This document shows, one piece after another, positions 1 to 64,000 of a stretch of 64,000 nt of DNA (the stretch's first letter is position 1; each line of letters begins with the position of its first letter). The stretch lies in the NCBI GenBank assembly GCA_947495915.1, contig CANMAW010000001.1:682001-746000 (forward strand). Direction: 5' to 3'. Source of the stretch: Maribacter algarum (ex Lu et al. 2025) (nom. illeg.). Its GTDB lineage: Bacteria > Bacteroidota > Bacteroidia > Flavobacteriales > Flavobacteriaceae. The position numbers and the translations under genes were made by a program. The notes under the pieces are model-generated. The model saw nothing but the letters and a program-made list of their open reading frames with translations. It was not told the origin of the DNA and searched no databases.

Positions 1-750
1 TATCAGCACCAACCCGGTTACGATGGTTCTGTACCACTGGATGAAAATGGGAAAGAAGTAGCACCAATTGGTTTGAACAATAGCGACTATACCGTTTTTT
101 CAACTTTTCAAGAAGGGGAGGAAACCATCATTAAGAATACGGGAGAGTATTATGGTTGTCTTATAACCAAAAAGGAATTTAAAAATTATCACTTTCAATT
201 AAAGTACAAGTGGGGAGATAAGAAGTGGGCCTACCGAAAAGATTTGCTGAAAGACTCCGGAATATTGTATCACTCCGTAGGGCCAATGGCTGTTGAATAT
301 TGGCGATCATGGATGCTTTCCCAAGAATTTCAGATTATGGAAGGGCATACCGGAGATTTTTGGAGTCAGGCCAATTCTGCAATAGATATTAGAGCTTATA
401 AACCAGAATCTGTTTTAGATCCATTGGCTCATGAGTCACAAGATTATTTGCCTATAGGCATGGGTAGCTCGTATAATAATTATTGTTTGCGAAGTGGTAA
501 TTATGAAAAACCTCATGACGAATGGAATACACTTGACTTGATTTGCTATGAGGGTAAAAGTCTTCATATCGTGAATGGTGAGGTAGTTATGATTTTGAAA
601 GATTCAAGATATATTGATGAAAACGGTAAAGAAGTGCCATTGATTCAAGGTAAAATACAATTACAAAGTGAAGCTGCAGAGGTATTTTTTAAAGACATCA
701 AAATAAGACAAATTGATTCTCTTACACAGCAACAAAAAGCACTATTCTAA
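1..750 (+). CDS. DUF1080 (3-keto-disaccharide hydrolase-like) protein, 5' end outside window
   Basis: The reading frame is open from base 1, so the true start lies upstream and an apparent TTG start at 73 is inside the gene. About 249 codons are present. The protein has the concanavalin-like fold signature of DUF1080/PF06439, including a hydrophobic HFQLKYKWG strand, the SGILYHSVG stretch typical of the family and a C-terminal strand of the type GKIQLQSEAAEVFFKDIKI. Characterised DUF1080 proteins act on 3-keto-glycosides or bind glycans, often after a Gfo/Idh/MocA oxidoreductase; one such oxidoreductase lies at 13705. The GH16 gene follows 28 bp downstream on the same strand. The family call is firm; the substrate is inferred from the surrounding agar-type locus. 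Confidence 0.8.
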   Translation, partial: YQHQPGYDGSVPLDENGKEVAPIGLNNSDYTVFSTFQEGEETIIKNTGEYYGCLITKKEFKNYHFQLKYKWGDKKWAYRKDLLKDSGILYHSVGPMAVEYWRSWMLSQEFQIMEGHTGDFWSQANSAIDIRAYKPESVLDPLAHESQDYLPIGMGSSYNNYCLRSGNYEKPHDEWNTLDLICYEGKSLHIVNGEVVMILKDSRYIDENGKEVPLIQGKIQLQSEAAEVFFKDIKIRQIDSLTQQQKALF

Positions 751-778
751 ATTAAACAAATTATAAAGGTAAAATTAT

Positions 779-1777
779 ATGACAACTAAGGTATTTCTGT
801 TTTGTGGTATTATAAGTGCATTGATAGCATGTTCTTCGAATTCTGGTGATGATGATGAATTGGTTACCGGTCCTGAAAACCCGATACAAATAGATGACGA
901 AGAAGAAGAGAATGACGATGAAATTGAGCCGTTTGAATTTTCAGATCTAGACCCTAGTTTACCTTCTTTTGTGTCGGTAGTTGATGATACCCCTGAGGGA
1001 ATGCAATGGGTGAAGGTTGACGCCATGTCTGATGAGTTTGAAGCTTGGGATGATGAAAAGTGGTTTAATTCTTTTTGGAATTATGGAAATACCCCAGTGT
1101 CTATGCGAAGTGAAAATTCTAGCGTAGTAGATGGAAAACTGAATATACAGGCCACATTAGACGAGGGTAGTTCGCGATGGTTTCAAACGGCAAGAGTTCA
1201 TTCTAAAACTAAAATAAGTTACCCTATGTATACGGAGTGTAGTATGAAAACCTCAAGTATATCAGCGTTCAATACATTTTGGTTGAATAATGGCGATATT
1301 GATGATAGGGATGAGATTGATATTGTTGAGAGCAATGCAAACCCAACCCCTGAGTGTAGTGATCAAACTACGAAGCCAAGTAACTATCCGTGGACTCCGT
1401 GGGACTTTCCGACCCAAATGAACTCTCAATATTTCATTGCTAAAAACGGTGTTACAGAAAGGCATGAAGATAATTTTGATACTAGAATGCTGTCAGAAGC
1501 AAATCCTAATAAGGGAAAAACGTGGGATGAAACCTACCATATCGTTGGAGCTTGGTGGAAAGATGCTAGAACCGTTCAATTTTATTTAAATGGTGAACCA
1601 GCTGGTGTCGTTACTACTAACCAAGATTTTACTAGAGAATTAGAGTTGATATTTGATTTGTGGACCTCTGAAGAGTGTTATTTAGGAGGCCTTCCTCAAA
1701 AAGAAGAACTTAATGACAATTCTAAAAATACCATGCGCGTAGATTGGGTTCGTACCTGGAAATTAGAAGAGAGTTAA
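779..1777 (+). CDS. GH16 family endo-glycanase lipoprotein (agarase/porphyranase-like)
   Basis: A 332-residue secreted lipoprotein with a type II signal peptide ending at Cys18 (LIAC). An acidic linker follows (residues 24-50, rich in D and E). Acidic residues just after the lipid Cys are the usual Bacteroidota signal for display on the outer surface. The catalytic domain (about 75-330) carries the GH16 motif EIDIVE, giving nucleophile Glu179, Asp181 and acid/base Glu184. GH16 enzymes cut beta-1,4 or beta-1,3 galactans and glucans with retention. The GH117 genes nearby favour an agar or porphyran substrate, but subfamily and exact polymer cannot be settled by eye. It probably makes the oligosaccharides imported by the SusCD pair at 8223-13030. 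Confidence 0.88.
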   Translation: MTTKVFLFCGIISALIACSSNSGDDDELVTGPENPIQIDDEEEENDDEIEPFEFSDLDPSLPSFVSVVDDTPEGMQWVKVDAMSDEFEAWDDEKWFNSFWNYGNTPVSMRSENSSVVDGKLNIQATLDEGSSRWFQTARVHSKTKISYPMYTECSMKTSSISAFNTFWLNNGDIDDRDEIDIVESNANPTPECSDQTTKPSNYPWTPWDFPTQMNSQYFIAKNGVTERHEDNFDTRMLSEANPNKGKTWDETYHIVGAWWKDARTVQFYLNGEPAGVVTTNQDFTRELELIFDLWTSEECYLGGLPQKEELNDNSKNTMRVDWVRTWKLEES

Positions 1778-1850
1778 CAATAGTTGACCTAGTGGTCAAT
1801 ATGTTTGCAATTTGTAAACACTTTGTTTTCAGTTAGTTTAGTATGGAATT

Positions 1851-1882
1851 GGGGCTTGGGTAATACCGTGCCCCTTTCTTTT
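1851..1882 (+). terminator. Rho-independent terminator after GH16 gene
   Basis: A GGGGC...GCCCC stem is followed on the plus strand by a run of T (tttcttttttt). It lies about 75 bp after the GH16 stop and matches the end of the DUF1080-GH16 unit. No T run exists on the minus-strand side, so it does not serve the GH117 gene at 1915. Confidence 0.6.
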
Positions 1883-1914
1883 TTGGTAGCTTTTAACACA
1901 AAACTTAGGTTCAT

Positions 1915-3159
1915 TTAATGGTGCTGTCTATTTAACTTAGTATTATAGTCATAAGTGTCAGCTTTCATGTAATCTTTCACCATTTGGTATTCATTACGTA
2001 CAATATTTCCTCTTTCTAAAGATAAATCACATTCAAAACGAACAAAATGATACGTAGGATATAATTCGTGACTGATTCCCCATGTTATACCTTGTCCTGA
2101 ACTTAAGTCGACATCGGTAAAATTTCCAGGGCGAAATGCTCCTCCACCTTTAGGAATGATTAAACCTTGAATTTTTGGATAAAAATTCACCCCGTCTTCA
2201 GAGAAAAGAATGCTGTTTCTTTCGGGTCCTTCTGGTAATGTTGCGCATACACCGTTACGATAAGGCCATACCATACCACCATGGCCACCCATCAAAACTG
2301 GGTTGTATTTTGATTTTATATACGGCCCTTCGGGGTTATTAGCTATAGCAACTCCAGTAGCTAACGGTATATCTGCATGCTTTTTATTAAACTTGCCTGA
2401 TGTTATATTGGGGGTCCATGGTAAACGGCTATGACTTTTGTAGTATAAATAATATTGTCCTCCCTTAACAAAAAAGGTGGGTTCGTGAATAACCTCCGCA
2501 TCCCAACTTTCTTCAGAACCGGGTTTTAATATAGGTTTGTCTAAAGGTTTCCAAGGTCCCGCAGGAGTACTAGCAACAGACATGCCAATGACGTTGGGTG
2601 TAAAATCTCCTGAAGTCTTGAATTGCTTTGACCAACGTGCATCTTTTAAACTTTTCGCAGCTTGATAAGCTAAATAATACTTGCCATTTGCAAATAAAAC
2701 ATCAGGGTTAAATACGCTACGGTGGTCATAACGGCCAGTTTCGCCACGTGAAATTGCCACTCCCTGTTCTTCCCATTTTAAACCATCGGTAGAAGTCGCA
2801 TACCAAACATCGCACAAATCCCAATGAAATGCTCTTAGTGAATCGGTAGCGTCGTGGGGACCTACCACTTTGCTGTCGGCTTGTGGTTTTGAATACCACA
2901 TGTAATATTTACTATCGGCTTTTATTACACTAGAGGGGTAATAACGTTCCTCTCCATCTTCAAATCCTTCCAATTTTTGAAAGTTGAATTGTGTGCTGAA
3001 CTCGTTGTATTTTTCATAAGAAACTTGGCTTTCTCGAAAGCGCTTATATGATGCGCTTTCATGAGTTATAATCTCTTTATTCTGGCACGAAGTTGAACCT
3101 GCAATTAGTATTGAAAAACAAATCTTGGTAAGGGTTGTAATTTTACCTATTTTATTCAT
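1915..3159 (-). CDS. GH117-like five-bladed propeller protein with altered active site
   Basis: A 414-residue protein when started at the ATG at 3159. A longer frame to 3222 adds 21 residues ahead of the signal sequence and is less likely. The N terminus is a signal peptide, possibly of lipoprotein type (Cys25 in GSTSC). The rest aligns well with the GH117 protein at 3299: [24 protein letters not shown] and VWPY blocks are shared. Aligned by eye, the three catalytic acids of GH117 are replaced: Asp to Tyr74 (RYYPSSV), Asp to Glu226 (IHEPTFF) and Glu to Gly294 (GGHGG). The neighbouring His293 remains. Clades of GH117 with divergent active sites and no activity on neoagarobiose have been described in Zobellia. 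It may act on another substrate or only bind sugar. Confidence 0.82.
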   Translation of the reverse strand: MNKIGKITTLTKICFSILIAGSTSCQNKEIITHESASYKRFRESQVSYEKYNEFSTQFNFQKLEGFEDGEERYYPSSVIKADSKYYMWYSKPQADSKVVGPHDATDSLRAFHWDLCDVWYATSTDGLKWEEQGVAISRGETGRYDHRSVFNPDVLFANGKYYLAYQAAKSLKDARWSKQFKTSGDFTPNVIGMSVASTPAGPWKPLDKPILKPGSEESWDAEVIHEPTFFVKGGQYYLYYKSHSRLPWTPNITSGKFNKKHADIPLATGVAIANNPEGPYIKSKYNPVLMGGHGGMVWPYRNGVCATLPEGPERNSILFSEDGVNFYPKIQGLIIPKGGGAFRPGNFTDVDLSSGQGITWGISHELYPTYHFVRFECDLSLERGNIVRNEYQMVKDYMKADTYDYNTKLNRQHH

Positions 3160-3202
3160 AAACGTGTGGATTTTGATGTTTTTCTGATTTGTAGGTTTTT
3201 TA

Positions 3203-3214
3203 TGCAAATTTGCA
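3203..3214. promoter_or_regulatory. 12-bp perfect palindrome upstream of divergent GH117 gene
   Basis: TGCAAATTTGCA lies 44 bp upstream of the ATG at 3159, between the two GH117 genes. It could be an operator half or a chance AT-rich palindrome; no second copy was noticed in the locus. Confidence 0.25.
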
Positions 3215-3235
3215 ATACCCACATATTTATCTAAT

Positions 3236-3274
3236 CAAAAAAAGGACAGTAGCTTTTCTTAGCATACTGTCCTT
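3236..3274 (-). terminator. Rho-independent terminator after GH117 gene (3299)
   Basis: A perfect 10-bp stem (AAGGACAGTA at 3242-3251 with TACTGTCCTT at 3265-3274) is followed on the minus strand by a run of at least seven T. It lies 25 bp after the stop of the GH117 gene and separates it from the divergent paralogue, so the two are probably transcribed separately. Confidence 0.85.
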
Positions 3275-3298
3275 GCTTAATTAAACTCAACTCAAATT

Positions 3299-4528
3299 TT
3301 ATTCTCCTTTAGCTCTATGTTGGGTCTTTCTTTCTGAGGTAAAGCTCATGATGCTTTGATAATCCCAACTGTTATAAACGTGTGAAAGTCCCCATCGTAA
3401 TATTTCGGTAGGTTCTTTTTCGTTATCTATAGTTCTATTTAAACCAATGGCGTGTGCGCTAACACCTGGTATGACAGACATTATTTCAAAATTAATACCA
3501 TCAGGTGCCCATTGAATGGTGTTTTTTTCTGGCCCGTCTGTAGTTATTAAGGCCGCAACACCACCATTGTATGGCCAAACACAAATTTCATGGCCGCTAT
3601 TGCTAATTGGGTTGTAAGGTGATTTTATGTATGGTCCTTCAGGGTTGTCTGCAATGGCAAGACCATGGCGTATTTGTCTACCGCCAAAAGTAATTTCTTC
3701 TCCCATTTGTTCACCTTTGTAATACAAATAGAACTTTCCATTATATGGAATAATACATGGGTCATGTACCTTATGGCTGTCAAAATCACCTTTTCGTTCA
3801 ACAGCAAATCTATCTTGTTCTTCACCTTTCCAAATACCATTGTCTGCAGGACTTAATATAGGTTCTTTACTTTTTGTCCAAGGGCCGTTTGGAGAATTAG
3901 ACCAAGCAAGGCCAATTTGGTTTTTTACACGTACGGTATATGGAGATTTTACGGTTTGGTAACTCAAATAGTATTTATTTTCATGTTTCATAATTTCCAC
4001 GGTAAATACCGATCTGTCATCATAGGCTCCTGCTTTTCCTCTAGGCACTGCTAAACCTTCTTCTTTCCAAGTTTCTCCATCTTTTGAAGTTGCATACCAA
4101 ATGTCACAACGGTCCCACGGAAAAACCTTGTCGTTTTCAACATCGCCTCCAAAACCTTGTGTTGGCCCAGTACTTTTTGAATACCATACGTAGTATTTGC
4201 CATTTTCTTTGATGACCGCACTCGGATCTCTGCGCACTACACCTTCTTCATAGGCTAAATCTCCTTTTAACGGTTTTAAGTTAGAAAACTGTATGAACCA
4301 TTCATTTCCTAAATCTACAGGCCATTTTAAAGCTCTTTTAGAGGCAGCGCTTAAGTGATTTATATCGGTTATACCCAAATGATCTATTTGGGCTTGAGTT
4401 ATACCTAAAGAGTCTAATTTCTTCTGGTCATAGGTTGTACCCTGTGCATGGCTTTGGTATGTAAAAAGTGCTAAAAAAAGGAAAGAATATAAAATAGTTT
4501 TGGTTTTAAAAATCATTGTATTAAGCAT
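3299..4528 (-). CDS. GH117 alpha-1,3-(3,6-anhydro)-L-galactosidase
   Basis: A 409-residue exported protein with a signal peptide ending near SHAQG (residue 30). GH117 enzymes remove the terminal 3,6-anhydro-L-galactose from the non-reducing end of neoagaro-oligosaccharides, the last step of agar breakdown. The sequence has Asp101 (RRDPSAV), Asp256 (VHDPCII) and the pair His313-Glu314 ([10 protein letters not shown]). Their spacing is the same as the catalytic Asp, Asp, His and Glu reported for characterised GH117 enzymes (for example Asp90, Asp245, His302, Glu303), so activity is expected. An N-terminal helical extension (about 31-70) of the type used in dimerisation is present. ATG at 4528 was chosen; Met5 is an alternative start. 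The diverged paralogue lies downstream. Confidence 0.9.
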
Positions 4529-4914
4529 TAGTTAAATTATATAGTGTTTTGATAATTACTTGTGATTATTCAGTTTGTTTTTGTTTTAGCCTGGTGTTTG
4601 TACAGCTCACTTTTTCATATTCACTTGCTATATTATTTCTATTGATTCAATTTTATCCTATTTATTTAATTTGATAAAAAATTGAGATATAGATAATTTC
4701 AGCTTTGTTATTTTGACAAATATTGGTTAATAGCATCTAAAAATGGTTATTTTTTAATCAATAAAAACTGAACATTTTTAAAAATCAGTACAATTTTCAT
4801 GAATTTCAACTAAGCAAATACTATATTGAGTTAAGCTAGTACTAAGGGAGCTTGTTCAGTGGTAAATTTCTTAGTGTTTAGTTGATTTTAAATAATGGAG
4901 TAAGATTTTTAGAT
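4529..4914. other. Divergent intergenic region between GH117 gene and regulator
   Basis: This 386-bp AT-rich spacer separates the GH117 gene (minus) from the membrane regulator gene (plus). It must hold both promoters. I found no perfect TAnnTTTG box, no repeat pair and no open frame of interest. A stretch near 4715-4735 with TTGACA is sigma-70-like, which is unusual for this phylum and may be chance. Confidence 0.5.
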
Positions 4915-6498
4915 ATGACGAAGCATTCAAGGTTGCTAAAAATACTTAGTACTGTTTTTCTTTTGTGCTGTTTGTTTGGAAAAGCCCAAGAGCCATATGG
5001 TACAAATAAGTATATAGATCAAGCAAATCAACTCACGGCAAAAAAATTAGATAGTGCGATTTACTACCTGAAAGCGGGTATTGACTTTTATTCTCAACAA
5101 AAGGATACCATTAATTTAATTAATAATCTGTGCCACTTATCTGCAGTTTACGACAACGTGTTAGATTATGGAAAATCTTATGATGGTTATTGGGAGGCTT
5201 TAATTTTAGCCGATTTATCTAATGACGATATTTCAAAATCTCGCATTTATCAAGAATTGGGTTGGTTGTACACCGCTTATAGAAAAGAAGAAGAATCACT
5301 GCGTTATTTTAATATGTCTCTTAAGCTAAAAAATCAGCTTTTAAATGAAAAAAAGATAAGCAGAGATTATTTAGTTAGTAACTACTTTGCCATTGTAAAC
5401 TGTTATAGGGTAAATCATAATTATATGATGGCAAAGACTTATCTCGATAGTTGCGAATTGTCGTTGAAAAAGATAGATGCCAATGAAAAATCATATTACG
5501 TAGAAACAGAGAAGGGGTATCTAGCTGCTGTTGAAGGAAATTACGAAAAGGCATTAAATACGTTAAACGAGTCTAAAACCTTTTTTGAAAAGGACAGTCC
5601 TTCATACCTTACTATTGTCTATTTTTTAATAGGTGAAGTTAATAAGCTAAAAGGTGATAATGAAGAAGCGATAAGGTATTATAAAGAATCGCTAAGGTTT
5701 TCTGAAATGTATAATAAGCATTTAGGCTACAAGCTTTTTAATTATGAAGTTTTATCCGAAATATATTACAATCAAAATAACTATAAAGAAGCCTTCTATT
5801 ATAAAAACAAAGCACAAGAGTTAAATGAAAATATCTTTGGAAGAAAAAGTAAAAATCATAAGCATTTATTTGAGATAAAAGATCGATATAGACTTCAAAA
5901 AGAAAAGGAAAAGGAGCTACTTAAAGAAGTGCAAATAGAAAAGTTAGAAGATCAAAAAAGGATAGGCTTCTTGCAGAATATTTTAATGGGAGTAGTGGTG
6001 GTTTTTATGTTTTTATACGGAGTTCTTTTTTTTAGAAACTTAAGAAGAAAACATAAACTTGAGAAGCAGAAAACCAACGAGGTAATGATGTTAAAAAACC
6101 GAGAACTGACAGCTTCTGCACTTCAACTTATCGAAAAAGAGGAATTTATCACCAAACTAAAGCAGAATATATCTAAAAGTGATGCGGTTGATGTAAAGTC
6201 AATACATAATATGCTCAAAGGTTTTCAGAATTCTCCAGGTGGTAATTGGAAAGAATTTGAAGCAAGGTTTACCTCAATAAACCAAAGTTTCTATAAAAAA
6301 ATAAAATCTAAATACCCTGATTTAGGACAGACAGATTTAAAACTTTGTGCCTTAGTTAAATTAGGGTTTTCAAGTAAGGAGATGTCTTCTTTATTGGGAA
6401 TTACTATTGAAAGTGTTCATACGTCAAGATATAGGTTAAGAAAGAAACTTAGATTAGAAAAAGGGGAGAATCTTATAGATTTTATGTCTACAATTTAA
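4915..6498 (+). CDS. TPR-transmembrane-HTH transcriptional regulator
   Basis: A 527-residue protein started at the ATG at 4915 (a TTG at 4882 adds 11 residues before the signal peptide). It has a signal peptide (about 1-25), several TPR-type helical repeats (about 40-310), a coiled coil (about 320-350), one transmembrane helix (352-373), a second coiled coil (375-420) and a C-terminal LuxR/GerE-like helix-turn-helix (470-525, containing DLKLCALVKLGFSSKEMSSL). The TPR part should be periplasmic and the HTH cytoplasmic. There is no kinase or receiver domain. Proteins of this layout often sit beside Bacteroidota polysaccharide loci and are thought to sense a periplasmic signal. Its place inside the locus suggests it controls the GH117 and SusCD genes. 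Confidence 0.85.
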   Translation: MTKHSRLLKILSTVFLLCCLFGKAQEPYGTNKYIDQANQLTAKKLDSAIYYLKAGIDFYSQQKDTINLINNLCHLSAVYDNVLDYGKSYDGYWEALILADLSNDDISKSRIYQELGWLYTAYRKEEESLRYFNMSLKLKNQLLNEKKISRDYLVSNYFAIVNCYRVNHNYMMAKTYLDSCELSLKKIDANEKSYYVETEKGYLAAVEGNYEKALNTLNESKTFFEKDSPSYLTIVYFLIGEVNKLKGDNEEAIRYYKESLRFSEMYNKHLGYKLFNYEVLSEIYYNQNNYKEAFYYKNKAQELNENIFGRKSKNHKHLFEIKDRYRLQKEKEKELLKEVQIEKLEDQKRIGFLQNILMGVVVVFMFLYGVLFFRNLRRKHKLEKQKTNEVMMLKNRELTASALQLIEKEEFITKLKQNISKSDAVDVKSIHNMLKGFQNSPGGNWKEFEARFTSINQSFYKKIKSKYPDLGQTDLKLCALVKLGFSSKEMSSLLGITIESVHTSRYRLRKKLRLEKGENLIDFMSTI

Positions 6499-6548
6499 GC
6501 TCAAATTGTCAATTTTATATCATTAATTATCTTTTGCAAATTCCCAAT

Positions 6549-6581
6549 AAAAAAAGGGGCAGCCTTTATAAAGGCTGCCCC
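6549..6581 (-). terminator. Terminator of the SusCD operon
   Basis: A perfect 11-bp stem (GGGGCAGCCTT at 6556-6566 with AAGGCTGCCCC at 6571-6581) is followed on the minus strand by seven T residues. It lies about 35 bp after the stop of the last operon gene at 6616. Confidence 0.9.
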
Positions 6582-6615
6582 TAGCAATATTAACATTAAG
6601 ATTTAGGTAATAAAT

Positions 6616-8211
6616 TTATGGCCTAACAGGTGCTTCTGCTAAGAACATATCGTCAATATAAAATTTAAGAGCTTGTGAGTTAAACTCGTTAAAACCTCTT
6701 ATGAACCAACTAATTTCACCCGTAAAAGTGGCGACAAACGCTTGTTTTTGATATACCCATTCTCCGGTAGGAAGATCAGGGCTAAATACTGTAGGTATCA
6801 GTTCAAAAGCCCAGTTTGAAGGGTATATTCTAATATCTGAGGATTCAGTACCTGAAGGAACTCCTGATAAATCACTTTCTATGTATATCCAGTAGCCAAA
6901 CTCATATCTTTTACCTTCTTCAAGGGTTATTAATACAGGGTTGCCACTGTCATCTCTATGTTCAACGATCATACCTCCGTTGGGTCTAAAGTTGATATCG
7001 AGGCTCTTGGTTCCGGTGCGGGTGTTATCCTCACCAATATCCAAATCAAATTCGCCCCAATGATCTCCCCAACCTAGGTAAGCCCAGTTATCAGGAGTTG
7101 ACGTTTCAAATCCGTAATCATAAGAGGCAGACTGGTATATGTTTGTAAGATCAAATTCAGACAATTGTGCATCTACAATTTCTTCAGAATCTACTTCATC
7201 AACGGTTCTTAGGTTTCCAGGGGTGTAACTTACAAAAACGTTATCATCACTATAAAGTTGTTCCCCATCTAAATCTAAAATCACTATAGTTGCTTCATTA
7301 TTGTCAACAGAAGCTTCTGATACTGTTGGGTTTAGAACAATAGGGTTTAATTCGTCGGTATTGTTTTCAATTCTAACTGTAAAGTCACTTGCATTTACTG
7401 TTGTTCCGTCCATTTCTCTACTAAATTCAAGAGCAATTTTATTACTTCTTTCGAAAACTTTTTCTAAGGTAACAGGAGCGCTCGAAGGAATAACTTTAAT
7501 CACATTTTCAAAAGAAAGTGTATCGGCATCTGTTGGTCTAAATCTAGAAGCAATATATTCAATATCCCAAGAGCCCAGTCTATTAAAACGCATATCTACT
7601 TCTTCTTCTGCACTAGTATTTAGTGTAGCGGGTTTACCACCTTCAGATTTCCAAGAAACTGATTGAGGTTCGCCAATGGCAGAATATGTTAAACGAATAG
7701 AGTTACTGGCCTCTAATTCATTTTCTGCACCATCAGATAAGCTTATTGGAGCACCAGTAGAGCCATCAGGATTAATACGATATGCTTTCAAAACGGATTT
7801 TATAGAGTCTATAACAGTTATAACAATAGTTGTGTCAAGTTCTTGAGTATCACTTGGCGTTGTACTATTATCATTTCGAAAAACATTACCTTTAAATTTT
7901 TGATTAAGTTTTACGTCATATACACCTGCTTTATTAAAAATTGCTTTAATAATTTTTTCAGAAGATGTATTTCCTTTTTTTCCATCAATACGTGAATTTT
8001 CTGGAATAGTCCAAGTTCTAGATTCTACCCCTCTAGAGATATCTCCAAAATCAATATGACCTCCAACAATCACTTTGTTCTGAAAATCCATTTCTGATGT
8101 AACAATGATGCGATGATTAACATCATTTATATTTAGCTCTTCTTGCTTTTCGCAACTTGCTATAAATATTGCAAGGAGAAAAAGCCCAATTAAAAACTTA
8201 TTTTTTTTCAT
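6616..8211 (-). CDS. Surface glycan-binding-like lipoprotein of the SusCD operon
   Basis: A 531-residue lipoprotein (ATG at 8211; a TTG three codons upstream is not needed) with signal peptide and lipid Cys20 (FIASC). It contains an N-terminal PKD-like beta domain (about 35-140, with SEMDFQNKVIVGGHIDFGD), a second Ig-like region, a Big-5/cadherin-like segment (about 240-345) and a C-terminal CBM-like jelly-roll of about 180 residues (YGFETSTPDNWAYLGWGDHW onward). It starts 11 bp after the susD stop. In such operons the third gene usually encodes a cell-surface protein that captures polysaccharide before SusCD import. No catalytic motif is visible. The specific ligand, probably an agar-type galactan, is inferred from context. 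Confidence 0.8.
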   Translation of the reverse strand: MKKNKFLIGLFLLAIFIASCEKQEELNINDVNHRIIVTSEMDFQNKVIVGGHIDFGDISRGVESRTWTIPENSRIDGKKGNTSSEKIIKAIFNKAGVYDVKLNQKFKGNVFRNDNSTTPSDTQELDTTIVITVIDSIKSVLKAYRINPDGSTGAPISLSDGAENELEASNSIRLTYSAIGEPQSVSWKSEGGKPATLNTSAEEEVDMRFNRLGSWDIEYIASRFRPTDADTLSFENVIKVIPSSAPVTLEKVFERSNKIALEFSREMDGTTVNASDFTVRIENNTDELNPIVLNPTVSEASVDNNEATIVILDLDGEQLYSDDNVFVSYTPGNLRTVDEVDSEEIVDAQLSEFDLTNIYQSASYDYGFETSTPDNWAYLGWGDHWGEFDLDIGEDNTRTGTKSLDINFRPNGGMIVEHRDDSGNPVLITLEEGKRYEFGYWIYIESDLSGVPSGTESSDIRIYPSNWAFELIPTVFSPDLPTGEWVYQKQAFVATFTGEISWFIRGFNEFNSQALKFYIDDMFLAEAPVRP

Positions 8212-8222
8212 TTTCAGCAATT

Positions 8223-9950
8223 TTAGTTGTTTAAATTAGGGTTGTTTAGTACTTCTCCGGTAGGAATAGGAAAATAATCATGTTGCTCTGAGCGATAGTT
8301 TTGTGAGGATAAAACAAAATCGGGTCTAACTCTTCCTGAAATAAATAGAGGGGCCTCACCTTGTCCGGTTACATCTAGATTAGCTTCACGCCAAACTTCA
8401 TCAGCACGCAAATCATCAAAAACCTCTTTAACAATACCCCAACGAACTAAGTCTTTATAACGGTGCCCTTCAAAGCATAATTCTATGGCTCTTTCAACAC
8501 GTTGAATGTGTGTTAATACGGTTTGTGCACTTGCAGTAACTAAAGGATGATCTCCATGAACTTGTTTACTTACGTGTAATTGAGGAAACATACCGCCATT
8601 CATATCCATATATTGTTGTAGGGTATAAACGCCTGCTCTACTTCTTACCATGTCAATATATTCAATGGCAGTCATAAAATCTCCGCTATCATTTATTACA
8701 GCTTCGGCATACATTAGTAAGACATCTGCATAACGAATGTGTCTAAAATTAATGCCACTACGCCCTCTAGGAGGTTCTGCATTTAAATGGTACCAATTAG
8801 AGTGTTTTTTTAAATAGGCACTTTGTCCGCCTCCCCAGCTGGCTTTAGCTTCTGCAAACGGAGCGAGGTACCAGTCACCTTCACCATTTCTAGGTGCGAT
8901 GGTGGCGTTCATTCTTTTAGATTCTAGGTTGGTGTCGTTTATAGTATTGTTAGGATCTACTTCATCGTATACTAACATTTCATGAAGGTTATAAGAAGCT
9001 ATAACCGTATTAAAAGCTCCGTACTGCAAGTGTCCCACTTCAGTACTTAATGTAGTAGATTCAGCACCTGCTCCACCAATTGTAGTATCATCTTCTGCAA
9101 AACCACTATTACCAGGTTTTATATCAAAAGAATAATTTACTTCGAAAATAGATTCTTCATTAAATTCATTTTCATGCCAAAAGTTATCTTCGATATTTCT
9201 AGTTAAACTATAAATGCCAGAATCTATTACTTCTTTAAATAAATTCGCAGCTGGCCCCCATTGTTCATCATAAAGATAGGTTTTACCTAATAGTGACGCC
9301 GCGGCACCCCAAGTAGCTCTACCTACATCATTAGCTTCCCAAGATTCTGGTAAATTATTAATAGCAAATTCCAAATCTGGAATAATTATTTGCGTATTAA
9401 CCTCCGCTATACTAGATATTGGCTTACTCAATTCTTCAATAGATTCTGCCACACCATCATGAATCATAGCACCGCCGTAGGTGTGAATAAGTTGAAAGTA
9501 AAAGAAAGCTCTTAAAAAACGTGTCTGACCTTCTATTTGCGCTCTGGCTTCATCAGGTAGAGTTTCTTCATCTACGACTTGAAGTTGTGAGATGATTGTG
9601 TTTGCTCTAAAGATACCTACATAAAGTTCTTCCCATTTATTGGTTAGGTGAATTTGCCCATTAGTATAGGTTAAATTTCTAAAAGGATAAGGTCTATACC
9701 ATGATTCTGTACCGGCAATATCTCCTAACATAAATTCTTGCACTAATTCAGCACCACTAACTGAACGGTATTGTAAAGCACCGTAAACAGTTGCAAGAGC
9801 AGAATTAAAATGGCCTTCGTTTTTCCAAAAATTTGTCTCTGTGAGCGCATTTGGATTTTGTTCGTCTAAAAATGTACTTTCATTACAACCAGTCGTAATT
9901 AGAGCAAGAAGTACAAGACTTTTTAATATTATTTTATTCATTGATTTCAT
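8223..9950 (-). CDS. SusD/RagB family nutrient-binding outer-membrane lipoprotein
   Basis: A 575-residue lipoprotein with lipid Cys22 (ITTGC) followed by the SusD start pattern FLDEQNPNALTETNFW. The helical TPR-rich N-terminal half and the C-terminal SusD block (INFRHIRYADVLLMYAEAV near 405-425, then IELCFEGHRYKDLVRWG) are clear. SusD proteins form the lid of the SusC transporter and bind oligosaccharides at the cell surface. The gene starts 11 bp after the susC stop, so the two are co-transcribed. Length is usual for the family. Substrate is inferred from the agar-type glycosidases in the locus. Confidence 0.95.
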   Translation of the reverse strand: MKSMNKIILKSLVLLALITTGCNESTFLDEQNPNALTETNFWKNEGHFNSALATVYGALQYRSVSGAELVQEFMLGDIAGTESWYRPYPFRNLTYTNGQIHLTNKWEELYVGIFRANTIISQLQVVDEETLPDEARAQIEGQTRFLRAFFYFQLIHTYGGAMIHDGVAESIEELSKPISSIAEVNTQIIIPDLEFAINNLPESWEANDVGRATWGAAASLLGKTYLYDEQWGPAANLFKEVIDSGIYSLTRNIEDNFWHENEFNEESIFEVNYSFDIKPGNSGFAEDDTTIGGAGAESTTLSTEVGHLQYGAFNTVIASYNLHEMLVYDEVDPNNTINDTNLESKRMNATIAPRNGEGDWYLAPFAEAKASWGGGQSAYLKKHSNWYHLNAEPPRGRSGINFRHIRYADVLLMYAEAVINDSGDFMTAIEYIDMVRSRAGVYTLQQYMDMNGGMFPQLHVSKQVHGDHPLVTASAQTVLTHIQRVERAIELCFEGHRYKDLVRWGIVKEVFDDLRADEVWREANLDVTGQGEAPLFISGRVRPDFVLSSQNYRSEQHDYFPIPTGEVLNNPNLNN

Positions 9951-9961
9951 AGTTATTTTTT

Positions 9962-12900
9962 TTAGAAACTTAATTGAACTCCTAGCATAAACTGACGAGC
10001 AATAGGATAGTTACCGTTGTCTACTCCTCTTTCAAATAGATTATCACCACCTACTTCAGGGTCATACCCCGTATAATTTGTAAATGTGAAAGGGTTTACA
10101 GAGTTTAAATAGAGTCTCATTCTATCAACTCCGTAGTTTTGGGTATTTGGTATGGTATAGCCAATAGATATTGATCGAATTCTTAGATAGGTGCCGTCTT
10201 CTAAGAACCAATCAGAGAACCCTCTTACATTAGAATGCCCTTCATTTTGTCTAAATGTTGGAATGTCTGAATCTGGGTTTTGAGGTGTCCACTGAAAAAC
10301 TTGATCTTGATGACGCCCACCGATATAGGCTAAGTTTTTATTACCATTGTATACTTCAGCGCCATAAGCCATATAACTTTGAACAGATAAATCCCAATTA
10401 TTATAATCTAGATTAAGATTTAAACCTGCTTCCCATTGTGGTATACCAGAACCAGAGAAAACTCGGTCATTGTCATTAATAGCACCGTCACCATTAACAT
10501 CTTTAAAACGTAAATCTCCTAATTGTGGCGAACTAATAGCACTTAAATCTAATTGTTGGTATTCTGTTAGCTCTTCTTGAGTTTTAATTACACCATCGTT
10601 TTGAAGTAAGAAGAAAGAACCAGCCGGATTATTTAAGGCTAAGAAAGTCGTATTGTCTCTATTAATTGTTCCCCCAGATTGGCCAAGGGTTTTACCATTT
10701 AAGTTGGTAATTTTATTGTCATTAAGCGTCCAAGTTCCTGATATACCAAACTTTAATTTGTCTCCTATTTTTCCTTTGTAATTGGCAGCAAATTCTACGC
10801 CTTTATTTACCATATTACCTGCATTTAGGGCTACACTACCGTAAGTGCTTTGGGCACGTGGTTGCCATAAACCGGAAGAAGGAGCAGTTTGCTCATTGAT
10901 TAACATGTCTTGTTTATCATTTTTATAAACATCAGCGGTTATATTCAATTTATTATTAAAAAGACCTAGCTCAAAACCAATGTTTTTTGATACCGTAGTT
11001 TCCCAAGCTACATTTGGGTTAGCATATCTTCGTTGAACTTGACCATTTACTAGATTTTCGTCTGTACCAAAAGGATAATTAACACCAGCTTCTATAGATG
11101 GAATAAAAGCATAATCCGGTATTCCATTAAAGCCTGTTTGGGCCCAACTTCCTCTAATTTTCAGATTATTAATGGCATCTACATTAAACCATTTTTCATC
11201 AGAAACATTCCACCCGGCAGAAAACCCATAAAAGTTACCATATCTTGTCTCTGGTGAAAACTTAGAAGAGCCATCACGTCTAAAACTTGCAGACAAGAGG
11301 TACTTTCCATCATAGTTGTACTGTAATCTGGCTAATTTTCCAGCAAGTGTATATCCGTTTTGGAATTCATTTGGTGATTTAGGGTCTGCCCCTGCATTTA
11401 ACACTTGAACATCATTTGATGCATCATCAGCAAAAACAGTTCCTACGTTTAGACTTCGCCATCTATATTTTTCATAAGATGCAGCTCCTAAGAGATCAAA
11501 GTTGTGCAGCCCAAATGATTTTTTGTAATTTAAAATATGCTCAATGGTTTCTCTTTTCGAGAACCAATAATTGTAATCTAGTTCTGCGTTTAGGGTAGAT
11601 GCAGCAGGACTTAAATTTCCGTTTCTATCTAATGCAAGATATTGTGGTTGAAAGAACTTTCTAAAATACTGGCCCTCATTACGACCTAAATTTAATTTAT
11701 AAGTTAGGCCATCTAAAAGTTCATATTCTAAGTTAAGAGAAATACTATTACTCTTATTTTCTCTTTTATCAATATTATCTAATTGTCTTGAAAGAAAGCC
11801 ATAAAATATTTCATTGGCAGCAGATATTAGCACGGTATTTTCTCCGGTTCTATTGATTTGGTCAAAGGGTGCACTGTGAGGTACATTTTGAATGGCAAAA
11901 CCGAATAAATTCCATGGTTCTTGTTTTCTATTTTCAGTTGTTAAACTGGCAGAACCAAAAGCTTTAAATCTACCTTTAGTGAATTGACCTGTAATTCTAT
12001 TAGTTAATCGGTCAAAATCAGAACTTATTAATACCCCTTCTTGTTTATAGTAAGTGGTATTAAAGTTATAAGTCAAATTTTCTGCTCCGCCAGATAAGTT
12101 GAAAGAAACATTTTGAATTATTGCATTGTCATTTTGAACTTCGTCAACAAAATTAGTATTCCAGTCAAGCGCATTTGCATCTAATAGAAAAGTTTGAGGT
12201 TCATCACCACCAACCTCGGCAGTAGTTTCTCTATTATAAAGAAAATCTGTTGTGTTTGATAATGGCGTTCCAGAGGTAATGTTTTGAATGCCAGTAAAGG
12301 TATTTAAATCAATTTTCATTTTACCTTTTTTACCTCTCTTGGTTGTAATTAAGATTACCCCACCAGCTGCCCGAACACCATACACAGAAGCTGAAGCACC
12401 ATCTTTAAGAATGTCGATAGACTCTATTTGTTCTGGCGCTAGGTTAGGATTTTCTTCTTGAGGAATATTATCAACTACATAAAGTGGTTCGCCACCATTT
12501 ATTGATACTAAACCTCTAATCTGAACATTTGCTGCTTCTCCTGGGCGGCCGCTAACGGCTTGAATATTCACACCAGATACTTTTCCTTGTATGGCAGCTC
12601 CAATATCAGATACCGGTACTTTAACTAATTCTTCAGAACCTACCTTTGCAACAGCTCCAGTAACTTCTTTCTTTTTCTGAGTACCATAGCCAACCACAAT
12701 TACCTCTTCAAGAACTTGAGAATCTTCTTCCATAGATAAGTTTATGGTTTTGTCATTAGCAGATACTACTCGTTTCTCATTTTTGAATCCTAGGTATGAA
12801 AAAACTAACGTTTCACCTATATCGACAGTAATGGAATAATTACCATCAAAATCTGTTACTGCACCCTTGGTGGTGCCTTCTACAACAATAGACACGCCTG

Positions 12901-13030
12901 GCAATGGAGTCTTCTGTTGGTCTGTTACAACACCTGAAATAGTTTCTTGTGCGTACGCCCAGCTAATTCCTAACACGAGGTAGAGCAGCAAGGCACTCAT
13001 TTTCATAAATTTTGGTTTTTGTCCTTTCAT
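9962..13030 (-). CDS. SusC/RagA family TonB-dependent outer-membrane transporter
   Basis: A 1022-residue outer-membrane protein. After the signal peptide (to about AYAQ, residue 28) comes a carboxypeptidase-D-like domain (VTDQQKTPLPGVSIVVEGTT, near 36-55), then the hallmark EEVIVVGYGTQKKKEVTGAV (about 108-127), a plug domain (about 130-235) and a beta-barrel ending in FMLGVQLSF, with terminal Phe as in most outer-membrane proteins. It imports oligosaccharides using TonB energy. It is the first gene of the minus-strand operon with susD and the glycan-binding lipoprotein. Its upstream region carries a 7-bp inverted repeat at 13057-13079. Confidence 0.96.
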   Translation of the reverse strand: MKGQKPKFMKMSALLLYLVLGISWAYAQETISGVVTDQQKTPLPGVSIVVEGTTKGAVTDFDGNYSITVDIGETLVFSYLGFKNEKRVVSANDKTINLSMEEDSQVLEEVIVVGYGTQKKKEVTGAVAKVGSEELVKVPVSDIGAAIQGKVSGVNIQAVSGRPGEAANVQIRGLVSINGGEPLYVVDNIPQEENPNLAPEQIESIDILKDGASASVYGVRAAGGVILITTKRGKKGKMKIDLNTFTGIQNITSGTPLSNTTDFLYNRETTAEVGGDEPQTFLLDANALDWNTNFVDEVQNDNAIIQNVSFNLSGGAENLTYNFNTTYYKQEGVLISSDFDRLTNRITGQFTKGRFKAFGSASLTTENRKQEPWNLFGFAIQNVPHSAPFDQINRTGENTVLISAANEIFYGFLSRQLDNIDKRENKSNSISLNLEYELLDGLTYKLNLGRNEGQYFRKFFQPQYLALDRNGNLSPAASTLNAELDYNYWFSKRETIEHILNYKKSFGLHNFDLLGAASYEKYRWRSLNVGTVFADDASNDVQVLNAGADPKSPNEFQNGYTLAGKLARLQYNYDGKYLLSASFRRDGSSKFSPETRYGNFYGFSAGWNVSDEKWFNVDAINNLKIRGSWAQTGFNGIPDYAFIPSIEAGVNYPFGTDENLVNGQVQRRYANPNVAWETTVSKNIGFELGLFNNKLNITADVYKNDKQDMLINEQTAPSSGLWQPRAQSTYGSVALNAGNMVNKGVEFAANYKGKIGDKLKFGISGTWTLNDNKITNLNGKTLGQSGGTINRDNTTFLALNNPAGSFFLLQNDGVIKTQEELTEYQQLDLSAISSPQLGDLRFKDVNGDGAINDNDRVFSGSGIPQWEAGLNLNLDYNNWDLSVQSYMAYGAEVYNGNKNLAYIGGRHQDQVFQWTPQNPDSDIPTFRQNEGHSNVRGFSDWFLEDGTYLRIRSISIGYTIPNTQNYGVDRMRLYLNSVNPFTFTNYTGYDPEVGGDNLFERGVDNGNYPIARQFMLGVQLSF

Positions 13031-13056
13031 AATAATGAATTAGGTAGTTGGTATTT

Positions 13057-13079
13057 AATGACACTACTAATATGTCATT
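13057..13079. promoter_or_regulatory. Inverted repeat just upstream of susC
   Basis: Perfect 7-bp arms AATGACA and TGTCATT are separated by nine bases, 27 bp before the susC start. It may be an operator or a 5'-leader hairpin. Confidence 0.4.
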
Positions 13080-13704
13080 GAAATAGATTAAATATTTAGT
13101 TATTGAAAAAAATTCAAGGCTAAATTTATCAGATTATGAATTTGAGTAATAAAAAACGCCCTCAATAAAAACTGGACATAGTTTTTCAATTTGAAGTCAG
13201 AAGTTGGTATTTGTTAAATAATTTGAAATTTTTTTAAGAACTCATTTCGTATTTTCTTAAAATTTGAGAATTTATATTTAGTTGACTGAAAATTGGTCGT
13301 ATGTGAAGCTATTGCTATATTTTACTAAGGTTTTTCCAATTCATAATCTATCTTATAGTGGGCTAATCAGAAATGTTTGTTCAGGTATTGTTCAGGTTGC
13401 CAAAACGAGTGTTCTAGTAGGTTCTACTATCAGTTCAAAATTGTTTAGTAATGCTGTTGAAGTTCTTGATTATATAAATACTGCTGCCATATTTTAAGAA
13501 TTTGAAGAAATTTACATGATTAAGCCGAGGTAGTATTAACTAAAACTCCTGAGAATGCTTTAATTAACTCTCTATAAACATCAGAGAATTTTGTTTTTTA
13601 CACATATATTCGAATTATGTTTAATGAGCAATATAACTTCATTAAACTCTTTTTTTTTCATATTTTCAAAGTCATATTTTGTTGAACCAATACCTCTATC
13701 AATA
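13080..13704. other. Intergenic region between susC and the oxidoreductase gene
   Basis: About 620 bp of AT-rich sequence should hold the divergent promoters of the susC operon and the oxidoreductase. It contains a small AAAAACT/AGTTTTT hairpin at 13167-13186. A 71-codon TTG-initiated frame at 13282-13497 has no recognisable features, and I do not call it a gene. It could be a decayed remnant, but nothing proves this. Confidence 0.4.
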
Positions 13705-15033
13705 ATGACTACAAGACGAAGCTTTATAAAGAAATCAACTACATGTTCAGCAGCTATATCTTTAGGTGACTTACTGTTGCCAAGCACATCTTTTGCAAAA
13801 GTAATTGGAGCAAATGACCATATTAATTGTGCCGTTATTGGTGTTCGAAGTAGGGGTAAAGCACACTACAAGGCCATACATGCAGATTTGAATGCAAAAG
13901 TGGTATATACCTGTGATGTTGATGATTTAGTCATTGAAGAGCACAATGTTTGGTGTCAAGAAAATTTGGGCTATGTACCTAAAGTTGAAAAAGATTTTAG
14001 AAAAGTTTTAGAAGATAAAGATGTTGATGCTGTTTTTATAGCGACTCCAGAACACTGGCACGCTCCTATGGCTATAATGGCATTGCAAGCTGGCAAACAT
14101 GTTTATGTAGAAAAACCATGTAGTCACAATGCTCACGAAAACGATTTGTTGGTCGCAGCTCAGAAAAAGTATGGTAAAAAAGTGCAGATGGGAAACCAAC
14201 AACGCTCTGCCATAACAACGCAATCAGCTATTAAAGATATACGAAACGGAATTATTGGCGAAGTTTATAAAGGAGAAGCTTATTACTCAAATAATAGAGG
14301 CTCGATTGGTAAAGGTAAAAAGGTTGAGGTTCCTAAAACTTTAGATTGGGAACTTTGGCAAGGGCCTGCACCAAGAACAGATTATAAAGATAACATTCAC
14401 CCTTATAATTGGCATTGGTTTCGAAAGTGGGGTACTGGTGAAATGCATAATAACGGAACACATGAAGTTGATATTTGCCGCTGGGCTTTAGGAACGACTT
14501 TGCCCGAAAGTGTGACATCTTTTGGTGGTAAGTATACCTATGATGATGACTGGGAGTTTGTTGACAATCAACAAGTAACATTTAAATTTACAGGGAATAA
14601 ATTTATTACATGGACAGGCCACAGTAGGGGCGTTCTTAAACCTCAACGACCTGGTCGTGGAATTACAATTTATGGCAGCAGGGGATCAATCGAATTAAGT
14701 AGAAATTATTACAAATTATATGATTTACAAGGAAACCCGATTAAACATGAATTTGAAAAATCTACCAGTGCGACAACAAATACAAGAGGTGAAGGCGGTT
14801 TAGATGTATCTCATGTAGGTAATTTTTTCGATGCCATTAGAAAAGATAAAAGCTTAAATGCAGATATTCAAGATGCCAACTATTCAACGATGTTATGTCA
14901 TTTAGGAAATATGGCGCAAGATGCAGGAGAGACGTTAAAAATTGATTCTGAAACAGGTAAAATACTAAATAATAAAAAGGCCATGCAAAACTGGAAAAGA
15001 GAATACCAGCCAGGGTGGGAACCAAAATTATAA
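13705..15033 (+). CDS. Tat-exported Gfo/Idh/MocA family NAD(P)-dependent oxidoreductase
   Basis: A 442-residue protein from the ATG at 13705; longer frames extend into non-coding DNA. The N terminus has a twin-arginine signal (TTRRSFIKK, Arg4-Arg5), so the folded enzyme with cofactor is probably exported. A Rossmann fold follows (CAVIGVRSRGKAH, 42-54), with the family signature VEKPCSHN (Lys137) and a C-terminal alpha/beta domain. Such enzymes oxidise sugars at ring hydroxyls or act as glycosidases through an NAD-linked redox mechanism. With the DUF1080 protein at base 1, an oxidation-then-cleavage route through a 3-keto sugar is plausible. An SDR gene follows 9 bp downstream and is probably in the same operon. 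Confidence 0.85.
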   Translation: MTTRRSFIKKSTTCSAAISLGDLLLPSTSFAKVIGANDHINCAVIGVRSRGKAHYKAIHADLNAKVVYTCDVDDLVIEEHNVWCQENLGYVPKVEKDFRKVLEDKDVDAVFIATPEHWHAPMAIMALQAGKHVYVEKPCSHNAHENDLLVAAQKKYGKKVQMGNQQRSAITTQSAIKDIRNGIIGEVYKGEAYYSNNRGSIGKGKKVEVPKTLDWELWQGPAPRTDYKDNIHPYNWHWFRKWGTGEMHNNGTHEVDICRWALGTTLPESVTSFGGKYTYDDDWEFVDNQQVTFKFTGNKFITWTGHSRGVLKPQRPGRGITIYGSRGSIELSRNYYKLYDLQGNPIKHEFEKSTSATTNTRGEGGLDVSHVGNFFDAIRKDKSLNADIQDANYSTMLCHLGNMAQDAGETLKIDSETGKILNNKKAMQNWKREYQPGWEPKL

Positions 15034-15042
15034 GAATAATAC

Positions 15043-15756
15043 ATGCAAGATTTAAAAGGAAAAGTAGCCTATATTACAGGTGGCTCAAAAGGAATTGGTT
15101 ATGGAGTAGCCCAAAAACTTGTTGCTGCAGGTATGAAAGTAGCGATTAGTGGAAGAACACTTAAAACTGTTGAAAATGCTGCACAGTATTTAGGTGATTC
15201 AAAATGTGTTTTAGCTTTAGAATCAGATGTTACCAAATTAGGTGACGAAAAAATTGCGATTAAAAATATTCTTGATAAATGGGGTCAAGTAGATGTAGTA
15301 TTAGCGAATGCTGGTGTTGGTCACTTTGCCGCTGTTGATGAATTGTCGGAAGAACAATGGCATCAAATGGTAAATACAAATTTAAATGGTGTTTTTCATA
15401 CGTTAAAAGCCTCAGTAGAGGCCTTGAAAAAATCAAAAGGTTATTATATAACATTAGCTAGTTTAGCGGGCGCGAACTTTTTTGCGACAGGGGCAGGGTA
15501 TAATGCTACCAAATTCGGCGTTGTAGGGTTTACACAAGCTGCAATGCTAGATTTACGCAAGTATGATGTAAAGGTATCGACGATCATGCCTGGTTCCGTA
15601 GCTACCTTTTTTAATAATCACGAACCCTCTGAAAAAGACGCTTGGAAAATTCAGCCTGAAGATATTGGTAAACTGGTGTTAGATCTTTTGAAAATGCACC
15701 CTAGAACATTACCAAGTAAAATAGAAGTTCGGCCTACAAGACCAGATAAGAAGTAA
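15043..15756 (+). CDS. Short-chain dehydrogenase/reductase
   Basis: A 237-residue classical SDR with the nucleotide-binding motif TGGSKGIG (12-19), the structural NAG (89-91) and the catalytic set Ser140, Tyr153 and Lys157 (YNATK). It starts 9 bp after the oxidoreductase gene, so both probably serve the same sugar pathway. The specific substrate cannot be told from sequence; 3-oxoacyl-ACP reductase is the usual default annotation, but the context argues for a sugar or keto-sugar substrate. The stop codon almost meets the stop of the convergent addB gene. Confidence 0.85.
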   Translation: MQDLKGKVAYITGGSKGIGYGVAQKLVAAGMKVAISGRTLKTVENAAQYLGDSKCVLALESDVTKLGDEKIAIKNILDKWGQVDVVLANAGVGHFAAVDELSEEQWHQMVNTNLNGVFHTLKASVEALKKSKGYYITLASLAGANFFATGAGYNATKFGVVGFTQAAMLDLRKYDVKVSTIMPGSVATFFNNHEPSEKDAWKIQPEDIGKLVLDLLKMHPRTLPSKIEVRPTRPDKK

Positions 15757-15772
15757 CTTAAACTTCTTTTTC
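15748..15772 (+). terminator. Possible terminator overlapping the SDR stop codon
   Basis: The arms AAGAAGT and ACTTCTT form a 7-bp stem followed by a T-rich run. It overlaps the last codons of the SDR and the end of addB. The stem is short, so this is tentative. Confidence 0.35.
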
Positions 15773-18505
15773 TGTAAATGGTATTTTAGGATTACAGATT
15801 TCAATTATGAGTTGTGTTAGTTCTTCTCGAAATAATGATAAGGTTTCTTGGGTGATTTGATGATCTTTTTGGCGACTTGACACCGTAGGTTTGGTGCCAA
15901 ATTTTAGTAACCCTTCAGACAAATTTTTAAAAGAAATAATTCCGGCTTCAATATTTGTTATTGAATGAATGTCATTGTACATAAGGGCATAACACAACAG
16001 TTGAAAAGCTTTACTATAATCGTATTCTGTGGTTAATTCTTTCCAATTATAAATTAAAACGTTTTTGTTTTCTACTTTACCGGTCTTATAATCAATTATT
16101 CGAATTATACCATCTTTCTCGTCAATTCGATCTAATTTACCTCTTAGGGCAATAGGGAAATCTAACCCTGGTACCTTTAGCTCCGCACGAAGATTTTGCT
16201 CTAATCCAATAATTTTTATTTGATGTTTTTTGGCATCTTTAATTTCTATATTTAGAAAATTCTCGATGTATCGCGTTGCAACTTGAAAAGCAATGAGGTT
16301 TTTACCATGTGAAATATCACCATCAAGATAGCTCTTTGCAAAATGTCTTTTTACTAAGGGTTTGATTTTTACTCGTACTTTAGAAAGCTCATCTGCTGAT
16401 AAATATTTTCCAATAAAAGGAGTATATATTTCTTCTAAAGTGTCATGAATTATGGTGCCAAAGGTATTTGCTGCTACCGTTTCTTCTACCGCTGTTAGAT
16501 TATCAATGTGAAGTAAATTTCTTTTATAAAAATCTAAAGGATTTCGAATATAATTACTCAATGAGGTTGGCGAAAATCCTTTATTAGCGTGGTTTTTAAT
16601 TAGGGTTAATAGTTCATTTGACTTCTCGATATAATCTAACTTTTTAGTTTCAGTTGTGATCGTCGGAGAAAGTACGGTATGAGAAATGTTTTCAGATATT
16701 TTAGAATCAGTCAGTAGTTGTGCTATTAGTCTACTTTTTTCCCGTCCTTCAAGTACATCAGGTTCTGTATTATAAATGATATAGATGTTTTTAGCCCGTT
16801 GTAATAATCGGTAAAAATGATAGGTATAAACAGCATCTTTTTCTTTGTAAGTAGGTAGCCCAATGGCTTTTTTAAGATCGAAGGGAATGAATGAATTGTT
16901 AGATTTACCTGAAGGAAGAATTCCTTCGTTCACCGAAGTAATAATTACGGTTTCAAAATCTAAATTTCTACTTTCGAGCATTCCCATCACTTGTAAGCCC
17001 TTCAATGGGTCACCTTGAAAATCAACTGTTTCGGAAGACAGCAGTTCTTTATAAAGGCTTTGAAGCGACTGTAGATCATTTACAAATGGATATTTGGCAA
17101 TTAATTCAGCTATTTGTATAAATAGCACGTGAAAACGGTATAAATATTCTAAGCTTAAATCATTTTTACGGGTAATAAATTTTTGTTTTAAGGTTTCAAT
17201 TATATTTAAACAATAGGTGATCAATTCAGTGGTTGTTGGCTGTGCTTCATGAAAAAGCATTGCCAAATTAACATCTGTAGTATTACTTTGGTTGATTTTT
17301 GAGACCGTTATATGTGTCCAATTGTTATGTTTAATCACACTAGCTAATGTAGTTTGCTGTTCTTTTTCATCATTATTAATTAGTTCTTTGATGTAAGGAT
17401 GAGAGAGAAAAGCAAGTATCGGTTGATAGAACCAACCCCGTTTATCGCGATGTAGATATAATTCTATAAATTGAGTAAAAAGATTGCTTAGGGTGGTTTT
17501 AGACAAAGAATAACCCATAGTAACATTTACTGCATTTATTGTTTGTGGAATGCTATGTAACACCGGATTTAACAAATTTTCATCACCCAAAACAACCGCG
17601 GTATTTACAAGGGATGTAGTTGCTGAATTGTTTAATTTATCTAATAGTTTTCCGACATATTTTGCTTGTGAGATGTTTTTGGGTACTCCTGTTATTTGAA
17701 TTCGCTTCTCTTTTAAAAAATGATCACCAATACTTTTAAATTCATTTTCTTTAAAATACGGCCATGAATTGGCATGTTGTTTGATAAATAAGCCGGCGTC
17801 ATGTATGTGGTCATTAAAAAAATGAGAATCAATGTCCCAATAGATATCAGAATTGGTTTCTTTTAGTAGGGTTTGTATTATAAATTCTTCCGCAGTGTTA
17901 AGTGCATTGAAACCTATAAATATATGTTTCTGTGATTTGGTGCTTTCTATATAATCATGAATTTTGTCGCAGGCTTGACGATATACTAGCCCTTGATGGC
18001 CAATGTTTTGTAGTAGTAAGGCATTGTTAAAATCAGCATAGAGTTGTTCAAGATTATTCCAAAAACTCAGATAATCTTGCATCATTTGAGTTTTTTCGTC
18101 TTGTAAAGACCAGTGATTGATTTCTTGTATAGCAGAAAGGTTCGAAAATAATTTTGTTGAATCAATTAAATAACGGTCAATTTCATTGATGTCTTGCAAT
18201 AGGGTTTGAGCCCATTTTGAAAATGTAAAAAAATTATCTTTTTGTTTACTGTTGTCTTTTGAATAGACGCCATACAATTCAAAAACTTGTTGTGTATTTG
18301 TGGCATATTTTAATTGAGAAATTTGCTCTACAAAAGTCTCAATACTATATATTTCAGGAGCAAATGCAGTTTTAGTACTAGTATTGGCTATACTTTTTCT
18401 TAAAAAAGTACCCGCACGTTTACTGGGTAAAATGAAAATAAGATCTTCAAATGATTCATGTTTTTGAGATATATTTTGGAGTACTTCTAGTAAAAAACTT
18501 GTCAT
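15758..18505 (-). CDS. addB: AddB-like helicase-fold/PD-(D/E)XK nuclease subunit
   Basis: A 915-residue protein of the AddB family. The N-terminal superfamily-1-like part has ILPSKRAGTFLRKS in place of a Walker A motif, so it should not hydrolyse ATP. The C-terminal PD-(D/E)XK nuclease has a conserved His (FGTIIHDTLEEIY) and the catalytic GKLDRID and IIDYKTGK motifs (about 790-815). Firmicute AddB proteins carry a four-Cys Fe-S cluster around the nuclease; here the usual Cys site reads YIRNPLDFYKR with Asn, suggesting no cluster. It works with AddA (21233) in double-strand break repair. Two unrelated genes, an ompA-like gene and kbl, lie between the subunits on the same strand. Confidence 0.85.
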   Translation of the reverse strand: MTSFLLEVLQNISQKHESFEDLIFILPSKRAGTFLRKSIANTSTKTAFAPEIYSIETFVEQISQLKYATNTQQVFELYGVYSKDNSKQKDNFFTFSKWAQTLLQDINEIDRYLIDSTKLFSNLSAIQEINHWSLQDEKTQMMQDYLSFWNNLEQLYADFNNALLLQNIGHQGLVYRQACDKIHDYIESTKSQKHIFIGFNALNTAEEFIIQTLLKETNSDIYWDIDSHFFNDHIHDAGLFIKQHANSWPYFKENEFKSIGDHFLKEKRIQITGVPKNISQAKYVGKLLDKLNNSATTSLVNTAVVLGDENLLNPVLHSIPQTINAVNVTMGYSLSKTTLSNLFTQFIELYLHRDKRGWFYQPILAFLSHPYIKELINNDEKEQQTTLASVIKHNNWTHITVSKINQSNTTDVNLAMLFHEAQPTTTELITYCLNIIETLKQKFITRKNDLSLEYLYRFHVLFIQIAELIAKYPFVNDLQSLQSLYKELLSSETVDFQGDPLKGLQVMGMLESRNLDFETVIITSVNEGILPSGKSNNSFIPFDLKKAIGLPTYKEKDAVYTYHFYRLLQRAKNIYIIYNTEPDVLEGREKSRLIAQLLTDSKISENISHTVLSPTITTETKKLDYIEKSNELLTLIKNHANKGFSPTSLSNYIRNPLDFYKRNLLHIDNLTAVEETVAANTFGTIIHDTLEEIYTPFIGKYLSADELSKVRVKIKPLVKRHFAKSYLDGDISHGKNLIAFQVATRYIENFLNIEIKDAKKHQIKIIGLEQNLRAELKVPGLDFPIALRGKLDRIDEKDGIIRIIDYKTGKVENKNVLIYNWKELTTEYDYSKAFQLLCYALMYNDIHSITNIEAGIISFKNLSEGLLKFGTKPTVSSRQKDHQITQETLSLFREELTQLIIEICNPKIPFTEKEV

Positions 18506-18514
18506 ATTTAAAAA

Positions 18515-18543
18515 TAAAAAAAGCCTCGCAATTTGCGAGGCTT
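18515..18543 (-). terminator. Terminator of the OmpA-like gene
   Basis: A perfect 10-bp stem (AAGCCTCGCA at 18521-18530 with TGCGAGGCTT at 18534-18543) with a three-base loop, followed on the minus strand by a T-rich tail. It lies about 30 bp after the stop at 18573 and separates it from addB. Confidence 0.9.
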
Positions 18544-18572
18544 TAATTTTATAAAAGAAAATTTAAATCTTC

Positions 18573-19913
18573 TTACTTGATTAAGTTGATTTCAACTCTT
18601 CTGTTTTCTTTTCTACCAGCTCTTGTATTGTTTGTAGCGATAGGTTTGTCTTCACCATAACCTGATGCAGTCAATCTATCAGCACCAATACCTTCGTTGA
18701 TTAAGAAGTCACGAACTGCGTTAGCTCTTTCTTCTGATAATCTCTGGTTAGTCTTAGCACCACCTTGGCTATCAGTATGACCTTCTACTGAGAATTTAGC
18801 AGTAGGATACTCACCTAAGATTCTGATGATATCAACCATTACTGAAGTAGACTCAGCTTTGATAGAAGATCTACCAGTATCAAACAAGATAGTTTTTGCA
18901 TAGTCATTCAATTGCTTCTGAACTTCAACAGTTACTTCTGGGCAACCCATGTTTGCAACAGTACCGGCAACATCTGGACATTTATCGTCTTTATCTAAAA
19001 CGCTATCTCCATCTTTATCAGGCCATGCACATCCTTTGTTTTCAGCAGGACCTGCTTCATTAGGACACTCATCATCTTTATCAGCAACACCGTCACCATC
19101 AGCATCAGGACAACCAGCTAAAGCAGCTAAACCAGCTTCGTTAGGACAAGCGTCATCTTTATCAGCAACACCGTCACCGTCAGCATCAGGACAACCGTTC
19201 ATTTCTTTAGAACCAGCTTCGTTAGGACAGCTATCTTTGCTATCTTCGATTCCGTCACCATCAGCATCAGGACAACCATTGAATGCTTCTAAACCAGCAA
19301 CTTCTGGACAAGCATCATCTTTGTCATATACACCGTCACCATCAGTATCAGTACCACCAAACTTAACAGAGATACCTGCTAAATGTTGCCAGTGTTTAAC
19401 ACCGTAATCTTCGAATGCATGTTTGTAGCCAGTTTGTAAGGTTAAACCAATGTTTTCTGAGAACCAGAAATTAGCACCAATTCCAGCATTAACTGTACCA
19501 GCTCCAATTTCATCAACCCAAGTGTAACCACCACCTACTTCTAAGAAAGGGTCTACAACGGTGTTCTTAAGAAAGCTATATTTAATAGTACCATCTAAAG
19601 CGTAGTGAGAAAGATCATCAACATTGGTATCACCTAATTTGCTGATTTTGTTTAGAGAACCTCTAACTCCAACTGCAAATCCGTCACCAACAGATTTAGA
19701 TACGCCAATATAAGATACAGATGGCAAAATGTTCCAGTGATCATTCACATTGAACAACTCGTTTCCAAAAGAACTTACATCTCCTGTAGGATAAACGTCA
19801 ATAGCGTTGACACCAAATTGAACTTGCCAAGGGTTATTCTCGTCTTGCGCTTGTATGCCTTGAAAACCTACTAATAATAGGGCCAAAGCCATTAATTTGC
19901 TAAGATGTTTCAT
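18573..19913 (-). CDS. OmpA family outer-membrane protein with thrombospondin type-3 repeats
   Basis: A 446-residue protein with signal peptide (to GIQAQ, about 23), an N-terminal beta-barrel (about 27-187), five thrombospondin type-3 calcium-binding repeats (189-325, units like [19 protein letters not shown]) and a C-terminal OmpA peptidoglycan-binding domain (338-446, with [12 protein letters not shown] and the NRRVEINL end). It should anchor the outer membrane to the cell wall. The calcium-binding linker may stiffen in seawater. It is a common, highly expressed flavobacterial major outer-membrane protein and stands alone, with its own terminator. The DNA repeats of the calcium region are codon-based, not a separate element. 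Confidence 0.93.
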
Positions 19914-20026
19914 GTTTAAATTTTTAAGTTTAAGTGTTTATTAGCTGCAAATGTAACTTGTTAAATATTATTAACAAAATACATTTCTTATTTTTTTTTA
20001 TGCATTTAGTAGATAAAATCAGGTAG

Positions 20027-21220
20027 TTAAACGATTTTTAGCTCCTTTCCGACCTCAATAAATGCGTTTATTGCCTTGTCTAAATGTTCCTTTTCATGCG
20101 CAGCTGAAAGTTGTACTCTAATTCTTGCCTTATCACGAGGTACTACTGGAAAAAAGAAACCGATTACATAAATACCTTTTTCTAATAACATATTCGCCAT
20201 CTCTTGAGATAATTTTGCATCATAGAGCATTACAGGTACTATTGCCGAATCACCATCAATAATATCAAAACCAGCTGCACGCATTCCCTTTTTAAAATAG
20301 GCCGTGTTCTGTTCTAATTTATCTCTTAAAGTAGTATCGCTCTCAAGCATCTCAAATACTTTTATTGAAGCGCCTACTATAGCTGGGGCCAGTGAATTTG
20401 AAAACAAGTAAGGTCTTGACCGTTGTCTAAGTATTTCAATAATTTCTTTCTTACCTGTGGTGTATCCTCCCATAGCACCACCGAGAGCCTTACCGAGGGT
20501 TCCAGTGATAATATCAATACGATTCATAACCCCTTTTTCTTCTAGCGTGCCCCTACCTGTTTCTCCAATAAAACCTGTGGCGTGGCATTCATCAATCATT
20601 ACTAGGGCATCATATTTATCGGCGAGATCACAAATATGATCTAAGGGGGCAACTAAACCATCCATAGAAAACACGCCATCAGTAACAATTATTTTGAACC
20701 TAGCCTGATCTTTGTTGGCTTGTTGAAGTTGCTTTTCTAAATCGGCCATATCGTTGTTCGCATATCTATATCGCTTTGCTTTACACAGCCTTACACCATC
20801 AATTATTGAAGCATGATTTAAAGAATCAGAAATAATAGCGTCTTCAGCGCTAAGTAAAGGTTCAAATACTCCTCCGTTAGCATCAAAAGCAGCTGCATAT
20901 AATATGGTATCTTCTGTGCCATAAAAATCTGCTATTTTTTGCTCTAATTTTTTATGAATGTCTTGTGTGCCACAAATAAAGCGAACAGATGACATTCCGT
21001 AGCCATGGGTATCCATAGCATCTTTGGCCGCTTGAATAACTTCAGGATGCGAAGAAAGCCCCAAATAGTTATTGGCACAAAAATTAATTACTTCTTCACC
21101 GGTAGATATTTTGATTACAGCATCTTGGGCCGATGTAATAATACGTTCTGTTTTATAAAGGCCGTCGCTTTTAATTTGATTCAATTCTGTTTGCAAGTGT
21201 TGTTTTATTTTTCCGTACAT
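20027..21220 (-). CDS. kbl: 2-amino-3-ketobutyrate CoA ligase (glycine C-acetyltransferase)
   Basis: A 397-residue PLP-dependent enzyme of the alpha-oxoamine synthase family, the usual length for Kbl. It joins acetyl-CoA and glycine to 2-amino-3-ketobutyrate or runs the reverse cleavage in threonine breakdown. The PLP lysine is Lys244 in [15 protein letters not shown], with Asp210 (MIDECHATG) and His213 for cofactor binding. The N-terminal [14 protein letters not shown] block and SNSLAPA are typical of Kbl rather than of BioF. No threonine dehydrogenase gene is adjacent. It sits 12 bp downstream of addA and may be co-transcribed with it. Confidence 0.93.
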
Positions 21221-21232
21221 AACTTTTATTGC

Positions 21233-24200
21233 TTAAATAAATTCTGGAATTACCTCTTCGTTGATATAAATAATTATTTTGTTTTCAATTTGATAGCCCA
21301 TGTCAAACAATGCATCAGCATATGATTGAATTTGTTCATGATATCTAGTATTGGGTTTGCCTGTTTTATAATCGATTATTGTTGCGTGATTGTTACTAAT
21401 AACGACCCGATCTGGGCGCAAAATGCTTCCGTTTTTAGTAATAATATCTTTTTCATTTTTAACAAGATTTCCCTCCTTATAATATGGAGCCAATTTTGGA
21501 TGGGTTATGATCATTTGTATACGTTCGTGAACTTCATCTTTATCTTGTATTGACAAAACTCCAGATTGAATCAAAGAACCAAGTGCAGGAAGAACATCCT
21601 CTTTGGTTTTAATAAGACTCATTATATGGTGCACCAAGTTACCTTGTGTAATGGCTTCTTCTCTGTCGGTATCCCATAGCATACCAGAGGAAGTTAATAT
21701 ATTAAATGCAGGTCGGTCTTTATAAGAATATTGAAATGGAATATCTTCTAAAAGTACATCGGAGGGAGACTTCAAACGCTGAGGAAGCGAACCAAAAGTA
21801 TAGGTGCTACTATGCTCACTCCACATACCTTTATTATTTAAATATGATATGAATAAATCAGTATAGTTTTTCGGACTGTCTTTAGACGCCTTCGGTGGCC
21901 CTGTAATAATGTATGATGCCTTTGCCGCTCTTGTAAGGGCAACATAAAGCACATTAAAAGCGTCTAATTCTAATCGATTATTTTCTTCTTCAACCAAATG
22001 GCTCGCAAGGGTATTGTAATCAGATACTTCTTGTTTCTTATTAATTAAGACTTCTGAAAATCCATCAAAGATTTCTGTATTTACAGGCAACCATAATTTA
22101 GGGTCTTGTTCATTGTAAATTTTGGTGTGTGCATACGGAAAAATAGTTATGTCAAATTCAAGTCCCTTGGCCTTATGTACCGTCATTATTTGAACGGCAT
22201 TCACAGTGGCCGGAGCTGTTATACTAAGTTTGTCTTTTTTCTTTTCCCAATAAGATAGATAAATTGGTATTCCGACACCTTCTTTTTGCTCAACATCAAG
22301 AATAGTATCCATAAAGAAATTGATGTATGCATCAGGGCTTGGTGCCAAATCAAATTGTTTAATTGCGTATTCCATACCATCATAAACCGATAATTGCATT
22401 AATCGATTCATTGAAAAACTAAATTCAGTTTCTAGTACAATTGTAGGATTTTTAAGATGCGCAGCTATGAATTGATGACGATGCTCTTTGTTTATCGATA
22501 GAAAAGAAAGAAGTTCAAAAGAAACTTCATCATCTGGCTGATTTTGATAACGAAGTAAATTAATCAAGAACAGTATTTTTGAACTGCTTTGTAAAAGCAG
22601 ACTTTCTGAAGATATAATCGGAATTTTTTCTTGAACAAGATAATTCGCTAAAGCTACCCCCTCTTTATTGCCTCGCACCAAAATACAAATATCTTTATAA
22701 TCGTAATGGTTTGCTATTACTTCGTTGATGGTTTGAAGTGTAGCTGCACCATATCGTTCATCAAGGTTCAAATCATCATTTTCTTCTATAAACGAGAGTT
22801 GTACTAACCCACCTTTTTCTGCATTGCTAATTTGATTGTTTCCGGTCTCAAATAGGTTTTGATATTCATGGCTATTAAATTTGGTGCTAGTGCTGGTAAA
22901 GAAGTCATTGTTAAAAGCAACGATTTCTGTTAGACTTCGATAGTTACCAGGAAGATTTTCAATTGTAGCAGCAATTACAAACGGATTAGCTTTTGCATTT
23001 ACCAAATCTAAAAATTGTTCTGCCTTACCACCACGCCAACGGTAAATGGCTTGTTTGGCATCACCTACAATAAATAGCGAGCCTTTTTCTGCAGATAACG
23101 CATTGTCAACTAACGGAATCAGGTTTTGCCACTGCATTTCAGAGGTATCTTGAAATTCATCAATAAAGTAATGACTATATTTTTCGCCTAATCGTTCATA
23201 AATAAAAGGTGCGGGCTGATTTTTAATTTCCTTGGCAATAATTCTATTGAACTCGTAAATGGGTAATTGATCTCTCTCATTCTCAATGCCTTTGATTTCT
23301 TGTTGAATAGCATTTAAAACCGTTAGTGGAACTATATTTTTATAGACGTTGTTTAAAAATTGAAATTCATAAGTGCTTTGTTTAATGGCATTAAAATGAA
23401 CTACAAACTGTGGTTGTAAAACATCTAAGATAGATTTTTTGTCTGCTTCGCATTTACCCGCGTAAAGTGGAGCTGAGTCGAAATTTTGTTTCCAACCTGC
23501 ATTAAAATTAATATTAAAATCGCCTTGATGAATTTTAAGTATAAATTTTGGAAAGTAGCTTGATTTAAAATCTGAAAATTCAAGGCCATTTTCGTCAATT
23601 ATAGCAAGTATCTGCGAGGAATTCTTTAGTATTTCCGATCTTAAAATTTCAATTTTTTGCTTGATTTTTTTTTGTAATTCTAAAAAATCGTCAATGTTTT
23701 TATCTGCAAACTGTTGAAGATGTTTGGCGTTATTTTCGTCGAAGAGCAGTTTTCCAACCTTGTTAAGATCTAAAGCAATATCCCAACTTTTATCATCATC
23801 AATTTTTTCTAAGGCGAAATCAATAAGAACTTTTGTGATTTGCGGGTCTGTGCCTGCTTTGTTAATAAGCCTTGCAACAGCTTCATCAAGTAATAAGGAG
23901 GTATCTAATACAACCTCAAAATTTTGAGGAAGCTTCAAGTCTTTTGCAAAAGTTCGAATCAGTCTGTGCGTAAATTTATCAATGGTAGAAACATCGAAGA
24001 AAGCGTAATTATGAAGTATTTTTTTTAAAGTATATTTTGATTTTTGGTTTAGTTCTAAAGGCGTTAAGTTTAATTCATTCAAAAGAGCGGTGAACATCGG
24101 CGAGGGCTGTTCAAGCGAATGTGGTTGGCTAAATTCAAACAGACTATTTAATATACGATCTTTCATTTCGTTAACCGCCTTATTGGTAAAAGTAATAGCC

Positions 24201-24319
24201 AAAATGCGACGAAAACCGTCATTTGTAGAAAGCAATATGCTTAAATATTCTTTGGCTAAGGTATAAGTCTTGCCAGAGCCAGCGGAAGCATTGTATATTT
24301 TGAAAGACGTTTCTTGCAC
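21233..24319 (-). CDS. addA: AddA-like UvrD-family helicase/nuclease subunit
   Basis: A 1028-residue superfamily-1A helicase with Walker A ASAGSGKT (11-18), the DEFQDTSEMQW Walker B region, motif VGDAKQAIYRWRGG, motif V VHKAKGLEF and YVALTRAAK, plus a C-terminal PD-(D/E)XK nuclease (RPDRVV, then IIDYKTGK). It is the motor and one nuclease of the AddAB complex that resects double-strand ends for RecA. Translation probably begins at a GTG (24317-24319) immediately before the QETSFKIYNASAGSGKT start, with no better ATG. AddB lies downstream past kbl and an ompA-like gene. Confidence 0.92.
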   Translation of the reverse strand: MQETSFKIYNASAGSGKTYTLAKEYLSILLSTNDGFRRILAITFTNKAVNEMKDRILNSLFEFSQPHSLEQPSPMFTALLNELNLTPLELNQKSKYTLKKILHNYAFFDVSTIDKFTHRLIRTFAKDLKLPQNFEVVLDTSLLLDEAVARLINKAGTDPQITKVLIDFALEKIDDDKSWDIALDLNKVGKLLFDENNAKHLQQFADKNIDDFLELQKKIKQKIEILRSEILKNSSQILAIIDENGLEFSDFKSSYFPKFILKIHQGDFNINFNAGWKQNFDSAPLYAGKCEADKKSILDVLQPQFVVHFNAIKQSTYEFQFLNNVYKNIVPLTVLNAIQQEIKGIENERDQLPIYEFNRIIAKEIKNQPAPFIYERLGEKYSHYFIDEFQDTSEMQWQNLIPLVDNALSAEKGSLFIVGDAKQAIYRWRGGKAEQFLDLVNAKANPFVIAATIENLPGNYRSLTEIVAFNNDFFTSTSTKFNSHEYQNLFETGNNQISNAEKGGLVQLSFIEENDDLNLDERYGAATLQTINEVIANHYDYKDICILVRGNKEGVALANYLVQEKIPIISSESLLLQSSSKILFLINLLRYQNQPDDEVSFELLSFLSINKEHRHQFIAAHLKNPTIVLETEFSFSMNRLMQLSVYDGMEYAIKQFDLAPSPDAYINFFMDTILDVEQKEGVGIPIYLSYWEKKKDKLSITAPATVNAVQIMTVHKAKGLEFDITIFPYAHTKIYNEQDPKLWLPVNTEIFDGFSEVLINKKQEVSDYNTLASHLVEEENNRLELDAFNVLYVALTRAAKASYIITGPPKASKDSPKNYTDLFISYLNNKGMWSEHSSTYTFGSLPQRLKSPSDVLLEDIPFQYSYKDRPAFNILTSSGMLWDTDREEAITQGNLVHHIMSLIKTKEDVLPALGSLIQSGVLSIQDKDEVHERIQMIITHPKLAPYYKEGNLVKNEKDIITKNGSILRPDRVVISNNHATIIDYKTGKPNTRYHEQIQSYADALFDMGYQIENKIIIYINEEVIPEFI

Positions 24320-24407
24320 CTAATTTTTGTTGCAAATTACATAGAACCTTTGAATTTCTATTACCGTTCTTAACAATTAATTATGGCGGAATGAATGTTA
24401 AAATTTG

Positions 24408-24415
24408 TAAATTTG
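24408..24415 (+). promoter_or_regulatory. Bacteroidota -7 box upstream of sod
   Basis: TAAATTTG is a perfect match to the TAnnTTTG -7 element, 33 bp before the sod start. A clear -33 TTTG is not visible at the usual distance. Confidence 0.5.
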
Positions 24416-24448
24416 AAAATACATTATTAACATACAAATACAATAATT

Positions 24449-25057
24449 ATGGCTTTTGAATTACCAAAATTACCTTATGCATATGATGCATTGGAACCAC
24501 ATATTGATGCTAGAACTATGGAGATTCACCATACAAAACATCACAACGGTTACACGACCAAGTTAAATGCTGCTATTGAAGGAACTGACTTGGCAGGAAA
24601 ATCTATTGAAGATATTTTAGCAAACCTTGATTTAGAAAATGGAGCAGTAAGAAATAATGGAGGCGGTTTTTATAACCATTCTCTATTTTGGAATGTCATG
24701 TCTGCTGACGGAGGTGGCGTTCCTTCTGGAGATTTGGCAGATGCTATTAATGATGCTTATGGATCGTTTGAAGCTTTCAAAGAAAAATTTAGCGCAGCAG
24801 CTGGCACAAGATTTGGCTCTGGTTGGGCATGGTTATGTGTACATGCTGGTGGAAAAGTTGAAGTCTGTTCAACTCCGAACCAAGACAACCCATTAATGCC
24901 AAGTGTAGGCTGTGGAGGAACTCCTATTCTAGGTTTAGATGTTTGGGAGCATGCCTATTATTTAAATTATCAAAATAGAAGACCTGATTATGTAAGTGCT
25001 TTTTTCAATGTAATTAATTGGGATAAAGTGGCAGAGCTATACGCAGCAAACAAGTAG
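24449..25057 (+). CDS. sodA: Superoxide dismutase, Mn-type signature
   Basis: A 202-residue Fe/Mn superoxide dismutase that turns superoxide into oxygen and peroxide. The four metal ligands are His27, His77, Asp164 and His168 (DVWEHAYY). The residues that separate Mn from Fe forms, Gly in NNGGGFYNH and Gln145 in TPNQDNPL, point to a manganese or cambialistic enzyme. There is no signal peptide, so it is cytoplasmic. The gene is single, with its own -7 box at 24408 and its own terminator at 25079. Confidence 0.96.
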
Positions 25058-25078
25058 TTAAAACAATTACAATATTTA

Positions 25079-25116
25079 AAAACATCCTACTTCATATGAA
25101 GTAGGATGTTTTTTTA
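25079..25116 (+). terminator. Terminator of sod
   Basis: A long near-perfect palindrome (arms 25081-25094 and 25097-25110) followed by a run of eight T, about 25 bp after the sod stop. Confidence 0.92.
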
Positions 25117-25130
25117 TGTCAATTTTTAAA

Positions 25131-25204
25131 ATAGAAAAGGGTAGAGAAGTCTCTACCCTTTTCGTCCCAAATCTTACCATAAACTTAACCTACTTATGCT
25201 ATGG
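25131..25204 (-). ncRNA. Candidate small RNA, copy A
   Basis: Read on the minus strand, a 40-nt core starts at 25204, followed by an intrinsic terminator (GGGTAGAG / CTCTACCC stem) with a weaker T run. Compared with the other copies the core has two changes. One turns CAUGG into UAUGG, which lengthens the 5' CCAUA/UAUGG pairing to five base pairs, so it supports a real stem. Predicted length is about 74 nt. Confidence 0.72.
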
Positions 25205-25209
25205 CAGCA

Positions 25210-25217
25210 CTAAATTA
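25210..25217 (-). promoter_or_regulatory. -7-like box of sRNA copy A
   Basis: TAATTTAG on the minus strand, one mismatch from TAnnTTTG, ends exactly five bases before the conserved core. Confidence 0.5.
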
Positions 25218-25335
25218 CTGGTATTGCGTTAAATAAAAAAGGAATTTTGGTATTTTTTAAGAGCTTTAGTAAACTGAAAAAAGTAAGATTTTACTCTAAA
25301 ATAGTCGCGACCTTGTAAATTGCTAAGGGTTTGAA

Positions 25336-25408
25336 ATAAAAAAGGCAGAGCTTAGCTCCACCTTTTTTCCCCAAATCTTACCATGAACTTAACCTACTTA
25401 TGCTATGG
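25336..25408 (-). ncRNA. Candidate small RNA, copy B
   Basis: The 40-nt core is identical to copies C and D. The terminator stem reads GGUGGAGC / GCUCUGCC on the minus strand and pairs fully with two G-U wobbles. On the plus strand the same positions would be A-C mismatches, so this copy shows that the minus strand is the RNA. A long T run follows. Confidence 0.78.
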
Positions 25409-25413
25409 TTCTT

Positions 25414-25421
25414 CAAAGATA
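25414..25421 (-). promoter_or_regulatory. -7 box of sRNA copy B
   Basis: TATCTTTG on the minus strand is a perfect TAnnTTTG match, five bases before the core. Confidence 0.62.
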
Positions 25422-25640
25422 TATTAACTAAACAGCGAATAAAAAGGTTTTGGTTGAATGTCTTTTTCTTTGGTTGAAATACCATTTCATAAAATTCAAT
25501 TCAATTTTTATATTGGTAAAATTCACGCCTTATTCAAGTTGACAGTGAAAGTTACAGACTATTTAGGGGCACAATTTAGTAGAAGGCAATTATGTTTCGT
25601 TGAAGATTCACTAACGTAGGTTAAAGTAAATAGGGTGTAA

Positions 25641-25710
25641 ATAAAAAGGCGGAGCATTGCTCCGCCTTTTCCCCAAATCTTACCATGAACTTAACCTACT
25701 TATGCTATGG
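25641..25710 (-). ncRNA. Candidate small RNA, copy C
   Basis: The same 40-nt core, followed by a perfect GGCGGAGC / GCTCCGCC stem with a three-base loop and a T run on the minus strand. Stem bases differ from copies A, B and D, but pairing is kept. Confidence 0.78.
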
Positions 25711-25715
25711 TTCTT

Positions 25716-25723
25716 CAAAAGTA
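25716..25723 (-). promoter_or_regulatory. -7 box of sRNA copy C
   Basis: TACTTTTG on the minus strand is a perfect TAnnTTTG match, five bases before the core. The five bases AAGAA are shared with copy B. Confidence 0.62.
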
Positions 25724-25821
25724 AATGAAGACTATGTGGTTTTAAAAATTCTTTGTTGAAGGGTTGAAATTTCGGTTAAAGTGTATTGGAGTTAGTTTTA
25801 AAGCTCCTCGCCAAATTAAAA

Positions 25822-25895
25822 AATAAAAAAGGTGGAGAAGTCTCCACCTTTTTTGCCCCAAATCTTACCATGAACTTAACCTACTTATGCTATGG
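25822..25895 (-). ncRNA. Candidate small RNA, copy D
   Basis: The same 40-nt core, followed by a GGTGGAG / CTCCACC stem and a long T run on the minus strand. It is the copy nearest to purF, whose stop is about 105 bp upstream on the same strand. Confidence 0.77.
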
Positions 25896-25900
25896 CGAAT

Positions 25901-25908
25901 CTAAAATA
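25901..25908 (-). promoter_or_regulatory. -7-like box of sRNA copy D
   Basis: TATTTTAG on the minus strand, one mismatch from TAnnTTTG, five bases before the core. Confidence 0.5.
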
Positions 25909-25952
25909 AGCGGGAAGCGGTCAAAGCGACTAAAAACACGCTAAATGGCACA

Positions 25953-25996
25953 TATTATCGACGAACAACACCCTTGAGTGCATTTGGTCGATAATA
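25953..25996 (-). other. Hairpin just after purF stop
   Basis: Arms TATTATCGAC (25953-25962) and GTCGATAATA (25987-25996) form a perfect 10-bp stem with a 24-base loop. There is no T run directly after it on the minus strand, so it may protect the purF mRNA end rather than terminate. Confidence 0.4.
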
Positions 25997-25999
25997 TTA

Positions 26000-27898
26000 T
26001 CAATATGCTCGCTCATTTTTGCCCTCATAAAAATTGATAAAGGCTCTGTTTACTACGCGGTTACCACCTGCAGTAGGATAATTTCCTGTAAAATACCAAT
26101 CACCTAAATTTTTAGGACATGCTTGGTGCAAGTTAGTAACCGTTTGATAAATTATTTCTACTTGGGCTTTTATACCTTTTGGGCTAAGTAATTCTCCACT
26201 TTTCTTAGAAATTTCGTCAGCTGTAAAAGGAGCATAAAATTCTTTTACGTAGTTTACAACTTTAGAATCTTTGGTGTTAACTTGTTGAAGGCATCTTTGG
26301 TAAATTTCCTCCACAATGTGCATTGTGCCCCTATCTTTATGTAAGGCTAATGCTGCTTTAAAAGCAATAAAATCTTCAAGCTTAGCCATGTCTATACCGT
26401 AGCAATCAGGGTATCTTATTTGTGGGGCCGAAGAAACAACAATAATTTTTTTAGGTGATAAGCGATCAAGAATTCTAAGAATGCTTTTCTTTAGTGTTGT
26501 ACCTCTTACAATGCTATCATCAATAATCACCAAATTATCACCTTTTTTAACTGAACCATAAGAAATGTCATAAACATGTGTTACAAGATCATCTCTGCTG
26601 CTATCTTGAGTTATAAAGGTTCTTAATTTAGCATCTTTAATAGCAACTTTTTCTATTCTTGGTCGAATAGCTAAGATTTCATGAAGTTCTTTACTGGTTA
26701 TTTTAGAACCAATTTCTAGAATTTGCTCCTCCTTTTTTTTGTTTAAATAATTCTGAGCTTCTTTTACCATTCCGAAAAAAGAAGTCTCAGCAGTATTTGG
26801 AATATAAGAGAAAACCGTATTCTTAATGTCATTATCAATTGCCTTTAGTATTTTAGGAAATATAAGTTTTCCTAATTCTTTTCGCTCTTGGTAAATTTCT
26901 TTATCGCTTCCGCGAGAAAAATAAATGCGTTCAAACGAACATGCTTTTCGCTCGGTGGGTTCTAAAACTTTTTTGAGAGCAGTAGTTCCATTTTTTTTAA
27001 TAATGAAAGCATGACCAGGGTCTAATTCATGAACGTCATTATAAGAAACATTAAAAACAGTTTGAATGGCAGGCCTTTCTGATGCTACCACTGCAACTTC
27101 ATCATCTTGGTAATAGTACGCAGGACGAATACCTGCAGGGTCTCTTAATACAAAGGCGTCGCCGTGACCAATAAGGCCAGCCATTGCATATCCACCATCA
27201 AAATTTTTCGCAGCTCTACGAAGTATTTTAGAAACTTTAAGTCGTTCAGCAATAATGGCAGAAGCTTCTCTTTTATTGTAACCTTCTTTTTTGATTTCTT
27301 TGTATAATTTTGCAACTGCATCATCTAAAAAGTGGCCAATTTTTTCCATTACCGTAACCGTGTCAGCCATTTCTTTAGGATGTTGCCCTAATTGTACCAA
27401 GTTGTCAAAAAGCTCATGTACATTGGTCATATTAAAATTACCAGCCATGATAAGGTTTCTATGCATCCAGTTGTTTTGACGTAAGAACGGATGCACACTT
27501 TCTATACTATTTTTGCCAAAAGTACCATAGCGAACATGCCCAAGAAGTAACTCACCGATGTACGGAATGTTCTTTTTTTGTAAAGCTACATTATCGACAT
27601 ATTCAGGATTTTTTTCAATCTCAGAATTTATTCGTTCGTTAATTTGGGCAAAAATATCTTGAATCGGTTGCTGTTCATTTGAGCGAACTCTACTCATATA
27701 ACGTTCACCGGCATTCATATCTAACTTAATACTGGCAAAACCTGCACCATCTTGACCTCGATTGTGCTGTTTTTCCATCATTAAATACATTTTATTAACA
27801 CCGTAAAATGCTGTACCATATTTTTCTTTATAATACTCTAACGGTTTTAACAATCGTATTACCGATATACCACATTCGTGTTTAATAGCGTCACTCAT
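26000..27898 (-). CDS. purF: Amidophosphoribosyltransferase (PurF family), long form
   Basis: A 632-residue glutamine PRPP amidotransferase, the first step of purine synthesis. It has an N-terminal class II glutaminase domain with the nucleophile at Cys9 (HECGISVI), so an eight-residue propeptide must be removed, and RGQDGAGF (47-54). The C-terminal phosphoribosyltransferase domain has the PRPP loop VIIDDSIVRGTT (457-468). It is about 130 residues longer than E. coli PurF, with extra sequence between the domains and at the C terminus; no Fe-S cysteines stand out. This long form is common in Bacteroidota and sometimes coexists with a shorter PurF. It follows a PfkB kinase gene and a terminator. 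Confidence 0.85.
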   Translation of the reverse strand: MSDAIKHECGISVIRLLKPLEYYKEKYGTAFYGVNKMYLMMEKQHNRGQDGAGFASIKLDMNAGERYMSRVRSNEQQPIQDIFAQINERINSEIEKNPEYVDNVALQKKNIPYIGELLLGHVRYGTFGKNSIESVHPFLRQNNWMHRNLIMAGNFNMTNVHELFDNLVQLGQHPKEMADTVTVMEKIGHFLDDAVAKLYKEIKKEGYNKREASAIIAERLKVSKILRRAAKNFDGGYAMAGLIGHGDAFVLRDPAGIRPAYYYQDDEVAVVASERPAIQTVFNVSYNDVHELDPGHAFIIKKNGTTALKKVLEPTERKACSFERIYFSRGSDKEIYQERKELGKLIFPKILKAIDNDIKNTVFSYIPNTAETSFFGMVKEAQNYLNKKKEEQILEIGSKITSKELHEILAIRPRIEKVAIKDAKLRTFITQDSSRDDLVTHVYDISYGSVKKGDNLVIIDDSIVRGTTLKKSILRILDRLSPKKIIVVSSAPQIRYPDCYGIDMAKLEDFIAFKAALALHKDRGTMHIVEEIYQRCLQQVNTKDSKVVNYVKEFYAPFTADEISKKSGELLSPKGIKAQVEIIYQTVTNLHQACPKNLGDWYFTGNYPTAGGNRVVNRAFINFYEGKNERAY

Positions 27899-27911
27899 TA
27901 CTTATATACAT

Positions 27912-27937
27912 TAAAAAAGCCCCGAATATCAGGGCGT
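27912..27937 (-). terminator. Terminator between the PfkB kinase gene and purF
   Basis: GCCCCGA (27919-27925) pairs with TCAGGGC (27929-27935) with one mismatch, followed by six T on the minus strand. It lies directly after the kinase stop and 14 bp before the purF start. Confidence 0.65.
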
Positions 27938-27941
27938 GTTT

Positions 27942-28868
27942 TTATTTTAGTTCAATGTCGAATTGTGTCAATGCTTTAAATTGATGCAAGCGTTTATTGA
28001 CTTCGATCTTTTCTAGTTTTTCCATACGCGCTGTGCCAAATTTTTCTACACAAAATGAGGCCAGGTTTGAACCATGAATCACTGCATTTTTCATGCTTTT
28101 AAAAGAAACATCGTTGGTGGCAGCCAAGTAGCCTGAAAAACCACCTGCAAAAGTGTCTCCAGCACCGGTAGGGTCGAAGACCTCTTCTAGGGGTAAGGCA
28201 GGAGCAAAGAATATGTTTTCATTATGAAACAGTAATGCTCCATGTTCTCCTTTTTTAATTACTACATACTTTGGCCCCATGGTTTGAATTTTGGCAGCAG
28301 CTTTCACTAAAGAATATTCACCTGTTAGTTGGCGAGCTTCCTCATCATTTATAGTAATAACATCAATATGTTTGATAACCTCAAGTAAATCGTTTAAGGC
28401 GTTATCCATCCAAAAATTCATGGTGTCTAAAACAATTAGCTTCGGTCTTTTAGTCATTTGATTGATTACGCTCAACTGTACCATTGGGTGCAAGTTACCT
28501 AACATAACCACATCAGCTTCTGTATAGTTTGCCGGTACCACCGGATTAAAATCAGCTAATGTATTTAACTCAGTAATTAGGGTGTCTCTTGAATTTAAAT
28601 CGTTATGATACTTTCCTTTCCAATAAAACGTTTTACCATTTTCAACGATTTCAATGCCAGAAATATCAATTCCTTTATCACTTAATAAGGTTAAATACGC
28701 TTTTGGCAAATCATCTCCTACAATTGAAACTATGGCAGAATCAACATCGAATTGAGAAGCCGCAAGCCCTATGAATGTTGCTGCTCCACCAAGAATTTTA
28801 TCAGTTTTTCCAAAAGGAGTTTCAATTTCGTCAAAAGCAACGGTGCCAACAACAACTAATTTTCCCAT
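27942..28868 (-). CDS. PfkB/ribokinase family sugar or nucleoside kinase
   Basis: A 308-residue kinase with the N-terminal GGAATFIGLAASQ substrate block (27-39) and the C-terminal ATP and anion-hole motif DPTGAGDTFAGG (232-243), with Asp238 as the catalytic base. PfkB kinases phosphorylate sugars or nucleosides with ATP. Its place next to purF hints at a nucleoside or ribose-related substrate, but this is only context. It shares little with the second PfkB kinase at 57799 beyond the family motifs. Confidence 0.85.
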   Translation of the reverse strand: MGKLVVVGTVAFDEIETPFGKTDKILGGAATFIGLAASQFDVDSAIVSIVGDDLPKAYLTLLSDKGIDISGIEIVENGKTFYWKGKYHNDLNSRDTLITELNTLADFNPVVPANYTEADVVMLGNLHPMVQLSVINQMTKRPKLIVLDTMNFWMDNALNDLLEVIKHIDVITINDEEARQLTGEYSLVKAAAKIQTMGPKYVVIKKGEHGALLFHNENIFFAPALPLEEVFDPTGAGDTFAGGFSGYLAATNDVSFKSMKNAVIHGSNLASFCVEKFGTARMEKLEKIEVNKRLHQFKALTQFDIELK

Positions 28869-28979
28869 AATTTGATAATAAGTAAAAAAAATTAAGCTGC
28901 AAATATACGGTTTTGTAAAAGGAATAGAAAGAGAATAAGATTAGTGTTTTTACGAAGTTATACAATCAAAAAAGTAGGA

Positions 28980-29615
28980 TTATTTTCTTCCAAAATCAGC
29001 AGGAATTTCCCCCCATGCTTTTGTCTCCCATTTAACAATAGGGGTGTTGTATGAATTCTTTTTTAGCCAGTCAATAGCCCTTCGAATTAGTTCAAATAAC
29101 TGTTTATTTTGTGCTGTTTCGGGTAGTTTTGTATTGCAAGATTTTTTTCGAACCCAACTCATTGCGGTTCTAGAATCAGTATAAATGATTCGGTCACTTT
29201 TTCTTTCTTTCAAATATGCTAAGCCATGTACTAGCGCTAGAAACTCACCTATATTATTAGTGCCTTGTTGAAAGGGGCCTTGTTTAAAAAGTTTTTTTTG
29301 CGTCTTAGTGTCTACACCTTGATATTCCATAATTCCGGGGTTGCCACTTGAAGCGGCATCTACGGCAATGGAATGATAGTTTGGTTGCCCTATTTTAAGA
29401 AGCTGTTCTTGTGATAGCGAAGCTTCACCCTTTTTTTTGCCTTTAAACTCTTCGTAACTGCCATTATAGGCTTTTTTTGCTAACTCAAATGTTGCGAATG
29501 ATTTGTACTGTGCTCCTTTATAACCGTCAATAGCCGCTTTGCAATCTTTCCAAGTATCGTAAATACCGGGTTTTTTACCTTTCCATACAGTGTAAAATTT
29601 TGCTTTTTTAGCCAT
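28980..29615 (-). CDS. rnhA: Ribonuclease HI with viroplasmin-like RNA-binding domain
   Basis: A 211-residue protein. Residues 5-58 form a caulimovirus viroplasmin-like hybrid-binding domain (FYTVWKGKKPGIYDTWKDC), as in eukaryotic RNase H1. Residues 80-210 are the RNase H domain with catalytic Asp86, Glu124, Asp147 and Asp207. It removes RNA from RNA-DNA hybrids. Its ATG overlaps the purN stop by one base (TAATG), so the two are probably translationally coupled. Confidence 0.92.
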   Translation of the reverse strand: MAKKAKFYTVWKGKKPGIYDTWKDCKAAIDGYKGAQYKSFATFELAKKAYNGSYEEFKGKKKGEASLSQEQLLKIGQPNYHSIAVDAASSGNPGIMEYQGVDTKTQKKLFKQGPFQQGTNNIGEFLALVHGLAYLKERKSDRIIYTDSRTAMSWVRKKSCNTKLPETAQNKQLFELIRRAIDWLKKNSYNTPIVKWETKAWGEIPADFGRK

Positions 29616-30184
29616 TACAATTGTTTCAAAAGTTGCTCAATCACTTTTGGAAAATATTCATGTTCTAAAGCATGTACTTTTCCAGCAATTTCTGAAACTG
29701 TATCCCCAGGGAGCACTTCTGTTTTTGCTTGGTGAATTATAGCACCTTCATCATAATTTTCATTGACATAATGAATAGTTATGCCAGTTTCAGAATCATA
29801 ATTATCTTTTACTGCTTGGTGCACATGGTTTCCGTACATGCCTTTACCACCATATTTTGGTAAAAGGGCCGGATGAATATTAATGATTTGATTTGGAAAA
29901 GATTCAATGAGATTTGAGGGTATTTTCCAAAGAAAACCTGCAAGAACAATTAAGTCTGGCTTTACACTTTTTAATACATTTAATACGCATTCAGTATTGT
30001 AAAAGGCAGTTCTGTTGAAGCATAAACTGCTTATTTTTAGACGGTTACATCGATCTAAAACTTTGGCATCTCTTTTGTTACTAAGCACACCGGCTATAGT
30101 AACATTAGGCTTATCATGAAAATACTGTATGATGTTTTCAACATTAGAACCAGAACCAGAAGCAAATAATACAATCTTTTTCAT
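29615..30184 (-). CDS. purN: Phosphoribosylglycinamide formyltransferase
   Basis: A 189-residue GAR transformylase, the third step of purine synthesis, using 10-formyl-tetrahydrofolate. The catalytic residues Asn102, His104 (NIHPALLP) and Asp145 (YDEGAII) are visible, with the phosphate-binding GSGSN (10-14). Length is normal. It is divergent from acpP, with about 160 bp between them, and overlaps rnhA by one base. Confidence 0.95.
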   Translation of the reverse strand: MKKIVLFASGSGSNVENIIQYFHDKPNVTIAGVLSNKRDAKVLDRCNRLKISSLCFNRTAFYNTECVLNVLKSVKPDLIVLAGFLWKIPSNLIESFPNQIINIHPALLPKYGGKGMYGNHVHQAVKDNYDSETGITIHYVNENYDEGAIIHQAKTEVLPGDTVSEIAGKVHALEHEYFPKVIEQLLKQL

Positions 30185-30303
30185 GAATAGATTTGGCGTT
30201 ACAGAAGAAGAATAATTTGAAGCTAAATTAGTACACTTGTTTTTAAATTTCTTAAATTACGAGACATTTTAACGGCAAAACGTGTTATTAATCTAAAGTT
30301 TTT

Positions 30304-30311
30304 TATTTTTG
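30304..30311 (+). promoter_or_regulatory. -7 box upstream of acpP
   Basis: TATTTTTG is a perfect TAnnTTTG match, 35 bp before the acpP start. Confidence 0.5.
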
Positions 30312-30345
30312 CCATCAATTTAAATTTTTAAAACCAAATATTATT

Positions 30346-30579
30346 ATGTCAGACATTGCATCAAGAGTTAAAGCTATCATCGTTGATAAATTAGGAGTTG
30401 ATGAAAACGAAGTGGTAACAGAGGCTAGCTTTACGAACGATTTAGGGGCAGATTCTCTAGATACTGTTGAGTTGATTATGGAATTCGAAAAAGAATTCGA
30501 TATTCAGATTCCAGACGATCAAGCTGAAAATATTGCAACAGTTGGCCAGGCCATAAGTTATATAGAAGAAGCGAAGTAA
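30346..30579 (+). CDS. acpP: Acyl carrier protein
   Basis: A 77-residue acidic ACP. Phosphopantetheine attaches at Ser37 in [10 protein letters not shown]. It carries acyl chains in fatty-acid synthesis. It heads the acpP-fabF-rnc cluster, an order found in many bacteria. Confidence 0.98.
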
Positions 30580-30613
30580 TCTTAAAATGATTTCTTGAAC
30601 AAGATTTGAAATT

Positions 30614-30650
30614 ATCCATGCGGTAACTATGTCGCATGGATATTTTTTTT
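30614..30650 (+). terminator. Terminator/attenuator between acpP and fabF
   Basis: A 9-bp perfect stem (ATCCATGCG at 30614-30622 with CGCATGGAT at 30633-30641) followed by eight T. It would allow much more acpP than fabF mRNA, as expected for the abundant carrier protein. Confidence 0.85.
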
Positions 30651-30682
30651 AATTTGCTTAGTAAGCCATAAAATTTAGTTCA

Positions 30683-31933
30683 ATGCAGATAAAGCGAGTT
30701 GTAGTTACTGGGTTGGGTGCCCTAACCCCTATAGGAAACAACATTGAGGAATATTGGGAAGGTTTAGTAAACGGTAAGAGCGGTTGCGCTCCTGTTACCT
30801 ATTATGACACTGAGAAGTTTAAAGTAAAGTTCGCTTGTGAACTTAAAAATTACGATCCGGCTAATTTTTTTGATAGAAAAGAAGCCCGTAAACTTGATAA
30901 GTTTGCACAATATGCCCTGGTCGCATCAGATGAGGCTATTGCTGATTCTGAGCTTGACTTAGACGCCCTTGATAAATTTAGGGTAGGTGTTATTTGGGGT
31001 GCTGGTATTGGAGGATTGGAAACCTTTCAGAACGAGGTGATGAATTTCGCTGAAGGAGATGGCACACCACGTTTCAATCCCTTTTTTATACCAAAAATGA
31101 TTGCAGATATTGCTCCGGGTAATATTTCAATTAAGCACGGTTTTATGGGGCCAAACTACACCACGGTTTCTGCCTGCGCGTCATCTGCAAACGCCTTAAT
31201 TGATGCGTTAAATTATATTCGTTTAGGATATTGTGATGTCATCGTTTCTGGAGGAAGTGAAGCCGCTGTAACTATAGCAGGTATGGGTGGTTTTGGCGCT
31301 ATGCACGCCTTATCGACAAGAAATGATAGTCCTGAAACGGCGTCTAGACCATTTGATGCTACTCGTGATGGGTTTGTATTGGGTGAAGGTGCAGGGGCCT
31401 TAATTTTAGAAGAATATGAGCATGCCAAAGCACGAGGTGCTAAAATATATGCAGAAGTTGTTGGCGGAGGGCTTTCAAGTGATGCCTATCATATGACTGC
31501 ACCGCATCCTGATGGAATAGGAGTTGTTCAAGTAATGAAAAACTGCTTGCGTGATGCAGGTTTAAAACCTGAAGATGTTGATGCCATTAATACGCATGGT
31601 ACGTCGACACCCTTAGGCGATGTTGCAGAACTCAAAGCAATATCAGAGGTTTTTGGAGATCATGCTCCGAAAATCAATATAAATTCAACCAAATCGATGA
31701 CTGGTCATTTGTTGGGTGCTGCAGGTGCTATTGAAGCAATTGCTTCAATTTTGGCCATGAAGCATGGTATTGTACCCCCTACAATTAATCATACTACAGT
31801 TGATGAAAATATAGATCCGAAATTGAATCTTACTTTAAATAAGGCTCAAAAGAGAGAGGTGAATGTTGCACTTAGTAATACATTCGGTTTTGGAGGTCAT
31901 AATGCATGTGTAGTTTTTAAGAAATTAGACTAA
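30683..31933 (+). CDS. fabF: 3-oxoacyl-ACP synthase II
   Basis: A 416-residue condensing enzyme with the catalytic triad Cys165 (SACASSANA), His305 (NTHGTSTPLGD) and His342 (GHLLGAAG). It extends acyl-ACP with malonyl-ACP and sets the temperature-dependent fatty-acid mix in other bacteria. It lies between acpP and rnc. Confidence 0.97.
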   Translation: MQIKRVVVTGLGALTPIGNNIEEYWEGLVNGKSGCAPVTYYDTEKFKVKFACELKNYDPANFFDRKEARKLDKFAQYALVASDEAIADSELDLDALDKFRVGVIWGAGIGGLETFQNEVMNFAEGDGTPRFNPFFIPKMIADIAPGNISIKHGFMGPNYTTVSACASSANALIDALNYIRLGYCDVIVSGGSEAAVTIAGMGGFGAMHALSTRNDSPETASRPFDATRDGFVLGEGAGALILEEYEHAKARGAKIYAEVVGGGLSSDAYHMTAPHPDGIGVVQVMKNCLRDAGLKPEDVDAINTHGTSTPLGDVAELKAISEVFGDHAPKININSTKSMTGHLLGAAGAIEAIASILAMKHGIVPPTINHTTVDENIDPKLNLTLNKAQKREVNVALSNTFGFGGHNACVVFKKLD

Positions 31934-31941
31934 GCTAGAAC

Positions 31942-32679
31942 ATGAATTTCCCGACTAATTTATTTAATTCCCATTCTAAAGAAGATGGGAATTTTTTTTT
32001 GGGAATTACGAAAATATTAGGGTTTAAGCCTAAAAAACTAACAATTTATAGGAAAGCGTTTTTACATCGTTCTGTCAATAAAAAAGATAAAGACGGCAAC
32101 CCTATGAATTATGAACGTTTAGAGTTTTTAGGAGACTCAATGCTTGGAACAATAATTTCAAGACATTTATATAATGAAGTGCCTTTAGGTGACGAAGGAT
32201 ATTTAACCAAAATGCGATCTAAAATTGTTAGTAGAGAGCATTTGAACGAGTTAGGAAAAGATCTTAACCTAATTGAATTTGTAGAAAGTAGAATTCCTAA
32301 ATCTCATTTTGGTGAGAACATACATGGTAATGTATTTGAAGCCTTAGTTGGCGCAATCTATTTAGATAGGGGGTATAAATACTGTGAAAAGTTCATCAAT
32401 GAAAGAGTGATTGCACCTTATGTTGATATTGAACAGCTTGAAGGTAAGGTGATTAGTTATAAAAGTTTGGTGATCGAATGGTGTCAAAAGCAAAAAAAGC
32501 CTTTTAACTATCACGTTTATGAAGATACTGGTAATGATAGTTTAAAACACTTTGCAGTAAAGCTATCCATAGATAATAGTGTTATTGCTAAAGCCAGAGC
32601 CACCTCAAAGAAAAAGGCAGAAGAGAGGGCGTCTAAAAGAGCGTATTTTGCACTTCAAGATAAGATGGAAAAATCTTAA
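31942..32679 (+). CDS. rnc: Ribonuclease III
   Basis: A 245-residue enzyme with the RNase III signature ERLEFLGDS (59-66 region) and a second acidic pair in NVFEALVGAIYLDRG, then a C-terminal double-stranded RNA-binding domain (about 170-240). It processes rRNA precursors and structured RNAs. It starts 8 bp after fabF and is probably in the same transcript. Confidence 0.96.
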   Translation: MNFPTNLFNSHSKEDGNFFLGITKILGFKPKKLTIYRKAFLHRSVNKKDKDGNPMNYERLEFLGDSMLGTIISRHLYNEVPLGDEGYLTKMRSKIVSREHLNELGKDLNLIEFVESRIPKSHFGENIHGNVFEALVGAIYLDRGYKYCEKFINERVIAPYVDIEQLEGKVISYKSLVIEWCQKQKKPFNYHVYEDTGNDSLKHFAVKLSIDNSVIAKARATSKKKAEERASKRAYFALQDKMEKS

Positions 32680-32766
32680 ACATTAATTAAACGTTACTAC
32701 ATCCTTATAGTTTATCTTTAATGTGTATTCGTACACACAGATCTAGGCTGGTTACTTTTTTAGTTT

Positions 32767-32774
32767 TATATTTG
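32767..32774 (+). promoter_or_regulatory. -7 box upstream of the IPExxxVDY-pyk operon
   Basis: TATATTTG is a perfect TAnnTTTG match, 18 bp before the start at 32792. Confidence 0.5.
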
Positions 32775-32791
32775 GAGCTTGCATTAACATT

Positions 32792-33253
32792 ATGGCAGTA
32801 CATAAAATCATCGATGATTTTTGCGACGACTCTTTTACTCTAGTGGCTTTACACAGTAGTATGGAGGATTTTGCTATGGTATATACGATTAACTCTTGTT
32901 TAAAATCAAAGTTTAAAAGATCTTCTGAAGATTTAGATTTGTCAAAGAATCTATCTTTTCCAATTTTTGAATGGAAAGATGATAGTACAGAAAGTTATTG
33001 GACTTTAATAAATAATAAAAGTGAGTATCGTGAACAATCAATTGGTCATGATCTTTTTGAAAATGAGCGGTCGTTCAGCAAACGTTATTTGCTACCTGAG
33101 TATAAAGAAGTAGACTATTTATTGAAAATAGAACATGATGATTATACTCTAGAAGAGGAAACGCTGAAAAAACTGCTTAAAATACCCAAAATAATAACTG
33201 CCTATATTTTAGATGCGGATCAATTAAAATCTAAGAACAACCTAATTTTTTGA
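32792..33253 (+). CDS. IPExxxVDY family protein
   Basis: A 153-residue soluble acidic protein with the motif LPEYKEVDY (101-109), which defines a conserved Bacteroidota family of unknown function. It has no signal peptide or membrane segment. The stop (TGA) lies three bases before the pyk ATG, so the two are co-translated. Its constant place upstream of pyruvate kinase suggests a link to central metabolism, but this is inference. Confidence 0.85.
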   Translation: MAVHKIIDDFCDDSFTLVALHSSMEDFAMVYTINSCLKSKFKRSSEDLDLSKNLSFPIFEWKDDSTESYWTLINNKSEYREQSIGHDLFENERSFSKRYLLPEYKEVDYLLKIEHDDYTLEEETLKKLLKIPKIITAYILDADQLKSKNNLIF

Positions 33254-33255
33254 GA

Positions 33256-34698
33256 ATGCTTAGTAAGAAAAAAACCAAAATAGTTGCGACCCTAGGGCCA
33301 GCCACAAGTAAGAAAGATGTATTACGAGATATGATGTCAGCTGGCGTTGATGTTTTTCGCATTAATTTTTCTCATGCCGATTATGATGATGTTGTCGAGC
33401 GTGTAAAAATGATTCGTGAATTGAATGAAGAAATGCAAACAAATACTTCAATTCTTGCAGATTTGCAGGGCCCGAAATTAAGGGTTGGCGTTATGGCAGG
33501 TGAGGTAGTAGTTGCACCAGGAGATGAAATCACATTTGTTACTGGAGAACCTTTTGAAGGCACAGCCGAGAAGGTTTATATGAATTATAAGAATTTTCCA
33601 AAAGACGTAAAAACAGGAGAACGTATTTTGCTCGATGATGGAAAATTAATGTTTGAAGTAGTTGCTACCAATGAGAAAGATGAAGTAAAAGCCAAGGTAA
33701 TTCAGGGTGGGCCTTTAAAATCTAAAAAAGGAGTAAACCTACCGAATACGAATATTTCTTTACCAGCTTTAACAGAGAAAGATGTTAAGGACGCCATTTT
33801 TGCAATTTCATTAAATGTGGACTGGATAGCCCTGTCGTTTGTTCGTTTCAGTCAAGATTTAATTGACTTACAAAAGATAATCAATAAGCATTCGGAGGAG
33901 AAAATTCCGATTATTGCTAAAATAGAAAAGCCTGAAGCTGTAGAGAATATTGATAAGATTGTGGCCTATTGCGATGGCTTGATGGTAGCAAGAGGTGATT
34001 TAGGGGTTGAAGTTCCTGCCCAAGAAGTACCTCTAATTCAGAAACAATTGGTTTTACGAGCCAAAAAGGCTAGAATACCAGTAATTATTGCTACACAAAT
34101 GATGGAGACAATGATTACTAGCCTTACACCAACTAGAGCTGAAGTAAACGATGTGGCTAACTCAGTAATGGATGGCGCTGATGCTGTGATGTTGTCTGGT
34201 GAAACTTCCGTAGGAAATTATCCAGTTCAAGTAATTGAAAAAATGGCCAGTATATTGCAAAGTGTTGAAGGTTCTGAATTAATTCACGTTCCTCATGAAC
34301 CACCACATATTAGAACTAATCGTTATATCACAAAATCAGTTTGTTATCATGCTGCCTTTATGGCAAATGAAATTAAAGCAAAGGCTATTTCAACACTGAC
34401 CAATAGTGGGTATACAGCGTTTCAAATTTCTGCATGGAGACCAAGCGCACATATTTTAGTTTTTACTTCGAATAAAAGAATTCTTACCCAATTAAATTTG
34501 TTGTGGGGAGTAAAGGCTTTTTATTATGATAAGTATGTATCAACTGATGAAACTATTGAAGATGTTAATAAAATTGCTTGTCAAAAAGGATTTTTAGATA
34601 CGGGTGACATGCTAATTAGTTTGGCTGCAATGCCTATAAAAAATAAAGGCATGGTGAATACATTAAGAGTTACAGAAATAGAATCATGTAATTTTTAG
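33256..34698 (+). CDS. pyk: Pyruvate kinase
   Basis: A 480-residue enzyme that converts phosphoenolpyruvate and ADP to pyruvate and ATP. The ATG at 33256 was chosen; an overlapping TTG two codons upstream is unnecessary. It has the KTKIVATLGPAT start, the catalytic Lys in IIAKIEKPEAVENI and the signature TRAEVNDVANSVMDGADAVM. The usual C-terminal domain is present. Confidence 0.97.
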   Translation: MLSKKKTKIVATLGPATSKKDVLRDMMSAGVDVFRINFSHADYDDVVERVKMIRELNEEMQTNTSILADLQGPKLRVGVMAGEVVVAPGDEITFVTGEPFEGTAEKVYMNYKNFPKDVKTGERILLDDGKLMFEVVATNEKDEVKAKVIQGGPLKSKKGVNLPNTNISLPALTEKDVKDAIFAISLNVDWIALSFVRFSQDLIDLQKIINKHSEEKIPIIAKIEKPEAVENIDKIVAYCDGLMVARGDLGVEVPAQEVPLIQKQLVLRAKKARIPVIIATQMMETMITSLTPTRAEVNDVANSVMDGADAVMLSGETSVGNYPVQVIEKMASILQSVEGSELIHVPHEPPHIRTNRYITKSVCYHAAFMANEIKAKAISTLTNSGYTAFQISAWRPSAHILVFTSNKRILTQLNLLWGVKAFYYDKYVSTDETIEDVNKIACQKGFLDTGDMLISLAAMPIKNKGMVNTLRVTEIESCNF

Positions 34699-34720
34699 CA
34701 GTTGATTATAAATTGAAAGT

Positions 34721-34751
34721 AAAAGTCTTAGTTATTACTAAGACTTTTTTT
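34721..34751 (+). terminator. Terminator of pyk
   Basis: A 10-bp stem (AAAGTCTTAG at 34722-34731 with CTAAGACTTT at 34738-34747) followed by T residues, 23 bp after the pyk stop. Confidence 0.9.
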
Positions 34752-34870
34752 ATGCACATTTGATTACCCAAAATTGACTTTTGCTTATTTAAAATATAAG
34801 AATTGGTGCAGTGCTACTGTTGCGTTTTTTGGAAGTAAGGATAAAGTAAAAAATAGGACTAAAAGTTTAT

Positions 34871-35749
34871 ATGTCATGTTTAAGACATGATTTTACGCCT
34901 ATGATACATGAATTTTATAATTTAAAAATAGGATCTATTTTCGGATTTACAGATGATATAAAAGTAAACGAAGATAGATTCTCAATAACAGAAGGAACTA
35001 TAAATATTCTATGGAATAGAAACAATGCTGTTGTTGAGATTGAAATAGATGATATGCCTTTTCAATTGAAACCTAATCAATTGATGACTACCACTTATTT
35101 ACAGCATATTTCTTATGAAAAAACTGAACTACCCTTAACGGGTTTTGTTTTTAATAGAGCGTTTTATTGTATTTCAGATCATGATAGTGAAGTTTCGTGT
35201 AATGGCATCTTATTTTTTGGCACTCAAGACCTTCCGATTATAACGATACCAAAAGATCAAAAGAGAAAGTTTAATGCCCTTTATGAAGTGTTTCAAGACG
35301 AATTCAGCACACCTGATAAAATTCAAGGTGATATGCTTCAAATGTTATTAAAACGCTTAATCATAATATGTACGCGGTTAGCAAAAGATCAATTGATCGT
35401 TAAAAAACTCGATAATGATCAAATAGAAGTTGTACGTAAGTTTAATGTATTAGTAGATACTCATTACAAAACAAAACGTAAAGTAAGTGACTATGCTGAT
35501 CTTCTTTTTAAAAGTCCGAAAACGCTTTCTAATTTGTTTGCGATGTATAATCAAAAGTCACCACAACAAATAATTTTAGAACGATTAGCACTTGAAGCAA
35601 AACGTTTGATACATTTTACCAATAAACAAAATCAAGAAATAGCGTATGAGCTTGGATTTAACGACCCAGCTCATTTTAGTCGTTTTTTCAAGAAAATGAC
35701 GAGCTTTTCTCCTTCGCAATACCGTGAAAATAAGCTTACTTCTATTTAA
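34871..35749 (+). CDS. AraC family transcriptional regulator
   Basis: A 292-residue protein with an N-terminal cupin-like sensing domain (about 15-160) and a C-terminal AraC double helix-turn-helix (about 200-290, with VSDYADLLFKSPKTLSNLF and ELGFNDPAHFSRFFKK). Met11 is a possible later start. Two GGGAAATT direct repeats 21 bp apart begin two bases after its stop codon, ahead of the next operon. It probably controls that operon. Confidence 0.9.
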   Translation: MSCLRHDFTPMIHEFYNLKIGSIFGFTDDIKVNEDRFSITEGTINILWNRNNAVVEIEIDDMPFQLKPNQLMTTTYLQHISYEKTELPLTGFVFNRAFYCISDHDSEVSCNGILFFGTQDLPIITIPKDQKRKFNALYEVFQDEFSTPDKIQGDMLQMLLKRLIIICTRLAKDQLIVKKLDNDQIEVVRKFNVLVDTHYKTKRKVSDYADLLFKSPKTLSNLFAMYNQKSPQQIILERLALEAKRLIHFTNKQNQEIAYELGFNDPAHFSRFFKKMTSFSPSQYRENKLTSI

Positions 35750-35750
35750 T

Positions 35751-35780
35751 GGGAAATTTCTACAAGTAGTCGGGAAATTC
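35751..35780 (+). promoter_or_regulatory. Direct-repeat operator, probable AraC-type binding site
   Basis: GGGAAATTTC (35751-35760) and GGGAAATTC (35772-35780) are direct repeats with starts 21 bp apart, two helical turns, as expected for an AraC monomer pair. A near -7 box (CATCTTTG, 35809-35816) follows. Confidence 0.6.
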
Positions 35781-35840
35781 GTAATAACTCTTACCTGACT
35801 TTGTGAACCATCTTTGCATTGTAATTAAAAACAAAGCAAA

Positions 35841-35996
35841 ATGAAAGTTCAAATAAAATCCATTTTTAATCTAATCGAAATTTTTCGACATACGAAAAAA
35901 ACAGAATCTAAAACAATTAATGCAGCAGTGCATTGTGAAAAACGTCAGCATCATGACTTCTACTGTGATGCAGAGAAACCATTTATATCCTTATAA
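35841..35996 (+). CDS. Possible 51-residue small protein
   Basis: An ATG-started frame of 51 codons (MKVQIKSIFNLIEIF...) sits 28 bp upstream of the CMD-family gene and directly after the putative AraC-controlled promoter. It is basic at the N terminus and His/Cys-rich at the end (VHCEKRQHHDFYCD). I do not recognise a family. An A-rich leader before the ATG fits Bacteroidota starts. It may be a real small gene or a leader reading frame. Confidence 0.4.
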   Translation: MKVQIKSIFNLIEIFRHTKKTESKTINAAVHCEKRQHHDFYCDAEKPFISL

Positions 35997-36024
35997 AATT
36001 ATTATTTATTTAAAACATTTAATT

Positions 36025-36573
36025 ATGAGTTCATTTAACGTACCTAAAAGAGAAGAAGTAAGCGAAAAAAATCAAGCAATTTTTGACAACCTAGAGAAGG
36101 CTGTCGGATTCGTACCAAATTTATATGCAACGTATGCATACTCAGAAAATGCACTAGAGAATTATTTAAATTTAAGTAATGCTAAAACCTCATTATCTGC
36201 GAAACAGAAAGAAGTGGTTAACCTTGCAGTTAGTCAAGTCAATGCCTGTAATTATTGTTTAGCAGCACACACTGCTATTGGTAAGATGAATGGTTTTAGT
36301 GAGGAGCAAATTTTAGAATTACGAAGTGGTAAAGCTTCATTCGATAATAAACTTGATGCTCTAGCAAAATTATCTAAAAATATTACAGAGAATAGAGGAG
36401 CGGTTGATTCAGGGGTACTTGAGGAGTTTTTTAACGCAGGTTGGACCAATGAAAACTTAATTGATACTATAGTATTGGTTGGTGATAAGACCATTTCAAA
36501 TTATGTGCATAAAACTACAGATGTTCCTGTAGATTTTCCAGAAGCACAACCTTTAGAAGCAACAGCAATATAA
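36025..36573 (+). CDS. Carboxymuconolactone decarboxylase/AhpD-like protein
   Basis: A 182-residue protein from the ATG at 36025; 35 upstream in-frame codons come from the leader. It has the AhpD-like catalytic pattern Glu63, Cys75-x-x-Cys78 and His82 (NACNYCLAAH). Family members are thiol-based peroxidase partners or decarboxylases. The upstream AraC gene and the downstream cupredoxin-like gene suggest an inducible redox response. Exact function is open. Confidence 0.85.
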   Translation: MSSFNVPKREEVSEKNQAIFDNLEKAVGFVPNLYATYAYSENALENYLNLSNAKTSLSAKQKEVVNLAVSQVNACNYCLAAHTAIGKMNGFSEEQILELRSGKASFDNKLDALAKLSKNITENRGAVDSGVLEEFFNAGWTNENLIDTIVLVGDKTISNYVHKTTDVPVDFPEAQPLEATAI

Positions 36574-36607
36574 TTTCAACACATAAAAATCATAAAAATT
36601 TAAAGAC

Positions 36608-37015
36608 ATGAAAAAATTAATATTAGTAGTAGGTTTAGTATTCGGAGTAGCATTTTCAGGAAATGCCCAAGATAAGATGATGAAGAAAGACAAAATGATG
36701 AACCAAGAGGTGAGAACAATTTCTTTAGAACAAACGCCCGGTGAGTTTACACAAAAACATCTGAAAGTTAAAGAAGGAACTTACGTTTTTGAAATTGCAA
36801 ATAATGCGGTAGGGCATGATGTTGGTTTTGTTTTAGTTCAAAAAGGTAAAGATATTAGCAAGCCTGAAAACCATATAAAAACGGCTTATGTAACAGAAGT
36901 GGTTAAAACTGGTGCAACGCAGTCTTCACAACCGACTAAATTGGAAAAAGGAGAGTATGTATATTTCTGTCCAATGAATCCGACAGCGACCGATAATACC
37001 TTAATTGTTGAATAA
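36608..37015 (+). CDS. Cupredoxin-like secreted protein with incomplete copper site
   Basis: A 135-residue protein with a signal peptide (to GNAQ, 21), a Met/Lys-rich linker (DKMMKKDKMMNQ) and a plastocyanin-like beta domain (about 34-135). His70 (VGHDVGF) and Cys121 (YFCPMN) match the first His and Cys of a blue-copper site, but the usual second His is missing and only Met123 is near. It may bind copper differently, or be a non-copper relative. It lies 34 bp after the AhpD-like gene. Confidence 0.75.
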   Translation: MKKLILVVGLVFGVAFSGNAQDKMMKKDKMMNQEVRTISLEQTPGEFTQKHLKVKEGTYVFEIANNAVGHDVGFVLVQKGKDISKPENHIKTAYVTEVVKTGATQSSQPTKLEKGEYVYFCPMNPTATDNTLIVE

Positions 37016-37030
37016 AGACAACATTATGTA

Positions 37031-37063
37031 ACAAAAAAGGCCTTAGCATTTCGCTAAGGCCTT
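37031..37063. terminator. Bidirectional terminator
   Basis: An 11-bp perfect stem (AAGGCCTTAGC with GCTAAGGCCTT) has T-rich tails on both strands, better on the minus strand. It serves the cupredoxin-like gene and the convergent small lipoprotein. Confidence 0.85.
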
Positions 37064-37082
37064 ATTTATTATAATACGCAAC

Positions 37083-37238
37083 TTAGTTAGCTTCTACTTG
37101 TTCCACTTTTGCGTCATTGTTGTTTTCTTCTAATTCTTCTGCTAAATCTTCTAATTCACCTTTTACACTGCAAGAAACAGCAAATAATGAAACGGCGAAT
37201 AATGCAATTAGTCGAGCACTTTTAATTGAAATTTTCAT
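37083..37238 (-). CDS. Small lipoprotein, 51 residues
   Basis: An ATG-started frame ending at a terminator. It has a type II signal peptide with lipid Cys23 (LFAVSC) and a short acidic mature part (GELEDLAEELEENNNDAKVE). It has no known domain. Small lipoproteins of this type are common in Flavobacteriaceae. It is convergent to the cupredoxin-like gene and was recognised from its signal peptide and terminator. Confidence 0.72.
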   Translation of the reverse strand: MKISIKSARLIALFAVSLFAVSCSVKGELEDLAEELEENNNDAKVEQVEAN

Positions 37239-37359
37239 GGTTGAATTTTTGTTGGGTTATTAAATAATCTTCACTTAAAACCACAAAAAATTAATAATAT
37301 TGCCAAAATAATATTAATTCGTTGAAATACATACATCAATTTAGTTAGAAATTAGTGCT

Positions 37360-38460
37360 TTAAAAGTCAAATTTTAATTGCACTAAAACTTCCTTTTTTT
37401 GAGGATTATCAGTTTTATTATCTGTATTTAAATTAGCTAATGAAATACCAAGTAGACGTACAGAATTATCAAGTTCTTCTTGATATAGAAGGTCTTTAGC
37501 TGTTTCTAGTAGTAAGTCTTTATCTGAAACGTAATAGGGTAAAGTTTTACTTCGTGTTTGTAAGGTGAAGTCACTATACTTAATTTTTAGGGTTATTGTT
37601 TTACCAGCAAATTTTGACTTTTTTAGTCTTTTTTCTAACTCCTCAGATATTTGCTTTAAACGTTCTAACATGAATATCTCACTACTCAAATTTTCATGAA
37701 ATGTGCGTTCGGCGCCTACTGATTTCGGAATTCGATGTGGTTTTACCTGACTATTATGTACTCCCCGAACAACTTGGTAATAGTAATTACCACTTTTACC
37801 GAAATTTTTTTCTAAAAACTCAAGCGATTTGGTTTTAAGATCTGTACCAGTGAAAATACCCAGTTTATACATTTTTTCAGCAGTGACCTTACCTACCCCA
37901 TAAAATTTTCGAATATCAAGCTGTTCTAAAAATTCAAGAACTTCTTCTGGGTTTACCGTTTTTTGCCCATTAGGTTTGTTATAATCACTCGCGACTTTAG
38001 CGATAAATTTGTTAATTGATATGCCAGCTGAAGCTCTTAACCCTAGCTCATCAAAAATACGCTGTCTGATTTCTTGTGCGATTAAAGTGGCAGACGGATT
38101 CCCTTTTTTATTAACGGTTACATCTAAGTAGGCCTCATCTAGAGAAAGTGGTTCTACGAGATCGGTATACTCATGAAAAATTTTACGAATGGCTTTTGAA
38201 ATTTCTTTGTATCGACTAAATCGGGCTTTTACAAATATTAGCTCAGGGCAATTTCGTTTGGCTATAACACTACTCATAGCACTTCGTACTCCAAATTTTC
38301 GAGCTTCATAACTGGCGGCAGAAACCACTCCTCGCTCTGAACTTCCACCAACCGCAATTGGTTTACCTCGTAATTCAGGGTTATCTAATTGTTCTACAGA
38401 TGCATAAAAGGCATCCATATCAACATGAATAATTTTACGTAATGGAAATTCAGTCTCCAT
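37360..38460 (-). CDS. dinB: DNA polymerase IV (Y family)
   Basis: A 366-residue translesion polymerase. Catalytic acidic residues Asp14 and Asp16 (HVDMDAFYASVEQ) and Asp108-Glu109 (SLDEAYLDV) are present, with the helix-hairpin-helix region (IRKFYGVGKVTAEKMYKLG) and the little-finger domain. A short C-terminal tail ends VLVQLKFDF, which may serve as a beta-clamp-binding peptide (QLKFDF). It is divergent from the CYTH gene by 51 bp. Confidence 0.95.
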   Translation of the reverse strand: METEFPLRKIIHVDMDAFYASVEQLDNPELRGKPIAVGGSSERGVVSAASYEARKFGVRSAMSSVIAKRNCPELIFVKARFSRYKEISKAIRKIFHEYTDLVEPLSLDEAYLDVTVNKKGNPSATLIAQEIRQRIFDELGLRASAGISINKFIAKVASDYNKPNGQKTVNPEEVLEFLEQLDIRKFYGVGKVTAEKMYKLGIFTGTDLKTKSLEFLEKNFGKSGNYYYQVVRGVHNSQVKPHRIPKSVGAERTFHENLSSEIFMLERLKQISEELEKRLKKSKFAGKTITLKIKYSDFTLQTRSKTLPYYVSDKDLLLETAKDLLYQEELDNSVRLLGISLANLNTDNKTDNPQKKEVLVQLKFDF

Positions 38461-38511
38461 ATTGTAAATTTATGACATCTTAAAACAGTTATTGAATCTA
38501 ATAGGGTATTA

Positions 38512-38985
38512 ATGATTGAAATTGAACGTAAATTTTTGGTTGTATCGGAAGAATATAAAAAGCAGGCAATGAGCAAGAATAGAATTGTTCAAGGGTTTCT
38601 AAATACACACCCTGATAGAACTGTAAGGGTAAGAATTAAAGGTGATTCAGGGTTTTTAACTGTAAAAGGAAAGTCTAATTCTTCAGGTACTTCTCGTTTT
38701 GAATGGGAAAAATCAATACATCTTAATGATGCAGAAAGTTTATTGAAATTGTGTGAAAAAGGAGTTTTGGAAAAAAACCGCTTTAACGTTTCAATAGGAA
38801 AACATGTGTTTGAAGTTGATGAGTTTTTTGGAGCTAATGAAGGATTAATTATAGCAGAAGTGGAACTAAAACATGAAGATGAATTCTTCGAGAAACCTAG
38901 TTGGTTAGGCAAAGAAGTAACAGGAGAAGTGAAGTACTATAATTCACAATTAAGTAATAATCCATTTAAAAACTGGAGCGAATGA
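38512..38985 (+). CDS. CYTH domain protein (inorganic triphosphatase-like)
   Basis: A 157-residue protein with the CYTH hallmark ExExK at Glu3, Glu5 and Lys7 (MIEIERKFLV), further basic residues (RVRIKG, KGKS) and acidic strands (EVDEFFG, AEVEL). CYTH tunnel enzymes hydrolyse tripolyphosphate or thiamine triphosphate, or make cyclic AMP in a few classes. A plain short CYTH like this is most often a triphosphatase. It overlaps the next gene by four bases (ATGA). Confidence 0.9.
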   Translation: MIEIERKFLVVSEEYKKQAMSKNRIVQGFLNTHPDRTVRVRIKGDSGFLTVKGKSNSSGTSRFEWEKSIHLNDAESLLKLCEKGVLEKNRFNVSIGKHVFEVDEFFGANEGLIIAEVELKHEDEFFEKPSWLGKEVTGEVKYYNSQLSNNPFKNWSE

Positions 38986-39464
38986 AAAAGCTAATTATTT
39001 ACTCGTTAGCGCTTATATTTCTGTCGTGCAATGAGGATGTGATAAAAACAAAAGAAGAGGCAGTAACTGTTTCAATTTCTACTATGGAACTAAAGAAAGA
39101 ATTAACTTCTAAAGGTTTCGAGGTTTTTGATTATGTTGATGAAAAAACGCATGACACCGTGTTAATGCAACAATATTTTATTGCCTTTCTAAAAAAAGGT
39201 CCTAACCGAATGCAGAACAAAAGCCAATCAGATAGTTTACAGGCACTACATTTAGCGCACTTAGGCCGTATGTATGAAGAAGGTTACGCAGATATTTCTG
39301 GTCCGTTTGGTGATGATGGGGAGATTAGAGGAATAACAATATATAATACTCCGACATTAAAGATTGCAGATAGTTTAGCAAATTTAGACCCTATGGTTCA
39401 ATCTGGCAGATTGATAATTGAATTGCATCCTTGGTGGGCAGCTAAGGGTTTTCATCTTCGGTAA
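38982..39464 (+). CDS. Lipoprotein with YCII-like domain
   Basis: A 160-residue protein with a type II signal peptide (lipid Cys16, IFLSC) and a C-terminal YCII-like domain (about 65-155, with QQYFIAFLKKGPNR, HLAHLGRMYEEG, FGDDGEIRGITIYNT and SGRLIIELHPWW). YCII proteins are usually cytoplasmic and of poorly known function, so export as a lipoprotein is notable. The ATGA overlap with the CYTH gene shows translational coupling. Confidence 0.78.
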   Translation: MKKLIIYSLALIFLSCNEDVIKTKEEAVTVSISTMELKKELTSKGFEVFDYVDEKTHDTVLMQQYFIAFLKKGPNRMQNKSQSDSLQALHLAHLGRMYEEGYADISGPFGDDGEIRGITIYNTPTLKIADSLANLDPMVQSGRLIIELHPWWAAKGFHLR

Positions 39465-39860
39465 TTATAGCGCAAATACACCTTCTTTATCAATTATAGG
39501 TATTGATTTGAGTGCGCTCTCATTAACCTTGTGTTTTTCAAATAGAAATCGCTTTTCATAAATTTTTTTATCAGCATAATAGGTAACAAAAAACTCGTTA
39601 TTTAATGCTAAAACTTCTTCTTGAATCAATTCTATTTTAGCAAATGATTTGGCATTAATTTCTCCAATAGCGTGACGCATGAGCGAGGTTTTTCGATCTC
39701 CGTCATAACCCTTAGAAACAATTAGCACCATATCAATTGGGCTGGTTCTGTTATTTATGATATATGCGTTCCAATCTTTAGATAAGAATTCGTCGTTCCA
39801 TTCATGAATAGCAACAACATATACATCTTTTGCTTCTGAAAATTCAATATCTTTTTTCAA
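39465..39860 (-). CDS. Conserved hypothetical protein downstream of pheS
   Basis: A 131-residue soluble protein with no recognised domain and no signal peptide. It starts at a TTG (39858-39860) nine bases after the pheS stop; an in-frame stop lies just upstream, and no early ATG exists. Related flavobacterial proteins are often found after pheS and are sometimes mislabelled as tRNA synthetase subunits. Function unknown. It ends at the base after the convergent YCII lipoprotein. Confidence 0.65.
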   Translation of the reverse strand: MKKDIEFSEAKDVYVVAIHEWNDEFLSKDWNAYIINNRTSPIDMVLIVSKGYDGDRKTSLMRHAIGEINAKSFAKIELIQEEVLALNNEFFVTYYADKKIYEKRFLFEKHKVNESALKSIPIIDKEGVFAL

Positions 39861-39869
39861 AATAGTATT

Positions 39870-40889
39870 CTAAAGTGCATTTTTGAATTGTTCTAAAAAG
39901 CGAACATCATTTTCACTTAATAATCGAATATCAGAAATTTGATGAAGAAGTAGTGCAATACGATCAATTCCCATTCCGAAGGCAAATCCTGAGTATTCTT
40001 CAGGGTCAATACCACAATTTTTTAGTACGTTTGGGTCTACCATGCCACAGCCCATTATTTCTAACCAACCAGTACCTTTCGTCATTCGATAATCAGTTTC
40101 TGTTTCTAAACCCCAATAAACATCTACCTCTGCACTAGGTTCAGTAAACGGAAAGTAAGAAGGTCTGAGACGAATTTTAGATTTACCAAATAGTTCGGTG
40201 GTGAAAAATTGGAGGGTTTGTTTAAGATCTGCGAAAGAAACGTTTTTATCAATATATAATCCCTCTACTTGATGAAAAAAACAATGTGAACGTGCAGAAA
40301 TAGCTTCGTTACGATAAACTCTTCCAGGAGAAATTGTTCTAATTGGAGGTTTGTTATTTTCCATATAACGTACTTGAACTGATGAGGTATGCGTACGTAA
40401 TAAAATATCAGGATCTGTTTGAACAAAGAAAGTATCTTGCATATCTCTAGCTGGGTGATACTCTGGTAAATTTAAAGCTGTAAAATTATGCCAATCATCT
40501 TCAATTTCTGGTCCTTCAGAAACATTAAAGCCAATTCTAGAGAAAATTTCTATTATCTGATTCTTTACAATAGAGATAGGATGACGGGCCCCCAATTCTA
40601 TAGGTTCACCAGGGCGGGTAAGGTCATTATAAATACCAGTAGTTTCCGTTTGATGCTCTAAACTATCTTTTAACGCGTTTACTTTTTCGGTAGCTACTTG
40701 CTTAAGGGTATTGATGGTTTGACCAAACTCTTTTTTTTGATCATTAGCTACATTTTTAAATTCAGCAAAAAAATCATTTAATAGCCCTTTCTTACCTAAA
40801 TATTTAATTCGAAATGCTTCTACAGCTTCTTTTGAGTCTGTAGTAAACTGCTCAACTTCTGCAATGTGTTCTTTTAATTTATCAATCAT
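39870..40889 (-). CDS. pheS: Phenylalanine-tRNA ligase alpha subunit
   Basis: A 339-residue subunit with the N-terminal coiled coil (about 1-90) and the class II catalytic core: motif 2 (RTISPGRVYRNEAISARSH) and motif 3 (GFAFGMGIDRIALLLH). It attaches phenylalanine to tRNA with PheT, whose gene is not in the window. Length is standard. Confidence 0.97.
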   Translation of the reverse strand: MIDKLKEHIAEVEQFTTDSKEAVEAFRIKYLGKKGLLNDFFAEFKNVANDQKKEFGQTINTLKQVATEKVNALKDSLEHQTETTGIYNDLTRPGEPIELGARHPISIVKNQIIEIFSRIGFNVSEGPEIEDDWHNFTALNLPEYHPARDMQDTFFVQTDPDILLRTHTSSVQVRYMENNKPPIRTISPGRVYRNEAISARSHCFFHQVEGLYIDKNVSFADLKQTLQFFTTELFGKSKIRLRPSYFPFTEPSAEVDVYWGLETETDYRMTKGTGWLEIMGCGMVDPNVLKNCGIDPEEYSGFAFGMGIDRIALLLHQISDIRLLSENDVRFLEQFKNAL

Positions 40890-40955
40890 GATAGTCTCCT
40901 ATGAACCGCAAATTTAAAACTTTTAAAGGAGTACTAGATCAATTTTTAAATCATC

Positions 40956-42815
40956 TTATTTTTTCACATTGGTTTTAATCCATTTTATACAGGCATCAAA
41001 ATTTGGAAATATATGTTCTTCAGGAATTAAATCAGGAATAATATCAATTCGTTCCATCATATACCTCGGTTGTTTTAAAATTTTAACAAAAAGAACGACG
41101 ACACCATTTTTGCTAAGTTCTTTAATAACGTCTTCCATTACATATAAACCAGATTGATCTAAATATTGCATTTTTTCTAACCTTAAAACTGCAACAGAAG
41201 CTGTCAAAGGAATTTGATTTGCAAGCCGTTGAAAATCAGTGGTGGTTCCAAAAAACAAAGGACCTTTTAAATGTTTGATAAAAACCTCTTCACGGAGGCT
41301 ATCAGGAAAATCTTTTTCGTCTGTCCAAGCTTTTTCTTTTTCTAATGATTTCACGTCTGAACGTTCTGCTGTAAGGTCTCCAATTTTTTTCATAAACATT
41401 AAAGACGCAATAATTAACCCAATACCAACGGCATAAACTAAGTTCCAAACCGACGATAATACTAGAACTACTAACATGATAAGCACTTCTGAACTTAATT
41501 TTAAAGGTCCTAATTTGATATCTTTCGGTAAGGTAGAAATCGCTCTTAGGCCTTTATAATCCATAACTCCAATACCTACTGTTACTAAAATTCCTGCTAA
41601 AACGGCAGCTGGTATTTGAGAAGCTATCGGCGCAAGCGACATCATAACGATTAAAAGAACAAGACCTGCAATCATACCAGAAAGTTTAGTTTTTCCTCCT
41701 GCGTTAATATTCACCACTGTTCGTATGGTAGCTCCTGCACCAGGAATTCCACCAAACACTGCAGCTATACTATTACCAATACCTTGACCTACTAATTCTT
41801 TATTAGGCGAATGTTTGGTTTTCGTCATATTGTCGGCAACTACTGATGTAAGTAAAGAATCAATAGAACCTAATAATGCTAGTGTTAACGCAGTAAATAT
41901 ATAGGGGGTAACTGCACTAAGGCTAAATTGGGTGAAAATCTCCAAATTTGGAGTAGGGAAACCACTTGGAATTTCTTCAATAGGCCTATACTCTAGACCA
42001 AAACCATAAGCAACACCCGACACTACTACTAATGCAACTAGTGCGCTAGGTATAACCGTAGTGATTCGCTTAAACCCATAAATAATAAATATGGTGGCTA
42101 GAGCCAAACATAGTTCTAACCAATTAATATTACTAAGTGCTCTGCCCATTACTTTAAAAGCGCCAATCACACCTGAAGCTTCTGATTTCGCAATAGTTTG
42201 GGCTTCTTTAAGAATATCAGCTTCTGTTATATTTTCTGAACGTTTTATAGTTTCTTCAAAATCTTCAAGAACGAGAATGCCTTCACCGGTTTCTTCTTTT
42301 AAAATATTAGTAAGTAATAATTCTTCTGCCTTAGGTTTGAATTGATCTACATATTCTGCATCTTCTTTTGGGTAATAGCCTACTGCTGGTAAAATTTGAG
42401 TTACCAGAATAATGACGCCTATGGCGGTCATAAAACCTGAAACCACGGGATATGGTATGTATTTAATATATTTTCCGATGCCAATAAGTCCAAGGCCAAT
42501 TTGCATTATTCCTGCTACAAGAAAAACAATTAAAATAGCAGGCAAAGCTTTTTCTATATCGCCATCATTTACGGCAATAAGGCCTGCAATTACAACCATA
42601 CTTACTGCTGTCATAGGTGCAGTTGGTCCAGAAATTTGAGTATTGGTTCCTCCAAATATCGCCGCAAAAAAGCTTATAAAAATTGCGCCGTAGAGACCGG
42701 CACTGGGTCCTAAGCCAGAACTTACACCAAAAGCTAACGCTAAGGGTAAAGCAACAATACCTGAGGTAAGTCCGCCAAAAAGATCGCCTCTAAGATTCGA
42801 GAATAAATTTTTCAT
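40956..42815 (-). CDS. SulP family anion transporter with STAS domain
   Basis: A 619-residue membrane protein with about 12 to 14 transmembrane segments and a C-terminal STAS domain (about 505-615). The SulP start (GLTSGIVALPLALAFGVSSGLGP) and core (GIGNSIAAVFGGIPGAGATIRT) are clear. An extra hydrophilic stretch of about 70 residues (about 145-220, rich in E and K) interrupts the membrane part. SulP proteins carry sulfate, bicarbonate or other anions. Two bits of context favour bicarbonate: a carbonic anhydrase gene upstream and another SulP gene beyond it. Confidence 0.88.
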   Translation of the reverse strand: MKNLFSNLRGDLFGGLTSGIVALPLALAFGVSSGLGPSAGLYGAIFISFFAAIFGGTNTQISGPTAPMTAVSMVVIAGLIAVNDGDIEKALPAILIVFLVAGIMQIGLGLIGIGKYIKYIPYPVVSGFMTAIGVIILVTQILPAVGYYPKEDAEYVDQFKPKAEELLLTNILKEETGEGILVLEDFEETIKRSENITEADILKEAQTIAKSEASGVIGAFKVMGRALSNINWLELCLALATIFIIYGFKRITTVIPSALVALVVVSGVAYGFGLEYRPIEEIPSGFPTPNLEIFTQFSLSAVTPYIFTALTLALLGSIDSLLTSVVADNMTKTKHSPNKELVGQGIGNSIAAVFGGIPGAGATIRTVVNINAGGKTKLSGMIAGLVLLIVMMSLAPIASQIPAAVLAGILVTVGIGVMDYKGLRAISTLPKDIKLGPLKLSSEVLIMLVVLVLSSVWNLVYAVGIGLIIASLMFMKKIGDLTAERSDVKSLEKEKAWTDEKDFPDSLREEVFIKHLKGPLFFGTTTDFQRLANQIPLTASVAVLRLEKMQYLDQSGLYVMEDVIKELSKNGVVVLFVKILKQPRYMMERIDIIPDLIPEEHIFPNFDACIKWIKTNVKK

Positions 42816-42868
42816 ATTTAAAAATAGTAATTGAATGGGTATTAACTCGCAATACTTTTATTATTTCA

Positions 42869-42903
42869 TAAAAAAAGCCAACGTATTTATATACGTTGGC
42901 TTT
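42869..42903 (-). terminator. Terminator after the carbonic anhydrase gene
   Basis: A 13-bp perfect stem (42874-42886 with 42891-42903, four-base loop) followed by T residues on the minus strand, 20 bp after the carbonic anhydrase stop. The SulP gene at 42815 is therefore at least partly separate. Confidence 0.92.
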
Positions 42904-42923
42904 CGCAATTTTCTTTTTCACAA

Positions 42924-43553
42924 TTATAAAAATCGAACCTTTCCAGTTTTGATATCATACATTGCGCCAACGATTTTAATTTCACCGTTATCTTCCATTT
43001 CTTTTAAAACCGGACTCAAGCTGCGCGTATTTTCAATAGTTAATTCTACATTCTTTACTGCAACATTATTTACGAAATCAATATTTTTTGAATTTCTTAA
43101 ACTAGCATCTGCGGGTTCTGCAATAGCATTTACTGCAGGCTTTATTTTATGTAGTAACGTTGTTAAGTTTCCAATTTTAGCATCATCACAAGCTCCTTTA
43201 ACTGCTCCGCAAGCAGTGTGGCCTAAAATTACAACGACTTTAGTACCTGCTAATTTACAAGCGAATTCTATGCTACCTAATAAATCTTCATTTACAATGT
43301 TACCAGCAACACGTGCGCTGAAAATATCACCAACACCTTGATCAAATATTAATTCTGCTGATACCCGCGAGTCAATACAACTAAGAATAGTTGCAAATGG
43401 GTACTGGCCAGATGCAGTGTCACTCACCTGGTCTAATAAATTTCTATTTGCGTTTTTGCTGTTTACAAACCTTTCATTGCCCTCTTTAAGCAATGATATA
43501 GCATTCTCTGGAGAAATTGATGCTTGGGTTTCTTTTGTATGTGCTTTTATCAT
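42924..43553 (-). CDS. Beta-class carbonic anhydrase
   Basis: A 209-residue enzyme that interconverts CO2 and bicarbonate. Zinc ligands Cys59, His112 and Cys115 (GHTACGAVKGA) and the catalytic Asp61-Arg63 pair (CIDSRVSAE) are all present. There is no signal peptide, so it is cytoplasmic. It lies between two SulP transporter genes on the same strand, implying a role in bicarbonate supply. Confidence 0.95.
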   Translation of the reverse strand: MIKAHTKETQASISPENAISLLKEGNERFVNSKNANRNLLDQVSDTASGQYPFATILSCIDSRVSAELIFDQGVGDIFSARVAGNIVNEDLLGSIEFACKLAGTKVVVILGHTACGAVKGACDDAKIGNLTTLLHKIKPAVNAIAEPADASLRNSKNIDFVNNVAVKNVELTIENTRSLSPVLKEMEDNGEIKIVGAMYDIKTGKVRFL

Positions 43554-43684
43554 AATTATAGTAAATTGATTTTTTATTTTTAATATATAAGTTTCGTTCT
43601 ACCTTGAAAATAGTTTATATTTTTCTAAGGTTAATTCACTTTTAAAGATATTAAAAAAACATATTCGGTATTTTAATCTAAGAC

Positions 43685-45274
43685 TTAAGCAGTTTTAGGT
43701 CTTAACTTAAAAAACTCTATAAAACTCTCTGGGTTTTCAACGATACCACGTTCAGAAACAATTTTAATATCAATATTTCGATCTTTCGCCTTAATGGCAA
43801 AATCATCAAGAATTTCAATAATATCATTATCTAAATATCTTGTTTTTCTAACATCAAATTCTAAATAAGTGTTTTCCGGTAAACGGTCTAACTCTTTAAG
43901 AATAGCCCCTTTGTTGAAAAAAGTAACCTCTTCTGCAAGTGTCATTTTAATGCGATTTTTACCATTGCTTTGATCTTCAATATGTAGGAAGTGTGAATTT
44001 TGATAGCTTTTGATTAAGATCACAACAATACCTACTGCAAGTCCTAAACCAATACCAATCAACAGATCAGTAAATACAATGCCAAGAACTGTTACAATAA
44101 AAGGTATAAATTGCTTCCACCCCAAATTGTACATTGTTTTGAATAATGAAGGTTTAGCTAATTTGAAACCAACAATAAAAAGTACTGCTGCTAAAACTGA
44201 TAGAGGAATTTTATTTAATAAAGCCGGAATTAACATCACAGATATTAATAAGAAAAAGCCATGAACAATTGCTGCTAATTTTGTTTTTCCACCTGACTGA
44301 ATATTTGCCGAACTTCTAACAATTACTTGAGTAATTGGAATTCCGCCAATCATACCCGAAATAATGTTTCCTGTACCTTGTGCCAGTAATTCTCTGTTGG
44401 TAGGGGTCACACGTTTTTCAGGATCTAATTTATCTGTAGCCTCTACACAAAGTAAGGTTTCTAAACTAGCAACTAAGGCGATAGTAAAACCAGTTAACCA
44501 TATTTTAGGATTAGAAATTGCACTAAAATCAGGAAAGCTAAATTGCCCTAAAAAACTATCAATACTGTCAGGTACTGGCACCGCTACCAAATGCTCTTCA
44601 GCAATAGCTAAAGATCCGTCTTTGGTGAAAATGTAAAATACAATACCGGCAACTACTGCTACAAGAGGCCCTTGAATTAGTTGGAATATTCGACCTTTAT
44701 TTGATAAAACGTTGCTCCATAGTAATAAGATAGCCATAGCAATAATGGCTACTAATGTTGCACCACCACTGAAGTTTCCACTAATTATTCCGCTTATGGT
44801 ATTAAAAATTTCTGAAAAGGTATTTTCACCATCAATTTGAAAAAAAGCGAAATCGCCTTCGGGGTCTTTATCATAACCAAAGAAATACGGAATCTGCTTT
44901 AGAATAATAATGATACCGATACCGGTCAACATTCCTTTAATTACTGAAGATGGAAAGTAGTAGCCTATAATTCCTAGCTTAAGTACTCCAAATATGATTT
45001 GAATGATACCGCCAATGACAACTGCAACTAAGAAAGCCTCATATCCTAGAGTACTAATAGCTGTTAATACAATAGCTGCTAAACCTGCAGCAGGCCCACT
45101 AACGCCAATACTTGAGCCACTTACAGCTCCAACGATTATACCACCTATAATACCTGCAATTAAACCAGAAAATAAAGGAGCTCCACTGGCTAGCGCAATA
45201 CCTAAACATAAGGGTAGCGCAACAAAAAACACTACTATACTTGCAGGTAAGTCATTTTTTAAATTTTTAAACAT
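43685..45274 (-). CDS. SulP family anion (probably bicarbonate) transporter
   Basis: A 529-residue membrane protein with about 12 transmembrane segments, the SulP start (ASIVVFFVALPLCLGIALASG) and the conserved GTGNIISGMIGGIPITQVIVR, and a short STAS-like C terminus (about 435-520). It is 90 residues shorter than its neighbour and lacks the acidic insertion. The carbonic anhydrase gene follows 131 bp downstream. BicA-type SulP proteins are sodium-dependent bicarbonate importers; a similar role is inferred here. Confidence 0.88.
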   Translation of the reverse strand: MFKNLKNDLPASIVVFFVALPLCLGIALASGAPLFSGLIAGIIGGIIVGAVSGSSIGVSGPAAGLAAIVLTAISTLGYEAFLVAVVIGGIIQIIFGVLKLGIIGYYFPSSVIKGMLTGIGIIIILKQIPYFFGYDKDPEGDFAFFQIDGENTFSEIFNTISGIISGNFSGGATLVAIIAMAILLLWSNVLSNKGRIFQLIQGPLVAVVAGIVFYIFTKDGSLAIAEEHLVAVPVPDSIDSFLGQFSFPDFSAISNPKIWLTGFTIALVASLETLLCVEATDKLDPEKRVTPTNRELLAQGTGNIISGMIGGIPITQVIVRSSANIQSGGKTKLAAIVHGFFLLISVMLIPALLNKIPLSVLAAVLFIVGFKLAKPSLFKTMYNLGWKQFIPFIVTVLGIVFTDLLIGIGLGLAVGIVVILIKSYQNSHFLHIEDQSNGKNRIKMTLAEEVTFFNKGAILKELDRLPENTYLEFDVRKTRYLDNDIIEILDDFAIKAKDRNIDIKIVSERGIVENPESFIEFFKLRPKTA

Positions 45275-45342
45275 AAGAGAAAGTTTAAAGTCTATCAGAA
45301 ATAGGTAGACTGATTAGTTATTTAAAAGAAATACTACGGATC

Positions 45343-45636
45343 TTAACTAATTGCTTGTGGTGGGGGGCTATAAACCGATAAAGCTATATTATAATTACCT
45401 TCAAGGTAATAGTCAGTAAATAAACTGTTTTTAGCAATAACTTTAGGGTACTCATCAAAACCTTCGATGTAAAAATCAGTGTCTGAAGATTCTTTTTTTT
45501 CTTCTTTTTTTTCTTCCTCATTAAAGTCCATACTAAAAGCTGAATTAGTATCTGAATTACACAGTGTTATTAAAGCCGGAGCTAAAATAGCACTTGTGAG
45601 TAACAGAGCTAATAATAATAGTATTGACGATTTCAT
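45343..45636 (-). CDS. Small hypothetical exported or membrane protein
   Basis: A 97-residue protein with an N-terminal hydrophobic helix (about 4-27), then a Glu/Lys-rich segment (EEEKKEEKKESSD) and a C-terminal part of no recognised fold (ending SPPPQAIS). It could be a signal-anchored envelope protein. It is a single gene between the SulP gene and batE, without a clear terminator. Function unknown. Confidence 0.6.
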   Translation of the reverse strand: MKSSILLLLALLLTSAILAPALITLCNSDTNSAFSMDFNEEEKKEEKKESSDTDFYIEGFDEYPKVIAKNSLFTDYYLEGNYNIALSVYSPPPQAIS

Positions 45637-45697
45637 GAAAAAAACAAATTGAAATGCAAAAATAAAGGTAAGAATTCAAAGAATTGTTAAATAAGCA

Positions 45698-46456
45698 TTA
45701 AAAATCCTTCAACAATTTAACACTTTCTGAATTTAACCAGCCAGTTTGGCCATCTGAAAGTTCAATTTTATACCAGTCATTGAGCTCTTCTAATACCTGT
45801 AGTTTGGTGCCTTCATGAAGTTGAAACACCTGTTGACTTCTTAAATTGGGTTCAGAATTTACGGGCACTTCAGTATCAAAAACTATCGCGGGTTGATCAG
45901 AAAGATAATCATTGTACTGTAAAGCAGCCAAAATCACGGCCACAATTGCGATAAATAAAGCAACAAAACTAGCTATAAAAGCAAATCTTTTCTGAGTTGC
46001 ATATCTTAAAAAATGGAATACAAGATATAGCAGTACAAACAGCACAACACCCCCTACGGCAATATAAGCCCATTGATCAAAATGAAGAAAACCTACAATA
46101 TCATTATACATTTTCGCATAACCGGTTTGCGGCATGGTATCAATAGCGTCTAAGGTCATGTTTTGAGCATAACCTAAATTTGTTCTTATGTCGTTGTCGT
46201 TTGGATTTAAGAGCAGTGCTTTTTCGTAATAATAAATACTCGGGGCTATTTGATTTAATTTGTAATAAGCGTTTCCTAAATTATAGTAAACCGCCGAAGA
46301 ATGTTCACCTGCTGATATTATGGCTAAATAGTTTTCAATAGCTTTATTAAAGTCACCAGCATTGTAGGCTTCAGTCGCTTTGTTAAACAGCGCAGTATTT
46401 TGTGCCCAACTATTTAAGCTGAAGATAAAAAATAATATAGTAAATAACTTTTTCAA
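45698..46456 (-). CDS. batE: BatE: TPR-SH3 membrane protein of the Bat aerotolerance operon
   Basis: A 252-residue protein with signal peptide (to SWAQ, 19), two or three TPR repeats (22-105), two transmembrane helices (about 125-150 and 163-182) and a C-terminal bacterial SH3 domain (about 195-250). It starts at a TTG (46454-46456), because an in-frame stop lies upstream and the signal peptide follows directly. It is the last gene of the Bat operon. Its periplasmic SH3 may bind cell wall. Confidence 0.88.
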   Translation of the reverse strand: MKKLFTILFFIFSLNSWAQNTALFNKATEAYNAGDFNKAIENYLAIISAGEHSSAVYYNLGNAYYKLNQIAPSIYYYEKALLLNPNDNDIRTNLGYAQNMTLDAIDTMPQTGYAKMYNDIVGFLHFDQWAYIAVGGVVLFVLLYLVFHFLRYATQKRFAFIASFVALFIAIVAVILAALQYNDYLSDQPAIVFDTEVPVNSEPNLRSQQVFQLHEGTKLQVLEELNDWYKIELSDGQTGWLNSESVKLLKDF

Positions 46457-46472
46457 TGCCTTTTGCTTTCTA

Positions 46473-48251
46473 TTATAATTGTTTGTCTAAATATGAAATG
46501 ACCTCACTGGCTTTGTCATAATCTTGTTGCATTTGAACATCTGAAAATGGACTGTATCTAGCCATTTCACAGTTTTTAAGCAAGTTTAAGAAGCCATCTT
46601 TGGTTGATTCGTCAACCTCTCTTTCAGTTAATAATGTTGCAATTTTGTCTTTGCTGAATTCAGACGTTTCAATTTTAAGTTTGGCTTTTAAATAATTGTG
46701 AAGCCCTTTTTCTAAAGCAACATAAAAAGCCTCTTTATCTCCTAAGGCTTTTCGTGCCGTCGATAAATATTTACGTGCTAACTTGTTGGCTCTTCTAATT
46801 TTGTTGCCGGCTACATCACTCGCCAATGCTTCCCGTTTTTTGCCAAAAAAGATGGCTATCGGAATTAATAAGAAAGGAAGTGTCATCCACAAATAAAATG
46901 GAGTAGATCTAAAAAAGAACGACGCCGAAGTTGCCGATAAATCAGGATTAATCTTTATAAACTTAAAAGAATCACCGTTACTAACAACTGATTGCTTATT
47001 ATTTGAAAGATTTCCTGAACCTGATGCCGTGTTATTTGTCGGGCCTTGCAGTACATCAATTATCACCTCATCAGAGCTTAGGGTGCGATATTTTTCCGCC
47101 TTAGGGTCAAAGTAACTAAAGGAGATACTTGGAATTGGATATTTTCCTTTAAACGATGGAACAATGGTATAATTATTACTGACCTTACCCTGCATTCCTG
47201 AAAGATTAGTTCTAATTTTTTCATCAAACTCAGGTTCATATACTTCTAGTGAACTAGGCAAATTTGGTTCAGGTAATTGAAAGAGTTTTAAATTTCCTTT
47301 GCCACTTACCTCAACTTTAGCTTGTAATGATTCTGAAGCGTTTAAGTGTTTTTTACTTGTCGTTACTGAAAAGTCAAAGGAACCAACGGCTCCACTAAAA
47401 TCAGCAGGTTTGCCAGTTTCTGGTAAGGCTTTAACGTTTATTGATCTTTTGCCCGCAGAAACCGTCTTGTTCGTTTGAGAATAGATACGTCCTCCAAAGA
47501 AATCGCGCTTATTGGTTAAAACATCAACGGTAACATCAAGAGAGAGTGGTTCAATTTCTAATTCTCCTGATTTTTGAGGGTATAATACCACTCTTTTCAA
47601 AACAACATATCGAAATGGTTTGCCTTTGTAAGTGCCGTTTTGTGCACTCAAACGTGACACGGGAATGTCTTGACTCCAGAAGTTGTTGTATTTTGGGTTG
47701 TCTAAGGCACGATAGTTTGAAATACCAATATTTGAACTAAAATATAACTTATAAACAACGGTAATAGCTTCATTTAAATAAGGGTTGGTTTTTGAGACTT
47801 CAGCAACTAAATATAAACTCTCATCAGCAACATCATCAACGGTTTTTTGGCCATTTGGCTTGTCAACTGCCGCTGTAACTTCAATTTCTTTGGCAAGAGA
47901 TTTGTACGTTTTTCCATTAATAACTATCGATGCTTGTTTAATTCGAAATTTACCTCTCGCGTTTGGTGCAAGTGTATACGAATAAGTTTTTGAATAACTA
48001 CGAACTCCATTAATCCATGAAGAACTAATTGATTGTGATGGGCCCATTAATACCCGAAAGCCTTCAAAATCTGGCTGTACAAAGTTATCTCCATCTTTGT
48101 TCATTTTGAAGTCGACGCGAAGTCGTTCATTAATGCCGAGTTTTTCTTTACTTACGAACATCTCAAAAGTAACCTCTTCGGGTTCTTGCGCAAAAGCAAA
48201 TACCGAAAGAAGTAAACTTGAAATTAGTATGAGATATTTTTTAATCATCAT
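46473..48251 (-). CDS. batD: BatD: exported protein of the Bat operon
   Basis: A 592-residue protein from the ATG at 48251; a TTG four codons upstream overlaps batC and is not needed. It has a signal peptide (to AFAQ), an immunoglobulin-like repeat region (about 25-430) matching the BatD/oxygen-tolerance family, a transmembrane helix (about 455-475) and a helical cytoplasmic tail. It starts 5 bp after batC. Function is known only from genetics: the operon supports oxygen or stress tolerance in Bacteroides and Leptospira. Confidence 0.9.
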   Translation of the reverse strand: MMIKKYLILISSLLLSVFAFAQEPEEVTFEMFVSKEKLGINERLRVDFKMNKDGDNFVQPDFEGFRVLMGPSQSISSSWINGVRSYSKTYSYTLAPNARGKFRIKQASIVINGKTYKSLAKEIEVTAAVDKPNGQKTVDDVADESLYLVAEVSKTNPYLNEAITVVYKLYFSSNIGISNYRALDNPKYNNFWSQDIPVSRLSAQNGTYKGKPFRYVVLKRVVLYPQKSGELEIEPLSLDVTVDVLTNKRDFFGGRIYSQTNKTVSAGKRSINVKALPETGKPADFSGAVGSFDFSVTTSKKHLNASESLQAKVEVSGKGNLKLFQLPEPNLPSSLEVYEPEFDEKIRTNLSGMQGKVSNNYTIVPSFKGKYPIPSISFSYFDPKAEKYRTLSSDEVIIDVLQGPTNNTASGSGNLSNNKQSVVSNGDSFKFIKINPDLSATSASFFFRSTPFYLWMTLPFLLIPIAIFFGKKREALASDVAGNKIRRANKLARKYLSTARKALGDKEAFYVALEKGLHNYLKAKLKIETSEFSKDKIATLLTEREVDESTKDGFLNLLKNCEMARYSPFSDVQMQQDYDKASEVISYLDKQL

Positions 48252-48256
48252 GGTCT

Positions 48257-49114
48257 TTACCAATCTTTTTCATTTTTCACTTTGGCTCCCTTTACTTTTT
48301 GAGCATCAATTTTTTCTTGTACTTTTTTCTCTTCATTCTGCATCGCATCTAACAAATTTTGAATTTGCTGTTTCGATAGCTGATTGGGTCTAGGTTGTTG
48401 AGGTTGTTCTTTTTCATCACCTTCTTCAGGCTTCTTTTGATCTTGATCTTTTTGATCACCTTCACCATCTTTATCTTCGTCTTTTTCGTCTTCTCCTTTG
48501 TCGCCATCTTTTTCTTGGTCATCTTTCTCATTTTCTCCGTCGTCACCATCTTTTTTATCTTCGTTTTGATCTTGATCTTTTTTGTCTTCTTGATCTTTAT
48601 TGTCCTCGTTTTTATCGTTTTTTTGCTCATCTTGTTCCTTTTTGAGCATTTCTTTAGCTAAGGCAAGATTATATCGAGTTTCATCATCAGATGGATTGTT
48701 TCTTAAAGCTTCTTTGTATGCTTCAACTGCTTTTTCATATTCTTTTCGTTTCATAAAAACGTTACCCATGTTATGATAAGCTTGATGTTTGCTATTTTTA
48801 TCAGTAGCCAATTCACCTGCTTTTTTGAATCGACCAAAAGCTTCTCCATAAGTTTCTTCGTTGTAGTAAGCATTTCCTAAATTATACGGAGCAGCAACGT
48901 TTTGGTCACTTTTAGAAATGGCTTTTCTATAATTGATTTCAGCTTCAATAAACTTTTCTTCAGAAAGGGCTTTATTGCCTTCCCAAGTAAGATTGGTTGA
49001 AGTATTTAATGCGTCTAATTTTTCTTTTGCTTCTTCTTGACCATTTGTAAATACAGCAAGAAATAAAGCGAAAATTGTGATTATTTTTCTCATAGATCTA
49101 AACTCTTTTTTCAT
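48257..49114 (-). CDS. batC: BatC: TPR protein with acidic Lys/Asp/Glu-rich tail
   Basis: A 285-residue exported protein with TPR repeats (about 40-160), then a low-complexity acidic segment (about 168-240, mostly E, D, K and Q) and a C-terminal helix (about 245-285). The start at 49114 overlaps batB by 17 bases. Met8 (49093) gives no overlap and a good signal peptide, so it may be the real start. The low-complexity segment creates long shadow frames on the other strand that should not be annotated. Confidence 0.86.
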   Translation of the reverse strand: MKKEFRSMRKIITIFALFLAVFTNGQEEAKEKLDALNTSTNLTWEGNKALSEEKFIEAEINYRKAISKSDQNVAAPYNLGNAYYNEETYGEAFGRFKKAGELATDKNSKHQAYHNMGNVFMKRKEYEKAVEAYKEALRNNPSDDETRYNLALAKEMLKKEQDEQKNDKNEDNKDQEDKKDQDQNEDKKDGDDGENEKDDQEKDGDKGEDEKDEDKDGEGDQKDQDQKKPEEGDEKEQPQQPRPNQLSKQQIQNLLDAMQNEEKKVQEKIDAQKVKGAKVKNEKDW

Positions 49115-50138
49115 TGAACAAGTTCAGCTTTCGCAACCATTTAGTCTTTTTATCTAGTACAAAAAGGTCTAAAAATAATAAGAATAAAGCTCCTCCCAAA
49201 AACCATTGAAACTGATCTTTAAATTCTGCAAGTTGTTTTGCTTCAAATTCAGTTTTATCCATTTGATTTAACTGTTCTTTAATCTGTTCTACGGCATTTT
49301 CAGTATTAGAGCCATCGATATAAATACCTTCACCATCATCTGCTATTTCACTTAACACTGATTCATTTAATTTGGTAATTACAACCTCACCTTGAGAATC
49401 TTTTTTTAAACTTTCAACTACACCTTTTCTTTTGATGGGTATTGGAGCACCTTTTGACTTTCCAACGCCAATTGTGAAAATTCGAATACCTTCTTCTCTA
49501 GCTTCCTCAACAGCGTTCAGCGTGGTGCCTTCTGAGTGATCTTCACCATCAGAAATTATAAACAACACTCTGTTGGTTTGATCTTCATCATCGTAATAAG
49601 TAGTCGCTAGTCTAATCGCTTGATCTATGGCTGTACCCTGAGAAGTTAGCATATCGGTATTCATACTTTGCAAGAACATTTTTGCAGCGCTATAATCAGT
49701 GGTTATTGGCAATTGCGGATAGGCCTGACCTGCATAGGCGATGATACCAATGCGATCGCTATTAAGTTGATTGATAATTTCAGAAACCAATCTCTTAGCT
49801 TTCTCTAGGCGATTAGGAGCAATATCTTCCGCTAACATACTCTTAGAAACATCAACAGCAAAAACAATATCAACGCCTTCACGTTTTACGGTTTCCATTT
49901 TCGTACCAATTTTTGGATTTACAAGGCCAATAATTAATAGTGAAATGGCTAGCAGTAACAAAATTAATTTTAAACTTGATTTATAGTCCGATTTTTCAGG
50001 AGTTAACTTTTTTAGTAGGGAGGAGTTTGAGAATTTATTCTGTGTCTTTTTTTTCCAAATTTGCAGCAAAACGAAAAGTACAATCATCACCGGAATGATT
50101 GCAAAAAAATAAAAATATATTTTCTCGTCTAATCTCAT
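49098..50138 (-). CDS. batB: BatB: membrane-anchored von Willebrand factor A protein
   Basis: A 346-residue protein with N-terminal transmembrane helices (about 8-28 and 56-73), a VWA domain (about 87-290) with an intact MIDAS (Asp96-x-Ser98-x-Ser100, DVSKSM; Thr in SQGTAID; Asp in ISDGEDH) and a C-terminal helix (about 312-330). It sits in the inner membrane and probably pairs with BatA. It starts 3 bp after batA. Confidence 0.92.
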   Translation of the reverse strand: MRLDEKIYFYFFAIIPVMIVLFVLLQIWKKKTQNKFSNSSLLKKLTPEKSDYKSSLKLILLLLAISLLIIGLVNPKIGTKMETVKREGVDIVFAVDVSKSMLAEDIAPNRLEKAKRLVSEIINQLNSDRIGIIAYAGQAYPQLPITTDYSAAKMFLQSMNTDMLTSQGTAIDQAIRLATTYYDDEDQTNRVLFIISDGEDHSEGTTLNAVEEAREEGIRIFTIGVGKSKGAPIPIKRKGVVESLKKDSQGEVVITKLNESVLSEIADDGEGIYIDGSNTENAVEQIKEQLNQMDKTEFEAKQLAEFKDQFQWFLGGALFLLFLDLFVLDKKTKWLRKLNLFNEKRV

Positions 50139-50141
50139 AAT

Positions 50142-51140
50142 TTATATAAAACTTCTAAAAATCGTATTTCTAAGTAGCCATTCTATTAAGAGTAAGCCTC
50201 CTGCTAAAAATACCCACGGGCGAAATTTTTCATCGTATCGCGTGTATTTGAATTCTTCTATTTCTGTTTTTTCAAGCTTATTTATTTCGTCGTAGATTTC
50301 TTCAAGTTTTTCATTATTTGTTGCTCTAAAATATTTACCTCCCGTTGCTTTGGCAATATCTTTAAGAAGGGCTTCATCAATTTCAACTTGACGCATACCG
50401 TAACGAAATGAACCATCGGCGTTATATGCCATCGGTGATAAGGCATTTCCATTAGTACCTAAGCCAATGGTGTAGGTTTTAATGCCAAATTCTACGGCAA
50501 GATCAGCAGCTGTTTGAGGTTCAATAAACCCCATATTGTTTACACCATCGGTAAGTAGAATTATAATTTTGCTTATAGCTTTACTTTCTTTGAGTCTATT
50601 AACTGAAGTTGCTAGCCCCATGCCAATTGCTGTACCATCATTAAGTTGGCCATAGGTGATTTCTTTTAGAGCACTTAAGACGATAGACTTATCGCTCGTA
50701 ATAGGTGTTTTGGTATATCCTTCACCTGCATAAACAACCAATCCAATACGGTCGCTAGGTCTTTTGCGAATAAAATCGGCAGCAACCTTTTTTAAGGCAG
50801 CCAATCTATTCGGTTTTAAATCACGAGCTAGCATACTTGAAGAAACATCAATGGCCATAACGATGTCTATGCCTTCAGTTGTTTTTGTTTTTGTAGACAC
50901 ATCTTTGGTTTGTGGTCTCGCCATAGCGACAATTATTGCGCAAAGTGCTAAAAGCCTTAAGGCAAAAAGAAGTGGTTTTAATTTGGGTAAAAAGTTATTC
51001 GTGTTGAACCCCTTTATGGTTGAAATCTTCAAAGAAGCTGTTTGCTCATTGCGCTTGAAAAAATACCAAAGCACAGCTAAAGGAAGCAATAATAGCAACC
51101 AAAACATATCAGGATTAGCGAATTCGATATCTTTAAACAT
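50142..51140 (-). CDS. batA: BatA: membrane-anchored von Willebrand factor A protein
   Basis: A 332-residue protein like BatB: helices at about 12-28 and 58-74, a VWA domain with MIDAS Asp98, Ser100 and Ser102 (DVSSSM), and a C-terminal helix. Its ATG overlaps the stop of the upstream gene by one base (TAATG). MoxR-type ATPases are thought to remodel or mature such VWA proteins. Confidence 0.93.
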   Translation of the reverse strand: MFKDIEFANPDMFWLLLLLPLAVLWYFFKRNEQTASLKISTIKGFNTNNFLPKLKPLLFALRLLALCAIIVAMARPQTKDVSTKTKTTEGIDIVMAIDVSSSMLARDLKPNRLAALKKVAADFIRKRPSDRIGLVVYAGEGYTKTPITSDKSIVLSALKEITYGQLNDGTAIGMGLATSVNRLKESKAISKIIILLTDGVNNMGFIEPQTAADLAVEFGIKTYTIGLGTNGNALSPMAYNADGSFRYGMRQVEIDEALLKDIAKATGGKYFRATNNEKLEEIYDEINKLEKTEIEEFKYTRYDEKFRPWVFLAGGLLLIEWLLRNTIFRSFI

Positions 51141-52807
51141 TAAGCTTCTAATTTTACTTCAATAGTTGAAACAATTCGATCTATAATTTCTTGTGCGTAT
51201 ACATCATCTTCTAACCAAGTTAGAATTACCTGAATTTGAAATCCTTTTCCACCGAATAAAATAATAGTGTACTTACCGGCTATCAATTCCTCTGATTCAG
51301 GAACAGCAAATTTACCACTGCCATATACTTTGGTTCCTTTAGCACCAGATAAGGTTGTAAAATCTTCTTGTTTGGTAATAATGTTCTTGGCTCCTTTGCG
51401 CTCTAATTGTTTAATGAAATTCTCTACTGTTTTTTCATATTCAGGTTCACCTTCAGGATTTGCCAATACCGAAGTTGTAGTGCCAATAGTAAGGAGGCCT
51501 TCACCATTTCGATAAGAAAACACTTGAAGTTCTTTTAGGGTGGCTTCTAGCTCTGGTGGCAGTTTTACTTTTTGTCTTGCCAATACTTCGGGGGTTTCTA
51601 AATGAACTCCTGGGTAACCATAAGTGCTGGCAATCCATTCTTTTTCTAATAACTTTTTTGTTGGGTGGCCACTGATAGTATCCCATACGTATTTAGGTCC
51701 AAAATAGAATATTGTAAAAATGGCAACCGCAGTTAAAAAACCGCTAGTTATACCAACGGCTAGGCGTGTTTTTTGGCGTTTTTGTTTGCGCTCTAATTCT
51801 TCTTTAAATTCTGCCTGTTGCATTAACTCTTCCTCGGTAGGTTCTGGTAATGCGTCATGTGTTTTAACTACAATTTGTTCAATTGCCTTTCGATCTTGTT
51901 CGGCGACTGAATCTTCAGGTTTTGATTTAGCAAATTTCACCAAATCAGCGGTTTGTAAAATTCGTTTAAACTGCTGTATAGTCTCTTTATCTAATTCAAG
52001 CTCACCAGCATCGGTCATAAGCTCTAACTTGTCTATTAATTGATCGGTAGTGCTTTCAAGAGCAGAAACATGAACATCTTCTTCTAAATAAGAACGTACA
52101 ATGTCTGTCAATTCTGAATAGTACTTTTTATACTCGTCTTGAATAAGGTATTTAGAATTCTCTAGTTTTTTTAGTTCTAATAATGCACGATCATATGGCG
52201 GAAGTAAGGCAATCTGTTGTTCTTCAGATAAAGGTTTTTTACGAAAAACAAACCAGTACAATACACTACCAAGCAATGCTAAAAGAAGTACCACGACCAA
52301 TATAATTTTCCACCAATTAGAACTACTTTTTTCAACAACCATGAGTTCTTTAATGTCATACATTTTTTGATTTAATGTATCTACGGGTACGTTAGCAACA
52401 TTTATTTGTAAAGAATCTGTGTAAAAACCTTTGCCATTAATATCTATAAATTGAGTAGGTAATTTATATGCCCCCGAGTCAAACTGGGTAAGTGCATATG
52501 ATTTTTCAAGAATGATTCTATCTTTTTTTCTGGTAGTATCAGTTTTATAGGCTTCTACGGTTTCAAGTGGAGAAAAAGTTTGTCCTTCAGGAAAAACGAC
52601 ATTAGCAGTTGAATCAACATCGACTGTAACTGTCCAGATGATTTGTTCACCAATCTTTATGAAAGTTGTGTCTACTTTTGAACTGATTCTGGAATCTTCT
52701 TGAGCAACCGCTAAAGATGAAAGCAATAGCAGTAGACAAACAATTACAGACTTCAAATAGACCGTCTTTTGATTTGGCAATTTATGGTCGATACCTATAC
52801 TTGTCAT
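51140..52807 (-). CDS. BatD-like membrane protein between DUF58 gene and batA
   Basis: A 555-residue protein with a signal peptide (to AVAQ, about 36), an exported beta domain (about 37-150), a transmembrane helix (about 168-190, IILVVVLLLALLGSVLYWFV), a cytoplasmic helical region (about 200-330, with AEQDRKAIEQIV), a second transmembrane helix (about 347-367) and a C-terminal exported domain. It is found in this position in many Flavobacteriaceae. It links the DUF58 gene (0 bp gap) with batA (1-bp overlap). Function is inferred from the operon only. Confidence 0.78.
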   Translation of the reverse strand: MTSIGIDHKLPNQKTVYLKSVIVCLLLLLSSLAVAQEDSRISSKVDTTFIKIGEQIIWTVTVDVDSTANVVFPEGQTFSPLETVEAYKTDTTRKKDRIILEKSYALTQFDSGAYKLPTQFIDINGKGFYTDSLQINVANVPVDTLNQKMYDIKELMVVEKSSSNWWKIILVVVLLLALLGSVLYWFVFRKKPLSEEQQIALLPPYDRALLELKKLENSKYLIQDEYKKYYSELTDIVRSYLEEDVHVSALESTTDQLIDKLELMTDAGELELDKETIQQFKRILQTADLVKFAKSKPEDSVAEQDRKAIEQIVVKTHDALPEPTEEELMQQAEFKEELERKQKRQKTRLAVGITSGFLTAVAIFTIFYFGPKYVWDTISGHPTKKLLEKEWIASTYGYPGVHLETPEVLARQKVKLPPELEATLKELQVFSYRNGEGLLTIGTTTSVLANPEGEPEYEKTVENFIKQLERKGAKNIITKQEDFTTLSGAKGTKVYGSGKFAVPESEELIAGKYTIILFGGKGFQIQVILTWLEDDVYAQEIIDRIVSTIEVKLEA

Positions 52808-53674
52808 TTATCCTCTTCGCTTAAAGTAACCTAATAATTTTTTCACATAACTTTCATCAACCCGGCAATCGATTACTCCACAGCCAGATTTAGTATATGC
52901 ATTTTTGAAATACTTAACCCTATCGTGATGATAATTTCTATAGGCATTTCGAACACTTTTTGATTGGGTATTGATCAATTTAATAGTGCCGGTTTCAGCA
53001 TCTTCCATTTGCACCATGCCTAAATTTGGTATCGTCTCTTCCTTCTCATCATAAACACGAATGCCAGTAACATCATGTTTATTACCCACAATTTTCATGG
53101 TTTGTTCATAGTCTTCTGCGATGAAATCGGAAAGTACGAAGACAATAGCCTTTTTCTTCATCACATTGGTCAAATACTTCATAGCTCCAGCAATATCAGT
53201 CTTGTTACTTTGAGGTTTGAATTCAAGTAATTCACGTATAATTCGAAGTACATGACTTTTTCCTTTCTTAGGTGGTATGAATAATTCTACTTCATCAGAG
53301 AAAAGAATCAATCCGGCTTTATCATTATTTTGTAACGCTGAAAAAGCTAAGGTGGCTGATATTTCTGTAATGATTTCCTTTTTGAATTGATTGGTAGTTC
53401 CAAATAATTCAGAGCCACTAACATCAACCATTAGCATCATGGTTAATTCACGTTCTTCTTCAAAAACTTTGACATAGGGTTCGTTATACCTTGCTGTCAC
53501 ATTCCAATCAATACTTCGAACATCATCACCAAATTGATATTGGCGCACTTCACTAAAAGTCATACCTCGCCCTTTAAAAGTGGAGTGATATTCTCCACCA
53601 AAAATATGATCTGAAAGACGTCTTGTCTTGATCTCGATCTTGCGAACTTTTTTAAGTAATTCTTTAGTATCCAT
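52808..53674 (-). CDS. DUF58 domain protein (VWA-like)
   Basis: A 288-residue cytoplasmic protein with the DUF58 core GRGMTFSEVRQYQFGDDVRSIDWN (split over residues 35-58) and a VWA-like fold (LMVDVSGSELFG). It is the usual partner of MoxR ATPases. It is followed without gap by the BatD-like gene. A small TTTTCAG/CTGAAAA hairpin (53690-53706) lies before its start. Confidence 0.92.
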   Translation of the reverse strand: MDTKELLKKVRKIEIKTRRLSDHIFGGEYHSTFKGRGMTFSEVRQYQFGDDVRSIDWNVTARYNEPYVKVFEEERELTMMLMVDVSGSELFGTTNQFKKEIITEISATLAFSALQNNDKAGLILFSDEVELFIPPKKGKSHVLRIIRELLEFKPQSNKTDIAGAMKYLTNVMKKKAIVFVLSDFIAEDYEQTMKIVGNKHDVTGIRVYDEKEETIPNLGMVQMEDAETGTIKLINTQSKSVRNAYRNYHHDRVKYFKNAYTKSGCGVIDCRVDESYVKKLLGYFKRRG

Positions 53675-53753
53675 CGTTTTCTTAAGTAGTTTTCAGTAGC
53701 TGAAAAGTCGGTTCATCGATATGGTTTAATGATTACCGTAACTGTAAACTCTT

Positions 53754-54755
53754 TTAAGGCACTTCAATCTCGTTTACGATCTTGTTGATGATTTCTTCAG
53801 AAGTAATATTTTCGGCCTCAGCTTCGTATGTAATGCCAATTCTATGTCTTAATACATCATGCACCACAGCACGAACATCTTCAGGAACCACATAACCTCT
53901 TCTTTTAATAAAAGCATAGCATTTAGCAGCAGTACCAAGATTAATACTTCCACGAGGAGATGCGCCAAAACTAATTAAGGGCTTTAAATTTTCAAGATTA
54001 TATTTTTCAGGATATCTAGTTGCAAAAACGATATCTAAAATATATTTTTCAATTTTTTCATCCATATAAACCTCACGAACAGCTTGTTGGGCACTTAAAA
54101 TTTGCTTCAAACTTACAACCGACTTTACCTCGTCATAGGCACCCTTTAAATTCTGGCGCATTATCATTTGTTCTTCTGTCATTTTTGGGTAGTCAATAAC
54201 CGTTTTAAGCATGAATCGGTCAACCTGAGCCTCTGGTAGTGGGTAAGTACCTTCTTGTTCAACTGGGTTTTGCGTTGCCATTACTAAAAATGGTTTATCT
54301 AAAACGAAAGTTTCATCGCCAATAGTAACTTGCTTTTCTTGCATAGCTTCAAGAAGAGCAGATTGTACCTTGGCAGGCGCACGGTTAATTTCATCTGCTA
54401 AAACAAAATTGGCAAAAATGGGTCCTTTTTTTATCGAAAAGTCATTCACCTTCATGTTGTAAATCATAGTACCTACGACATCAGCGGGTAATAGATCAGG
54501 GGTGAACTGAATACGACTGAATTCTCCTTTTACAGCTTTAGATAGAGTATTAATAGCGAGAGTTTTTGCTAACCCAGGTACGCCTTCAAGCAAAATATGC
54601 CCTTGGCCTAACAAACCGATAAGCAATCTTTCAATCATGTGTTTCTGACCTACAATTACCTTATTCATCTCTTGTATCAGCAAATCGATAAAAGCACTTT
54701 CTTGAGCTATTTTGTCATTAACAGCGCTTATGTCAACAGTAGTATTTTCTTCCAT
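53754..54755 (-). CDS. MoxR family AAA+ ATPase
   Basis: A 333-residue ATPase from the ATG at 54755; a 36-residue upstream extension from 54863 has no family match. Walker A GVPGLAKT (58-65), Walker B VLADEINR (118-125), sensor 1 ATQNP and a C-terminal lid with PRGSINL are clear. It heads the Bat operon and probably acts as a chaperone for the BatA/BatB VWA proteins. Confidence 0.95.
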   Translation of the reverse strand: MEENTTVDISAVNDKIAQESAFIDLLIQEMNKVIVGQKHMIERLLIGLLGQGHILLEGVPGLAKTLAINTLSKAVKGEFSRIQFTPDLLPADVVGTMIYNMKVNDFSIKKGPIFANFVLADEINRAPAKVQSALLEAMQEKQVTIGDETFVLDKPFLVMATQNPVEQEGTYPLPEAQVDRFMLKTVIDYPKMTEEQMIMRQNLKGAYDEVKSVVSLKQILSAQQAVREVYMDEKIEKYILDIVFATRYPEKYNLENLKPLISFGASPRGSINLGTAAKCYAFIKRRGYVVPEDVRAVVHDVLRHRIGITYEAEAENITSEEIINKIVNEIEVP

Positions 54756-55023
54756 ATGTTTATATAATATTTCCTTATTTCGAGGTTCATTCAAATACGG
54801 TTGTGCAAAATGAAAATTTATTCCCTGAGACCCTGTTAATGATTGGTTAAAAAATCGTTTCAACCCCCAATTTTTATGAAGATCTTAAGGTATTACCCCG
54901 TTATATTTTTCAATTTTATGTTTTATTGTAAAAATGGTTAGTTTATAGAAATAAGGTGATAGCATTTAACAAATAGATTGCGTTCTAAAAATTCCCATTT
55001 TTATTTTTTAATTTCACGAATCT

Positions 55024-55902
55024 ATGAATAAAAATAAAATTGCTTTCTCAAAAATAATTGCAGGTGCTATGACTTGGGGAACTTGGGGAAAGAATTTCTC
55101 TAGTTCTGAAATGAAAGGTTTGATTGAAAACTGTTTAAATTTTGGAATTACAAGTTTTGATCACGCAGATATTTATGGGGGGTATTCTACTGAGGCAGCA
55201 TTCGGGAATGCCCTTGTTTCGACTAGTTTGAAGCGAGATTCTATTCAACTAATCACCAAATGTGGTATTCAGATGATGGATGAAGTAAGAACCAATAGGG
55301 TAAAGCACTACAATTATTCTGAAGCATATATTATTTGGTCAGCAGAGCAATCACTCAAGAAATTGAAAACAGATTATATTGATATGTTTTTGCTGCATAG
55401 ACCTAGTCCGTTAATGCAACCTGAAGAGGTAGCTTCAGCTATTACGAAACTTTTGAAGCAAGGAAAGATTAGATCATTTGGGGTGTCAAATTTTATGCCT
55501 TCTCAAATTGCTTTGTTAGAAACTGAAATAAAAGTTGATGGTAATCAATTAGAGTATTCACTAACTTCAAATGAAGCAATGATTAATGGTGTTTTAGATG
55601 AAGGTTTGACAAATAATAGAATGATGATGGCGTGGAGTCCATTGGGGTATTATTTTAGAAAAAGTAGCGAACAAACTAGTAGGATAAGCAAAATTCTTAA
55701 ACCATTATGTGAAAAATATAATGCCACTGAAGATCAAATACTTTTAGCTTGGATTATGAAACACCCTTCAAAAATTTATCCGGTAGTTGGCACATCATCT
55801 GACAAGCGCTTGAAAGCATCTATTGAGGCAACCAAAATAAATCTTCAGTTAGAAGATTGGTTTCTTTTATTACAGGCTAACAATGGTCATGAAGTAGCGT
55901 AG
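55024..55902 (+). CDS. Aldo/keto reductase
   Basis: A 292-residue NADPH-dependent reductase of the AKR family. The catalytic tetrad is visible: Asp46 (FDHADIYGG), Tyr51, Lys79 (LITKCG) and His in FLLHRPSP. It resembles YdhF-type oxidoreductases with the ending VVGTSSDKRL. It starts the AKR-SDR-AlbA_2 operon; the SDR starts 11 bp later. Substrate unknown. Confidence 0.92.
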   Translation: MNKNKIAFSKIIAGAMTWGTWGKNFSSSEMKGLIENCLNFGITSFDHADIYGGYSTEAAFGNALVSTSLKRDSIQLITKCGIQMMDEVRTNRVKHYNYSEAYIIWSAEQSLKKLKTDYIDMFLLHRPSPLMQPEEVASAITKLLKQGKIRSFGVSNFMPSQIALLETEIKVDGNQLEYSLTSNEAMINGVLDEGLTNNRMMMAWSPLGYYFRKSSEQTSRISKILKPLCEKYNATEDQILLAWIMKHPSKIYPVVGTSSDKRLKASIEATKINLQLEDWFLLLQANNGHEVA

Positions 55903-55913
55903 AAAAAATAACA

Positions 55914-56666
55914 ATGAAAAAGACAGCACTAATTACAGGAGCTACCAGTGGAATTGGTAAAGCAACTGCGAAACTCTTTGCATTAAACGAAATTCAGTTA
56001 ATTCTATGTGGAAGACGACAAGAACGTTTAGATGACCTTGAAGCTGAACTAGGTATTTTAACTAAGGTGATAACGTTAAATTTTGATATCAGAGATCGAT
56101 CTAAAGTTACGAAGGCAATAGCAGCTTTACCCAATGATTTTTCTCGTATTGATATTTTAATAAATAATGCAGGAAATGCCCACGGTTTAGATACTATTGA
56201 TGAAGGAAACCTTGATGACTGGGATGCCATGTTAGATATTAATGTGAAAGGGCTGTTATATATTTCAAAAGCCATTATACCGCAAATGGTTGCCAGAAAA
56301 AAAGGGCATATTATTAATATTGGCTCAACAGCAGGAAAAGAAGTTTATCCAAGAGGTAATGTTTATTGTGCTAGCAAACACGCGGTTGATGCTATAAATC
56401 AAGGTATGAGAATTGATTTAAATTCTCATGGAATTCGTGTTGGAGCAGTGAACCCAGGGCTAGTGGAAACAGAGTTTAGTAAAGTTCGGTTTAAAGGAGA
56501 TAATGCTCGTGCAGAAACGGTTTATCAAGGTTTTCAAGCATTGAAACCTGAAGATATTGCTGATATTATTCATTTTGTAGTTACTCGACCATATCATGTA
56601 AATATAGCTGATCTTGTTGTGATGCCAACAGCACAGGCATCGTCTACAATTATCAATAAAGGGTAA
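55914..56666 (+). CDS. Short-chain dehydrogenase/reductase (YdfG-like)
   Basis: A 250-residue SDR with GATSGIG (9-15), NNAG (84-87) and the catalytic set Ser138, Tyr151 and Lys155 (YCASK). Its ending (EDIADIIHFVVTRPYHVNI) is typical of YdfG-like 3-hydroxy-acid and serine dehydrogenases. Its stop and the next start overlap by one base (TAATG). Confidence 0.93.
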   Translation: MKKTALITGATSGIGKATAKLFALNEIQLILCGRRQERLDDLEAELGILTKVITLNFDIRDRSKVTKAIAALPNDFSRIDILINNAGNAHGLDTIDEGNLDDWDAMLDINVKGLLYISKAIIPQMVARKKGHIINIGSTAGKEVYPRGNVYCASKHAVDAINQGMRIDLNSHGIRVGAVNPGLVETEFSKVRFKGDNARAETVYQGFQALKPEDIADIIHFVVTRPYHVNIADLVVMPTAQASSTIINKG

Positions 56667-57802
56667 TGATTAATAAACGTTTATTGGTTAAAAATCTACT
56701 CGCTCACAATGATGAGAATAGTTTTTATGATAAAAAACGTTTCATTGCTATTGGTGAAAAGGAAGGAAAAGCTAAATTTCTTAAGCATGTATGTGCGCTA
56801 GCAAATAGTAATCCGAAGAACAATTCATTTATAGTTATTGGGGTACAAGACGAAGATAATAAAATAGTAGGGGTTGATTTTTTTGATGATAGCAAAATTC
56901 AAAACTTAGTTAATGCCTATTTAGAGAATCCACCCTTAATCTCATATGAGAATATTCCCTTTCCTCATTTACCCGAAGGCAAGGTAGTAGGTTTGGTTAG
57001 TATTACCTCCAATGGAAACGTATGCGCACTTCGAAAAAACATTTGGAAGTATTATGGAGGTATGGTTTTTTTTAGAGAAGGTAGTATTAGCATGCCTAAA
57101 GCTTTTGATATTGAACTAAAAGATATTAACTCTCAGGCTGTTGCGAATATTGAGTCTCATGCTCGAAATAATATTGAACTTACTCTTGATGGAGTCATTG
57201 ATTTTTTAAATAACCGTCATAAAGATTTAGAAAGCGATTATAAGGTATTTAAAGAGCAATTTGTCGTTTGTTGGGCAGGAAAAAAGAAAATAGTTAAACA
57301 AGAAACGTATTTTTCAAGAGTTGATATAGAATTAATAAATGAGCAAGTAAAATTGTTTTATTCTGCTTTAGATGAGGTTACAATTTCATATGATGCACAT
57401 ACATTTACTACCATTGAATATGTTAAACTGGGGTTAGGTAAAAAGCAGAAATATTTTCCTTTAGAAAAAGTTGTGATTACATTTTCTGAAAATGGCACCT
57501 ATCAGATACAAAGCAATTTAATTTTTGATCCACCACAATACGACAAAAAAACGCTTCATCATGTTTTAAATTCTAACAATGCTATTTTGCAAAAAATAGA
57601 AAACAATATTGCTTTAAATGCCTCTGAAAAGTTAGATTTAAAATATGTGGCAGATACGTATTTAATTTGTTTTTTAAATGGTTTTGAAGAGGCTAAACAA
57701 CTAATGGAACGTGCACGTCATCTTCTAAAAAAATATGATAGTTCTAGTTATCAAAAACTAAAAGTAGCACAACGAATTTTACGTAAGGTGAAGTATAATT
57801 AG
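56666..57802 (+). CDS. AlbA_2 (Schlafen-type) domain protein
   Basis: A 378-residue protein. Residues about 15-145 match the AlbA_2 domain (FLKHVCALANSNPKNNSFIVIGVQ split by positions 38-62), often annotated as putative nucleic-acid or ATP-binding. The C-terminal 230 residues have no known domain and are rich in helices. It has no signal peptide. The operon with AKR and SDR genes gives no clear function. Its end overlaps the convergent PfkB gene by four bases. Confidence 0.78.
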   Translation: MINKRLLVKNLLAHNDENSFYDKKRFIAIGEKEGKAKFLKHVCALANSNPKNNSFIVIGVQDEDNKIVGVDFFDDSKIQNLVNAYLENPPLISYENIPFPHLPEGKVVGLVSITSNGNVCALRKNIWKYYGGMVFFREGSISMPKAFDIELKDINSQAVANIESHARNNIELTLDGVIDFLNNRHKDLESDYKVFKEQFVVCWAGKKKIVKQETYFSRVDIELINEQVKLFYSALDEVTISYDAHTFTTIEYVKLGLGKKQKYFPLEKVVITFSENGTYQIQSNLIFDPPQYDKKTLHHVLNSNNAILQKIENNIALNASEKLDLKYVADTYLICFLNGFEEAKQLMERARHLLKKYDSSSYQKLKVAQRILRKVKYN

Positions 57803-58761
57803 TTGTATGATTCTGAAGAATCATAAACCATTTTATGAGTTGGTAGTGATGGTATTGCACCAAAATTGGTCGTGGTAATTGCACCTGCTTTATTGGCCAG
57901 TCGTACCATTTTTAGCAAGGTTTGCTTATCTTTTAAAATGTCATGTGGGTGATGTAAAGTGGCTATTTGCTGTAATAAACAACCAATAAAAGCATCTCCT
58001 GCACCAGTGGTATCTACAGGGTTTACTTTAATACTTTTTATAGTTTCTTTAAAATCAGTTGTGCTCACTAAAGTACCTTCACTACCAAGGGTCACGGTAA
58101 TAACTTGGGCGCCAAGTTTATGTAAAAATTCGCAGGCTTCTATTACATCATTCTTTCCAGATAGCAATTGTGCTTCTTCTAAGCTAAATTTGCATAAATG
58201 AGATTTTTGAATAAATGGCACACATTTTTTCACAAAACTATCATGATCATTTTTCCAAAGGTCTCCTCTGAAATTTGGGTCAAAACTTATGAATGCATTT
58301 TCTGTTAAAGCATCAAAAAAATAACGCCCATACGCTTTTTCTAAATCACCACCGAGTAAAGCAGTGGCAGCTCCTAAATGCAGAATATTATCTTTGAAAT
58401 CGTTGCGTACTTTGGCATCGTATTGTAGTTTTTTATCGGCACCTCGGCTAAATACAAAGTCACGTTCGCCATCTTCTGAAATAGAGACAAAGGCTAATGT
58501 TGTGAATGTGTTAGATCGCTGTGCAAAAGTGATATCTACGTCATTTTCAATGAGCGTATTTACAAGAAAATCTCCGAACGGATCGTTTCCTATACAACCA
58601 ATAAAAATACTATTTCCTCCTAATTTAGAGATGGCGCAGGCAACGTTAGCTGGTGCTCCACCGGCTTTTTTTGTAAAGTTATTGGCTTTTGAAAGATTTC
58701 CATTTTGATTTTCAGCTACAAAATCAATTAACAATTCTCCAACGCAAAAAACCTTTTTCAT
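57799..58761 (-). CDS. PfkB family carbohydrate kinase (fructokinase-like)
   Basis: A 320-residue sugar kinase with the substrate-binding GGAPANVACAISKLG (34-48) and the ATP motif DTTGAGDAFIG (250-260), with Asp256 as the base. The N-terminal pattern VGELLIDFV is typical of fructokinases and 2-keto-3-deoxygluconate kinases. No transporter gene is adjacent. Convergent with the AlbA_2 gene. Confidence 0.9.
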   Translation of the reverse strand: MKKVFCVGELLIDFVAENQNGNLSKANNFTKKAGGAPANVACAISKLGGNSIFIGCIGNDPFGDFLVNTLIENDVDITFAQRSNTFTTLAFVSISEDGERDFVFSRGADKKLQYDAKVRNDFKDNILHLGAATALLGGDLEKAYGRYFFDALTENAFISFDPNFRGDLWKNDHDSFVKKCVPFIQKSHLCKFSLEEAQLLSGKNDVIEACEFLHKLGAQVITVTLGSEGTLVSTTDFKETIKSIKVNPVDTTGAGDAFIGCLLQQIATLHHPHDILKDKQTLLKMVRLANKAGAITTTNFGAIPSLPTHKMVYDSSESYN

Positions 58762-58987
58762 AGTGCTAAATATTATTTGTGGCTCACAAGATAGTTACAA
58801 AATTGAAGTTACCTTCAATGCCTTAAAAAATATGTTGATTTCAGTGCTTATTAATATATTAGAACTACTTAGAATATTGGGAGTTTGTTTGATTTAAATT
58901 TCACTTAATGAAAATTTAAAATGATGTTTTTATAAGTTCATAAAAAGAAATTCTTAACTTTTCAAAAACTATTAAAAGACATTACGA

Positions 58988-60118
58988 ATGGGCTTATTTG
59001 ATGAAATTAAAAAGAAACTCAGCCATGAATTTATAGATATTGTAGAATGGCTTGACAATACCAACGATACCATTGTACATCGTTTCGAAAGATATCAGAA
59101 TGAAATTAAAAACAATGCAAAATTAATAGTAAGAGAAGGTCAAGTAGCAGTATTTGTAAATGAAGGTACTCTTGCTGACGTTTTTAAACCAGGAACATAC
59201 GATCTTACTACTCAAAACCTTCCTATTTTGACGACTCTAAAAGGTTGGAAATACGGGTTCGATAGCCCATTTAAAGCAGAAGTTTATTTTGTAAATACAC
59301 GCTTGTTTACTGATGAGAAGTGGGGTACTAAAAATCCTTTTATGTTAAGTGATGAACGTTTTGGCCTAGTAGAAATAAGAGCATTCGGCACCTATAGTTT
59401 TAGAATAAATGAGCCTGGTAAATTTGTAGTTGATGTGGTAGGTACTGATGGTAACTTTACCAACTATGAGGTGAATGAACATTTAAAAAGTCTAATTGTT
59501 ACGAGGTTTACCGATACGGTGGGTGAAGCAAACTTACCGATTGAACTATATGCAGCAAATACCTCTGAATTATCTGAAACATGTCAAGAAGTGATGCAAC
59601 CTGAATTTGGTCGGGTTGGTATAGAATTAGAAAAATTTTATATCGAAAATGTATCCATGCCTGAAGAACTTAAAAAAGAAATTTTTGAGTACAGTCGTTT
59701 AGATAAATTAGATATGACAAAATTAGCACAATTTAAGGCTGCTAAAGCTATGGAAGCCGCTGCTAAAAATGAAGGCGGTACTGCTGGTGCTGGTATGGGA
59801 ATGGGAATGGGTTTTGTTCTGGCCCAACAAATGGGGGGTATGCTTAATCCGCAAGCACAGCAACAAGGTTTTACTGGGTCACAAGCCACTGTTCCACCAG
59901 CGATGCCTATACAAACCATGTACCATTACGCCGTAAGCGGTCAACAAATGGGGCCAGTTTCGATTGATAAATTAAAGGAATTGTTTGCGAGCCGTACCAT
60001 AAATAAAGATTCGCTGGTTTGGAAACAGGGTATGCAAAATTGGGCGGCGTTAAAAGATGTTGAAGAATTAAAATCTTTCTTAGGTGGTAACACTCCACCA
60101 CCATTGCCTACCGCTTAA
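58988..60118 (+). CDS. SPFH domain protein with C-terminal GYF_2 domain
   Basis: A 376-residue soluble protein. Residues about 45-240 form an SPFH (prohibitin-like, YdjI/virion-core type) domain, followed by a Gly/Ala/Met/Gln-rich linker (255-305) and a GYF_2 protein-binding domain (about 311-366, YAVSGQQMGPVSIDKLKEL and WKQGMQNWAAL). SPFH-GYF proteins of this kind occur with zinc-ribbon and phage-shock-type membrane proteins. The next gene, a zinc-ribbon membrane protein, starts three bases after the stop. Confidence 0.88.
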   Translation: MGLFDEIKKKLSHEFIDIVEWLDNTNDTIVHRFERYQNEIKNNAKLIVREGQVAVFVNEGTLADVFKPGTYDLTTQNLPILTTLKGWKYGFDSPFKAEVYFVNTRLFTDEKWGTKNPFMLSDERFGLVEIRAFGTYSFRINEPGKFVVDVVGTDGNFTNYEVNEHLKSLIVTRFTDTVGEANLPIELYAANTSELSETCQEVMQPEFGRVGIELEKFYIENVSMPEELKKEIFEYSRLDKLDMTKLAQFKAAKAMEAAAKNEGGTAGAGMGMGMGFVLAQQMGGMLNPQAQQQGFTGSQATVPPAMPIQTMYHYAVSGQQMGPVSIDKLKELFASRTINKDSLVWKQGMQNWAALKDVEELKSFLGGNTPPPLPTA

Positions 60119-60121
60119 TAA

Positions 60122-61210
60122 ATGCAAGAACAAGAGACCTTAAATTCAGAACACAAAAAAGACTGTGCAAATTGTGGCGCAGAATTAAAGTTCAAACCTG
60201 GTTCACATCAATTGAAATGTGAGTACTGTGGTTATGAGGAATTTATTGAACAAGCTAAAAGTAGTTTTGAAGAGCTAGAATTACAGCATTATTTAAAAGT
60301 TGTTGGTGAAAATGCTTATACCAACACCATCGACTTATTAAATTGTAAACATTGTGGTGCCAATCAGCATGTTGAAGAAAACTATAAATCACTGAGTTGT
60401 GTCTACTGCGGCGAGCCTTTGATTCGTGAGGATATTGAAAAAGAAGGGTGGATTTTACCAGGAGCTTTGATACCTTTTCAATTAGATGCTTCAAAAGCAA
60501 AAGTTATTTTTAAAAACTGGGCTAACAGTTTGTGGTTTGCCCCCAATAAGTTAAAACGAGCAGCACTTGACCCTGAGGGGTTACATGGTTTGTATGTGCC
60601 CTATTGGACATTTGATTCTAATTTATTTGCAGATTATCAAGGTAAACGTGGCGATTATTATTACGAAAATAGACGCATTCGAACGAAAAACGGAGTTCAA
60701 AATCAACGGGTTAGAAAAACGAGGTGGTCGCACGCATCAGGTTCGGTAAAAGGTTTTGTAGATGATATTTTAATTAATGCTTCTCAGAAAAAACGTAGAG
60801 ATATACCTTCAAATATTGCTCATTGGAATACCAATGAATTAGTGAGTTTTAATTCTAAATATCTTTCAGGCTTTGTAACAGAAAAGTATACCGTTTCATT
60901 AAAAGAAGGGCATCATCAGTCTTTTCAAGAAGCTAAGCAAATAGCTCATAATTGGATCAGACGTGATATTGGAGGAGATACCCAACGAATAAGCCATGCC
61001 GATATTAAGTTAACCGATGAAACCTTTAAACATATTTTGTTGCCCGTTTACATCAGTTCATATCGCTTTAATAACAAAGAATACCATTTTTATATCAATG
61101 GGCAAACGGGAAAATTAAGTGGTACACGCCCCTATTCTTTTTGGAAGATTTTCTTTTTGGTGTTATTTATCATTGCTATAATAGTTGTAATTACGATTTT
61201 CGCACAATGA
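60122..61210 (+). CDS. Double zinc-ribbon membrane protein
   Basis: A 362-residue protein with two CxxC-CxxC zinc ribbons: Cys15, 18, 33, 36 and Cys75, 78, 93, 96. A conserved middle domain follows (LPGALIPFQLDASKAK to LPVYISSYRF, about 112-325), then one C-terminal transmembrane helix (about 338-360). The ribbons would face the cytoplasm. It is coupled to the SPFH gene upstream and, by an ATGA overlap, to the phosphoesterase downstream. Confidence 0.85.
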   Translation: MQEQETLNSEHKKDCANCGAELKFKPGSHQLKCEYCGYEEFIEQAKSSFEELELQHYLKVVGENAYTNTIDLLNCKHCGANQHVEENYKSLSCVYCGEPLIREDIEKEGWILPGALIPFQLDASKAKVIFKNWANSLWFAPNKLKRAALDPEGLHGLYVPYWTFDSNLFADYQGKRGDYYYENRRIRTKNGVQNQRVRKTRWSHASGSVKGFVDDILINASQKKRRDIPSNIAHWNTNELVSFNSKYLSGFVTEKYTVSLKEGHHQSFQEAKQIAHNWIRRDIGGDTQRISHADIKLTDETFKHILLPVYISSYRFNNKEYHFYINGQTGKLSGTRPYSFWKIFFLVLFIIAIIVVITIFAQ

Positions 61211-61938
61211 AAAGAACACTAGTAATAGGTGATATACATTCTGGGTTACGTGGCCTGGAACAATTAATAGAAAAAGCCAATGTTTCTACTGAAGATCACT
61301 TAATTTTTTTAGGTGATTACGTTGATGGTTGGAGTACTGCCGTTGAAACGATTGATTTTCTAATACAGTTGAATAATAGCCACAACTGTACCTTTTTACG
61401 TGGCAATCATGACGAATTAGTTTATGATTGGTTAAAAGATGGAAAGGAAACAAGTACGTGGCATGAACATGGTGGTGCTGCCACGAAAGTGTCTTATAAT
61501 CAGGTAGGTCAAGAAACAATAGATAAACATCTTGTTTTTTATGAACGTCTAGAAAACTACTATTTGGATCAAGCAAATCGATTATTTCTTCATGCTGGTT
61601 TTACCAACCTAAAAGGGGTTGATTTTGAATATTTTAAAAAAACGTTTTATTGGGACCGTACCTTATGGGAGCTTGCTCAGTCATTAGATTCTTCACTTGA
61701 ACCCGATCATGTGCGATACCCAAAACGACTAAAACAATATGCTGAAATATACATAGGGCATACTCCAATATCAAAAACATCTGCCAATGTAGTTCCTAAA
61801 AATGCGGCCACCGTTTGGAATATTGATACTGGTGCCGCATTTAAAGGGCCACTTTCAATGATGAATATTGATACTAAAGAGGTTTGGCAAAGTGATACAT
61901 TGCAAAGTTTGTATCCGAATGAAAATGGTAGAAATTAA
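61207..61938 (+). CDS. Calcineurin-like (STP) metallophosphoesterase
   Basis: A 243-residue cytoplasmic enzyme from the ATG at 61207, which overlaps the upstream TGA. The motifs GDIHSG (Asp9, His11), GDYVDG (Asp37), GNHDE (Asn67, His68) and IGHTP are those of Ser/Thr protein phosphatases and diadenosine tetraphosphatases. Substrate unknown. It is translationally coupled to the zinc-ribbon gene. Confidence 0.9.
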   Translation: MKRTLVIGDIHSGLRGLEQLIEKANVSTEDHLIFLGDYVDGWSTAVETIDFLIQLNNSHNCTFLRGNHDELVYDWLKDGKETSTWHEHGGAATKVSYNQVGQETIDKHLVFYERLENYYLDQANRLFLHAGFTNLKGVDFEYFKKTFYWDRTLWELAQSLDSSLEPDHVRYPKRLKQYAEIYIGHTPISKTSANVVPKNAATVWNIDTGAAFKGPLSMMNIDTKEVWQSDTLQSLYPNENGRN

Positions 61939-61999
61939 AATAGCCTTCACAATCTAATGAAATGGCAGGATATTTTACGAACTTTGCAAAAAACTAAGT

Positions 62000-62995
62000 A
62001 TGGTTGAAAAGAATATAAGATTAGAGGTAATGCAAGCCATTGAGCACAAGGTGGAGGGGTTTATAGATTCTTTTCTAATTCCCATAGAAGATATTTGGCA
62101 GCCAACAGATTTCTTGCCTGACTCTCAAAGTGATGGATTTTTAGATGCCGTTGAAACCTTGCGAGGTGAATCAAAAGAATTAGGTTACGACTTTTGGGTG
62201 ACTATGGTTGCTGATACCATAACCGAAGAAGCTTTACCTACCTATGAATCATGGTTGATGGATGTTGAAGGAATTAATCAACATGACGGAAAGGCCAATG
62301 GATGGTCTAAATGGGTTCGACAGTGGACGGGTGAAGAGAATCGTCATGGAGATGTATTGAATAAGTATTTGTACTTATCAGGTAGAGTAAATATGCGTGA
62401 AGTAGAAATTACAACGCAACATTTAATTTCTGACGGATTTGATATTGGTACTGATCGAGATCCTTATAAAAACTTTGTTTACACATCATTTCAAGAATTA
62501 GCAACAAACATTTCTCACAAAAGAGTGGGTCAAATGGCTAAGAAAAAAGGAAACGCATTGTTAGGAAAAATGTGTACAATCATTGCTGGTGATGAAATGC
62601 GTCATCATTTGGCATACCGAGAATTTGTAAAAACAATTTTTGGAGAAGATCCTTCAGGTATGATGTTGGCCTTTGCTGACATGATGAAAAAGAAAATCGT
62701 AATGCCTGCTCACTTTCTTCGTGAATCTGGCGGAAGTATTGGTACAGCATTTGAAAATTTTTCAAACTGTGCACAACGCTTAGGGGTTTATACAGCTCAA
62801 GATTATATTGATATTTTAAGTAAACTGAACGCTTACTGGGAAATTGATGCAATTAGAGGTATGACTGATGAAGCTGAAAAAGCAAGAGATTACCTTATGA
62901 AGCTTCCTTCGCGACTTTTGAGAATTCAAGAACGCATGAAATTTCCAGAAGATCAATACCGATTTAAATGGGTTGAAGCCAACGGAATGATCTAA
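62000..62995 (+). CDS. Acyl-ACP (stearoyl-type) desaturase
   Basis: A 331-residue soluble di-iron enzyme that puts a double bond into acyl-ACP. The iron motifs EENRHG (112-117) and DEMRHH (198-203) are present, with further Glu ligands near FQELAT (about 165). These enzymes are common in plants and in Actinobacteria and also occur in marine Bacteroidota. It follows the phosphoesterase by 61 bp and ends at a terminator. Confidence 0.92.
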   Translation: MVEKNIRLEVMQAIEHKVEGFIDSFLIPIEDIWQPTDFLPDSQSDGFLDAVETLRGESKELGYDFWVTMVADTITEEALPTYESWLMDVEGINQHDGKANGWSKWVRQWTGEENRHGDVLNKYLYLSGRVNMREVEITTQHLISDGFDIGTDRDPYKNFVYTSFQELATNISHKRVGQMAKKKGNALLGKMCTIIAGDEMRHHLAYREFVKTIFGEDPSGMMLAFADMMKKKIVMPAHFLRESGGSIGTAFENFSNCAQRLGVYTAQDYIDILSKLNAYWEIDAIRGMTDEAEKARDYLMKLPSRLLRIQERMKFPEDQYRFKWVEANGMI

Positions 62996-63021
62996 TTGAG
63001 CCCGTACAATTTTAAGTAATA

Positions 63022-63050
63022 AAAAAGATCCGCTACTTGCGGATCTTTTT
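63022..63050. terminator. Bidirectional terminator
   Basis: A 12-bp perfect stem (63022-63033 with 63039-63050) with A and T runs on both sides, between the convergent desaturase and HhH genes. Confidence 0.9.
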
Positions 63051-63073
63051 ATTTTATAGTATAATCTTATGAA

Positions 63074-63631
63074 TTACAATTTTCCATGATCATGTTCATC
63101 TTGCCATTTCAAGAGATCTGCCCATTTACCTTCATAACACATTTTGGCTTGTAAAGGCCAAGAAGCTGGATTATGAACTTTATAACGGTCGCCACCACCA
63201 TCAAGAATTTCTTGACATCTAGCTACAGAAGCCTCTGAAAGGGCTTTCCATGTTTTAATTCCAGCGTCATGAAACATACTAGATATTTTTGGACCAATAC
63301 CCTCAACAACCTTTAAGTCATCTTGTTTAATGGTTTTGCCAAAAACTGCTTTTGCCGCTGCTGCATCAAAAGGAAGATCTTTTTCAACTTTAATTGCAGG
63401 AGCTACTGCAGCTACAGTTGCAGCTGCTGCTGCCGTAGAAGCTGCGGTAAGTTTACCGTTACAAGCATCTAAATCTGCTTGTAGTTTTGCATTTTTATCT
63501 TTCCAAAGTGTAAGATCAGCAGAATTATCAATTGTGGTAGTTTTACCTTTTCCTAAAAAGTACCCGAAAATAGCACCTAGTAATGTGCATAATAGAGGTA
63601 TTAACCAGCACCAAATATTTGAAAAATCCAT
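63074..63631 (-). CDS. Membrane protein with helix-hairpin-helix domain
   Basis: A 185-residue protein with one N-terminal transmembrane helix (about 6-27), a charged coil (about 35-60), an Ala-rich linker (64-80) and a C-terminal helix-hairpin-helix (about 104-148, DDLKVVEGIGPKISSMFHDAG). HhH folds usually bind DNA, but here the domain hangs from a membrane anchor. It lies 23 bp downstream of an OmpA gene on the same strand, so an envelope role is possible. Confidence 0.82.
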   Translation of the reverse strand: MDFSNIWCWLIPLLCTLLGAIFGYFLGKGKTTTIDNSADLTLWKDKNAKLQADLDACNGKLTAASTAAAAATVAAVAPAIKVEKDLPFDAAAAKAVFGKTIKQDDLKVVEGIGPKISSMFHDAGIKTWKALSEASVARCQEILDGGGDRYKVHNPASWPLQAKMCYEGKWADLLKWQDEHDHGKL

Positions 63632-63654
63632 GTTTTAATTGTTTTTATTGTTAG

Positions 63655-64000
63655 TTAATTTAATGTAATTACAGTTCTTCTATTTTTAGAACGACCTTCT
63701 TCTGTGGCGTTACTTTCAATAGGTTGCGTTTGCCCTTTTGAGCTAGCGCTAATTTTAGCTGCTGCTATACCATTAGTCATCAAATAATTTTTAGCAAAAT
63801 CAGCTCTATTTTGACCAAGTTTCATATTACTAGCAGCGACCCCAGTATTATCGGTATGACCTACTACCAATGCTTTTGCATCGGTAACTTTATCTAAATA
63901 TCTAGAAATATCTGCCACTTTTTGTCTTTGTTCAGCAGATAGATTAATTGATGCCTCTGCGGTATCAAAGTATAAAACTAAAGGATTTGCCTTTATTTTT
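63655..64000 (-). CDS. OmpA family protein, C-terminal domain; 5' end outside window
   Basis: The frame is open to the right edge, so the start lies beyond the window. About 114 residues are visible: the OmpA peptidoglycan-binding fold with LYFDTAEASINL, VVGHTDNTG, NRADFAKNYL and the ending SKNRRTVITLN. It anchors an outer-membrane or periplasmic protein to the wall. The HhH membrane gene follows 23 bp downstream. Confidence 0.9.
   Translation of the reverse strand, partial: KIKANPLVLYFDTAEASINLSAEQRQKVADISRYLDKVTDAKALVVGHTDNTGVAASNMKLGQNRADFAKNYLMTNGIAAAKISASSKGQTQPIESNATEEGRSKNRRTVITLN

Follow-up and report, generated by a model that had tools for sequence, protein, structure and literature searches.

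In Bacteroides thetaiotaomicron, the small RNA FopS (RF04319) acts by pairing and represses a SusC-type start, and the protein RbpB counters it (PMC11697453). FopS is a short, multi-copy sRNA, with 14 genes at many loci, in which a 5′ seed region is followed by a Rho-independent terminator. A second Bacteroidota sRNA, GibS, is encoded by a single gene and pairs through its 5′ seed around start codons (PMC7366714); it is related to FopS through the R1 seed (PMC11697453). Binding of one small RNA by another has been described for the pair CjNC140/CjNC110 of Campylobacter, an example among sRNA sponges and sRNA-sRNA pairs (PMC10470494). In flavobacteria, the Rfp sRNAs of Flavobacterium psychrophilum are independent small transcripts, and one of them, Rfp18, is among the few flavobacterial sRNAs with a known role (PMC9723704). 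Bacteroidota are said to be without classical sRNA chaperones (PMC11697453). Flavobacteriaceae are major degraders of polysaccharides in the sea and in soil.

We analysed a stretch of 64,000 nucleotides of Maribacter algarum (the window) in which four units of about 70 nt lie side by side on the minus strand, between two genes which we take to be sodA and purF, both named by sequence recognition (Table 1). The layout of the array resembles that of FopS, a short sRNA in several copies with a 5′ seed region (here putative) and then a terminator. In contrast to the dispersed FopS genes, the array is tandem at one locus, and where FopS has a protein antagonist, the array is accompanied in some genomes by an antisense partner element, and no RRM_1 protein was detected in the own genome. 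The putative 5′ seed is also a likeness to GibS, which differs in being a single gene. As in the CjNC140/CjNC110 pair, a small RNA is predicted to bind another small RNA, but here the predicted partner can form 24-34 pairs with the core, has a promoter-like block of its own at a locus unlinked to the array, and is opposed to a multi-copy array.

Table 1. Positions, in the window, of the array units, their promoter elements and the neighbouring genes
Feature	Position	Strand	Basis or detail
sRNA copy A	25135..25204	-	core 25165-25204, terminator T-run to 25135; 86.5 bits
sRNA copy B	25338..25408	-	core 25369-25408, terminator with G-U pairs; 97.5 bits
sRNA copy C	25643..25710	-	core 25671-25710; 90.9 bits
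sRNA copy D	25825..25895	-	core 25856-25895; 96.6 bits
-7 box TAATTTAG, copy A	25210..25217	-	sequence; kept over 14 A-class promoters
-7 box TATCTTTG, copy B	25414..25421	-	sequence; promoter alignment
-7 box TACTTTTG, copy C	25716..25723	-	sequence; promoter alignment
-7 box TATTTTAG, copy D	25901..25908	-	sequence; promoter alignment
Direct repeat TTCAACC (25478-25472) + TTCAAC (25458-25453), 20-bp period, upstream of copy B	25453..25478	-	column conservation, 33 B/C promoters of the genus
sodA-like superoxide dismutase, convergent neighbour	24449..25057	+	sequence recognition
purF-like amidophosphoribosyltransferase, upstream same-strand neighbour	26000..27898	-	sequence recognition

A preliminary description of the window, made without database searches, had claimed that each unit consists of a box, a core and a hairpin with a T-run on the minus strand, and reading and alignment of the sequences bore this out. 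The TAnnTTwG box ends exactly 5 nt ahead of the core in all four units, as it had stated, and the cores of copies B, C and D are identical over 40/40 nt, while copy A carries the two changes that had been reported (C24 to T and G40 to A). A search of the own genome at no more than 3 mismatches returned exactly these four copies, and the reversed control pattern returned none. The claim that the spacers are unrelated held only in part. When the 33 B/C promoters of the genus were aligned on the core, four elements proved to be common to them: TTyAACC at -70 and TTCAAC at -50, which form a direct repeat, a run of T around -38, and the box TAttTTTG, which spans -13 to -6. The distance from copy A to its neighbour was 203-206 bp in 14 genomes of the genus. 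The shared elements suggest that the B/C promoters may respond to a common activator, with TTCAACC/TTCAAC as its putative site.

The preliminary description had also noted that the hairpins differ in sequence and stay paired, with copy B pairing fully only on the minus strand through G-U wobbles, and had read this as selection for an RNA. Fold z-scores of the four units ranged from -2.7 to -4.1. On a separate subset of 34 units (32 of them distinct; alignment A6, in which a few rows are still misaligned), the terminator stems covaried, with double changes at 8 of the 12 pairs; these amounted to 25 cells against a shuffle mean of 4.9, and none of 500 shuffles reached as many. Read on the array strand, the terminator stems of 60 units from the 14 genomes of the genus contained 725 Watson-Crick pairs, 42 G-U pairs and only 4 A-C mismatches, so the wobble bias is not peculiar to copy B and the argument made from that copy can be extended. 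The description had also found no ATG frame of useful length in the core. All 12 named Flavobacterium loci that were read have a core without one A (GGTAGATTT), which shifts the only ATG frame and excludes a conserved peptide. The proposal that the core is single stranded could be neither shown nor excluded. A putative 5′ stem within it, CCAUAGC/GUU.AUGG, is paired in 97.9% of cells over 107 distinct rows, and no double change was found among those rows. Such a stem is possible, and neither a single-stranded nor a folded core is established. Because the near-invariant core, the covariation in the terminator, the strand bias and the synteny agree, the sRNA reading, including its multi-copy nature, is strongly supported by comparison. 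There are no transcript data; with that reservation, the units are very probably real, widespread and apparently unnamed tandem sRNA genes.

By BLAST, all 14 genomes of the genus carry the array. Copy number is roughly three to six per genome, and the copies are for the most part tandem, some of them on broken contigs. The combination of C24T with a GGGAC linker was found in one copy per genome in 14 of 14, which indicates that the copies have separate identities. Two side observations concern additional copies. In three genomes (G009, G006 and G008), an extra array-type copy lies on a separate contig (L043, G009:C35; L044, G006:C80; L045, G008:C5); all three have a GACAGGGG..CCCTGTC hairpin and appear to be one orthologous copy. 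In G227 (L062, 816-1171 and around), several tandem units of about 150 bp lie between array copies and keep ACCATTTGGGG and a copy-C-type hairpin without the 5′ part of the core; these could be a local amplification or decayed copies.

To follow the array beyond the genus, a covariance model (R1) was built from 42 units; of the possible stems it contains the 5′ one only, since the terminators of two copy classes had been misaligned by MAFFT. With matches accepted up to an E-value of 1e-3, the family was detected in 241 of 299 sampled Flavobacteriaceae genomes, 83 of which have at least three copies. A sample of the order (296 genomes) gave 45 matches at E up to 0.01, and 41 of these were in the own family. 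One of the latter (G186) is a weak, false-looking match and the four matches in other families are also weak; the core was absent from all five sequences when they were read. An exact-pattern scan of named genomes returned at least 117 stretches, with Zobellia, Maribacter, Flavobacterium, Cellulophaga, Winogradskyella, Aquimarina and others among the carriers. These genera all belong to the Flavobacteriaceae; other entries are uncultured or unclassified Flavobacteriaceae, Bacteroidetes or Bacteroidota. Among 53 array loci drawn from the top-scoring matches, both purF and sodA were present within about 3 kb around 47, one of the two around 5, and neither around 1. As regards a phage origin, AAGTAGGTTAAGTTYATGGT had no exact match in any viral contig. 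What comparison shows is a near-invariant core of 39-40 nt and, behind it, a terminator that covaries, both on one strand and present in much of the Flavobacteriaceae.

The units had been called unrecognised, with Flavo-1 suggested as a possible match. Against Rfam 15, no family, Flavo-1 included, reached its gathering score anywhere in the window, so that the first statement holds for Rfam and the suggestion of Flavo-1, as curated, failed. Near-matches to BTnc231 (33.2 bits), STnc40 (33.2 bits) and sraA (31.1 bits) were all far below gathering and were rejected; the STnc40 and sraA alignments rest mainly on the terminator. One proviso is that FopS is a plausible remote relative. The highest score of its model in the array was 19.9 bits, at copy D, where 56 would be needed for gathering; genome-wide it passed in none of 27 genomes and did not pick out the arrays among the matches examined, and its best match in the own genome (22.4 bits) is on a contig other than that of the array. 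The core and FopS have UUCAUGGUA(..)AGAUUU in common, and their alignment was equalled by 40 of 2000 shuffles and by 14 of 300 dinucleotide shuffles.

An intermediate was found in G325, an order-mate from another family with several dispersed FopS-like matches. Five of these were read (L283-L287, 28-40 bits), and four have TTCATAGTAAGATTTTGGGTTAGTTTA and the terminator in common. The FopS consensus and one G325 copy can be aligned along 30 nt, and 1 of 2000 shuffles did equally well. The array core is identical to three G325 copies at 17 of 19 positions (0, 4 and 1 of 2000 shuffles as good) and is only weakly similar to a fourth (70 of 2000 shuffles), and for the Flavobacterium-type core similarity to the G325 copies was not beyond chance. 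We conclude that the array family and FopS are likely to share a common descent, which is not the same as membership of one family. As an observation apart, the G325 FopS-like sRNAs, which fall below the Rfam threshold, are candidates to extend RF04319.

The FopS antagonist RbpB, which binds FopS, is an RRM_1 protein (PF00076). No protein of this class was detected in the own genome, and 289 of the 299 genomes sampled from the family were likewise negative; the control Bacteroides was positive. None of the ten RRM_1-positive family genomes is among the 44 that carry the partner element described below. Another protein could still fill the role of RbpB.

The array family was not described in any title or abstract opening in the open-access literature that we searched (flavobacterial, Zobellia, F. 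johnsoniae and Bacteroidetes sRNA or sponge topics). The main text of the Rfp paper (PMC9723704; its tables were not covered) contains no occurrence of purF, superoxide, amidophosphoribosyl or sod, and neither a tandem family nor an antisense partner was found in its relevant passages. It is possible that one of Rfp1-89 is a homologue of the array family.

The preliminary description had proposed that the RNAs act on mRNAs or sponge a protein. This can be refined, as an element nearly complementary to the core was found in trans. BLAST with copy C returned a second match of about 30-37 nt in 8 of the 14 genus genomes (in the own genome at G000:C8:52333-52367); model R2 added the partner in G010 and G012, and the remaining four genus genomes were outside the R2 search. 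Read on its own strand, the element consists of a T-run, CATcTTTr, five bases, CCAAATCTTACC-(AA)-ACTTAACCTACTTAATGCTA, and a hairpin with a T-run, so laid out that the predicted RNA begins opposite the 3′ end of the core. The promoter-like block, aligned over 37 sequences, has the T-run, the box and the 5-nt spacing of the array promoters; the box itself, CATcTTTg, deviates from TAnnTTTG. The same 37 partner promoters (for example L035 4262-4300, plus strand) also show strong conservation of TTAGCATACAAAAA at about -70 and of CTTGACAACT at about -50, from which a site for an unidentified regulator can be inferred.

The predicted duplex between core and partner was evaluated on alignment A4 (42 rows), in which L132 repeats the own copy and L140:1583 is a false match (-14.2 kcal/mol). 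Of the other 40 rows, 39 were scored and L161, which lacks the anchor, was left out. The 39 duplexes ranged from -25.7 to -49.5 kcal/mol with 25-34 pairs (median 31), against a null with mean -12.2 and sd 3.0, and for each of them none of 5000 controls was as low. Eighteen further partner hits, which cover the remaining positive genomes (and include four G141 copies that are among the 39), gave 24-33 pairs, in each case with 0 of 500 own shuffles as good. In contrast, the duplexes at five sub-threshold places (L177-L181, two of which are second places in positive genomes) were not special, being matched by 12-208 of 500 own shuffles, and the promoter-plus-complement block was present in none of them. 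At least two core bases remain unpaired inside the duplex in 39 of 39 scored copies, and an extra A-A mismatch occurs in the own species and in many others. The core is more strictly conserved than the partner. The idea that the partner avoids AUG was abandoned: an AUG is present further along in most partners, and in L139 one lies in the middle of the duplex.

The partner was found in 44 of 299 family genomes (R2, E below 1e-6). This cut-off was set after the list had been seen, and another 51 genomes, whose E values went up to 0.01, were left uncounted. A set of 25 genomes, selected because their cores are altered or because they branch more deeply, gave only noise-level matches to the partner, the three best of which were read. 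At 58 partner loci, a count that includes a few false ones, yidC is nearby in 44, and at least one of yidC, a fasciclin-domain gene and mnmA is present in 52. The array has at least three copies in each of the 44 genomes with the partner, compared with 39 of the 197 other array-positive genomes (relatedness uncorrected); conversely, 44 of the 83 genomes with at least three copies carry the partner. The partner hairpin covaries, with double changes at 8 of 11 pairs (false row included). On the partner strand, 40 hairpins contain 23 A-C mismatches against 12 G-U pairs; because the A-C mismatches are in excess, the hairpin was probably selected also, or mainly, as the terminator of the convergent gene. 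In G141 (L162, G141:C9:57000-61000, about 1720-2500), four tandem partner units with a period of about 197 bp lie beside yidC, each with a promoter block and a hairpin; the T-runs are 6-7 long in the three units that do not adjoin yidC and 3 in the yidC-proximal one. The partner is likely to be a separate antisense RNA; for its transcription, in the absence of expression data, promoter-like and terminator signals are the only support.

No mRNA target was established by any of the searches made. When 20-nt sites around ATG were searched for core complementarity with three mismatches in 14 genomes, we recovered the arrays and 10 other sites, against 10 in the reversed control. One site, AACTTACCATGAACTGAATC, lies three mismatches from the core complement in two species (G001:C15:22834-22853 and G013:C2:921319-921338, both minus strand) and, from sequence alone, could be a conserved pairing site. 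A purN-like start (window 30184, minus strand) carries CCAAATCTATTCATGAA, whose complementarity to the core is in start-codon register; of the 90 starts scored in the own genome, this one ranked first (-23.0). We rejected purN as a conserved target, as the in-register pattern (at most 1 mismatch) is missing there in the other 13 genus genomes. A looser in-register pattern in the 14 genomes gave about the control level, apart from purN in the own species only. Among the same 90 starts, 18 SusC-size genes (over 800 aa) lay at -2.0 kcal/mol relative to shuffled cores and the 72 others at -0.7, a trend only (Mann-Whitney p 0.07), computed and not assayed. Parts of two genomes (640 and 619 predicted genes) were also screened together; they gave 351 reciprocal best hits, of which 292 ortholog pairs with matching starts were kept and 59 dropped. 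Nineteen pairs reach -18 kcal/mol in both species. With 60 shuffles of each kind, this number was matched by 5 composition shuffles and by 6 that kept the seed, so that the true core outdoes shuffled ones by a slight margin at most. This two-species screen was not significant, and even the strongest of six measures (the 10th-best pair) was matched by 3 of the composition shuffles and 8 of the seed-kept ones, again out of 60 each. In the top-ranked pair (L440:7879), the start of the gene resembles a signal peptide, and CCAAATC-ATGAAA is present in both species.

We propose that the four units are separately transcribed copies of one trans-acting sRNA of about 70 nt. The UUCAUGGUAAGAUUUGGGG half of the core would be a FopS-like seed that pairs around the start codons of targets and blocks translation, and several copies, each with its own promoter, would raise the dose. 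A second sRNA of about 64 nt, usually near yidC and with its own promoter, may pair with the core and titrate the array RNAs; this step is inferred from the sequence and would be limited to a subset of the genomes with at least three array copies (44 of 83). There the partner RNA would fill the antagonist role that the protein RbpB has for FopS in Bacteroides. The unpaired core bases may, speculatively, keep the duplex from being one long RNase III substrate. In the absence of transcript data for either RNA and of an mRNA target, the full mechanism, start-site repression together with an RNA sponge, has our preference by a modest margin. In a bolder reading, the array is a family-wide riboregulator of FopS stock whose protein antagonist RbpB was replaced by a "mirror" sRNA, antisense and encoded in trans, which arose only in genomes whose array grew to at least three tandem copies; this would make an all-RNA dose-buffering circuit. 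We regard this second version as less likely than not.

Several alternatives were considered. The roles might be reversed, the yidC-side RNA being the regulator and the tandem array its sponge: complementarity is symmetric, high copy number fits a sponge, and the core has no established mRNA target. Against this, the array is present in 241 of 299 genomes and the partner in just 44, always together with the array; a sponge would not be expected to persist without its prey in the other 197 genomes; and conservation is stricter in the core than in the partner. We regard role reversal as unlikely. Also unlikely is that the array RNAs are sRNAs and the yidC-side element is no antisense gene, only the terminator of the neighbour followed by core-like sequence in the core sense. 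The preference of the hairpin for the opposite strand (23 A-C against 12 G-U in 40 hairpins) and the non-consensus box speak for it, but against it stand the promoter-like block conserved on the partner side in 37 sequences and the four tandem units of G141, with T-runs of 6-7 in the three away from yidC and 3 in the yidC-proximal one. A third possibility is that the core is a decoy RNA that binds a protein or the ribosome and is not a base-pairing regulator. Near-total conservation of 39 nt exceeds the need of a short seed, and no target is established; however, the partner element is shaped for pairing with the core, and the core resembles FopS, a pairing sRNA (PMC11697453), so that this explanation too is improbable. 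The last alternative is that the core encodes a conserved small peptide (M-V-R-F-G...) or that the two elements form a pair resembling a type I toxin-antitoxin system, for which an ATG frame in the core (ATGGTAAGATTTGGGG) and the antisense element could be cited. It is all but ruled out, since one A is missing inside that frame in 12 of 12 named Flavobacterium loci and the frame enters the terminator with a different end in each copy.

Under the preferred reading, a pairing sRNA with an RNA sponge in some genomes, a near-invariant sRNA, usually at one fixed locus, with a predicted antagonist in some genomes offers an entry point, and the model is open to testing in genera that can be cultured and have the array, such as Zobellia, Maribacter and Flavobacterium. 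If the sponge proves true, the protein that antagonises FopS would have a counterpart made of RNA, which would help to explain how Bacteroidota handle multi-copy sRNAs without an RRM protein.

Two further inverted repeats flank the array. The first, long and imperfect (ATAATATTATCGACCAAATG...GTTCGTCGATAATATG on the minus strand, window 25951-26000), directly follows purF and lies upstream of copy D in most genomes of the genus; it may be the purF terminator or a regulator site. The second, a perfect inverted repeat (AACATCCTACTTCATATGAAGTAGGATGTT, window 25078-25115), lies between sodA and copy A and is probably the sodA terminator.
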